Positions 1-29,723 of a stretch of 29,723 nt of DNA are shown here, piece by piece. The position numbers and the translations under genes are program-made. Under the pieces are notes generated by a model. It saw only the letters and a program-made list of their open reading frames with translations, did no database searches and had not been told where the DNA came from. The stretch is taken from the IMG/VR virus record IMGVR_UViG_3300046167_000094, positions 1-29,723 of that record, one strand, 5' to 3'. Each line of letters begins with the position of its first letter. Positions within the stretch are counted from its first letter, which is position 1. This DNA is from a virus.

Positions 1-66
1 CACTTTAAATCTAAAGTCGTTTGTGTCACTTAAGTAAGGTCTAATTGTAATTTCTTGTGTTTTCAT
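1..66 (-). CDS. 5' end of an unidentified gene, cut by the window edge
   Basis: An ATG at 64-66 opens 22 codons without a stop, reading MKTQEITIRPYLSDTNDFRF and on to the edge. The rest lies outside the window, so no family can be assigned. It is preceded by a 114-base gap after the ParB-like gene holding a weak promoter candidate, so it may start a new transcription unit. Same strand as all other genes. Confidence 0.6.
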   Translation of the reverse strand, partial: MKTQEITIRPYLSDTNDFRFKV

Positions 67-180
67 AATTGTTTTTTTTAATGGTTTATTGATTTCTATA
101 CCGCTAAATTAAAACTTTTTTTTCAATTACAATACAAAAATGAAAGTTTTTTTTAATTTTTTACGAAAACTTTACGAAAA
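67..180 (-). promoter_or_regulatory. AT-rich intergenic region with tandem TTTACGAAAA repeats and a weak promoter candidate
   Basis: The gap after the ParB-like gene carries two copies of TTTACGAAAA (plus-strand reading) at 160-169 and 171-180, an 11-base period as expected for a protein binding one DNA face. On the minus strand TATTG, 18 bases, then TAATTTAG resembles a Bacteroidota promoter with an imperfect -7 box. The string TTTTAATTTAGC recurs upstream of the primase gene near 2717-2730. Function is inferred only from position and repetition. Confidence 0.3.
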
Positions 181-618
181 TTATTTCCCGCATAACTCGC
201 AAACGTCTTTGTCGTCGTCGGTTTCTTTGGGTTGTTCATCGTCAATAGGTAAATCAAACACCGGTAAATCAACCCCCCATTCAATTAATTGTTTTGCGTC
301 CCATTCATTTGCTAATATATCCCAATCCCATTCACCAAAACCCGAATTGTCTTTGATTATGAATTCGCGCTTTTGCGCCTCTGTTAAACCTTTTTGAATA
401 TATATTGGAACTTCAAACAAACCCGCAGCCATACACGCTTTTAAACGCATATTGCCGCCTAATATGGTCATTGTTTCGTCAACAACAATAGGTCGAATTT
501 CCAACATTTGCGGAAACTCTTTTATTGACTTAATAAGTTTTTTGAATTTTGCGTCTTTGATTAAACGCGGATTGTTCGGCGTTTGTTTAATTTCTTTAAC
601 GCTGACAATTTTACGCAT
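181..618 (-). CDS. ParB/sulfiredoxin-like nuclease-domain protein
   Basis: 145 residues. The N-terminal half looks like a ParB-N fold: an early VSVKEIKQTPNNPR segment, then the motif LGGNMRLKACMAAG (about residues 54-67), which fits the GGxxR-type nucleotide-binding box of ParB-like proteins. The C-terminal part is acidic and ends with CELCGK, two cysteines that might bind a metal. In phages such proteins are often found alone or next to DNA methyltransferases and may act in DNA modification or regulation rather than plasmid partition; no methyltransferase is visible here. It lies at the downstream end of the replication operon, directly after a small membrane-protein gene. Confidence 0.7.
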   Translation of the reverse strand: MRKIVSVKEIKQTPNNPRLIKDAKFKKLIKSIKEFPQMLEIRPIVVDETMTILGGNMRLKACMAAGLFEVPIYIQKGLTEAQKREFIIKDNSGFGEWDWDILANEWDAKQLIEWGVDLPVFDLPIDDEQPKETDDDKDVCELCGK

Positions 619-801
619 TTACTTTTGAGAATACCAAATAAAAGATATACCAACAATAAACAAATGTAATTCCAAACAATGTTCGTTTTGGTCTTCAACA
701 GGTGATTCAATAACAACGTGATCCATTTTAGAATCCCAATAATTAATGCCGATTAAACAACCATAAATTGGGTAAATGATAGTATTAAAATTTATTCGCA
801 T
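619..801 (-). CDS. Small putative membrane protein
   Basis: 60 residues if started at the ATG at 799-801; a longer reading from 846 would run deep into the upstream gene. The start overlaps the end of the preceding gene by 10 bases, typical of this operon. Two hydrophobic stretches, near residues 7-22 (IIYPIYGCLIGINYW) and 43-58 (LHLFIVGISFIWY), flank an acidic middle, so it could be a two-pass membrane protein. I do not recognise the family. Confidence 0.55.
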   Translation of the reverse strand: MRINFNTIIYPIYGCLIGINYWDSKMDHVVIESPVEDQNEHCLELHLFIVGISFIWYSQK

Positions 802-1022
802 TTCTTGAAATATTTTTTGTAAATATACAAATATATTTCCCAACACTTATTGTTGGCTTCAACCTTATTGTACGTTTGCGGTGACAATGTTTTTTTGCCG
901 CGTTCGTCAATTTGCACACGCAAACCTTTTATTGTTGGATGAACTGCAACCTTTATGTCGTTTTTTAAACACCATTGTAAAGCGGTGCGGTGTTCGTCTT
1001 TTGGATTTAATATTTTCGCCAT
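792..1022 (-). CDS. Small conserved-looking phage protein, function unknown
   Basis: 76 residues, starting MAKILNPKDEHRTALQWCLK and ending in a Tyr/Lys-rich tail. The middle is basic (KVAVHPTIKGLRVQIDERGKK). No catalytic motif is visible. It starts two bases after the best end of the primase-helicase reading frame (1025), and its own end overlaps the next gene, so it belongs to the replication operon. The promoter-like GTATATTTAC within 811-829 is simply coding sequence for the Tyr-rich tail. Confidence 0.6.
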   Translation of the reverse strand: MAKILNPKDEHRTALQWCLKNDIKVAVHPTIKGLRVQIDERGKKTLSPQTYNKVEANNKCWEIYLYIYKKYFKKCE

Positions 1023-1024
1023 AG

Positions 1025-1100
1025 TTAAAAAGGTAAATCGTCTGTTATTACTTCAAATTTTTTTGTTTCCAAATCAATGTCTTTATAAATTCCGCCGTTT
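1025..1100 (-). other. Out-of-frame C-terminal tail of the replicative helicase
   Basis: Directly after the helicase stop at 1101-1103 the +1 frame continues as KNGGIYKDIDLETKKFEVI and ends TDDLPF at the stop 1025-1027, two bases before the next ATG. The stretch is Lys/Asp-rich, tightly spaced to the next gene, and reads as a natural C-terminus. Removing one base from the CCC at 1110-1112 would give A-P-D-F-K-N-G-G without a break. Either an insertion split the gene or +1 recoding occurs here. Confidence 0.55.
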
Positions 1101-1937
1101 TTAAAATCCGGGCGCGATATCGAATTCGCCTAATTGTCCGTTTTCTTTTCGTTTAACCTTTTCAACATATATTTTTACAACGTCCGATTTAAACTTTGTG
1201 CGTTCGCCAATGCAACGATAAACAATCAAACCGTTATATGCTTTATTAAAAAAATCTGCTGAACCGCTAATGTCATACAATGTCGGTTTTTTATATTTTC
1301 CGTTTTCAGATTCTATTTTGCGCGGGTGCGCTACTAAAAACAAATGTGTGTTTGTCTGTTGGCAAAATTGCGTTATTTCAGACAATGCGCGCCCAATATA
1401 TGAATGGTCCTTTTGCGCTGAATGGTCGAGCATATTCCATGGATCAATCACGCAAACATTTATTCCCTTTTGAAATACTAATTCTTTGAACGCGTTTAAA
1501 ATGCCTTTTAACGTTAGGTTTTCTAAATCTATTTTAACCCAAAAGAAATGGTCTTGAATAAAATCTTTTGTTTGGTTTAGTTGTTCGTTGTTACAATTAA
1601 CCTCGTTTAATTTATTTGCAATTCGTTTGATATGGCCTTCGTATGGAAATGATTCCGGCGCAAACATAGCGCAACGCATATCGTAACGCGTCGCTAAATT
1701 GCAGCATATTTGGTCCATTACGTCGGATTTACCCGAATTAGGTATTCCTGTCACAACTGACCATTGGCCCAACTCCATTTTAAAATATGTATCGGCATTT
1801 GGTAAACCTATTGAATAGTTTTTGACGCCGTTTTCGTTATAGTTTAAAACATTATCCCAAATGTTTTCAATATTCAATACACCTTCTAATGGAAAGTTTT
1901 TAGCCGTTTTTATGACGTTTCGCAGCGCTTCAGGCAC
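1101..1937 (-). CDS. DnaB-like replicative helicase domain (second half of a split primase-helicase)
   Basis: 278 residues in this frame. It is a RecA-fold ATPase of the DnaB/gp4 type: Walker A GIPNSGKSD near residue 64, a Walker B-like VCVIDPWNMLDH near residue 160, then LFLVAHPRK, resembling the DnaB motif 3 region, and a basic KVKRKENGQLGEFD segment. It would unwind the replication fork. The nominal start (GTG at 1935-1937) overlaps the primase end by 8 bases. In related phages these two domains form one roughly 550-residue protein, and here the reading flows from primase into helicase with a single +1 shift at the TGA 1930-1932. A second +1 shift extends the C-terminus to 1025. Undoing both gives an uninterrupted 557-residue protein. 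Confidence 0.8.
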   Translation of the reverse strand: MPEALRNVIKTAKNFPLEGVLNIENIWDNVLNYNENGVKNYSIGLPNADTYFKMELGQWSVVTGIPNSGKSDVMDQICCNLATRYDMRCAMFAPESFPYEGHIKRIANKLNEVNCNNEQLNQTKDFIQDHFFWVKIDLENLTLKGILNAFKELVFQKGINVCVIDPWNMLDHSAQKDHSYIGRALSEITQFCQQTNTHLFLVAHPRKIESENGKYKKPTLYDISGSADFFNKAYNGLIVYRCIGERTKFKSDVVKIYVEKVKRKENGQLGEFDIAPGF

Positions 1938-2700
1938 CTTTTGTTGTCAATATCTCGTTTGCGTCTTTAAAGTCGCCAAAATCAACGTATTTACAACGGT
2001 ATGCACCAAAGCGTCGTGACAATTCATTGCGAAGTTCGATTCCCGGATTGTCGTTGTCGGTGCAAAGTATTATTTCCGTTTTATCTTTAAAGTATTCAAA
2101 ACAATTATCTAAATATTCCAAACGTTGATTCCCTTTTGATGCGCCATTTGGAACGCTGCAAACTGAATAGATGCCCGCTTCATGAAGTGACAACGCGTCA
2201 ATTTCGCCCTCAACAATGTAGATTTTTTCCATTGTTTTAATATTGTCCAAACCGTAAAATATCAATTCAGCGCCGGAAACCATTTTGAAATTCTTTTGGC
2301 CGTCACGATATTTGACATTTACCAAATTGTTTTCGCGGTAATAATTAAAATTAATTGCGCGGCGTTTGGCGTTTACTTGTGGAAAATATTCTAATGATTC
2401 GCCGATTTTCCAATGTTGAAGGGTTGGTTCTGTTATGCCTCTATTTGCAAACCATTTAATAACGCGGTCCGTTAAATTAACTTTTATTTTTTGCGGACGA
2501 ATATATTCTTTTTTCTTTTCAAATTTTGTTGTCCCCGCCCAACCGCAATTGTGACAATTAAATAAACCTTTGTCAATATCAACGGACAAACATTTGTCGC
2601 GTTTGTTTTTTCGCGTTGTGCTGCATTGCGGACATTGTGTTTTGATTTTTCCGGTTGACTTATTGCCGACGTCAATTCCGAAATCGTGAAATGTTTTCAT
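1930..2700 (-). CDS. Phage DNA primase, zinc-finger and TOPRIM domains
   Basis: 256 residues. The N-terminus holds a Cys4 zinc ribbon, CPQC near residue 23 and CHNCGW near 49, as in T7 gp4-type primases that read the priming site. A TOPRIM core follows: IYIVEGEIDALSLHEAG (about 159-175) carries the catalytic Glu, and CTDNDNPG (about 213-220) the DxD metal pair. It ends at DANEILTTKGA then TGA, and the expected linker into the helicase (EALRNVIKTAK) continues in the +1 frame. I read it as the front of a split primase-helicase. It opens with MKTFHDFGID at an ATG; the 39-base gap upstream holds no convincing promoter. Confidence 0.85.
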   Translation of the reverse strand: MKTFHDFGIDVGNKSTGKIKTQCPQCSTTRKNKRDKCLSVDIDKGLFNCHNCGWAGTTKFEKKKEYIRPQKIKVNLTDRVIKWFANRGITEPTLQHWKIGESLEYFPQVNAKRRAINFNYYRENNLVNVKYRDGQKNFKMVSGAELIFYGLDNIKTMEKIYIVEGEIDALSLHEAGIYSVCSVPNGASKGNQRLEYLDNCFEYFKDKTEIILCTDNDNPGIELRNELSRRFGAYRCKYVDFGDFKDANEILTTKGA

Positions 2701-2739
2701 TATGTTTTTGTTTTCTATTTGCTAAATTAAAAATTTATT

Positions 2740-3273
2740 TTAATATTTAGGTATATAGTAAAATAATTTTTCAATATTTTTAAGTTGGTTGTTTTTTATT
2801 TCGTAAGTATCTGTTTTCATTTTGAAAGTTGTTCCGTTTGAACGCGTACGCTTGACGCCTTTTTTATATAACACCGCTAATTTTAATAATTCTTTTTTTC
2901 TTAAAAACCCGCAAATGGTCAATTCATTAGATTGTTTGTTTAGTGAACAAAAAATATAAATATCGCAATCGAATTGTTTTTGATGCGCCACGAAATTATT
3001 TACAAAATAATCCTTTACGTCAACGTTTCGGCCCATTGTCTTGACGTCAATTTTAAATCCTTTGTACTGAAAATCAAAACCACCGTCAAACCCTTTTTTA
3101 AATTCGTGATCAAAACCAAATAAACGTTTGACCATTATTTCGCCTACTAATCCAACAAATTGTTGCTCTTTATTGCCGTTACCCTCAAAACGATTTCCAA
3201 TGTTATTTTCGTTTAAAAACGTCCACACGTCGTTTTTTAATTGTTTCGGTATGTTATATTTTCTATTTAACAT
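2740..3273 (-). CDS. Putative PD-(D/E)XK-type nuclease
   Basis: 177 residues. The core looks like a restriction-endonuclease fold: a Glu in GLVGEIMVKRLFG (about residues 43-55), then GFDGGFDFQYKGFKIDVKT (about 62-80), giving the Asp and the D-x-K pair. A beta-rich and basic C-terminus follows. Possible jobs are Holliday-junction or single-strand cleavage in replication and recombination, or host DNA degradation. Its start overlaps the preceding replication gene by 11 bases. The family assignment rests on motif reading only. Confidence 0.55.
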   Translation of the reverse strand: MLNRKYNIPKQLKNDVWTFLNENNIGNRFEGNGNKEQQFVGLVGEIMVKRLFGFDHEFKKGFDGGFDFQYKGFKIDVKTMGRNVDVKDYFVNNFVAHQKQFDCDIYIFCSLNKQSNELTICGFLRKKELLKLAVLYKKGVKRTRSNGTTFKMKTDTYEIKNNQLKNIEKLFYYIPKY

Positions 3274-4177
3274 TCAAAACGTATTGTTTTAATTCTTGAA
3301 ACTCGTTTGTCATCATCAAACCACGAATTTGGAATTCATGAATATCACCATTTTTAGTTTTTGCGCCTATTTCTTTTTGACCGCTTGCCGGATTTCGATA
3401 TACAAAAAATTCTTTTAACCCTTTTATTTTTTGATAGCCAACCGGTTTTTGTTTTGCCTTGTGCTGAACCATAAAACGGTCAATGTATTTAATTCCGTTT
3501 TTGTCGGTGTTTCTTAATTTAAGAATTGATAAAAAATTGTTTTGCCAAAATTCGTCATTCCTTAATTCTTTTGAAACATTGTAAACCTCGCGTAAATTAT
3601 AGCCATCTAAACGTTCAATTTTATCTAAACAATCCAACCATTTGTTTTTTTGTGCCTCTGTTTTAGGTCTATATTTTAAAGGAAATAATGATGCAAAATG
3701 CGAAAACGCCTTTGTTGTTTTTTCTGAATATTGGCGCTTTTTCGATTTTGTAGGTATTTCTTTATTTAGTATTTCTTTATTATATATATTACTATATATA
3801 TTATTATTAGTATTACTTTGTTGCGGATTTACCGCAGCGGTAAAAACCGCGACGGTTTTGTCGGCATCGGTTTTTCCGTTTGCGGTGTCGTTTAAATGAT
3901 AATTGTACCCTGCGAATTTCCCGCCTTTGCGAACCTCAACGCGTACCAAAAAACCCGCTTCGATTAATTCTTTAATCCTTTTGTTTATGGCGTCTTTACC
4001 CTCTTTAAAATGCCCGCAAATAAATGAAACTGTCATTTCTGTTTTTGAATCGTGCGAAAAAAGCCAACAATATAAACCCGTTGCCGTTGCTGAAATACCT
4101 TTGTGGCGAAATATAGCATTCGGAACAACTGTAAAGCGTTCAAATTTTTTCGGTTTGTAAATCTTATTGTATTCCAT
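3263..4177 (-). CDS. Helix-turn-helix replication-initiation-like protein
   Basis: 304 residues. The first 110 residues form a winged helix typical of phage replication proteins: FTVVPNAIFRHKGISATATG, then GKDAINKRIKELIEAGFL. A low-complexity Asn-rich linker (SNTNNNIYSNIYNKE, near residues 121-136) separates it from a basic C-terminal region (residues 145-300), the layout of DnaD/gpO-like initiators that bind the origin and load the helicase. It sits upstream of primase-helicase in one run of overlapping genes. Its transcript appears to begin at a promoter near 4264-4295 with a terminator-like hairpin between promoter and start. Confidence 0.65.
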   Translation of the reverse strand: MEYNKIYKPKKFERFTVVPNAIFRHKGISATATGLYCWLFSHDSKTEMTVSFICGHFKEGKDAINKRIKELIEAGFLVRVEVRKGGKFAGYNYHLNDTANGKTDADKTVAVFTAAVNPQQSNTNNNIYSNIYNKEILNKEIPTKSKKRQYSEKTTKAFSHFASLFPLKYRPKTEAQKNKWLDCLDKIERLDGYNLREVYNVSKELRNDEFWQNNFLSILKLRNTDKNGIKYIDRFMVQHKAKQKPVGYQKIKGLKEFFVYRNPASGQKEIGAKTKNGDIHEFQIRGLMMTNEFQELKQYVLNVK

Positions 4178-4183
4178 ATATAA

Positions 4184-4231
4184 AAAATAACCCTATCAAA
4201 TCGGCGGTCGCGGTCGCTTCATCAATAGGGT
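4184..4231 (-). terminator. Terminator-like hairpin in the leader of the replication gene
   Basis: On the minus-strand RNA, ACCCUAUUGA (4231-4222) pairs with UUGAUAGGGU (4199-4190) over 10 base pairs including two G-U pairs. The loop is about 22 bases and GC-rich, and a U-rich tail UAUUUUUU follows. It lies between a good promoter (4264-4295) and the gene start at 4177, so it could attenuate the operon or end a roughly 75-base RNA. The first arm overlaps the stop codon of a 12-codon mini-ORF. Confidence 0.5.
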
Positions 4232-4260
4232 ATTGAAAATTTTTTAATGCCGCGACGCAT
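4222..4260 (-). CDS. Candidate leaderless leader peptide (12 residues)
   Basis: ATG at 4258-4260 opens MRRGIKKFSIPY and stops at TGA 4222-4224. The ATG follows the promoter -7 box by three bases, the same geometry as the terminase small subunit and the cassette nuclease, which suggests a leaderless transcript. The last three codons lie in the first arm of the downstream hairpin, so a ribosome here would block it. A second mini-ORF (MKRPRPPI) starts in a TGATG overlap and runs through the loop. Coding status is inferred only from layout. Confidence 0.3.
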   Translation of the reverse strand: MRRGIKKFSIPY

Positions 4261-4263
4261 AAA

Positions 4264-4295
4264 GCAAAAATAATTAATTATTTCACAAAATCAAA
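4264..4295 (-). promoter_or_regulatory. Bacteroidota-type promoter, TTTG-N19-TATTTTTGC
   Basis: Minus strand TTTG (4295-4292), 19 bases, then TATTTTTG (4272-4265) followed by C. This matches the -33/-7 consensus (TTG/TTTG about 19 bases from TAnnTTTG) better than any other site in the window. It overlaps the 3' end of the upstream small gene and points at the replication-gene leader. Confidence 0.6.
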
Positions 4296-4528
4296 TTATA
4301 TTTTATGTCGTCACAAAAGGAACGCAGTTCGTCGAATATCTTTTTTAACTGATCTAAAGGAATTTCGCCATCCTCGTATTTGTACCATAGTAATTCAATT
4401 AATAAGTCGAATTCAACACGCGTTGATTTGCCTACATATTCATAAGTGACCGCTAAATTATCCGGCGATGATTGTGTGAAACGGATTTTTTGATTTTCCG
4501 CGTCAAAGTAAACTGTGTGATATTTCAT
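4283..4528 (-). CDS. Hypothetical protein
   Basis: 81 residues, acidic and aromatic (MKYHTVYFDAENQKIRFTQ at the start, ELLWYKYEDGE in the middle). No catalytic or membrane motif is seen. It shares an ATGA four-base overlap with the VRR-NUC gene ahead of it, so the two are probably translationally coupled. Its 3' end contains the -33 element of the next promoter. Confidence 0.6.
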   Translation of the reverse strand: MKYHTVYFDAENQKIRFTQSSPDNLAVTYEYVGKSTRVEFDLLIELLWYKYEDGEIPLDQLKKIFDELRSFCDDIKYNLIL

Positions 4529-4914
4529 TTTTTTGGTTGGTTGATTAATTCATTTTTAAAGTATTTGTCAATGACATTCACGCAATCGTCGAAATCATTT
4601 GTCCAATATACGGCCCAATTGCAATTTTCGAGCCATTTAAGCCACTTTTTTTGGTTGTCCGTAGGTTTGTTATATTTATATTTTAATTCGACCGCTAAAC
4701 CGCTAAAAACGTTGTTTGGTGTAAATATTAATAAATCGGGGATTCCGGGCTTCGCGCCTAAATATTTCATTTTGTATTGTTCGAACTTGCTTCGTTTACC
4801 CTCATTCATTGGGTGCGTAAATATCGCGTCGGGATATTGCATTATTAAATAATTCATAATTGCCCGTTGCAATTTATCTTCACCGCCCAAATATTTTTCG
4901 TAAGGGTTCGCCAT
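4525..4914 (-). CDS. VRR-NUC domain nuclease
   Basis: 129 residues. The motif order is that of the VRR-NUC (PD-(D/E)XK superfamily) fold: E near residue 12 in GGEDKLQRAIMNYL, then GAKPGIPDLLIFTP (about 53-66) with the catalytic Asp, AVELKYK (about 73-79) with E-x-K, and TDNQKKWLKWLE with the conserved Gln. Such enzymes cut branched or replication DNA, and stand-alone versions are common beside phage replication genes. Its start overlaps the stop of the preceding 47-residue gene (TAATG), and its stop overlaps the next start. Confidence 0.8.
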   Translation of the reverse strand: MANPYEKYLGGEDKLQRAIMNYLIMQYPDAIFTHPMNEGKRSKFEQYKMKYLGAKPGIPDLLIFTPNNVFSGLAVELKYKYNKPTDNQKKWLKWLENCNWAVYWTNDFDDCVNVIDKYFKNELINQPKK

Positions 4915-5057
4915 TATATTATTGCGTTGTCTAGTGTTTCAATAATGTTTCGCAGTTCTGCCTTTTCAAACGTTCCACTTAATTCGTGTTTATACGTTTT
5001 AAATGACAATTCGAAATGGTCTTTTTTTACCTCTTTGATTTTTATTTTTATTTGCAT
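4914..5057 (-). CDS. Small hypothetical protein (47 residues)
   Basis: ATG at 5055-5057 reads MQIKIKIKEVKKDHFELSFK and continues to NIIETLDNAII. The alternating hydrophobic and charged pattern suggests beta strands followed by a helix. It begins two bases after the DnaA-like gene ends, and its stop shares bases with the VRR-NUC start, so its coding status rests on tight operon packing. Function is unknown. Confidence 0.55.
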   Translation of the reverse strand: MQIKIKIKEVKKDHFELSFKTYKHELSGTFEKAELRNIIETLDNAII

Positions 5058-5058
5058 T

Positions 5059-5439
5059 TTATATCCTTTTTAATTTTTTTATTTCGTTTCTTAAAATATC
5101 GTTTTCAATAACTAAATTATTATATTTATACAACATTGATTCCGGCGTTAATTTTTCCGCTTTGAAATCTGACAATATTTGAATTTTTAAACTTTCAAAC
5201 TCTGACTTAAAAAATTCGTCAAACCTCAACCAATCGTTAAAATTTCTCAAACCATAAACAACCGACGCATGATCACGTCCGACGGCCGCACCGATTTTTT
5301 TAACTGATTTTTTACTGACGTGCTTTGCAAGCCAAAAGTATGCACCCCGCGCCATAACAATATCACGTTCGCGGGTGTTTGTTGTTATGTCACATTCAAA
5401 ATGTTTATTTACTTTTTTTACTAAATATTCTAATTTCAT
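5059..5439 (-). CDS. DnaA domain-IV-like DNA-binding protein
   Basis: 126 residues. Residues 22-67 match the DNA-binding domain IV of bacterial DnaA: RERDIVMARGAYFWLAKH followed by KKIGAAVGRDHASVVYGLRN, which keeps the GRDHxxV signature that reads DnaA boxes. DnaA's AAA+ ATPase domain is absent. The C-terminal third is a charged helix that may form a coiled coil (NNLVIENDILRNEIKKLKRI). It may bind the phage origin or compete for host DnaA boxes. It lies between the exonuclease and VRR-NUC genes. Confidence 0.75.
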   Translation of the reverse strand: MKLEYLVKKVNKHFECDITTNTRERDIVMARGAYFWLAKHVSKKSVKKIGAAVGRDHASVVYGLRNFNDWLRFDEFFKSEFESLKIQILSDFKAEKLTPESMLYKYNNLVIENDILRNEIKKLKRI

Positions 5440-5448
5440 TGTTTTATT

Positions 5449-6204
5449 TTATAATATTAAACTACCATCATCGTGAAAATCATTCCAAATATAACCCGAA
5501 ACAATTCCGGTATCACAATATATTTTCCAATCGGCAAACGCACGTTTCCACGCTTTACGCCCTTGCTCAATCATTTCATCGCTTAATGTGTACACCTCAA
5601 CCGAAAACGGATAATTTGTTTCGACCGCTATAAATTTAAAGGAATCAACGCCGCACATATCCATATAAAAAGCCGCTTGTAAATGATAGCCGTATTTATA
5701 AACATCACGACGAAACGCCATTGGTGCGTTGTCTTGGCACGTTTTAACGTCTGAAATAAAGTTTTCGACGCGGTTCAAACAATCGGGACGAACGCGCACG
5801 TCCAAACCTTCGTGTTTTAAATAGTGTGATAACTCGATTTCACCCTTGCAATATTGTTGCGCCAAATCGTGATTGCGAAAGTTGTCCAATATTTTAGTGA
5901 TTTTTTGGTGGTCATCAAAAGAAACTAATTTTTTACCTTCGGCCTTTTTTTGTTCAATGGCGAATTGTTCTTTTCCCGCTTTTGTTCGGCGGTCAATTTT
6001 CGGCATAACGTGAAAATCTTTGTAATACATTTCGGGTTCTAACATTGCGCAATGAACCGCAGTTCCTAACGCCATCGCCGACGATTCAAATGGTTTTTGA
6101 TTTAAAAAATGATATACCGATTTTTTATGTATTGCTTTTAAACCCGACGCGCTGATTCCAAGCGACGAATGATATTTTTCGTTTGAATCAAATTGTACTT
6201 TCAT
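5449..6204 (-). CDS. RecE/YqaJ-like PD-(D/E)XK exonuclease
   Basis: 251 residues, fitting the phage PDDEXK exonuclease family (DUF3799/YqaJ type). Features in order: a Ser-Gly-Leu motif (GISASGLKAIHK, residues 17-28), MALGTAVHCAMLEPE (about 44-58), GLDVRVRPDCL (about 133-143) with the catalytic Asp, ISDVKTC (about 150-156) with D-x-K, and YGYHLQAAFY (about 171-180). It degrades double-stranded ends to give single strands for annealing. It is coupled by ATGA overlap to the small gene before it and lies near the SSB-like and annealing-protein genes, forming a recombination module. Confidence 0.85.
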   Translation of the reverse strand: MKVQFDSNEKYHSSLGISASGLKAIHKKSVYHFLNQKPFESSAMALGTAVHCAMLEPEMYYKDFHVMPKIDRRTKAGKEQFAIEQKKAEGKKLVSFDDHQKITKILDNFRNHDLAQQYCKGEIELSHYLKHEGLDVRVRPDCLNRVENFISDVKTCQDNAPMAFRRDVYKYGYHLQAAFYMDMCGVDSFKFIAVETNYPFSVEVYTLSDEMIEQGRKAWKRAFADWKIYCDTGIVSGYIWNDFHDDGSLIL

Positions 6205-6353
6205 TGTAATAATTTTTTCGCGTCAACATTACGGTCAACCAAAAATTGGCCGTTTAATTCTGAAATAGTCATTTCAAGTTTTTCGATTTTCTTTTGCATT
6301 GCATCAATCCGCAAATACAAAAAATACATTGTTTCCATATTCATTGTTTTCAT
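6201..6353 (-). CDS. Small coiled-coil-like protein (50 residues)
   Basis: ATG at 6351-6353 reads MKTMNMETMYFLYLRIDAMQ, then a heptad-like KKIEKLEMTISELN helix, ending at TGA 6201-6203. The stop and the exonuclease start overlap as ATGA, strong support for a real coupled gene. A promoter lies just upstream (6370-6402). It may be an exonuclease partner, but no family is recognised. Confidence 0.6.
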   Translation of the reverse strand: MKTMNMETMYFLYLRIDAMQKKIEKLEMTISELNGQFLVDRNVDAKKLLQ

Positions 6354-6369
6354 TTTTAAAATTAATAGT

Positions 6370-6402
6370 GTAAAACTAAAAATATATTTTTAATTTACAA
6401 AA
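6370..6402 (-). promoter_or_regulatory. Promoter, TTTTG-N19-TAGTTTTAC
   Basis: Minus strand TTTTG (6402-6398), 19 bases, then TAGTTTTA (6378-6371) followed by C. The spacing is ideal, and the -7 box has A in place of the final G. It sits directly after the terminator at 6412-6443 and before the small gene coupled to the exonuclease. Confidence 0.5.
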
Positions 6403-6411
6403 CATTAACAT

Positions 6412-6443
6412 AAAAAAAACGGCTTCATATCTGAAACCGCTTT
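6412..6443 (-). terminator. Intrinsic terminator after the SSB-like gene
   Basis: Minus RNA CGGUUUCA, loop GAUA, UGAAGCCG, then eight U. All eight pairs form with one G-U wobble, which would be an A-C mismatch in plus-strand RNA, so the hairpin is minus-specific. Confidence 0.8.
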
Positions 6444-6467
6444 TCGTTTTGTTTGTCATTTGGTCGA

Positions 6468-6704
6468 TTAAAATGGCAAATCGTCGCTTGTTTCGGCGAC
6501 TTGTGCCGTTTCCGGCTTAACGTATGGATCGGATAATTTAATTGAAAAGAACTTGCCTTTTGCGCCGTCCTTAACCCATGCCGCGATTTGTTGGTTCGTG
6601 CCGTCTTGCAACTTGATTGAACCCGAATAATCCGGTTGGTTTTCGCTTGTCTTGTTGGTGTTTTTGAATAAACTACCGTTTCCGTTTTTGTGTTCGTAAC
6701 TCAT
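6468..6704 (-). CDS. SSB-like/DUF736-like single-strand DNA-binding accessory protein
   Basis: 78 residues. The body reads GSLFKNTNKTSENQPDYSGS then QQIAAWVKDGAKGKFFSIKL, a small beta-rich OB-like pattern seen in DUF736-type phage proteins. It ends SDDLPF, an acidic tip like the C-terminal tail of SSB that recruits partner proteins. It lies between the annealing-protein gene (11 bases away) and a strong terminator, in the recombination module. Confidence 0.6.
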   Translation of the reverse strand: MSYEHKNGNGSLFKNTNKTSENQPDYSGSIKLQDGTNQQIAAWVKDGAKGKFFSIKLSDPYVKPETAQVAETSDDLPF

Positions 6705-6715
6705 TGTTTTTGATT

Positions 6716-7201
6716 TTAGATATTAAATTTATTAATTATTTGTTCTCGGTATTCTTTTTTCATTTTAAAGCCGGACAATACCTTTTCCGCTTGTTCTTTT
6801 GTAGCTTTTAACGTTGCGTTTAGTTGCGCTTCTGTTAACCACTTTTTGTTGTCGTTGTCTTGATTTTTAACGGCGTTTTGAACCTCATTAGCTGATGCAA
6901 TAGACGTGTCAATGCCTATGCCTAAATAACCCAATGCGCGGCCCAATGCTGACGTGAAACCGTTTTCAACAAACGATGTTTTATTTATATAGGACGAATC
7001 GCGATATTCCTGCGAATGCGCTGACGCCATTTCAACGCCTTTTGTATCGCAAATTGTGACTTTGAAAATACCTTCCTTTTCGTCAATGTGGACCAACTGT
7101 TCGTTGATTTGCCAACCCTCAAAAGTTGGTTCTGTTCTGAAGTGTTTTAACCTCTCGTTAACTGTAATGTAATTTTTTCCTTTGATGTTTATTGTTTTCA
7201 T
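6716..7201 (-). CDS. Putative single-strand annealing recombinase (ERF/Rad52-like)
   Basis: 161 residues. The signature is SALGRALGYLGIGIDTSIAS (about residues 84-103), resembling the GRALxxLGIG segment of phage annealing proteins, after a beta-rich region with the substrate-like FKVTICDTKGVEMASAHSQE. The C-terminal third is Lys-rich and helical. Standing next to an exonuclease and an SSB-like protein fits an annealing role in phage recombination. Family placement is from memory of the motif and could be wrong in detail. It starts 10 bases after the HTH gene. Confidence 0.5.
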   Translation of the reverse strand: MKTINIKGKNYITVNERLKHFRTEPTFEGWQINEQLVHIDEKEGIFKVTICDTKGVEMASAHSQEYRDSSYINKTSFVENGFTSALGRALGYLGIGIDTSIASANEVQNAVKNQDNDNKKWLTEAQLNATLKATKEQAEKVLSGFKMKKEYREQIINKFNI

Positions 7202-7211
7202 TTTCTAAAAT

Positions 7212-7409
7212 TTAATCGTTTATTTTTAATTCAAATTGTGACAAATTAAAATCCGCACTTTGCAAAATAATGACCTCGCCAATGGTAAATGATTCCGGAT
7301 TTTGTAGTCTTGATTTTAACGTTGGCATTGTGCATTGTAGTAATTCGCAAACGTCATAACGTTTTAAATTAAGGCGTTTCATTTCCGCCTTGAATTGGGT
7401 TTCAAACAT
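7212..7409 (-). CDS. Small helix-turn-helix (XRE/Cro-like) protein
   Basis: 65 residues. The helical pattern FKAEMKRLNLKRYDVCELLQ then CTMPTLKSRLQNPESFTIGE fits a Cro/XRE-type HTH, with the recognition helix near residues 27-36. It is first in the recombination operon, behind a TATTTTTGT promoter box, so it may regulate that operon. Confidence 0.6.
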   Translation of the reverse strand: MFETQFKAEMKRLNLKRYDVCELLQCTMPTLKSRLQNPESFTIGEVIILQSADFNLSQFELKIND

Positions 7410-7432
7410 TGTTTTCTTTTTTATAATTGACT

Positions 7433-7441
7433 ACAAAAATA
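7433..7441 (-). promoter_or_regulatory. Promoter -7 box TATTTTTGT for the recombination operon
   Basis: TATTTTTG followed by T on the minus strand, 23 bases before the HTH gene start and just after a terminator. No TTTG lies at the ideal 19-base spacing, so the -33 element is weak. Confidence 0.45.
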
Positions 7442-7473
7442 AAAAATAATTTTCAAATAAAAAAAATATTTAC

Positions 7474-7509
7474 AAAAAAACCGCCGCAATTCATAAGAAA
7501 ATACGACGG
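7474..7509 (-). terminator. Intrinsic terminator after the distal tail gene
   Basis: Minus RNA CCGUCG (7509-7504) pairs with CGGCGG (7486-7481) across a 17-base loop, followed by seven U. It separates the late structural genes from the early operon. The stem is short. Confidence 0.5.
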
Positions 7510-7530
7510 CCGACAAACAAAAACAATGTC

Positions 7531-9735
7531 TTATTTTATAGTGTTTATTACGTCAACATCATCATCGTCGTTTGGTAAATGTGCTTTTATTTTGTATTCG
7601 GCACTTTTTAAATTATAAGACAATCCATCAATAATTGTTGACTGTGGATCACTCTCATAATTAACCCAATTAAACCAAATTTTGTTGTGCATTGACAATG
7701 GTTTTTTATATTCATTTCTAAATGTACCGTCGTAACGTGTGACAAACTCTCTGAAGTCGTTAGCAATATTTTGATTTTCTATTTCATAAATATTTTTAAA
7801 ATAGTTTGTTGTTGAAAACGTTCCGTAATTGTCGCGCGTTCTTAAAAAACCTTTATAGCTTTCGTTGACCGGAACTTGACGTTTTATTGTTTTTTCTGTT
7901 GTATAAATTTGGTTATTGTCAATTTCAGTAATTAAATCCCTTTTTGTATTACTCTGAATTCCATCATCATAAACGATTTGTATATTGTCAAAATAAGTTG
8001 TTATATAATTTGAATCGGTGCATTGTGTTGAACAAAATGTCAAAACAAAGTCAACTTCAACATTGGTTAAATCTAAATCTTCAGTATTAAAGCTAACCGT
8101 TACTTCCTTCCATTTATTGAAATCAGTTTGTTCAACAAAATTTGTTGCATAATTTGGGAACTCATCTTCAGAAACCCAACGTTTATTTTCATTGTCCCAA
8201 TCTCTATATTGTGAAGTATTTGCAACCCTAATCATTCGCGCCCAATATTCAATTTTATTTGTTATTGGCGAATCTGTTGTTGAATCAATTTCAACGTAAT
8301 AACTAAATTTTAATTTATAATTTTCTATTTCATTTAAAATGTTAGAAATTCGAAAAGTTTCCATTTGAAAAAATGGCGTCAAATTTGGAAATTGTGTTGT
8401 AACTGAATATTTTAATGAATTATTACCTTGTAAAACAACGCCGCCCTCATTTAATTCCGCCCTGTTGCTATAAGTCACACCATTTGGCGCGGTTCCACTT
8501 AATGAAAAACCGGTTGTTCCGTATTCAAATCCCGCGTTAAAATCGGCATTTGTTACATTATTATTAACTTCGTCGGTTATAATTTTATTTATTGGTTGTA
8601 AAAACTCTTTTGACAAATCCGTTTTAATAGGGATTAATTTACTTGGCGCCTCATATAATAAATTTTGAATTGATTCAGTTTTAAATGTACCATCAACATA
8701 TATTAAATTTTTTAAATATTCTTCTTTTGTATCTCGTAATTGTGTGGTTATTTTCTTTCTTATATATGTAGGAACATTTCCCGTTGTTTGTAATTCATTA
8801 TATATAATATCTTTTACAAAATTATCAAAAACATTTGATGCCTCTACAACGTACCATCTGTTGTGACTTTGGAAAATTCTCATGTTATAACTTGACAACA
8901 ATAATATTAATTGATCTTTTGCATTAGAAATATCATAACCATTTATTTGCTCTTTTAAACCTGGCGGAAATGTTGTAAACTCCGGGAAATTAAATATTGT
9001 ACTTCCAACAATTCTGTCGCGTTGAATGTCATTAATATAATAAACATCTAAACCTAAATCCAAATTTGACAATATTAAATCAATTCTTTCGGCATCATTA
9101 TAATAAACACCGGGTGTTCCGTCGTATGTTTCCTTTAAAGGTGCTTGAAAATTACTTAATGTTCCTAAACCGTCAAATGCGTTAAATGTAACACCAAAAG
9201 GCGGTGAAATCATTTTTTCCTTATAGCGGTCAACAACTAAAAATCCGGACCAATAGGCTTGCCAACTATAAACTTTATAATCGTCAAGTTGTGAAGTAAC
9301 ACAACTAATTGATTCAACAGTTCCGCCATCGTCATAAATACGACGTTCGTATTCAGTTGATAATGTTAGAAAATCAGCGATTTGACTTTCAACACAACCA
9401 ATTGATTCGACTGTTCCAAAATCACCATAAACCCTATTTGAAAAATTTTCCGCTTGTGTTTTTGCATAGTAAACAACAACCTTATATTCGCGTTCGTCAA
9501 ACTTATAAAAATCGTCATATTGTACGTCATCGGTGACCATTAGTTGCAAAGTACATTTTGAACCAATAATGGGTTTGTAAAAATCGTCTGAAGATTGCCA
9601 CGAAATTTGCACCGGATTTGCGCCGCCTACCATTGGCAATACGTCACCGCTATAATCTTTTTTTAATATTTCAACTTTTTTTCCGTAACCTAAAACATCG
9701 GAAAATATTAATCGGTATTTAATCCCGTACGCCAT
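7531..9735 (-). CDS. Large distal tail/baseplate protein
   Basis: 734 residues, directly downstream of the tape measure, where distal tail and tail-associated proteins are encoded. The N-terminal 95 residues plus residues 153-250 look like a beta-sandwich Dit/Tal-type scaffold (KYRLIFSDVLGYGKKVEILK, later YWSGFLVVDRYKEKM). Residues 96-152 are an insertion of two tandem copies of a GTVESI-x-C module. Residues about 395-580 resemble a carbohydrate-binding-type beta-sandwich (NADFNAGFEYGTTGFSLSG). It probably forms the tail tip and may touch the host surface. Ten bases follow the tape measure stop, and a terminator follows the gene. Confidence 0.65.
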   Translation of the reverse strand: MAYGIKYRLIFSDVLGYGKKVEILKKDYSGDVLPMVGGANPVQISWQSSDDFYKPIIGSKCTLQLMVTDDVQYDDFYKFDEREYKVVVYYAKTQAENFSNRVYGDFGTVESIGCVESQIADFLTLSTEYERRIYDDGGTVESISCVTSQLDDYKVYSWQAYWSGFLVVDRYKEKMISPPFGVTFNAFDGLGTLSNFQAPLKETYDGTPGVYYNDAERIDLILSNLDLGLDVYYINDIQRDRIVGSTIFNFPEFTTFPPGLKEQINGYDISNAKDQLILLLSSYNMRIFQSHNRWYVVEASNVFDNFVKDIIYNELQTTGNVPTYIRKKITTQLRDTKEEYLKNLIYVDGTFKTESIQNLLYEAPSKLIPIKTDLSKEFLQPINKIITDEVNNNVTNADFNAGFEYGTTGFSLSGTAPNGVTYSNRAELNEGGVVLQGNNSLKYSVTTQFPNLTPFFQMETFRISNILNEIENYKLKFSYYVEIDSTTDSPITNKIEYWARMIRVANTSQYRDWDNENKRWVSEDEFPNYATNFVEQTDFNKWKEVTVSFNTEDLDLTNVEVDFVLTFCSTQCTDSNYITTYFDNIQIVYDDGIQSNTKRDLITEIDNNQIYTTEKTIKRQVPVNESYKGFLRTRDNYGTFSTTNYFKNIYEIENQNIANDFREFVTRYDGTFRNEYKKPLSMHNKIWFNWVNYESDPQSTIIDGLSYNLKSAEYKIKAHLPNDDDDVDVINTIK
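9280..9450 (-). repeat. Tandem GTVESI-x-C protein module, two copies
   Basis: Inside the distal tail gene, residues about 96-121 (FSNRVYGDFGTVESIGCVES) and 128-152 (YERRIYDDGGTVESISCVTS) are near copies, also visible in the DNA as repeated gattca/gattcg-ac-gttcc strings near 9310 and 9405. A third copy (YTDRIIADNGEFESIDCIE) ends the head-tail protein at 18408-18500. Confidence 0.7.
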
Positions 9736-9744
9736 AATTTTATT

Positions 9745-12435
9745 TTAATATATTCGACCGGCCGTTTCATTAGCGCGTTCAATTGCAATAAGTAAATCTT
9801 GACCATCAACACGAACCGAACCCGTAACGTTAACGTTTCCGCCACCACCAACGCCACCAATCATTCCCTGTAATTTATTTAACGGCGCTATGACTTCGGG
9901 ATTTGAACGTGCGCCTGGGTATTCACCAACTAATCCCATTGTTGGACCGCTGACAATACCACCGTCGGCAAACTTTGAAAAACTCCCACTAATTAAAGCG
10001 GTTGCGCCTGCAATCAATGCAGGTAAAACAAACGCCGCAGCCGGTCCAAAACTTTTTGCGGTTTCTGTTGCACCGGTGATTCCGTTAGACATTGAAACTT
10101 TTAAATTGTGGCCGACTATATCAAGCGCGTCTTTTGCTAATGTTCCAACAAATGCGCCCATTGCTGATGATGCACCGCCAAAAGCGTTTGTAATTGCACC
10201 GCCTAAAACTCTAAAAGAATTTTGGACTTGACCGCTTATTTTGTTAGCCAAATCCATAGCCGTTTGCATATCCATTGTAAAGCCTAAAAAATTGACCTTT
10301 CTTTGTTCATATACGGCGGCTTCTGCTTCTAATTGTGCCGCATCAAATGCCGCTTGTTGTTCGGCGGTCAAAAGATTGTTTTCTGCTGCTAAAAGCCGTA
10401 ATTCTTCATATTTGGCGCGAATGCGTTCAATTTCTAACGCCTTTTGTTCTTCCTCACTTGCGTTTGTGGCGTTTGCAATTTGTTGTTTTAAGTCCAACAA
10501 TTGTTGTTGTTGTGTGCGTTCCTCGTTTAATTTGTCAACGCCTTTTTGCTTTAAACGTTCGGTTTCGGTGTTGTCGATTTCTGCCAATTTGGCGTCTTTT
10601 GCTTTTCCTAATGCAATGCTTTGGTCCGCCGTTGTCTTTTCATTGTTTATCAATTCGTCATAATGCGCAATAGCATCGGCGCGCCTTTTTTGGTATGCTT
10701 CGCGGTCGTTTGTGACTAACGCATCATTTATTTGACTTTGCAATTGTTTTAATTTATCCGCAGCCGCTTTCGCGTCTTCCGGATTTACAACCGGCGTAAT
10801 GTCAACTGTAATTGGTTCTGTTCCAACTCCGGCGTCTGTTGTAGCGGTTTCAACGTCTTTTGATTCAAGTTCCGCTTGTTCTTTTAAAACAGATTTACGT
10901 TCTTTTAATAAAGCAATTTCGTTTGTCAAACGTTTGTTCATTGCTTTTTGTGCGCTTATTGAATAACGTCTTTTTCCTTCAATTGTATCTAAATACGCCA
11001 ATTCTTCTTCAGCGGCCTTTAAACGGTCGTCAATTCCTTTTGTATCTAATTCCGCAACTGACGCCGCCGTAGCTTCTTTTTGTGCCTTTGTATAGCTATT
11101 TAAAGCCGTTACAACCAAAGCAATAGCGCCCGCAATTGCAATAATAGGGTTTGCAGCCATTGCCATTGTTAGAACTCTGAATCCTGTCGCGGCAATTGTT
11201 AGTATTGGTCCTAACGCCGAAAGTCCCGTCATTATTTTACCGAATATTATAAGCATCGGACCGGCCGCCGCTAAAATACCGGTTAATGATAAAATGATTT
11301 TTTGTGTTTGTGGCGATAAATTTTTAAAACTATCCGACAAACCTTTTATGAAATTAGACAATTTTGTAACCCCTTTAACAACCGCCGGCAAAATTATTTG
11401 TCCTATTTCCATTAAAGAATTTTTCATTGTCGCCATTCCTTTTGTAAATTGAAATGATGCCGATTTTGACGTCTTTTGAAACGCTTCATCAGTTGCACCG
11501 GTTGCCCTTGTCATTTCGTCAAACAATGCAATGTTGTCATTCATTGAAGAACCGGTTAAATCAAGAACCCCTTTCCATGCTCTAACATTTGGCGCAATGT
11601 CTGTAAATTCTTGACCGGTCGCGTCTAAACCTTGTTTCAGCATTGACAACGTCCCCATTAAACCCTTTTCGGCTAATGTTTCTTTTAATGAATCCGTTGT
11701 AAAACCCATTTTATTAAATGCGTCTTCGGCTTGTTTTGTTGGTGTAGCTATTGCCGTTAAAATGGCGTTTAATTGTGTTGCACCGTTTGCCGCGTTTGTT
11801 CCCGTCTTTGACATTGCAGCCAATGCCGCACCGACTTGATCAAACCCAACGCCCATATTTGACGCAATAGGAATTACCCCGCCCATTGCACCGGCTAATT
11901 CAGACGCTTCTAATTTACCCAAACGAACCGCTGACGTTAAAACATCTGTTGCAGCCGTTGCACTTAAATTCTCCACGCCGTATGCGTTCATCGCTGACGT
12001 TGCTAAATCTGCAATTGTCTTTGTTTCACCTAATCCAACCGCTGACGCTTTTAAAGACGCGTTTAAAACGTCTATTGAATCGCTTGTATTTAAACCGGCG
12101 GACTTTATAAAAAACAATGCGTCCGCAGCTTCGCCGGCACTTCGACCGGTTTCGGTTGCCATTCTTTTCGCTTCTTGTCCTAAATATTCAACCTCTTTTG
12201 CACTTGCGCCAACCAAAGATTCTATTTGCGTCATTGACTTGTCAAAATCCAATGCCAATTTTGTAGCCGCAGCACCTGCCGCAACTATTGGCAAAGTTAA
12301 TTGTGTTGACATTGAACGTCCAACGCTTTGCATTTTTTTTCCGAATGCATTCATTTGTGAATTTGCGGAACTTAAAGCGTTTTTTAGTTTCGACGAATCG
12401 CCGGTAATATTAATTTTAAGATTTGATTCGGCCAT
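9745..12435 (-). CDS. Tail tape measure protein
   Basis: 896 residues from the ATG at 12433-12435 (MAESNLKINITGDSSKLKNA); a start 6 codons earlier would lie against the promoter. The N-terminal half is the phage minor tail/TP901 domain (LDFDKSMTQIESLVGASAKE, MGGVIPIASNMGVGFDQVGA). A long hydrophobic stretch follows (about residues 375-450), then a long Gln/Glu/Lys-rich coiled coil (about 560-730) and a Gly/Ala-rich C-terminus. It sets tail length and fills the tube. The size suggests a tail in the 130-nm range using the usual 1.5 angstrom per residue, an inference. Its own promoter lies 14 bases upstream. Confidence 0.9.
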   Translation of the reverse strand: MAESNLKINITGDSSKLKNALSSANSQMNAFGKKMQSVGRSMSTQLTLPIVAAGAAATKLALDFDKSMTQIESLVGASAKEVEYLGQEAKRMATETGRSAGEAADALFFIKSAGLNTSDSIDVLNASLKASAVGLGETKTIADLATSAMNAYGVENLSATAATDVLTSAVRLGKLEASELAGAMGGVIPIASNMGVGFDQVGAALAAMSKTGTNAANGATQLNAILTAIATPTKQAEDAFNKMGFTTDSLKETLAEKGLMGTLSMLKQGLDATGQEFTDIAPNVRAWKGVLDLTGSSMNDNIALFDEMTRATGATDEAFQKTSKSASFQFTKGMATMKNSLMEIGQIILPAVVKGVTKLSNFIKGLSDSFKNLSPQTQKIILSLTGILAAAGPMLIIFGKIMTGLSALGPILTIAATGFRVLTMAMAANPIIAIAGAIALVVTALNSYTKAQKEATAASVAELDTKGIDDRLKAAEEELAYLDTIEGKRRYSISAQKAMNKRLTNEIALLKERKSVLKEQAELESKDVETATTDAGVGTEPITVDITPVVNPEDAKAAADKLKQLQSQINDALVTNDREAYQKRRADAIAHYDELINNEKTTADQSIALGKAKDAKLAEIDNTETERLKQKGVDKLNEERTQQQQLLDLKQQIANATNASEEEQKALEIERIRAKYEELRLLAAENNLLTAEQQAAFDAAQLEAEAAVYEQRKVNFLGFTMDMQTAMDLANKISGQVQNSFRVLGGAITNAFGGASSAMGAFVGTLAKDALDIVGHNLKVSMSNGITGATETAKSFGPAAAFVLPALIAGATALISGSFSKFADGGIVSGPTMGLVGEYPGARSNPEVIAPLNKLQGMIGGVGGGGNVNVTGSVRVDGQDLLIAIERANETAGRIY

Positions 12436-12449
12436 AAAGAATATTTTAA

Positions 12450-12458
12450 ACAAAAATA
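12450..12458 (-). promoter_or_regulatory. Promoter -7 box TATTTTTGT for the tape measure gene
   Basis: TATTTTTG plus T on the minus strand, 14 bases before the tape measure ATG and immediately after a strong terminator, so the gene appears to have its own promoter. Confidence 0.5.
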
Positions 12459-12488
12459 CAAAAAAAAAGACGCTTTTATTTTAGCGTC
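12459..12488 (-). terminator. Intrinsic terminator overlapping the GT stop
   Basis: Minus RNA GACGCU, loop AAAAUAAA, AGCGUC, then nine U. The stop codon of the chaperone T frame (12476-12478) lies in the loop. Confidence 0.8.
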
Positions 12489-12829
12489 GTTTTCTTTGTC
12501 ATTGATTTATATTTTAATTCAAACGCCTCCATTTGTTCACGCGTTGACTTTGGTTTGTCACGTTGTTTTTTGCGTTTTTTGTCAACCGGCAATTCAAATA
12601 ATTGTTCGGGTTTTATCATTTGTGATTTCTTTTGACAATTAACGTTGTGAATCATTGCTGCTAAATAGCGGGTTTGTTCCCAATTCAAATTTATATTGTT
12701 GTGGTAATTTTCCGCTAATAGCGCATTTTCACGCCACGTTTGCCGCCAAAAATCGTTTGGTTGTACGCCTATTAAACCAATATAATAATCGGTTAAACTT
12801 TTGAATGTTATTTCTTTGACGGCTTCGGC
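12476..12829 (-). CDS. Tail assembly chaperone T domain, made by -1 frameshift (GT)
   Basis: 117 residues read only as an extension of G. The -1 frame entered at the GGGAAAG site runs AEAVKEITFKSLTDYYIGLI, then a Trp-rich FWRQTWRENALL, and ends in a very basic tail (KKRKKQRDKPKSTRE). Starting alone at the TTG near 12688 would lose the conserved first half, and no good start exists. As in lambda, G-GT (235 residues) would bind the tape measure and promote tube assembly. It lies directly before the tape measure gene. Confidence 0.75.
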   Translation of the reverse strand, partial: AEAVKEITFKSLTDYYIGLIGVQPNDFWRQTWRENALLAENYHNNINLNWEQTRYLAAMIHNVNCQKKSQMIKPEQLFELPVDKKRKKQRDKPKSTREQMEAFELKYKSMTKKTTLK

Positions 12830-13182
12830 TTTCCCGACGGTTTGGTTTCGCCGGTTAAACTATTTCCTAAAATTTTTGATTCCAACATTGTTTCAACAAT
12901 GGCGTTAATTTTATCCGGTTCTAAATCATCAAGCCATGTTCCAACCTTGAAAATATTGTAGTCAATTTCATTGCCTTGTTCTTGATCGTTTGCCAATACA
13001 CCGGCGTAAACCAATGCGCGCAAACCTTTGATTGAAATACCTTTTGTAAATACGTCGCCGATTTCGTGTAATGGAACGCCTAATTGCTCGGTAAATTCCG
13101 ACCAAAAGTTCATTGAAAAGTGAAGTGTTCTTTTTTTGCCACCGACATTGATGTCGATGTAACCTTTGTGTTTGTTTGCCAT
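12808..13182 (-). CDS. Tail assembly chaperone G
   Basis: 124 residues, starting MANKHKGYIDINVGGKKRTL, followed by FWSEFTEQLGVPLHE, the beta-hairpin-plus-helices pattern of phage tail chaperones. It is placed between tail tube and tape measure genes, exactly where G/GT belongs. Near its end (codons 117-118) lies the slippery heptamer G-GGA-AAG, after which the zero frame ends six codons later with PKPSKK. Most ribosomes would make G; a fraction would make GT. Confidence 0.8.
   Translation of the reverse strand: MANKHKGYIDINVGGKKRTLHFSMNFWSEFTEQLGVPLHEIGDVFTKGISIKGLRALVYAGVLANDQEQGNEIDYNIFKVGTWLDDLEPDKINAIVETMLESKILGNSLTGETKPSGKPKPSKK
12829..12835 (-). promoter_or_regulatory. Programmed -1 ribosomal frameshift site GGGAAAG
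   Basis: The heptamer reads G GGA AAG in the frame of gene G, the same sequence and phase as lambda G-GT. Slipping back one base opens a 117-residue extension. Placement between tail tube and tape measure genes supports it. Confidence 0.85.
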
Positions 13183-13209
13183 TTTAATATTTGTTTGTCG
13201 TTAATAATA

Positions 13210-13240
13210 AAAAAAGCCACCGCCAAAAAATGACGGCGGC
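13210..13240 (-). terminator. Intrinsic terminator after the tail tube gene
   Basis: Minus RNA GCCGCCGUCA pairs with UGGCGGUGGC over 10 pairs with two G-U wobbles, loop about five U, then a U run. The wobbles would be A-C mismatches in plus-strand RNA, so it is minus-specific. Confidence 0.85.
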
Positions 13241-13263
13241 CAAAATAATAAACTTTTAAAGTT

Positions 13264-13671
13264 TTAGTTTGTTGATTTAGTGATTGCGCCGGTAATTGTA
13301 ATTGAACCGGAATAAGTGACGGCCGCTTCCATTTCTGCCGACATTTCAACACTTGACAAAAACCCTTCAGCAGTATAAACCGCGTCACCTGTTTCAGCCG
13401 TTCCAAACACACAAGTTAATTGTGTACGCGCCAAAAGATAATCAGCGAATTCAATTGCGTTTGCAGTATCATCATAAGCAACTAAACCTTCGAATGATAT
13501 TTCGCCGCCTTTTACGCCGCCGATATATTCAGAAAATCCGTTTGAATCTTTTGTTGTTGCTTCGGGTGTGTCCATTGACAAAGACATTGAACAACTTGTT
13601 GTGTGTCCAACTGTATCGCCCTCAATTGTTAAAATTAAATTTGTTCCGTTAAAAACTCCCGTAGTAGCCAT
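13264..13671 (-). CDS. Major tail tube protein
   Basis: 135 residues, beta-rich and Thr/Gly/Ser-rich, starting MATTGVFNGTNLILTIEGDT. Segments such as GGEISFEGLVAYDDTANAIE and SAEMEAAVTYSGSITITGAI fit the TP901-1-type tail tube fold. Its place before chaperones and tape measure, with its own promoter-like box (13704) and a strong terminator behind it, fits a highly expressed tube subunit. Confidence 0.8.
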   Translation of the reverse strand: MATTGVFNGTNLILTIEGDTVGHTTSCSMSLSMDTPEATTKDSNGFSEYIGGVKGGEISFEGLVAYDDTANAIEFADYLLARTQLTCVFGTAETGDAVYTAEGFLSSVEMSAEMEAAVTYSGSITITGAITKSTN

Positions 13672-13703
13672 ATTTTTATATTTTAAAGTTTATTAAATTT
13701 TTT

Positions 13704-13712
13704 GTAAATATA
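13704..13712 (-). promoter_or_regulatory. Promoter -7 box TATATTTAC for the tail tube gene
   Basis: The minus-strand string TTCGTATATTTACAAAAA is also found 13 bases before the prohead protease gene, and a variant TTTTGTATTTTTACGAAAA lies before the portal gene. The repetition before three structural genes supports a regulatory role. It is 32 bases from the ATG. Confidence 0.45.
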
Positions 13713-13728
13713 CGAAATAAATATTTTA

Positions 13729-14055
13729 CTATTCGGCGTTATAACTAATTCCAAAAAATTGATGAACGCCTTGTCCTTCAACTTGAATTTCGTATTGTGA
13801 CCAATCGGCGATTGCTGAATCGTCTGAATCAACCCAAAGAACGTCAATTGAATATTTGTCCGCTAAAACCGGCGCTTTTGTTTGATTGCCGTCTTCGTCG
13901 TATTCGCCTTGTGTTACAACAATATTTCCCAATTTTACAATTGTGTTTTTGTGTGTTGGGTATTCGTTGCCGTCTTCGTCTGTTTCAACGCCTAAATCGT
14001 GGATTAAATCGTCCGCGATTGATTCGTTTTCAAATTCGTATTTTTTTACTTTCAT
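13729..14055 (-). CDS. Small acidic phage structural-region protein
   Basis: 108 residues, very acidic (about one Asp or Glu in four: LIHDLGVETDEDGNEYPTHK, LWVDSDDSAIADW) and ending with FFGISYNAE. No known motif is recognised. It lies between the fibre genes and the tail tube gene, so it could be a tail or decoration component. Coding is supported by position, size and base composition like its neighbours. Confidence 0.6.
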   Translation of the reverse strand: MKVKKYEFENESIADDLIHDLGVETDEDGNEYPTHKNTIVKLGNIVVTQGEYDEDGNQTKAPVLADKYSIDVLWVDSDDSAIADWSQYEIQVEGQGVHQFFGISYNAE

Positions 14056-14100
14056 TTTATTTTTATTTATTTACTCTTGTTTTTATTATAGGTGTATTTG

Positions 14101-15294
14101 TTACACTTGTGTTAATGCTGCTAATTCGCTATTTGATAATCTTGTGTTGTAAAGTTTTACATTGTTTACTCTATCGTTAAAAGGAAGATTTTCATTATAA
14201 TGACTACCTACATTTATTTTATTACAAGTTGGTACATTTCCAGAATTATCTGTATGTGCAATAACTCCATCAATAGCAACTGCAAAATCATCTTGCTTAT
14301 ATGCAAGTGCTAATTTATGTATTCCGCTACTTAAAACAGATGGAGAAACATACAACATTTCATTTAAATTAGTGCCTACAAAAAATTCAAGTTTACCATT
14401 TGAACGATTTATATATATTTGCTTTAAATTTGTTCCATTACTTAAAGTTACCATTAAATTATTAGTATCGTAACCACTTTTAACATCAACCTCACAATAC
14501 AATACCCCCTCTGTTTGTCCTATAACACCATCTGGTGGAGTTTGACTACAAACATCAGCCAACCTCGTTACTGCTGCCGATGTGGTTTTGATATACGAAG
14601 TAGCGTAACTGCCTTGTTCTAATTGACCTCCCCAAATATATAAACCATCTCCAGCAGATGAAGTTTCCCCAGTATCTGATGATGGGTAAATGTATAACCA
14701 ATTTGTACCAGATGCAGCAGTAAAAGTAAATTCTAATCTGTACCACCCATTACCATAATTTACTGATTTTAAATTAGATGGATTATTTCCAAAAACACCA
14801 TTTTTAACATCAAACCTTGAAATTGCTTGACCAATTCTATAAATAGAAATCCATTGACTATTATAGTATTTAACAAACATACTAAAAGTGTATGTATCGT
14901 CAGTTAAACTATATGTTTCGTGCCAACCTTTATAAGCACCATCAGCAGTAGATGCTATTGTTGAACCATTCAATGTTCCATCTGGACTAATAAGTGTCCC
15001 AAAAGTAGCACTTGCACCTTGTAATTGATTAGAAAAATTTTCTGATGGGTATGTTATATTAGTCCTACTCGGTTCAAGTAACAAAGCACCATTACTGTCA
15101 TTTAAGTAATCTATTCGCGGAATATTCTCTCCAACAATTTCAATTAAACCCTCTTTATTTACGCGCGTTGCGTTTCCTCTCCTTTCAAAAAGAAAGGGCA
15201 AAGGCTTAAAATTTCCGTTCTCATCGTTATATGCTAACGTTGATCCGTATTTTGTTGCCCATTGTCCGTCCCCAAATTTTAATGTGTTTGCCAT
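14101..15294 (-). CDS. Lectin-like (ConA/LamG) tail fibre or adhesin, copy 2
   Basis: 397 residues. The N-terminal 60 residues share a block with the upstream gene (FERRGNATRVNKEGLIEIVG, ending in LLLEPSRTN), a common start in phage fibre proteins. Two jelly-roll-like domains follow, the first ending with GLYIWGGQLEQGSYATSYIK and the second from GQTEGVLYCEVDVKSG onwards with VAIDGVIAHTDNSGN, typical LamG/ConA-like lectin strands. It likely binds a host glycan. The C-terminal three quarters are poor in CG dinucleotides compared with neighbours, suggesting transfer. It begins two bases after the paralogue's stop. Confidence 0.7.
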   Translation of the reverse strand: MANTLKFGDGQWATKYGSTLAYNDENGNFKPLPFLFERRGNATRVNKEGLIEIVGENIPRIDYLNDSNGALLLEPSRTNITYPSENFSNQLQGASATFGTLISPDGTLNGSTIASTADGAYKGWHETYSLTDDTYTFSMFVKYYNSQWISIYRIGQAISRFDVKNGVFGNNPSNLKSVNYGNGWYRLEFTFTAASGTNWLYIYPSSDTGETSSAGDGLYIWGGQLEQGSYATSYIKTTSAAVTRLADVCSQTPPDGVIGQTEGVLYCEVDVKSGYDTNNLMVTLSNGTNLKQIYINRSNGKLEFFVGTNLNEMLYVSPSVLSSGIHKLALAYKQDDFAVAIDGVIAHTDNSGNVPTCNKINVGSHYNENLPFNDRVNNVKLYNTRLSNSELAALTQV

Positions 15295-15296
15295 GT

Positions 15297-16598
15297 CTAT
15301 TGTATTGTGTATAATTGTGATTGTGCCATATCTTCAAAAGATGTCCAACTTGTTAATTTTTCTAAATTCGAATCGCTCAAAACGGTTGAATGGTATTGTA
15401 TTTGTTTTGTTTTTCCGTAGAATTTATCTCCTCCATTTCCTTGGTCAAATGCTAATTCTTTTAATCCACTTGGCATTGTAGTAGGTGATGTATTTATAGC
15501 TACTTCAAAACCATCAATCCAAAAAGCACAGTCATTAGCTTTGTATTTAATAGCTGTTTTGTGAAATTCTAATACAGAACCAACTGATTGACTTACATTA
15601 AATTGACCAACACCTCCATCAGCAATATATGCGAATAAACTACCTTGATACAAACTTAAAGTAATCCTATTATCTGCATTTGATTCAGAAACACTTATTG
15701 ATTTAAAATTATTATCATTAACCAAAGCACTTATCTCTGCCATCAACACACCTTCTGAATCGTTAAACGTAGCTGCGTTCCCAGAGCCATTGCAAGTTTC
15801 TGCTGCGCGAGTAGTAGGACTTCCGCTATTGGATTTTATATAGCTAGTCGAATATGAGCCTTGTTCGAGCATTGCTCCGTAGATGTAAATACCGCTTGTT
15901 CCATCACCAATGTATGGTAATAAAATTGGTGTTCCAGTTGTATATGAATCTTCTAAAACAAATATTTGAGGAACAAAAGTTGTTAGAGCATTTGAAGTTG
16001 TTGCTGACAATTTATACCATCCGTTAGGTAATGATTCTATATTACCAACAGTCAAACTTTCTTCAATTATTGTAGCATTGTTTAAATCAAAAGAAACATA
16101 TACTCCAGTATTTCTATCAGCTAATGCACATTTATGTCTTTCCCCTTTTTTAACATAAGCAGAAATTGTATAAACTGCACTTGTCAAGCCTGTAAAAGTT
16201 CTATAAATGCTATGGTCTGAATTTGCGGTATCTTCAACCAACTTACTTGCGTTTAAACTGCCATCTGGAGATATAACATTATTACTTACTATACTTGAAC
16301 CACTTTTTATCCAATAAGCATTGCTAAAATCCTCTGAATACTGTATTAAATTAGTCCTCTCTGGTTCAAGTAAAAGATGCGGACATCCTACAACCTCACC
16401 GTCTAAAATATCATAATTTAAACGCGGAACGTTTGTTCCAACTGTTGTGATCAATCCATTTTTTGCAACCCTTGTTGCGGTTGTTGTCCTTGCGAAATCG
16501 AAGTCGCCAACACCGCTTGTTGGGAATATTGAATATAATTTTTCTGCTTTGTAACCCGTAGGAATTAGAAGTAAATTTGCGTCGTCTGCTAATGACAT
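15297..16598 (-). CDS. Lectin-like (ConA/LamG) tail fibre or adhesin, copy 1
   Basis: 433 residues, paralogous to the next gene downstream. N-terminal pattern: LLLIPTGYKAEKLYSIFPTS, then GDFDFARTTTATRVAKNGLI and LLLEPERTN. A first beta-sandwich runs to about residue 265 (IYIYGAMLEQGSYSTSYIKS), followed by NDSEGVLMAEISALVND, a second lectin-like domain with CAFWIDGFEVAIN. Such proteins usually serve as receptor-binding fibres. The gene has its own TATTTTTGC promoter box 15 bases upstream. The two copies may give dual receptor use or a fibre and its adaptor. Confidence 0.7.
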   Translation of the reverse strand: MSLADDANLLLIPTGYKAEKLYSIFPTSGVGDFDFARTTTATRVAKNGLITTVGTNVPRLNYDILDGEVVGCPHLLLEPERTNLIQYSEDFSNAYWIKSGSSIVSNNVISPDGSLNASKLVEDTANSDHSIYRTFTGLTSAVYTISAYVKKGERHKCALADRNTGVYVSFDLNNATIIEESLTVGNIESLPNGWYKLSATTSNALTTFVPQIFVLEDSYTTGTPILLPYIGDGTSGIYIYGAMLEQGSYSTSYIKSNSGSPTTRAAETCNGSGNAATFNDSEGVLMAEISALVNDNNFKSISVSESNADNRITLSLYQGSLFAYIADGGVGQFNVSQSVGSVLEFHKTAIKYKANDCAFWIDGFEVAINTSPTTMPSGLKELAFDQGNGGDKFYGKTKQIQYHSTVLSDSNLEKLTSWTSFEDMAQSQLYTIQ

Positions 16599-16613
16599 AT
16601 TGAAATGTTTTTA

Positions 16614-16622
16614 GCAAAAATA
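16614..16622 (-). promoter_or_regulatory. Promoter -7 box TATTTTTGC for the fibre genes
   Basis: TATTTTTG plus C on the minus strand, preceded by a T-rich stretch (TTTTTTTG). It is 15 bases before the first lectin-like gene. No clear TTTG lies at 19-base spacing. Confidence 0.45.
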
Positions 16623-16642
16623 CAAAAAAATAAAAAGATAAT

Positions 16643-16780
16643 TTAACGCCCTTGACCTCTGTATCTTTTTTTATAATTTTTAGAGGATTTTAACTTCGAA
16701 CTTTTGTTTTTTGAATGAATACCTTTGCGTTTCTTTTTAACGCGTTTATAAGTATTTATTTGAATTGATTTTTTTGCCAT
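16643..16780 (-). CDS. Small, very basic protein (45 residues)
   Basis: ATG at 16778-16780 reads MAKKSIQINTYKRVKKKRKG and ends KNYKKRYRGQGR. More than a third of residues are Lys or Arg. Small basic proteins of this pattern recur in tail/lysis regions of Bacteroidota phages as far as I remember, with no known function; nucleic-acid or capsid-interior binding is a guess. Its ATG overlaps the holin stop (TAATG), supporting real translation. Confidence 0.65.
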   Translation of the reverse strand: MAKKSIQINTYKRVKKKRKGIHSKNKSSKLKSSKNYKKRYRGQGR

Positions 16781-17262
16781 TATTTTTTCCAAGTTTTAAC
16801 AATCTTTTCCGCTGAACGTGCGCCGAAATAACCGCCGTAAACTAACAACAACAAAGAACTTAATAAATCAATCCATTGTGGCGCTATATTAAAGCCACCA
16901 ATTGACGAATCTAAAATGATATATATAAACAACGTCAACGTTAAAAAAGCCAATACCATTGGCCGAATGTTTTTTGTCATAAATGAATCCGCCGCATTGT
17001 CTGACGTCCAACGCTTTGTGACTTCTTGCATTTCAATCATATCAAATTCCAATTCCGCCAATAACATTTCTTTATCGGCTTCTGACAATTGCCCATCGGA
17101 TTTAATTTTGTCGCCTAATCTTTTAAGGGGTTCGATTCCCGTAATGTTTCCCGCAATGTCCAACAACTCCGGCGCAATCTTTTTTCCATTAGCCATCAAC
17201 CAACGCAATGCGTCACCAACACGCGTTGTTCCGTTTCTGTCTTTATATGATTTCTTTGCCAT
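16780..17262 (-). CDS. Putative holin (gene-transfer-agent three-TM type)
   Basis: 160 residues from the ATG at 17260-17262 (MAKKSYKDRNGTTRVGDALR); starting 8 codons earlier would overlap the endolysin end. A charged N-terminal half is followed by FMTKNIRPMVLAFLTLTLFI and a second segment WIDLLSSLLLLVYGGYFGA, both membrane-spanning, ending SAEKIVKTWKK. The layout, with the K-N-x-R-P motif before the first TM, matches the three-TM GTA-type holin family. It would permeabilise the inner membrane for the M15 peptidase encoded three bases upstream. Confidence 0.75.
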   Translation of the reverse strand: MAKKSYKDRNGTTRVGDALRWLMANGKKIAPELLDIAGNITGIEPLKRLGDKIKSDGQLSEADKEMLLAELEFDMIEMQEVTKRWTSDNAADSFMTKNIRPMVLAFLTLTLFIYIILDSSIGGFNIAPQWIDLLSSLLLLVYGGYFGARSAEKIVKTWKK

Positions 17263-17264
17263 AA

Positions 17265-17651
17265 TTATTTTTTTGTATAATCCCAACGTGCTGAATAATC
17301 GCGAATGTCAACGTGCGTAAACGTATTATATTTGCCGATTCCGCCAAAACCTAATTGTCCCAATTCAACCATTTCGCAAACTAATTCATGAACTTCATTT
17401 GGCGTCATTCCCTTAATTACAATGTCCGCCGCTTGTCCCTTTTTATGCCTTGAATTTTTAGAACCCTTAACAACATTATCGTTGTAATTGGCGCATCTAT
17501 AACCGGAATTTATTTTGATAGGTTTGCCGACTTTATTGCGTAAAATCTGTAATTGGTCCGCTAATTTTATAAGATTGTTTTTAACGTCGGCGCTAATTTT
17601 ACAATCGCCGCCTTTGCATTCAAATTCGGAAATCGTGAAATTTTTAGTCAT
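17265..17651 (-). CDS. Peptidase M15-type endolysin
   Basis: 128 residues. The pattern is that of phage M15A/D-Ala-D-Ala carboxypeptidase-like endolysins: N-terminal FTISEFECKGGDC, then INSGYRCANYNDNV (about 48-61), SRHKKGQAADIVI (about 67-79) giving the zinc His and Asp, and FTHVDIR (about 112-118) with the second zinc His. It cuts peptide cross-links in peptidoglycan. There is no signal peptide, so release depends on the holin beside it. Its start overlaps the end of the small membrane protein by 8 bases. Confidence 0.85.
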   Translation of the reverse strand: MTKNFTISEFECKGGDCKISADVKNNLIKLADQLQILRNKVGKPIKINSGYRCANYNDNVVKGSKNSRHKKGQAADIVIKGMTPNEVHELVCEMVELGQLGFGGIGKYNTFTHVDIRDYSARWDYTKK

Positions 17652-17799
17652 TGTTTTTATTCTTGTTTAAATAATACCAACGTTGTGCGGTGTACCCTAT
17701 TGAAACGGCCAATAATAATATTTTTAAAACTTCGTCGATTGCAGTAAACGAAACCATAAACGAAAACGTGTTCAGCATATATAGTTTGAAATCATTCAT
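17644..17799 (-). CDS. Small membrane protein of the lysis cluster (51 residues)
   Basis: ATG at 17797-17799, reading MNDFKLYMLNTFSFMVSFTA, then a membrane stretch VLKILLLAVSIGYTA, ending QRWYYLNKNKNND. One or two membrane spans with a basic C-terminus. Its 3' end overlaps the endolysin start by 8 bases, so it is probably co-translated. It may be an accessory holin or a spanin-like factor, unproven. Confidence 0.6.
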   Translation of the reverse strand: MNDFKLYMLNTFSFMVSFTAIDEVLKILLLAVSIGYTAQRWYYLNKNKNND

Positions 17800-17802
17800 A
17801 AT

Positions 17803-18279
17803 TTAAAAACTTAAAACTGTTATAACAAAATCTTCAACAACCGCAGTTGCGCCGCTTTTATCAACTTTAATTTGAATTTTACAACCGCCCGACAATTCGC
17901 TTGTTCGTGTAAATATTTGCGTTGTTCTTGAATAACGGACCAAATCACCATTTGATGCAATGTTGTCGTGTGAAAACTCAATTGTTTTTCCGGTGTCTGG
18001 GAAATATAAACGTGCATCCAAACGTGTATTTGCAGCGCCTGCCGTTACGTCAAAATCATTTCTAATTAACAAAACTTTATTTGCGCCAACTTTTGACGTG
18101 TCAATTTTATTTGCTGATGAATCCCACAAATCGCCGCTTATATAAGACGGCAAATGTGAATGTGTGTTTGTTCCGGCTTTGTCGTTTGTTAAATCCGTCC
18201 ACGCGCCCGCAGTCAAATTTATTGGTGTTCCCGCTTGTTGTTGCGTCTTCATAAAATGCAAACCCGCCCAACGTGTCAT
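17803..18279 (-). CDS. Structural protein, C-terminal frame of a split gene
   Basis: The frame carries the body of a beta-rich virion protein from AGTPINLTAGAWTDLTNDKA to VEDFVITVLSF, including GLYF-like strands LDARLYFPDTGKTIEFSHDN. Its nominal first 12-15 codons (MTRWAGLHFMKT) are the wrong frame of the upstream reading. Joining frame 1 up to YEDATT (18107-18394 entry) with this frame at about 18231-18245 gives a seamless 196-residue protein. I therefore treat both as one gene broken by a +1 shift. The role is probably a tail or head-tail component, from its position. Confidence 0.6.
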   Translation of the reverse strand: MTRWAGLHFMKTQQQAGTPINLTAGAWTDLTNDKAGTNTHSHLPSYISGDLWDSSANKIDTSKVGANKVLLIRNDFDVTAGAANTRLDARLYFPDTGKTIEFSHDNIASNGDLVRYSRTTQIFTRTSELSGGCKIQIKVDKSGATAVVEDFVITVLSF

Positions 18280-18394
18280 AAATGTCGTTTACGGACGTTT
18301 TTATTTCATTCATATTTGCCGCCGTCACCTTATTGATTTCGGGTAATTCCGAAACAACATTGTCGTATTTTGTTGAGTAGGTTATTTTAGCCAT
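18107..18394 (-). CDS. Structural protein, N-terminal frame of a split gene
   Basis: The real part is about residues 1-54: MAKITYSTKYDNVVSELPEI, then NKVTAANMNEIKTSVNDIYD and GGFAFYEDATT. This N-terminal helix followed by strand is common at the start of phage tail-associated proteins. After that the frame becomes Arg/Lys/Phe-rich (VLYKRRFVGFISK), unlike a virion protein, while the other frame continues sensibly. Removing one A from the CAAG near 18236-18237 restores one reading. Starts 13 bases after the preceding gene. Confidence 0.55.
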   Translation of the reverse strand: MAKITYSTKYDNVVSELPEINKVTAANMNEIKTSVNDIYDTLGGFAFYEDATTSGNTNKFDCGRVDGFNKRQSRNKHTFTFAVLYKRRFVGFISK

Positions 18395-18407
18395 TTTTTA
18401 TTTTTTT

Positions 18408-18989
18408 TTAATTGTTATATAATATATCGGGTTCAATGCAATCAATTGATTCAAATTCGCCATTGTCTGCAATTATTCTGTCGGTGTATTGGTTTCGATA
18501 TTCCAATTGCAATTCGTTTTGTAACGGATCAGTAAATAAACCGTCGCTTGGCGGTATTTGCTCAATCTTATTCGACAATTCAATTATGGCGCGAAAATAA
18601 GTAAAATCGGACAAATCGTCTTGTAAATATCTGACGCCCTCGTTTACGCTTGTATATACATTAAAACCGTTTGAAGTTAAATCTATATAATTTGCCAAAC
18701 GTGTTCGTAATTGTTTTAAACATTGCGAAACCATTAAATTTGAATCTAATTCGCCGCCACTATCGGAAACAAAACGCGTTACACATTCAATTCGTGTGAT
18801 TGTTTCCATTGTAAACGAACTTTGGTTTTGGTCTGTTTCGTCGTTTGAAACTGAATAAACTCTTATAAATGGATAAGTCGCATTTGTTGGAACTCTGTTG
18901 TAAATAGGAACGGCCGCGTCTTTAATTAAAACATTTCCGTTTAATTTTGCAATGATTGCCTTGCGTACATAGTGAATCGCCTCTAACAT
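18408..18989 (-). CDS. Tail completion/head-tail joining protein
   Basis: 193 residues. The first 150 residues fit a tail-terminator-like alpha/beta fold (EAIHYVRKAIIAKLNGNVLI, YPFIRVYSVSNDETDQ, TRIECVTRFVSDSGGE). Its position after the HK97 gp10-like gene agrees. The C-terminal 30 residues hold one copy of the module also found twice in the distal tail protein (YTDRIIADNGEFESIDCIE), so an interaction between these proteins, or a shared add-on domain, is possible. Starts on the last base of the gp10-like stop. Confidence 0.65.
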   Translation of the reverse strand: MLEAIHYVRKAIIAKLNGNVLIKDAAVPIYNRVPTNATYPFIRVYSVSNDETDQNQSSFTMETITRIECVTRFVSDSGGELDSNLMVSQCLKQLRTRLANYIDLTSNGFNVYTSVNEGVRYLQDDLSDFTYFRAIIELSNKIEQIPPSDGLFTDPLQNELQLEYRNQYTDRIIADNGEFESIDCIEPDILYNN

Positions 18990-19432
18990 TATTTTATTGC
19001 TTTTTTAATTTCGCCATTTAAGCGGTTCAACAAATTTTTAAATCCTATTCGCGCCGAGCTAAAAAAGAACGGACGCGCGGGTAAATTAACTTCACGAATT
19101 CCTTTGCCTTTGAATTGGGCCGCATAACTTGGCGGAATACCTAATTCAATCATATCTGTTAAATCAACAGAACCACCCGTTCCAAATTCAACATAGGGCG
19201 CGTAATTTGCAGCAGCTACAACATTGATTGATTTACCGCTACGTTGTGCGCTTATTGATTGTTTTAATGAGCCTTTGTCAACCGGTGCTGAACGTTTCGC
19301 CAACCTTACAATTTCAGAACCTGTTTTCCCTAATTCATTGGACAATGTTTTGGATTCGAACGCACGCATTTTGTCTAACTTATTTTTAAGTTTATTTAAA
19401 TCGCTTTGGTTAATTTTTATGTTTACGTTCAT
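18989..19432 (-). CDS. HK97 gp10-like head-tail joining protein
   Basis: 147 residues. It fits the gp10 family: an N-terminal helix region (DLNKLKNKLDKMRAFESKTL), VRLAKRSAPVDKGSLKQSIS (about residues 42-61), the hallmark AANYAPYVEFGTGG (about 74-87), and LPARPFFFSSARIGF (about 117-131). The family sits at the neck and completes the tail end. Neighbours on both sides are connector proteins, with one-base spacing. Confidence 0.85.
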   Translation of the reverse strand: MNVNIKINQSDLNKLKNKLDKMRAFESKTLSNELGKTGSEIVRLAKRSAPVDKGSLKQSISAQRSGKSINVVAAANYAPYVEFGTGGSVDLTDMIELGIPPSYAAQFKGKGIREVNLPARPFFFSSARIGFKNLLNRLNGEIKKAIK

Positions 19433-19759
19433 TTATTCCGATTTTGTCGCCAATAGTTTTGTATAAAAATCCAAATCAAATTCGAATTTGTCGTTTATAC
19501 GATATTTTTTTGAATCATTTTCCAATGTAAAGATGTCGCCTAATTGTATTAAATCAGCGGTGTTTTTACGCATTGTTATTTCAACTTGGACGTCTTGTTC
19601 GCGTTTGCCGAATTTGTCGTTTATTTCGCCTTTTAATTGCGTTAAATGGCACCAAACCGTTGCAACGTCCGACAATGTTGAATTGAAACCGCCGAATTCG
19701 TCCGGTGTTTTAGACAAACGTTTTATTGTTATTTTAGAATCTAATTTTCCGGCGTTCAT
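19433..19759 (-). CDS. Head closure protein (SPP1 gp16/HK97 head-tail adaptor-like)
   Basis: 108 residues. Family pattern: MNAGKLDSKITIKRLSKTPD and DEFGGFNSTLSDVATVWCHL at the start, then VEITMRKNTADLIQLGDIFT and KYRINDKFEFDLDFYTKLLA, a beta-barrel typical of head-closure adaptors. It shares one base with the connector before and abuts the gp10-like gene after. Confidence 0.8.
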   Translation of the reverse strand: MNAGKLDSKITIKRLSKTPDEFGGFNSTLSDVATVWCHLTQLKGEINDKFGKREQDVQVEITMRKNTADLIQLGDIFTLENDSKKYRINDKFEFDLDFYTKLLATKSE

Positions 19760-20268
19760 TATATAAACATTGATTTATATGACGTTAAAATTTGTCTTGT
19801 TGATGTTGGTATTTCTGAAACATTTCCAACCATAAAATCGGCGCGGTTGTCGTAATACGTTGAAATTAATTGCAACATTGATTGTTTAATCAACGCGTCA
19901 TTTATTCCCGCCGTTATATATGTTATTTTAACGCGTTCGCCCGGTCCTTGGTCTAATTCAATGGTTTCATTATCTAAACCCAAAACCTCATAATCAGTTG
20001 TTTCAGTTCCGTCAATGGTTATTTGCTCAACACTTGCAATTGGTCCAAATGGCACGTCAAAAATCCCGTTGGTTGCGTCTATATAGTACGTTCTATTTTT
20101 CGGCACTATGTCGCGCGAAATATAGTTTTCGCACCAAATGCGCGCTTGTGTAATCATAGCGGAAATAATATTGTCGTCGGCGCTTGTATCAATACGAACG
20201 TAATCCTTTACGTTTTGAGCCGTTAACAATTCATTTCCCGTTGTTGAATTAATCTTTATTTGTCGCAT
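19759..20268 (-). CDS. Head-tail connector (HK97 gp6/SPP1 gp15-like)
   Basis: 169 residues. The N-terminus has the family pattern LLTAQNVKDYVRIDTSADDN followed by IISAMITQARIWCENYISRD, then FDVPFGPIASVEQITIDGTE and a C-terminal helix QSMLQLISTYYDNRADFMVG. These proteins form the ring under the portal. The start overlaps the previous small gene by 20 bases, tight for a coupled pair. Confidence 0.8.
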   Translation of the reverse strand: MRQIKINSTTGNELLTAQNVKDYVRIDTSADDNIISAMITQARIWCENYISRDIVPKNRTYYIDATNGIFDVPFGPIASVEQITIDGTETTDYEVLGLDNETIELDQGPGERVKITYITAGINDALIKQSMLQLISTYYDNRADFMVGNVSEIPTSTRQILTSYKSMFI

Positions 20269-20461
20269 CGTCTTTTATTTCAATATATTCAACCTTTAAT
20301 TCTTTGGTTTCGATTTTTTCTTTGTTTTGCTTTTTGCCTATTTTAGACGCTAAACCTTTGGCAATCCAATTTTGTGCGATGTGATCCGGCAAATCTATTT
20401 TGTCGCCTTCATCGTAACGTTTGCCACCTCGTAAAATTGATTGTTTGATTTTTAATTGCAT
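20249..20461 (-). CDS. Small head-region protein of unknown role
   Basis: 70 residues from the ATG at 20459-20461 (MQLKIKQSILRGGKRYDEGD); earlier in-frame starts lie in the promoter and terminator region. The body continues LPDHIAQNWIAKGLASKIGK and ends in a Lys/Glu-rich tail. Short proteins with this RGG-x-x-Y and LP-x-x-x-A-x-x-W-I pattern often precede the gp6-like connector gene in phages. It has its own promoter box right after a terminator. Confidence 0.65.
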   Translation of the reverse strand: MQLKIKQSILRGGKRYDEGDKIDLPDHIAQNWIAKGLASKIGKKQNKEKIETKELKVEYIEIKDDATNKD

Positions 20462-20476
20462 AACCTTATTTTTTTT

Positions 20477-20485
20477 GTAAAGATA
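20477..20485 (-). promoter_or_regulatory. Promoter -7 box TATCTTTAC restarting the head-tail operon
   Basis: TATCTTTA plus C on the minus strand, 15 bases before the ATG and abutting the cassette terminator. It would restart structural-gene transcription after the accessory cassette. Confidence 0.5.
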
Positions 20486-20520
20486 AAAAAAAAGCGCCAC
20501 ATGAATTTGTGACGCCTTTT
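20485..20520 (-). terminator. Intrinsic terminator after the nuclease remnant
   Basis: Minus RNA GGCGUCACA and UGUGGCGCU pair over nine positions with two G-U wobbles, followed by nine U. The wobbles make it minus-specific. Confidence 0.8.
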
Positions 20521-20548
20521 CAGAAGAATGAAAACAATAATGAAAAAC

Positions 20549-20912
20549 TTACATTGCTGCAAAGTTATTAAAATATTTTGAATATTTTTCTAAACCAACT
20601 GTAAATGATTGAATTTTGCCGTCGTTTTTAAAAATAAAAAAACCTTTGCGTTCTGCTGAATAGACCGCGAAAAAATCCACGTCCTTTTTTTTGTAACCGT
20701 TTTTTTTATGGTCAACCAAATTGATTCGGTTTCGCGTTCTGTTGTATTCGTTAATACCTTTTATTTGTACTTTAAATAAACCCTTTAGGCGAATCAACAA
20801 TGCAATCATATATTGAAGTATGCAGCAAAGGGAATGAAACCAAAAAACCGTTTTCCATCGCCTTTGTGGCAAATAAATATTCAGCATAACAACCAAAAAT
20901 GTTTGGATTCAT
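20549..20912 (-). pseudogene. Putative PD-(D/E)XK-like nuclease, split by a +1 shift
   Basis: ATG at 20910-20912 opens MNPNIFGCYAEYLFATKAME, then a core YDCIVDSPKG, and stops at TAA 20772-20774. The +1 frame continues without a gap as LFKVQIKGINEYNRTRNRIN, then KKKDVDFFAVYSAERKGFFI, ending FNNFAAM at 20549. The joined 120-residue protein has E in YAEYLF, D in YDCIVD and V-Q-I-K, the E-D-(E/Q)xK pattern of small PD-(D/E)XK nucleases often linked to introns and mobile DNA. Deleting one T from the TTT before the stop restores the frame. It is the last gene of the accessory cassette, with its own promoter and terminator. Confidence 0.6.
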
Positions 20913-20915
20913 AAC

Positions 20916-20924
20916 GTAAAGTTA
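20916..20924 (-). promoter_or_regulatory. Promoter box TAACTTTAC, apparently leaderless
   Basis: Minus strand TAACTTTAC-GTT-ATG. The terminase small subunit has TAACTTTGC-GTT-ATG. The -7 box is three bases from the ATG in both, so the transcript would start at or beside the start codon. Confidence 0.5.
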
Positions 20925-20925
20925 T

Positions 20926-20959
20926 AAAAAAAAGCCGACCAAATTAATGACCGGCTTTT
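20926..20959 (-). terminator. Intrinsic terminator after the cassette membrane protein
   Basis: AAAAGCCG (20930-20937) and CGGCTTTT (20952-20959) pair across a 14-base loop, with a U run on the minus-strand side. Being symmetric, it might work in both directions. Confidence 0.75.
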
Positions 20960-20991
20960 ACTACAAACCAATAAAAACTAAATTATGACAT

Positions 20992-21135
20992 TTAGTTGTC
21001 GTTTGCCAATACAACGCAAATTGATAAAATCAATAAAAATATCGCCGTTGGCAAGTCGTTAAAAAGCATTATTTGTCTAATGGCGAAACCGCCAAATGAT
21101 AATGTTAAAAAAAACTTAATAAATCGCTGCTTCAT
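20992..21135 (-). CDS. Small two-pass membrane protein (47 residues)
   Basis: ATG at 21133-21135: MKQRFIKFFLTLSFGGFAIR, then QIMLFNDLPTAIFLLILSIC and VVLANDN. Two hydrophobic spans with a basic start, so the N-terminus is probably inside the cell. It begins four bases after the zinc-ribbon gene ends. Function unknown; it might alter host membrane properties like other phage accessory proteins. Confidence 0.55.
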   Translation of the reverse strand: MKQRFIKFFLTLSFGGFAIRQIMLFNDLPTAIFLLILSICVVLANDN

Positions 21136-21139
21136 AATG

Positions 21140-21262
21140 TTACATTCGATCAGCTAAATAGCAATTATAAGAACACAATCCCGCGTCCTCAAACATTGGT
21201 ACACCACAAACGGCGCATTCGAATTCCGGTTCATCGCCCGGTATATAATTTAATCCCCACAT
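21140..21262 (-). CDS. Small zinc-ribbon-like protein (40 residues)
   Basis: ATG at 21260-21262: MWGLNYIPGDEPEFECAVCG, then a second Cys pair in GLCSYNCYLADRM. CxxC followed by CxxxC would bind one zinc. Two bases separate it from the DUF3310-like gene. No further family is recognised. Its packing in a run of short genes supports coding. Confidence 0.6.
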   Translation of the reverse strand: MWGLNYIPGDEPEFECAVCGVPMFEDAGLCSYNCYLADRM

Positions 21263-21264
21263 AA

Positions 21265-21483
21265 TTAAAAATTTTTGATGTCTATTTTATTTGTTAAATG
21301 ATATATTTCGCGTTCTAAATAATCCAACGCCTTTTCTAAATCTTGAATTTCATTGTCCTTTCGTCCGGCGCGAACAACGTATTTTAAAACGTTTCCGCGG
21401 TTGAAGTTTAGGTCATAAGACGCAATAACGTCAATTAAGTCGTGTTTAAGACCGTTTTCGTAGTGTTTAGGTGTATTGCTCAT
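21265..21483 (-). CDS. DUF3310-like protein
   Basis: 72 residues from the ATG at 21481-21483 (MSNTPKHYENGLKHDLIDVI), chosen because it overlaps the stop of the previous gene as ATGA. It has the family core: N-terminal PKHY, GNVLKYVVRAGRKDNEIQDL (about residues 30-49), then EKALDYLEREI. DUF3310 is widespread in phages, generally near nucleotide and DNA metabolism genes, with no settled function. Here it sits in the accessory cassette between head genes instead. Confidence 0.8.
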   Translation of the reverse strand: MSNTPKHYENGLKHDLIDVIASYDLNFNRGNVLKYVVRAGRKDNEIQDLEKALDYLEREIYHLTNKIDIKNF

Positions 21484-21626
21484 CTTTTTAAATTTAAAGC
21501 GTTTAAAAGGCTTGAAACCCACGAATCAATTTTGTTTTTGTCGCTATGCTTTCGCATTTCGTTTTGTGTATACACGTTGACGCGGTTGCCGTCGTGTATA
21601 ATAGTTAATCCTGTTTTTGTTTTCAT
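21480..21626 (-). CDS. Small hypothetical protein (48 residues)
   Basis: ATG at 21624-21626: MKTKTGLTIIHDGNRVNVYT, then a basic middle QNEMRKHSDKNK and WVSSLLNALNLKR. Its TGA overlaps the DUF3310-like start as ATGA, which supports both genes and their starts. No family recognised. Confidence 0.6.
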   Translation of the reverse strand: MKTKTGLTIIHDGNRVNVYTQNEMRKHSDKNKIDSWVSSLLNALNLKR

Positions 21627-21648
21627 GATGTTTTTTATTTTATGATTT

Positions 21649-21825
21649 TTAAATTTTAATTAGACCTAAAAACATTTGAAGTTTTAATATTAATCTTTTA
21701 AAAAATGATATTTGGTTTGACATTAAAAATTCGTTTTCTATTTGATTTAAATAATTATATTGTCTTATATAATCATTTTTTTGTTTAGTAAAATCTTCTA
21801 AATTAATTTTATTTATTTCTTTCAT
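21649..21825 (-). CDS. Small hypothetical protein (58 residues)
   Basis: ATG at 21823-21825: MKEINKINLEDFTKQKNDYI, then RQYNYLNQIENEFLMSNQIS, ending RLILKLQMFLGLIKI. A charged helical N-terminal part is followed by a hydrophobic amphipathic C-terminus. The gene is notably AT-rich with almost no CG dinucleotides, unlike the structural genes around it. Function unknown. Confidence 0.5.
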   Translation of the reverse strand: MKEINKINLEDFTKQKNDYIRQYNYLNQIENEFLMSNQISFFKRLILKLQMFLGLIKI

Positions 21826-21839
21826 TGTTCTAAAATTAT

Positions 21840-21857
21840 GGCGCGCCGAAACGCGCC
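21840..21857 (-). terminator. GC-rich hairpin between two cassette genes
   Basis: GGCGCG and CGCGCC pair across a six-base loop. The following minus-strand tail is only AUAAUUUUAG, so termination would be partial. Confidence 0.45.
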
Positions 21858-21866
21858 GGTTGATAA

Positions 21867-22010
21867 TTATTTTAATGTTTCTAAATATTTTAATAATGGC
21901 ATTAAGTCGTCAAAAAATAATGCTTGCGCATAAGAATAATTTTCCAATTCAACGGCGCGGTTCATTTCCTTTTCAACTTGTTTGATTTGCTCTTTAATAA
22001 AATTCTTCAT
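21867..22010 (-). CDS. Small helical protein (47 residues), first gene of the cassette
   Basis: ATG at 22008-22010: MKNFIKEQIKQVEKEMNRAV, then ELENYSYAQALFFDDLMPLL and KYLETLK. It reads as two helices with an acidic middle. A TATCTTTGT promoter box 29 bases upstream and a GC hairpin behind it mark it as the lead gene of the accessory cassette. Function unknown. Confidence 0.55.
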   Translation of the reverse strand: MKNFIKEQIKQVEKEMNRAVELENYSYAQALFFDDLMPLLKYLETLK

Positions 22011-22039
22011 AATGTTTAATTTTATCGGTTTTGTGTGAT

Positions 22040-22048
22040 ACAAAGATA
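22040..22048 (-). promoter_or_regulatory. Promoter -7 box TATCTTTGT for the accessory cassette
   Basis: TATCTTTG plus T on the minus strand, a full match to TAnnTTTG. No TTTG is seen 19 bases upstream; instead an A/T-rich stretch with phased T-tracts lies at 22074-22111. Confidence 0.55.
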
Positions 22049-22073
22049 ATAGTTTATTTTGGTTTTAAAAGAA

Positions 22074-22111
22074 TTTTTTCAGTTTTTTTTAAAGTTTTTT
22101 TTGTTTTTTTT
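22074..22111. repeat. Phased T-tracts (possible DNA bend) upstream of the cassette promoter
   Basis: Four T-runs of 6, 8, 8 and 8 bases begin at 22074, 22083, 22095 and 22104, spaced 9-12 bases, close to one helical turn. Phased A/T tracts often bend DNA. The tract lies between the capsid terminator and the cassette promoter. Confidence 0.4.
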
Positions 22112-22147
22112 GAGTTCTTATCTGTTGGGCGCCTAAAAATAAAGCAT

Positions 22148-22180
22148 AAAAAAAAGGCCTAAAAATTAATTTAGACCTTT
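22148..22180 (-). terminator. Intrinsic terminator after the capsid gene
   Basis: Minus RNA AAAGGUCUAAA pairs with UUUAGGCCUUU over 11 positions with one G-U wobble, followed by a U run. Confidence 0.8.
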
Positions 22181-22203
22181 AATTGTTGGTTAGTTAACCT
22201 TTA

Positions 22204-23388
22204 TTATGGTGTTTCAAGCGCTGCTTTTGCAGTTGCGAAGTCACCCGTTACAAACGCATTTGGTAAATAGTTTGTTAAAGCTACTCTTTCGCTTACTCTT
22301 ACAGTAACGAATCCATCACGAACGTTTGTTCCGTCTTCTCTGAAGAACTCAACGTTGATTCCATCACGAACCCAAAGTTGTGTTCCAACGCCAAAGTTTC
22401 CAATTAAGAAATCGCCCGCAGGTATTGCAGTATTTAGAACAACTTTCACGCCCATAAATACCGGCTGAAGACCGTTGTAAACTTGGTCTTTAAGGTAGTT
22501 ATTTTGTGAATCTTTTAATAAAAGGATTTTGTGGAAATCTGAAGGGTTTAACAAAATACAATCAGCGTTGTAGTTAGCACCGGCCAATTGGTTAAGTGCC
22601 GCAACAATTACGTCAAAGTCATTTGCGTTGTCAACAGAATCAGCTAAATCACCCGCAGCGAATGCAGTTGCATCAGTAATGATTCCGCTTAATTGCGCAC
22701 CAGAACCCGTTCCACTTAAAATTTGTGTGTCCTCAACTTCAAGAAGTTTTTCCGGCGCACGCGCTGAAAGGTAAGAAGTCAATTGTGGTGTATCTGCCAA
22801 CATTTCTTCAGAAATACGGAAATAAGTTCCGATTTTTCTAACGTTAGCGTCTGCCGCAGTCATATCGAAATCGGACTGTGTCAATGTAGTACCTTCAGCA
22901 GTTGCCGCAGCACCGTTTGAATATCCGCTTTCTTTTACGAAACGTACAACATCACTTTGCGTTGAACCTTGTGCCAATAACTGACGAATATGCGTCGGTC
23001 TTGTTGGATCAAACTTGTAACCTGGTACTCTGTCCGCAGGGATTACTTCACCGGTAAAATCGGCGCCAACAGTCATGTCAGCTTTGATTTCAAATGATGC
23101 GCTTCTTGAATTACCTTTTGCAAGGCTTTCAATTGCACCACCTTCAAATGCTTCGTTTAAAGCGCCTTTGAATGTCATTCTTTTTTTAGCGCTGAACATT
23201 TTTTTGTTAGATACTTCAATGGCATCTAATCTTTCGTTTAATTTAGTCGCCATTTCTGAAACTTCAGACTTAACGATTTCGTTTGCCTTAACAACAACGT
23301 TTTCAACAACTTCGTTGTTAGACTTTTCGATTTTTGAATCAATAGCATTATTGAATTGATCCAATTGGTTTTTTAAATTTTCTTCCAT
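22204..23388 (-). CDS. Major capsid protein, HK97 fold
   Basis: 394 residues. The first 75 or so are a charged coiled-coil scaffold (delta) region (MEENLKNQLDQFNNAIDSKI), probably removed by the protease encoded just upstream. The mature part has typical HK97-family segments: TFKGALNEAFEGGAIESLAK, RVPGYKFDPTRPTHIRQLLA, TAADANVRKIGTYFRISEEM, LLNPSDFHKILLLKDSQNNY, and near the end FREDGTNVRDGFVTVRVSER. It forms the icosahedral shell. It begins two bases after the protease stop, with a strong terminator behind it. Confidence 0.92.
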   Translation of the reverse strand: MEENLKNQLDQFNNAIDSKIEKSNNEVVENVVVKANEIVKSEVSEMATKLNERLDAIEVSNKKMFSAKKRMTFKGALNEAFEGGAIESLAKGNSRSASFEIKADMTVGADFTGEVIPADRVPGYKFDPTRPTHIRQLLAQGSTQSDVVRFVKESGYSNGAAATAEGTTLTQSDFDMTAADANVRKIGTYFRISEEMLADTPQLTSYLSARAPEKLLEVEDTQILSGTGSGAQLSGIITDATAFAAGDLADSVDNANDFDVIVAALNQLAGANYNADCILLNPSDFHKILLLKDSQNNYLKDQVYNGLQPVFMGVKVVLNTAIPAGDFLIGNFGVGTQLWVRDGINVEFFREDGTNVRDGFVTVRVSERVALTNYLPNAFVTGDFATAKAALETP

Positions 23389-23390
23389 TT

Positions 23391-24080
23391 TTATTTTTTT
23401 AAGGAATTTATTAAATAATTGAACACTTCGGAATCATTGTTTTTTACCTCAACATTCGGCGAAGTGATTTCATCAACCGGCTTCGTGAACTCAATAAATA
23501 ATGATTTAAGTTTTTGTATCTCGGCTTCAATGGCAAATCCCATTTCGTCCGATATTTCGCCTTTGCGAATTAATTTTGTTAGGTTGTCGTAACGCTTTGA
23601 AAGTTTTTCAACGTCAACGTTACCCTTTACGTCTAATATTTTGGCTTGGTCATTTGCTGCTAATGTTACGGCGCTTATTTCGTACAGTTTAACTTCTGTT
23701 ATTTCTCTGTAATCGCCTTTATTGTTTTTTTGCATTGGCATAATACCAACTGAATTTTCGGTAATTACACCGGATTTCATTAACTCGACAACGTCTTTTC
23801 CTAATTGTGTTTTAGCAATTTCCGCCACGAATACTAATCCCTTTTCGTCTTCATATAATTCAGTCATTTTGCCGATAGGTTGGTTCATATCGTGCTGATA
23901 TAAATATTTAACACGTTCACCGTTTTCGGCAATAGTCTTTTTGTACGCGCCTTTCATAATCACGTCATTGTCGGAATCTTTATTCCCGAAATAACTGCCG
24001 TAACCTTTTATAATTCCGGCCTTTTCGTCCGCATCAATTAATTCGCCAACCGGCGCCGCTTTGTAAAGAATTGTATTCAT
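23391..24080 (-). CDS. Prohead maturation protease (HK97 gp4/S78-like)
   Basis: 229 residues. Family pattern: IIKGYGSYFGNKDSDNDVIM, VKYLYQHDMNQPIGKM (about residues 57-72) with the active His, KSGVITENSVGIMPMQ (about 102-117) with the nucleophile Ser, and VKLYEISAVTLAANDQA (about 129-145). It cleaves the capsid delta domain and itself during maturation. Gene order portal, MuF, protease, capsid is standard. A TATATTTAC promoter box lies 13 bases upstream. Confidence 0.88.
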   Translation of the reverse strand: MNTILYKAAPVGELIDADEKAGIIKGYGSYFGNKDSDNDVIMKGAYKKTIAENGERVKYLYQHDMNQPIGKMTELYEDEKGLVFVAEIAKTQLGKDVVELMKSGVITENSVGIMPMQKNNKGDYREITEVKLYEISAVTLAANDQAKILDVKGNVDVEKLSKRYDNLTKLIRKGEISDEMGFAIEAEIQKLKSLFIEFTKPVDEITSPNVEVKNNDSEVFNYLINSLKK

Positions 24081-24093
24081 AAGAAAAATTTTT

Positions 24094-24102
24094 GTAAATA
24101 TA
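24094..24102 (-). promoter_or_regulatory. Promoter -7 box TATATTTAC before the protease gene
   Basis: Minus strand TTCGTATATTTACAAAAA, identical over 18 bases to the stretch before the tail tube gene. The -7 box is 13 bases from the ATG. It could raise protease and capsid expression separately from upstream genes. Confidence 0.45.
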
Positions 24103-24109
24103 CGAATTT

Positions 24110-24292
24110 TTAAAATTGCGTTGGTTCACCTTCTTCAAACACGATTTTATTTTTTTGTTCGGGTAAAGGTTTGAAATGTTCTATAAAAACACCCATATCA
24201 AAAGGTATTCCATCGGGAAAAGCATTGCAACCACCGGACAAAGGCCTTAAATGTTTGCAGCGATTGCAAATGTAATTTTCTTTTTGATCCAT
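24110..24292 (-). CDS. Small Cys-containing protein between MuF and protease
   Basis: 60 residues: MDQKENYICNRCKHLRPLSG, then GCNAFPDGIPFDMGVF and an acidic tail IVFEEGEPTQF. CxxC plus a later Cys may bind a metal. Similar short proteins, with an AFPDGIP motif, occur next to MuF genes in phages generally, whether or not a toxin domain is present, as far as I recall. That argues for a virion or assembly role. Being directly downstream of a toxin-like domain, it is also the only candidate immunity gene. Confidence 0.6.
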   Translation of the reverse strand: MDQKENYICNRCKHLRPLSGGCNAFPDGIPFDMGVFIEHFKPLPEQKNKIVFEEGEPTQF

Positions 24293-24295
24293 AAT

Positions 24296-25855
24296 TTATT
24301 TTTTATAAAATTCATCTATTAATTCACCAACCAATTTCGCATAATAAGAAGGGTTTGAACTCAATTGATATTCCGTCCAACATTCCGCCATAAATTCATC
24401 TGCGTTTTTTGATGCGTATTTACCCAAAAATATTTCATTGAAACCTTTAAAGTTGTTTGTTTCTCTATATTTTAATAAATTTTTAGTGTATTCACGTTTA
24501 ATTTTTGTAATGTTTCGCCAAAATTCTATTTCTGAATTTAAACCGGAACGTGTTAAAACGTGTCCCATCTCATGTACTAATGTTGATAAAAAGTTTTTAT
24601 CTGCATCAATTGCGCTTTTAAATCTTAAATTATCAAATCTATCACTAAATAATCCCCTTGTTCTATTAGCTAATTTATCGGTTTCATCACCTAAATTTAA
24701 TTCCCATAATTCAGATTTTGTTCTTCCGCGTTTTATATAACCAAAACTTCTTCGGGTTGATTTGTTTTTTATAATAATATTCCTAATAAAATTTGCTTCT
24801 CTATCAAAATTATATAAATTAAAAAGACGTTCTAATTCTGCTAATCGTAAATTGTATTGTTCAACTGTTAATGAACGCGACATTGTTAATTTATCAACCT
24901 TAAATTTATTATTTGTGAACAATTCAGACAATTGGCGCCTTGCTTCTGCTATTGTTTTAGCTACATTTTCAACACCCGAAACAATTGTTGTTCCAATAGC
25001 GCTCGCAAAGTCGCCTAATCCAAACCCGGTTGTTGAGCCGCCGCCTAATCCAAAGTTTATATTAGTAATATCACCAACAGTTTGTGCGCCCTCTATTGGA
25101 AAATATGCAACAGAACAACGGCAATTGATACATTCCGCAGCACCGCCCGCGGGATCGCCCGGAAACATCATTGGTTGACCGCCAACTAAAAAAGTATTGT
25201 TAGCCATTACAATTTGACCGTCGGCCTCTGAATGTGTGTCGCGCGTCCTATCGTCAAAACTTGCAATCCATTCTTTTTGCATTTGTTCCGACGGGAAAAT
25301 AGTTTGTGCGGCTTGTGTTTGTGCAAAGTTAGCCGCCGCCGTCGCTTCAGTACGAACAACACGTTCGGCTTGCCATTGTGAATACTTATTGAATTGGTTT
25401 CGTAATATACGCCCACGTTCAACCGCGCCCAATGTCATAAACTCGGGATTGCGCATCAACCTTTGTGTTATTTCAATTAAAGTTTTGCGAGCCGTTCCGC
25501 TTACCAATGTTACACGTTCCGCGCCCATTGCTGAACCAAACGCACCAAACGCATTTCGCCAAATGTCATCAATGTCGGTAGTGTCAACGGCTTTTTTTAT
25601 AAATCTATTTATATTGTTGGCGTACCATTTAGCAAACCGCATTCCAATATCTGTATATAAATCACGATAAATTTTTAATAAATCTTTCTCGTTAAATAAT
25701 AGTTGGAAATTGGTTTGACCGTCTGCAATAAACGATTCAATGCCTTTGTTGTATTCACGTTTATAAAAACGCTTTACAATGGCGATTTGTTTTTTTTCAG
25801 CGATGTCTAATTGCTTTTCAAACGCCGATTGCCATTTGTCTTTGTCTATTGCCAA
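24296..25855 (-). CDS. MuF head morphogenesis protein with C-terminal zincin-like domain
   Basis: 519 residues, starting at a TTG (MAIDKDKWQSAFEKQ); no ATG lies between it and the in-frame stop four codons upstream. Residues 1-255 are a MuF/SPP1 gp7-type head protein: RVVRTEATAAANFAQ (165-179), FDDRTRDTHSEADGQIV (200-216) and AECINCRCSVAYF (240-252). A Gly-rich linker follows, then a C-terminal region with LVHEMGH (426-432), an HExxH zinc motif, and NADEFMAECWTEY (484-496), which may give the third ligand. MuF fusions with variable C-terminal domains are known polymorphic toxins of phages, carried in the virion. The 24.4-24.9 kb part is poorer in CG dinucleotides than the MuF part, suggesting a swapped-in domain. 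Confidence 0.8.
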   Translation of the reverse strand: MAIDKDKWQSAFEKQLDIAEKKQIAIVKRFYKREYNKGIESFIADGQTNFQLLFNEKDLLKIYRDLYTDIGMRFAKWYANNINRFIKKAVDTTDIDDIWRNAFGAFGSAMGAERVTLVSGTARKTLIEITQRLMRNPEFMTLGAVERGRILRNQFNKYSQWQAERVVRTEATAAANFAQTQAAQTIFPSEQMQKEWIASFDDRTRDTHSEADGQIVMANNTFLVGGQPMMFPGDPAGGAAECINCRCSVAYFPIEGAQTVGDITNINFGLGGGSTTGFGLGDFASAIGTTIVSGVENVAKTIAEARRQLSELFTNNKFKVDKLTMSRSLTVEQYNLRLAELERLFNLYNFDREANFIRNIIIKNKSTRRSFGYIKRGRTKSELWELNLGDETDKLANRTRGLFSDRFDNLRFKSAIDADKNFLSTLVHEMGHVLTRSGLNSEIEFWRNITKIKREYTKNLLKYRETNNFKGFNEIFLGKYASKNADEFMAECWTEYQLSSNPSYYAKLVGELIDEFYKK

Positions 25856-25856
25856 A

Positions 25857-27899
25857 CTAATCGTTTATTTGGTTCAGTTTTTTATTTACCCAATCACGCA
25901 TTGCAGTTCCACCCCAAAGATTCCACGAAACAAAACCATTGTCGCGCCATGGTGTGTCTTTATAACGGTCCGCAATTGTTTGATTGCCTTCGTGTCTTGC
26001 AAAAAATGATTTAATGCGGTTAAGCATTTCAACTGTTAATGGTTCGCGGTTTGCTAACATTGACGCACGACGCCAACCCGTAGGCGTTCCCGCGCGCACC
26101 TCATCACCGTATTTTTCGCGCCATTCAATCATTCGTTTAGCGTTATTTGTTGCGGTCTGCGGGTATGTTGTAAACGTTTCGTTTTTTTCTGTTGGTTTGT
26201 CTTTGCTGCTCATTGGGTGACCTTCGGGCAATAAATCGGTGTCGTGTTTGCCACCTCTAAATTTACCGTTCTTTAACGCATATAAGAATGAATTAACGCG
26301 AGCCATTGCCCATTGTTGCGGTGATGATACTGAAGGCCGTACACTTGACGGGTTTGTTCTATATGCACCAATGCCACGTTCGTAAACCTCAAACAATATT
26401 GAAACAGTTGTTCGTTTGTCTTTGTCGTCGCCAACTTCGTCGTTGTGTTCGTCGATTTTATTTTGCAACGCTAATTTAAGGCGTTCCGAAATCTCTTTTT
26501 TTTTTAGGGTTTCGTCTTTGTTTAAAAACTTATTGACGTCAACGTCTATACTTTCAACGGGCATTTCAACGTCATTAGATTGCACCGGAATAAGATTCGC
26601 CGGAATATAATAATCATCCAATTGTGACGTTTCCTCATCTTTTCCGTAATTCATAGCCGCACGCTTTTCGTTTGGTGTGATCCACCACGCCTTTGACAAT
26701 TGGTCCACGACTTTGTCGGTTTCTTCTTGTAACTCTGGAATAACTGAAAAATCAAATTCAATACAAAGTTTGTCACCGTATTTTGGCGCTAACCAACGAT
26801 TTAATTCGTCTTTAATCTTTAACAGTTCGGGAATAACCGCGTTTTGATATAACGCCTTTTTTGCTTCCTTCATATTGTTATATGACGACGATTCGGTGTT
26901 GTTTAGTAGTTGAACCGGTACGTTGTAGATATTACATAAATCTTTTATACTCGCGTTGTATTGCTCAATCAATGAAACGTCCGCAGCATTCAATCCAAAG
27001 TTAACCCACGACAATTTTTTCGGTGTTATAATAACATCACCCGCATTGTCTGAACCTTGAAATTGTTTTCGGAATTTGTCTTTTAATTGTTGCGCTTGTA
27101 CTTCGTTAATGTCGCCCTCATCACTCATTAATAAACCACGCGCCGTTTGATTTTGTAGATACTTAACACCCGTTTGAACCGCTTCATTGTTTGTTGTTAA
27201 TGAACGTAACCCCGCACGCAATGGCGATTGTCCATATAAATGTGAACCTGTTCCATCATAATAAGGGTTAAAATCTTTAATGTGGCATATTTCTTCAGCA
27301 GGTATTTCAAACGTTCCGTTGTATTCTATTTTGTATTTTGATACGGGTTTCATTATACCGCCGGAAACGATTTCCATAATCTGCGACGGCATCACATAAA
27401 GTTCAGTATATTTTCCAACATTGGCGCCGGTATCGGGTCCTATTCCGTAGATATAACGGTTTCCCGTTAATTTACCGAATGCGATTAATTCAGTTATCCA
27501 ACTATTGTATGATTGCGCCGGATTTGGACGTTCCAATAATTTATGCAATTCGGTGTCTTGTAACTCAACCAACGAACGTTTTTGTAACATTGCCGCCTTG
27601 TGTATTGTCGCAGCGTCAAACGTTCCGGACGTCATGGCCTTATATCTTTTATAATCGTTTTCGTTTGTCTTTTCGTAAACTTGAAACGGAATTGTTGTCG
27701 CCGCTTTTGTAATTAAATTAACCAACGCGTAAATCGTTGAATTTTTTCTGTACCCTTCTGTAATATAGGAATCGTCATTTTCCGGATTCCAAACGATTGA
27801 TTCGCCCAACCAATTATAAATTGCGTTGTTGTATTGTTGTGCGGTTTGTTGTGCGTTTTTTGAAATTATAGACTTAAAGCGGTCGAGTAATGATGCCAT
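25857..27899 (-). CDS. Portal protein with two-module C-terminal extension
   Basis: 680 residues; the portal family normally ends around 400-450. Residues 1-440 are the portal: YRKNSTIYALVNLITKAATT (50-69), FGKLTGNRYIYGIGPDTG (141-158), GQSPLRAGLRSLTTNNEA (223-240), the LNNTESSSYNNMKEA membrane-like stem segment (332-346) and VDQLSKAWWITPNEKRAAMN (398-417). An acidic linker leads into module A (about 500-562, GIGAYRTNPSSVRPSVSS then GKFRGGKHDTDLLPEGHP) and module B (about 586-677, KRMIEWREKYGDEVRAGTPT then RYKDTPWRDNGFVSWNLWGG). It is the DNA entry channel. The MuF TTG start lies two bases after its stop. Confidence 0.88.
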   Translation of the reverse strand: MASLLDRFKSIISKNAQQTAQQYNNAIYNWLGESIVWNPENDDSYITEGYRKNSTIYALVNLITKAATTIPFQVYEKTNENDYKRYKAMTSGTFDAATIHKAAMLQKRSLVELQDTELHKLLERPNPAQSYNSWITELIAFGKLTGNRYIYGIGPDTGANVGKYTELYVMPSQIMEIVSGGIMKPVSKYKIEYNGTFEIPAEEICHIKDFNPYYDGTGSHLYGQSPLRAGLRSLTTNNEAVQTGVKYLQNQTARGLLMSDEGDINEVQAQQLKDKFRKQFQGSDNAGDVIITPKKLSWVNFGLNAADVSLIEQYNASIKDLCNIYNVPVQLLNNTESSSYNNMKEAKKALYQNAVIPELLKIKDELNRWLAPKYGDKLCIEFDFSVIPELQEETDKVVDQLSKAWWITPNEKRAAMNYGKDEETSQLDDYYIPANLIPVQSNDVEMPVESIDVDVNKFLNKDETLKKKEISERLKLALQNKIDEHNDEVGDDKDKRTTVSILFEVYERGIGAYRTNPSSVRPSVSSPQQWAMARVNSFLYALKNGKFRGGKHDTDLLPEGHPMSSKDKPTEKNETFTTYPQTATNNAKRMIEWREKYGDEVRAGTPTGWRRASMLANREPLTVEMLNRIKSFFARHEGNQTIADRYKDTPWRDNGFVSWNLWGGTAMRDWVNKKLNQIND

Positions 27900-27923
27900 A
27901 TTTTATTGATGTATAAAATTTTC

Positions 27924-27932
27924 GTAAAAATA
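27924..27932 (-). promoter_or_regulatory. Promoter -7 box TATTTTTAC before the portal gene
   Basis: Minus strand TTTTGTATTTTTACGAAAA, a variant of the string before protease and tail tube genes, 24 bases before the portal ATG and after the terminase end. Confidence 0.4.
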
Positions 27933-27951
27933 CAAAATTTAAAATTGTTTT

Positions 27952-28127
27952 TTAGACGACAAAAAATTCAGTTCGGTTTTTGTATTTAGAATAAACGGCG
28001 TAACGCAATGCGTCCATCAAATGGTTGTTGGCGTCAATAGGTTTATTTATAATCGTTTCGTCTTTTAATTGCTGCCAATAATACGAATGTTGTTCGCGTT
28101 TTAGATTGTTTGATTCGTTACTGAACA
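27952..28127 (-). pseudogene. Out-of-frame C-terminal part of terminase large subunit
   Basis: After the stop at 28118-28120 the +1 frame continues SNNLKREQHSYYWQQLKDET, then NKPIDANNHLMDALRYAVYS and stops at 27952-27954. The H-x-x-D-A-x-R-Y signature is the classic end of TerL nuclease domains, so this is clearly the missing C-terminus. Joined, the protein would have 392 residues. Confidence 0.75.
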
Positions 28128-29131
28128 AACACTTCGTGTTCTTTTATTAAACTAATCCCTGCATTTATTGAGCCTGCGCCCTTGACCGCACCTTTTGCCA
28201 ATATACCCATTTGACGCAATTCGACGATGGATTTTGGTTCTGCTGAATCACAATAGGCCAACACGTCCGCCTTGCCTATGTTTTTTAAAAAGTTTGCAAT
28301 GTCGCGGTTGGTCATTCCTTTTTTATACATTAACTCATTGATATATATTTTATCTTTTATTTTGCCGATTTCTAAAATCGCTAATTCATCATTGGTAAAT
28401 CCAAAGTCAATGCCTATCACCGTTTCGTCAAACTCTGGGAATTCAGCTAATGGAATATATTTCCAATTCGTAAAGATTTGACGGTTTGAAAATTGTGCGC
28501 GTTGGCCTTCACCATAGACGCGCCAATAATCGGGGTCACGTTCTTTAATGCGTTCGATTTCTTGGACCAATTCAGACGGTAGGAATTTATTGTCTTTGTA
28601 CGTTGTAATAAATAAATCGCAATCATCGCGTTCAATAACTTCATTGTAAAGCCAATGTATCGGGTCCGATGGGTTGAAGTCAATAATCATTTCATCAATT
28701 GTTCGCATTGATAGTTGGCGAAAGTCTTCAAACATTAATTCATTGCTTTCATTCAAAAAACAAATATTATGTTTTGCACCCCTAATCTTTTGAGGATCAT
28801 CTGTTGAAATGAATTGAACCATTGAACCATTGTATCGAAATACGTTTTCGGCTTTGTTGTGGACGCCTTTATAATATATGCCTAACTTTGTGGCAATAGA
28901 AACAAAATCACGCAATACGGAACGTTTTAACGCAGGTAATGTTTTCCGCACTATTGAGATTGTCAAAGGCTTTTTTGTGGTTGTTAGCTTATAAATTAAA
29001 TATTGACAAATGGCGTACGTTTTCCCCGAACGTGTTCCGCCTTGATGTACTTTAATTCGCGCCGTTGAATTTAATGTTTGGTAAAATTGAACGTTGCAAA
29101 ATTCTTTTATTTGTCCTTTGCCGGTGTCCAT
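28118..29131 (-). CDS. Terminase large subunit, frame broken near the C-terminus
   Basis: 337 residues in the open frame. ATPase part: Walker A HQGGTRSGKTY (about residues 29-39), Walker B-like NICFLNESNE (about 122-131), MRTIDEMIIDFNPSDPIHWL (about 142-161). Nuclease part: VIGIDFGFTNDELAILEIGK with the first Asp (about 237-256) and VLAYCDSAEPKSIVELRQMG (about 291-310). It ends EHEVFVQ at TAA 28118-28120, just where the conserved H-x-x-D-A-x-R-Y block should follow, and that block is found in the +1 frame. This motor cuts and packages DNA. The start overlaps the small subunit by 25 bases. Confidence 0.85.
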   Translation of the reverse strand: MDTGKGQIKEFCNVQFYQTLNSTARIKVHQGGTRSGKTYAICQYLIYKLTTTKKPLTISIVRKTLPALKRSVLRDFVSIATKLGIYYKGVHNKAENVFRYNGSMVQFISTDDPQKIRGAKHNICFLNESNELMFEDFRQLSMRTIDEMIIDFNPSDPIHWLYNEVIERDDCDLFITTYKDNKFLPSELVQEIERIKERDPDYWRVYGEGQRAQFSNRQIFTNWKYIPLAEFPEFDETVIGIDFGFTNDELAILEIGKIKDKIYINELMYKKGMTNRDIANFLKNIGKADVLAYCDSAEPKSIVELRQMGILAKGAVKGAGSINAGISLIKEHEVFVQ

Positions 29132-29457
29132 TCAATGATTTTAGATTCGATGCTTCCGTCCATTTGTATTTCTTGGCGTTCAACGAATCCACGTTTTTTT
29201 CCTTTTGTTTTCAAATAAAATATTGTTGCAGTTGTATTGCCGTCTTTGATTTGTTTGTGCAATTGTGATTCGACAAAATCCAAAGTGAAGTTTTGCAACT
29301 CATCAACCTTTGATTTAAACGCCTCATCTTTATTATAATATTCATAAAACGTTGAACGTGCGCAACCTACTTTTTTACACGCCGTTGTGACAATTCCCAA
29401 TGATTGTTCCAACGCTTCTAATAAATTGTTTTTTAGTATGTCTGATTTTGTTTGCAT
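29107..29457 (-). CDS. Terminase small subunit
   Basis: 116 residues. The N-terminal 55 residues form a helix-turn-helix of the small-terminase type (LLEALEQSLGIVTTACKKVG then CARSTFYEYYNKDEAFKSKV). An oligomerisation-like helix (ELQNFTLDFVESQLHKQIKD) and NTTATIFYLKTKGKKRGFVE follow. It recognises phage DNA and loads the large subunit. Upstream are a terminator (29486-29516) and a TAACTTTGC box only three bases from the ATG, so its mRNA may lack a leader. Confidence 0.85.
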   Translation of the reverse strand: MQTKSDILKNNLLEALEQSLGIVTTACKKVGCARSTFYEYYNKDEAFKSKVDELQNFTLDFVESQLHKQIKDGNTTATIFYLKTKGKKRGFVERQEIQMDGSIESKIIEWTPAKDK

Positions 29458-29460
29458 AAC

Positions 29461-29469
29461 GCAAAGTTA
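29461..29469 (-). promoter_or_regulatory. Promoter box TAACTTTGC for the late (packaging) operon, apparently leaderless
   Basis: TAACTTTG plus C on the minus strand, then GTT and the ATG of the small terminase. The box matches the Bacteroidota -7 consensus TAnnTTTG fully. The -33 region is T-rich without a clear TTTG. Confidence 0.5.
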
Positions 29470-29485
29470 AATAAATTAAAAGACA

Positions 29486-29516
29486 TAAAAAAAACCCTTC
29501 ATTTCTGAAAGGTTTT
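29486..29516 (-). terminator. Intrinsic terminator upstream of the terminase operon
   Basis: Minus RNA AAAACCUUUCA, loop GAAA, UGAAGGGUUUU pair over 11 positions with one G-U wobble, then more U. It ends the transcript of the partial gene at the right edge. Confidence 0.8.
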
Positions 29517-29535
29517 GAATTTTGTTTTAATGTTT

Positions 29536-29721
29536 TTAATATTGTTCTTTTGTTGCTTTTTTAAATAATCTTGATACCATTTTTTCTAATTTAACAATAT
29601 TTTTTATTGATATATCATTAGAAGATGAAGTCCATTTTAATAATTGACCATTGACATTGTCTACAATTGCTACTCTTTTGTTTCTGTGGTAAACATCTAT
29701 TTGGTCAACTAAATTAGATTT
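29536..29721 (-). CDS. 3' part of an unidentified gene, cut by the right window edge
   Basis: An open frame of 61 codons runs from the edge to TAA 29536-29538, reading SNLVDQIDVYHRNKRVAIVD, then a middle NGQLLKWTSSSNDISIKN and a basic helical end KMVSRLFKKATKEQY. The start lies outside. A terminator follows it, supporting a genuine gene end. AT-rich with few CG dinucleotides. No family recognised. Confidence 0.5.
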   Translation of the reverse strand, partial: KSNLVDQIDVYHRNKRVAIVDNVNGQLLKWTSSSNDISIKNIVKLEKMVSRLFKKATKEQY

Positions 29722-29723
29722 AA

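Follow-up and report, generated by a model that had tools for sequence, protein, structure and literature searches.

What controls the replication initiator gene of a phage in which the rep start codon lies directly behind a promoter, a terminator-like hairpin and two very short reading frames? The locus lies in IMG/VR virus record IMGVR_UViG_3300046167_000094, analysed here as a single stretch of 29,723 nt (the window), and all parts of the element before rep are on its minus strand. A preliminary description had recognised the promoter, a 12-codon mini-ORF and the terminator hairpin, all of which are present before rep on that strand, together with a second mini-ORF. The features of the locus are as follows.

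4265..4295, minus strand: promoter, with a -33 TTTG at 4295-4292, a spacer of 19 nt (N19) and the -7 box TATTTTTG at 4272-4265; predicted +1 at A4260
4247..4260, minus strand: hairpin 1, stem AUGC/GCAU, with the loop-loop segment GUCGCGG at 4256-4250
4232..4246, minus strand: A/U-rich single-stranded linker (13-19 nt in homologues)
4190..4231, minus strand: hairpin 2, the predicted terminator, with stem 4231-4222/4199-4190, internal loop UGAA/CGAU (possible tandem G.A), upper stem GCG/CGC at 4217-4215/4206-4204 and loop A-CCGCGAC at 4214-4207
4207..4213, minus strand: terminator loop CCGCGAC, complementary to GUCGCGG at 4256-4250, predicted to form a kissing-loop (pseudoknot) helix
4182..4190, minus strand: U tail UUAUUUUUU, U-rich in all homologues
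4222..4260, minus strand: mini-ORF 1, MRRGIKKFSIPY and stop, 12 codons with ATG at 4260, ending in the 5' terminator arm ACCCTATTGA
4197..4223 (approximate), minus strand: mini-ORF 2, MKRPRPPI and stop, starting in a TGATG overlap
3263..4177, minus strand: rep, replication initiator (HTH_36; phage O-like and DnaD-like families)
3831..3886, minus strand: four iteron-like units of the ACCGnnnCGGT type at 3886, 3871, 3856 and 3841, with 15-bp spacing, inside rep
3802..4264, minus strand: exchange cassette comprising the RNA element, the rep N-terminal domain and the iterons

Distribution of the element and its promoter

Homologues were collected by searching with rep and with two DNA patterns, which yielded the element in 39 viral contigs representing 24 distinct sequences after removal of four chance matches to the patterns (L101, L104, L108 and L110), in which the fold was absent. 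The whole layout was kept across these 24 homologues, and in every contig checked the element was situated directly before rep and was not found elsewhere. No additional sites or partial copies emerged from three more patterns built on other parts of the element. A covariance search of loci with reps 47-58% identical or N-terminally swapped returned only chance-level hits and no element. The window had no match to Rfam 15 covariance models at the gathering score and only chance-level matches (E 2-10) at a permissive threshold. Among phage records the element had no credible match and rep only distant ones, metagenome-assembled genomes (MAGs) gave only weak matches to the element near chance level, and a search of 397 genomes of one flavobacterial family, which had no positive control, did not recover it. 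The element would represent a new compact RNA family from uncultured phages in many samples. Its carriers are probably marine and flavobacterial, a host assignment inferred from the promoter type and one MAG contig rather than an isolate. Contigs filed under a Woesearchaeota MAG (L123) and a Rhodobiaceae MAG (L124) also carried phage rep genes of this family, and their placement in those MAGs is probably a binning error.

The strict promoter pattern TTTG-N19-TAnnTTTG matched once on both strands of the window, where about 0.6 matches were expected from second-order Markov sequences. The promoter of the preliminary description is supported by a -7 box recognisable in 23 of the 24 homologues (the exception being L021). 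Only near relatives of the window had the -33 TTTG, which in these loci lies partly within the end of the preceding gene. The -7 box of Flavobacterium johnsoniae, TAHHTTTG, is found at -12 to -5 (PMC6847099), and leaderless mRNAs are a minority class, amounting to 5.5% in F. psychrophilum (PMC9723704). Four bases separate the -7 box TATTTTTG from the ATG at 4260. The +1 predicted for each homologue from the F. johnsoniae spacing was the outermost base of hairpin 1 in 14 of 23 cases and lay no more than 1 nt from it in 19 of 23, which is consistent with hairpin 1 forming the start of the RNA. A gene for an 81-aa protein at 4283-4528 (minus strand), without Pfam or PHROG match, lies immediately before rep and occupies the same place in relatives that lack the element.

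Two hairpins predicted to pair through their loops

Hairpin 2 has the G-C stem and following U tract of an intrinsic terminator, and the stem and U tail were among the most constant parts of the element in the alignment. Its folding energy was unremarkable (z = -1.1; 30 of 200 shuffles folded as well), so its significance derives from conservation and covariation rather than from energy. Hairpin 1, which on its own is weak in the window (3-4 bp), and its pairing with the terminator loop had gone unnoticed in the preliminary description. Both loops are 8 nt long, N-GUYGNGG in hairpin 1 and N-CCNCRAC in hairpin 2, and their 7-base complementarity was kept in 24 of 24 homologues. Across the alignment of these sequences (A3), 97.9% of structure cells were paired, with 27 double-change cells compared with 5.4 in shuffles, and double changes occurred at all four stem pairs of hairpin 1. 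In controls with slid partners pairing fell to 31-57%; as the structure was read off the same 24 sequences, part of the excess over these controls is expected, and more weight belongs to the covarying columns.

The loop-loop helix taken alone had 100% of its cells paired across the 24 sequences and 12 double-change cells, a value reached by none of 500 shuffles. Its variable pairs were of the types C-G/U-A and C-G/U-A/A-U/U-G. On the rep tree, one of these pairs changed three times and the other four to five times, a count that recombination may blur, and coupled changes also separated the sister pairs L018/L020 and L013/L014. The terminator stem kept U.G and G.U pairs that would be A-C mismatches on the opposite strand, and since such pairs fit one strand only, the strand of the element is the structured one. 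A kissing-loop fold is therefore well supported by covariation, although loop complementarity and compensatory changes in sequence would look alike for an intramolecular and an intermolecular helix, and the element very probably acts as a functional structured RNA. The loop-loop pairing was compatible with the terminator stem, and folds of successive prefixes showed only transient alternatives; as the helix leaves the stem intact, no clear anti-terminator switch is visible.

Loop-loop helices between two hairpins are known from purine riboswitches and from RNAI/RNAII of ColE1. The element shares this helix with them; unlike in those RNAs, one of its two loops is that of an intrinsic terminator, and it has neither a known ligand or aptamer core nor a match in Rfam.

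An exchange cassette with the initiator's DNA-binding domain

The iterons occupy the centre of rep. An alternative rep type carries CCTATTGAAGAAAA units, and in more distant reps this position is taken by other repeats. In lambda, the origin lies inside gene O (PMC6022878), and the repeats within rep probably mark a lambda-O-like origin. The window and two relatives, L025 and L034, shared about 96% identity between 7500 and 4265 and about 93% from 3801 on. Between these regions, 4264-3802 was replaced in the relatives by another N-terminal domain, with the start codon directly after the same promoter, and the breakpoint fell exactly at the end of the promoter's -7 box. In these element-less phages the same promoter would drive an almost leaderless rep.

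Among complete reps, 37 of the window's N-terminal type were accompanied by the element and 32 more distant ones of this type (<60% identity) were without it, whereas of 26 with the other N-terminal type only L087 had it; these counts are not unbiased, because the element itself had served to find some of the loci. In the subset of loci recovered by the rep search only, with C-terminal parts 60% or more identical, the split between element and N-terminal type was complete. On this pattern, the element moves between phages as one unit with the N-terminal DNA-binding domain of the initiator. Such exchange with nearly identical element-less phages constitutes a natural experiment that makes the role of the element directly testable. 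Further upstream in the same early gene cluster, at 5059-5439 (minus strand), lies a gene for a small phage protein with a DnaA C-terminal DNA-binding domain (PF08299).

Probable control of rep by a self-terminating leader

The short RNA before rep probably sets the amount of rep product, and we lean towards transcription attenuation in cis as its main role. The promoter would give rise to a structured, non-coding and self-terminating leader of about 78 nt, starting at A4260 and ending near 4182; an RNA of about 75 bases had been offered as a secondary option in the preliminary description, a reading that the analysis supports. Hairpin 1 would lie at the 5' end or immediately beside it, and with the loop of this hairpin paired over 7 bases to that of the terminator, the RNA is predicted to adopt a compact kissing-loop form. 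The interval separating the terminator from the rep ATG is too short to hold another promoter, and transcripts must therefore read through the terminator. Judging from this anatomy, read-through from the element's own promoter and from upstream early promoters would feed rep and the genes behind it, and the attenuator would limit initiator synthesis in cis with an efficiency dependent on the loop-loop pairing. A terminator loop held by a second hairpin would stand at the control point of replication initiation. Position before rep is no proof of action in cis, as phage gene order is conserved anyway.

Plasmid rep genes of the pT181/pIP501 type are attenuated by an antisense RNA that acts on a terminator in the leader of the initiator gene. 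The element is likewise a terminator in an initiator leader, but the partner of its loop lies within the same RNA. The -7 boxes of a possible promoter reading back over the leader occurred in a minority of homologues and at no conserved place; with no conserved antisense promoter behind the element, an antisense control RNA of the pT181 type was rejected.

An additional effect of the short RNA on replication, exerted in trans, is possible. That a trans-acting small RNA is the actual product, directed at replication or at another mRNA, with rep expressed mainly by read-through from upstream, is in our judgement rather unlikely. Such a role would suit an RNA with its own promoter, a compact covarying fold and a terminator, and in L087 the element precedes a rep with the other N-terminal domain. 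By analogy, the closest known counterpart in position and size is lambda OOP (pO-oop-tO beside O and ori), a self-terminating transcript (about 77 nt) required for an inhibition of replication (PMC3349717). Like OOP, the element by its sequence encodes a short self-terminating RNA from a dedicated promoter and adjoins an O-type initiator gene with iterons. OOP, however, runs against O and is antisense to cII, whereas the element is sense to rep, intergenic and overlaps no gene; moreover, it has a second hairpin with loop-loop pairing, and the two share no demonstrated sequence relation. We did not file the element as a member of the OOP family because orientation and target differ. Against action in trans, no target was found, and the element never occurred away from rep, nor in the 397 flavobacterial-family genomes (the search lacking a positive control).

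Alternatively, the loop sequences might be Rep-binding half-sites in DNA, part of an operator or of the origin, with RNA structure secondary, which we consider unlikely. The element travels with a DNA-binding domain, and rep contains ACCGnnnCGGT iterons at 15-bp spacing, and in most loci the hairpin-2 loop ACCGCGACCGC ranked with the best matches to them outside the iterons themselves (frequency in shuffles 0.013, or 0.11 if only the 7 loop bases were shuffled). In addition, the linker and 5' terminator arm AAAAAATTTTCAATACCCTATTGATGAA (4219-4246, minus strand) are similar to the iteron found in the alternative rep type, a likeness equalled by 0 of 1,431 random segments in a post hoc comparison. 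Both iteron comparisons were post hoc and one is weak, and we treat them as leads only. Five homologues (L012, L014, L017, L018 and L087), however, have lost the iteron-invariant G, and in these a second change keeps the loop-loop complementarity; a pure DNA operator is disfavoured by loop changes that break the iteron match in this way. The covarying stems of hairpin 1 and the G.U pairs that fit only one strand also argue against it, as do the variable spacing between the sites and the retention of the stem in L022 and L023, which have no match to the alternative iteron. Also unlikely is a reading in which the loop-loop helix reproduces the origin iteron in RNA form, such that the initiator or its alternative allele would recognise the RNA, or the RNA would pair with iterons in rep mRNA or origin DNA. 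If true, the phage would gauge or restrain the activity of its initiator by means of an RNA that imitates the phage origin and is swapped together with the matching DNA-binding domain.

A simple insulating terminator without regulatory role, with hairpin 1 conserved incidentally, is highly improbable: the constancy of the terminator stem and U tail speaks for it, but such a terminator would shut off the phage's rep together with the replication genes downstream, and would leave hairpin 1 and the covarying loop-loop helix unexplained.

The preliminary description had favoured an attenuator coupled to translation of a leaderless mini-ORF 1, whose last codons enter the first arm of the hairpin. 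Leader-peptide attenuators of the trp type likewise combine a promoter, a short ORF and a terminator before an operon; unlike in these, the short ORF here was not conserved and no mutually exclusive anti-terminator was seen. The hairpin, whose conservation had been proposed as a check, was kept in the 24 homologues, whereas a mini-ORF 1 with the required frame and a stop in or near the terminator arm was limited to six of them, the window and five near relatives, three of which six start with TTG. Among the 24, the start was ATG, TTG or absent. In L003, with a rep 98% identical, a one-base indel in the linker shifts the frame, and in L018, L020 and L021 the ORF stops after 3 codons. Translation coupling, fitting those six and contradicted by loss of start codon, frame, length or stop in the other 18, is barely credible, and neither mini-ORF would play a part in the attenuation proposed here. 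On the comparison of homologues, both were rejected as coding. Mini-ORF 2 kept its ATG and was open in most homologues, with amino acid changes at codons 2, 5, 6 and 7. Its changes fell at amino-acid-changing and silent positions alike, a pattern attributable to RNA pairing as its conserved letters were the pairing ones, and it is probably a by-product of the RNA sequence.

What the first reader, a model, noticed from the sequence alone, without database searches (positions are those of the whole stretch)
24296..24930. MuF protein carries a zincin-like domain: candidate virion-delivered polymorphic toxin
A MuF head protein is followed by a Gly-rich linker and a C-terminal domain with LVHEMGH and NADEFMAE. 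MuF proteins with swapped C-terminal toxin domains are a described class in temperate phages and Firmicutes; metallopeptidase-like versions in a Bacteroidota phage seem less documented. The domain is poorer in CG dinucleotides than the MuF part, which fits domain exchange. It might cleave host or competitor targets, or act on capsid or cell wall.
Basis: partly seen in the sequence, partly recalled or inferred. Interest (0 to 1): 0.65.

Follow-up and report, generated by a model that had tools for sequence, protein, structure and literature searches.

The report
Swappable phage-head protease with paired inhibitor
A strictly lytic marine phage carries, on the tail end of a head protein, a predicted zinc protease that is exchanged between near-identical phages together with its own tiny partner gene, as a toxin is exchanged with its antidote, so a class of phage weapon thought to belong to dormant phages also occurs in purely killing phages.

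Summary
Residues 310-519 of the 519-aa MuF protein (24296-25855, minus strand) form a confidently modelled zincin with invariant HExxH and EFxAE motifs. The domain is not universal. In MuF proteins of the same lineage 27 end before it, and 12 carry one of four zincin versions (A, B, C, D). Every long form has an extra gene of 57-64 aa directly downstream; no complete short form has one. Domain plus small gene is one cassette of about 924 bp (24118-25041), gained, lost or swapped at least five times. The small gene follows the zincin type: a Cys3-His mini-protein (24110-24292) with types A-C, an unrelated acidic protein with type D. With a generic Cys-protein query, 67 of 67 upstream ORFs carry HExxH. 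Best reading: a MuF polymorphic effector with cognate immunity, in virulent phages. No integrase was found in 22 related records, the zincin family is almost absent from 84,980 bacterial genomes, and two lytic Flavobacterium isolates, lotta8-1 and pippi8-1, about 99% identical over 95% of their genomes, differ in exactly this cassette. MuF metallopeptidase toxins are a known kind. The virulent setting, the two immunity candidates and the isolate pair appear new. Injection, toxicity, neutralisation and target are untested.

The parts
24296..25855 (-). MuF head protein with C-terminal zincin, 519 aa, TTG start
   Evidence: ORF; PF04233 residues 154-249 E=3e-11; PHROG head morphogenesis E=3e-35
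25109..25396 (-). Phage_Mu_F domain
   Evidence: Pfam PF04233
24929..25069 (-). Gly-rich linker, shared by nearly all long forms of this lineage whatever their C-terminal domain, replaced in short forms; likely recombination anchor
   Evidence: alignment of 43 loci, blastn boundaries
24299..24928 (-). zincin-like metallopeptidase domain (type A)
   Evidence: alignments A1/A3, AF2 pLDDT 94.6, Foldseek PDB/BFVD
24560..24574 (-). HEMGH, predicted two zinc ligands and catalytic Glu
   Evidence: invariant HExxH in 23 sequences
24383..24400 (-). DEFMAE, predicted third zinc ligand (Glu487 or Glu491) by analogy with gluzincins
   Evidence: E, F, A, E invariant in 23 sequences
24110..24292 (-). Cys3-His mini-protein, 60 aa, candidate cognate immunity protein
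   Evidence: present with type A-C zincins, absent from short forms; same pair behind a bacterial protein in Actinocorallia
24118..25041 (-). exchanged cassette: zincin domain plus mini-protein gene, missing from relatives L005, L006 and L007 which are 95.6-97.4% identical on both sides
   Evidence: blastn
25857..27899 (-). portal protein with C-terminal DUF5824-like stretch (conserved flank)
   Evidence: PF04860, PF19141
23391..24080 (-). prohead serine protease S78 (conserved flank; directly downstream of MuF in short forms)
   Evidence: PF04586

Best explanation
The gene is a MuF polymorphic effector of a virulent tailed phage. The MuF half puts the protein into the head near the portal. 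The C-terminal zincin is carried as cargo, enters the host with the DNA and cleaves a cytoplasmic target, most likely a host defence or regulatory protein, early in infection. The 60-aa Cys3-His protein, encoded in the same late operon, is its cognate inhibitor and keeps newly made effector harmless in the producing cell until packaging. Domain and inhibitor move as one cassette between conserved flanks, so the activity can be changed quickly. Shown here: fold, motifs, cassette exchange, strict cognate pairing, absence of detectable lysogeny genes. Inferred: protease activity, injection, inhibition, target.
For: Fold and motifs. Cassette: 12 long forms with and 27 short forms without a small gene (Fisher p=2.6e-10, not corrected for kinship); boundaries 25041/24118; 7 changes short/long on the tree, at least 5 on supported branches, 9 over all types. 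Cognate pairing: 73 of 78 type A-C zincin ORFs by pattern and three more by eye; of the other two, one is cut off and one was not inspected. Reverse test with the generic Cys query: 67 of 67 upstream ORFs hold HExxH, 63 of them this zincin family, against 0.55% in shuffles. Type D zincin has a different 62-72 aa partner in 19 loci. Isolates lotta8-1 and pippi8-1 share 33.16 of 34.75 kb at 99.3-99.96% and differ in only three segments, one being exactly the MuF C-terminus plus small gene. The same zincin-Cys pair stands in Actinocorallia behind an unrelated N-terminus (profile match 98%). Virulence: no PF00589 or PF00239 in 22 records, lysogeny genes absent in the isolates' genus (PMC7077304), 2 hits in 84,980 genomes against 108 or more in viral contigs. 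Precedent: Bxa and Apk2 MuF toxins with neutralising neighbours (PMC11699363).
Against: No activity, toxicity, neutralisation or virion-proteome data for this family. A chain joined by reading through the stop codon gave pTM 0.76, no confident contact between zincin and mini-protein. PDB matches are weak. The Cys protein is not exclusive to zincins: it follows a MuF-ADP-ribosyltransferase in L162, an ORF with a JAMM-like motif in L243, and stands without such a partner in a few actinobacterial contigs. The forward and reverse locus sets overlap and include near-duplicates.
Confidence: 0.68

Rival explanations
1. Superinfection weapon: the injected protease mainly harms a rival phage already replicating in the cell, and the small protein made by the resident phage protects it against particles of its own type. 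The polymorphism is then kin discrimination among virulent phages.
For: Toxin and cognate antidote in phages without lysogeny genes; near-identical phages of one host with different cassettes; an immunity protein carried by the phage protects a cell only while that phage is expressed.
Against: No direct evidence. Late-operon position also fits simple self-protection during assembly. Many relatives do well with no cassette.
Confidence: 0.15
2. The small protein is an effector-specific chaperone or loading factor (or keeps the protease folded and zinc-loaded) rather than an inhibitor; the zincin is still an injected effector.
For: Strict pairing and unrelated small proteins for different zincins also fit dedicated chaperones; no confident contact was modelled.
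Against: Characterised MuF toxins have neighbouring neutralising proteins (PMC11699363). The Cys protein also stands without a toxin in some genomes, as orphan immunity genes do.
Confidence: 0.13
3. Virion maturation or self-processing protease acting on head proteins or on its own MuF half.
For: Zincins of phage polyvalent proteins are proposed to process their own polypeptides (PMC5512222).
Against: A separate prohead serine protease is encoded next door. The domain is missing from 27 of 39 close relatives and is replaced by sequence-unrelated zincins on 97-99% identical heads.
Confidence: 0.05
4. Cell-wall or periplasmic hydrolase that helps DNA entry.
For: Some phage-carried metallopeptidases act on peptidoglycan (general knowledge; polyvalent-protein survey PMC5512222).
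Against: Endolysin and holin are encoded elsewhere; head cargo would meet the cytoplasm; the cognate partner has no obvious signal peptide.
Confidence: 0.03

Closest known systems
MuF polymorphic toxins (Jamet et al. 2017, PMC5576092)
   Same: N-terminal MuF, exchangeable C-terminal toxin domain (20% metallopeptidases), small ORF downstream of 89.4% of toxins against 25.5% of short forms
   Different: There only in temperate phages and prophages, mostly Firmicutes, and no virulent phage had one; here phages without lysogeny genes, almost absent from bacterial genomes, and a defined partner family per zincin type
Bxa / Apk2 MuF toxins with immunity proteins (Alexei et al. 2024, PMC11699363)
   Same: MuF N-terminus, C-terminal enzyme, adjacent small neutralising proteins, Bacteroidota prophage for Bxa
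   Different: ADP-ribosyltransferase or (p)ppApp synthetase rather than zinc peptidase; prophage-encoded
MPTase domains of polyvalent proteins (Iyer et al. 2017, PMC5512222) and Tox-MPTase1-5 of polymorphic toxins (Zhang et al. 2012, PMC3482391)
   Same: zincin-like peptidase on proteins delivered to cells; MuF used as virion domain
   Different: direct sequence comparison with these clades was not made; the passage of Zhang et al. read here lists no immunity family for Tox-MPTase1-5
Pfam Peptidase_Mx / Mx1 (PF15887, PF15890), M90, and phage 'Lethal factor' (M34-named) models
   Same: HExxH zincin core, Glu-containing downstream helix
   Different: all matches below curated cut-offs; structural matches to the phage 'Lethal factor' models weak

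Membership tests
MuF polymorphic toxin | N-terminal MuF domain in the packaging/head module | tested here: met
   PF04233 E=3e-11 between portal and prohead protease
MuF polymorphic toxin | C-terminal domain variable on a conserved N-terminus | tested here: met
   short, A, B, C, D on 75-100% identical MuF; lotta8-1 against pippi8-1
MuF polymorphic toxin | small ORF directly downstream, only with the toxin domain and specific to it | tested here: met
MuF polymorphic toxin | toxin domain shared with other delivery systems | tested here: met
   one bacterial case: Actinocorallia protein with unrelated N-terminus, zincin and Cys gene; portal-fused phage case L085
MuF polymorphic toxin | association with temperate phages (reported, not strictly defining) | tested here: not met
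   no integrase or resolvase in 22 records; lytic isolates; 2 distant genome hits
MuF polymorphic toxin | toxic to bacteria and neutralised by the neighbour | not testable with these tools
   needs expression assays
zincin metallopeptidase | HExxH helix plus a third ligand on a later helix | tested here: met
   invariant HExxH and EFxAE, both in helices of a pLDDT 94.6 model
zincin metallopeptidase | significant structural match to a solved zincin | tested here: inconclusive
   top matches are zincins but E=0.04-0.9, TM 0.21-0.38
zincin metallopeptidase | zinc-site geometry | not testable with these tools
Pfam Peptidase_Mx PF15887 | score above the gathering cut-off | tested here: not met
   17.9-20 bits against 27
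virion-ejected protein | present in the particle and delivered to the cell | not testable with these tools
   inferred from MuF; a MuF toxin was detected in StB12 phage by proteomics, as reported in PMC5576092

The most novel reading that the evidence does not exclude
Virulent phages carry kin-typed protease/antidote pairs on their head proteins and use them against rival phages in the same cell: polymorphic-toxin kin discrimination between viruses rather than between bacteria.
Probability: 0.15. Interest if true: 0.88.

Novelty: new variant of a known kind. Interest (0 to 1): 0.66.

Why it matters
MuF toxins have been explained by lysogeny or by competition between lysogens. Finding them with cognate partner genes in phages that appear unable to lysogenise removes that explanation for this group and points to a role inside the lytic cycle. 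Two candidate immunity families for zincin effectors are defined. The isolates lotta8-1 and pippi8-1, near-isogenic and on one environmental Flavobacterium host, make the question directly testable.

Tried and rejected
CpG depletion as evidence of exchange: rejected, observed/expected not lower; low GC kept. L019, a MuF followed by a RuvC-like domain: set aside as a likely chimeric contig, because primase-like genes unlike this phage group follow. Joint model of zincin and Cys protein by reading through the in-frame stop (A6): pTM 0.76, no interface claim. Relatives of pippi8-1's zincin in IMG/VR: none found, though partial matches occur in Planktothrix and Streptococcus phage records. Pfam and NCBIfam name no family for the mini-protein. 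Cell-wall and maturation roles: considered, low.

Full report
OBSERVATION. The window is an IMG/VR virus record. The gene at 24296-25855 (-) codes for 519 aa with a Phage_Mu_F domain at residues 154-249, between portal and prohead protease. Residues 310-519 hold HEMGH and DEFMAE. In 23 diverged homologues these motifs are conserved, with HExxH and EFxAE invariant; AlphaFold2 models the domain at pLDDT 94.6 and pTM 0.92. Foldseek against PDB puts zincins first, weakly (E=0.04-0.9); against viral models it finds three close relatives, two of them named head-morphogenesis proteins, at TM 0.85-0.94. Pfam peptidase matches stay under their cut-offs.

NOT UNIVERSAL. A scan of IMG/VR with the MuF half gave 43 loci. 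On MuF parts 75-100% identical to the window's, the protein either stops at 273-279 aa or carries type A (window), B (L003, MuF 99% identical), C or D zincin; a more distant MuF clade (47-48% identical, L041-L044) shows the same two states. Of 39 rows in the tree 27 are short. Short/long requires 7 changes, at least 5 forced by well-supported branches, and all types together 9.

A CASSETTE WITH A PARTNER GENE. Long forms always have an extra ORF of 57-64 aa starting within a few bases of the MuF stop; in short forms with complete sequence the protease gene follows after 21-43 bases and no such ORF exists (Fisher p=2.6e-10, not corrected for kinship). Comparison of the window with L005, L006 and L007 puts the insert at 24118-25041 with 95.6-97.4% identity on either side. 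The inserted zincin has 27% GC against 41% in the MuF part; CpG observed/expected is not reduced.

COGNATE PAIRING. A profile scan with the zincin returned 80 loci. Of 78 ORFs examined, 73 are followed by a Cys3-His mini-protein by pattern; three of the other five were confirmed by eye, one contig ends too early and one was not looked at separately. In reverse, a generic alignment of the mini-protein found 68 loci; 67 have an upstream ORF, and all 67 contain HExxH: 63 are this zincin family and 4 are divergent. Shuffled versions of these ORFs contain HExxH in 0.55% of cases. The locus sets overlap and contain near-duplicates. Type D zincin, barely related in sequence, has a different acidic partner in 19 loci and never the Cys protein. 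Partner identity thus follows the zincin, not the phage backbone: L035 and L042 lie far apart on the MuF tree and share both.

OTHER CARRIERS. In 23 of 31 diverse proteins examined MuF is recognised by Pfam. In L085 the zincin sits on a portal-like protein and in L096/L098/L104 on short ORFs after the portal. In Actinocorallia a 677-aa bacterial protein without Pfam match ends in the same zincin (profile probability 98%) and is directly followed by the same Cys protein. Exceptions: the Cys protein after a MuF-ADP-ribosyltransferase (L162), after an ORF with a JAMM-like motif (L243), and without such a partner in a few actinobacterial contigs.

VIRULENT PHAGES. The window encodes replication, packaging, tail and lysis genes; none of the 20 proteins scanned, nor the head genes, matches a lysogeny family. 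Neither Phage_integrase nor Resolvase is found in it or 21 related records of 28-36 kb, while controls ring; some records may be incomplete. The zincin family gave 2 distant hits in 84,980 bacterial and archaeal genomes against 108 or more in viral contigs with a comparable query. Its helicase resembles mostly Flavobacterium and Cellulophaga phages, so a Flavobacteriia host is likely.

A NATURAL NEAR-ISOGENIC PAIR. Flavobacterium phages lotta8-1 and pippi8-1 were isolated on the same host LMO8, and their genus lacks lysogeny genes (PMC7077304). Their genomes match at 99.3-99.96% over 33.16 of 34.75 kb. The only unmatched segments are lotta 6623-7010, 16949-17850 and 30654-30953. The second is exactly the MuF C-terminus plus the next gene: lotta has this zincin and the Cys protein; pippi has a sequence-unrelated zincin (HEIGH) and an unrelated acidic 70-aa protein.

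MECHANISM. Best reading: head-borne effector injected with the DNA, with a cognate inhibitor made in the same late operon. Fold, exchange, pairing and lifestyle are shown; catalysis, injection, inhibition and target are inferred. The joint model did not show a confident interface. The Cys3-His pattern suggests the mini-protein binds zinc; whether it plugs the active site is speculation. Use against co-infecting rival phages is the most novel reading not excluded.

KNOWN OR NEW. MuF polymorphic toxins, including metallopeptidases and downstream small ORFs, are described, with the statement that virulent phages had none (PMC5576092). MuF toxins with tested immunity proteins are known for other enzymes (PMC11699363). 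Zincins as delivered domains are known (PMC5512222, PMC3482391). New as far as searched here: the toxin-immunity arrangement in virulent phages, two specific partner families for zincins, and the isolate pair. The paper library holds only open-licence papers, so novelty is provisional.

Noticed in passing
L162 2611-4427: MuF protein ending in an ADP-ribosyltransferase, followed by the Cys3-His gene and then a second small ORF of about 95 aa: a possible two-immunity locus or a leftover antidote after a toxin swap.
   Followed up: partly
L243 1404-3271: Actinobacterial contig: ORF after a T4-like portal ends in a JAMM-like motif (THNHPVDISFSRGD) and is followed by the Cys3-His gene, so the mini-protein may go with zinc peptidases of more than one fold.
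   Followed up: partly
L165 30654-30953 and 6623-7010: The other two differences between lotta8-1 and pippi8-1: one in structural protein gp046 (possible receptor-binding tip), one in small early genes.
   Followed up: no
window 20900-22200: Low-GC stretch (down to 24%) between head genes with few convincing ORFs.
   Followed up: no
window 25857-27899: Portal protein carries a C-terminal extension with a DUF5824 match (E=1e-6).
   Followed up: no
L019 2000-5307: MuF fused to a RuvC-like domain with primase-like genes after it; probably a chimeric assembly.
   Followed up: partly
MK448969 16410-16700, HQ683709 56176-56718: The pippi8-1 zincin resembles proteins of Streptococcus prophages and a Planktothrix phage, a hint of a wide shared pool of these domains.
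   Followed up: no
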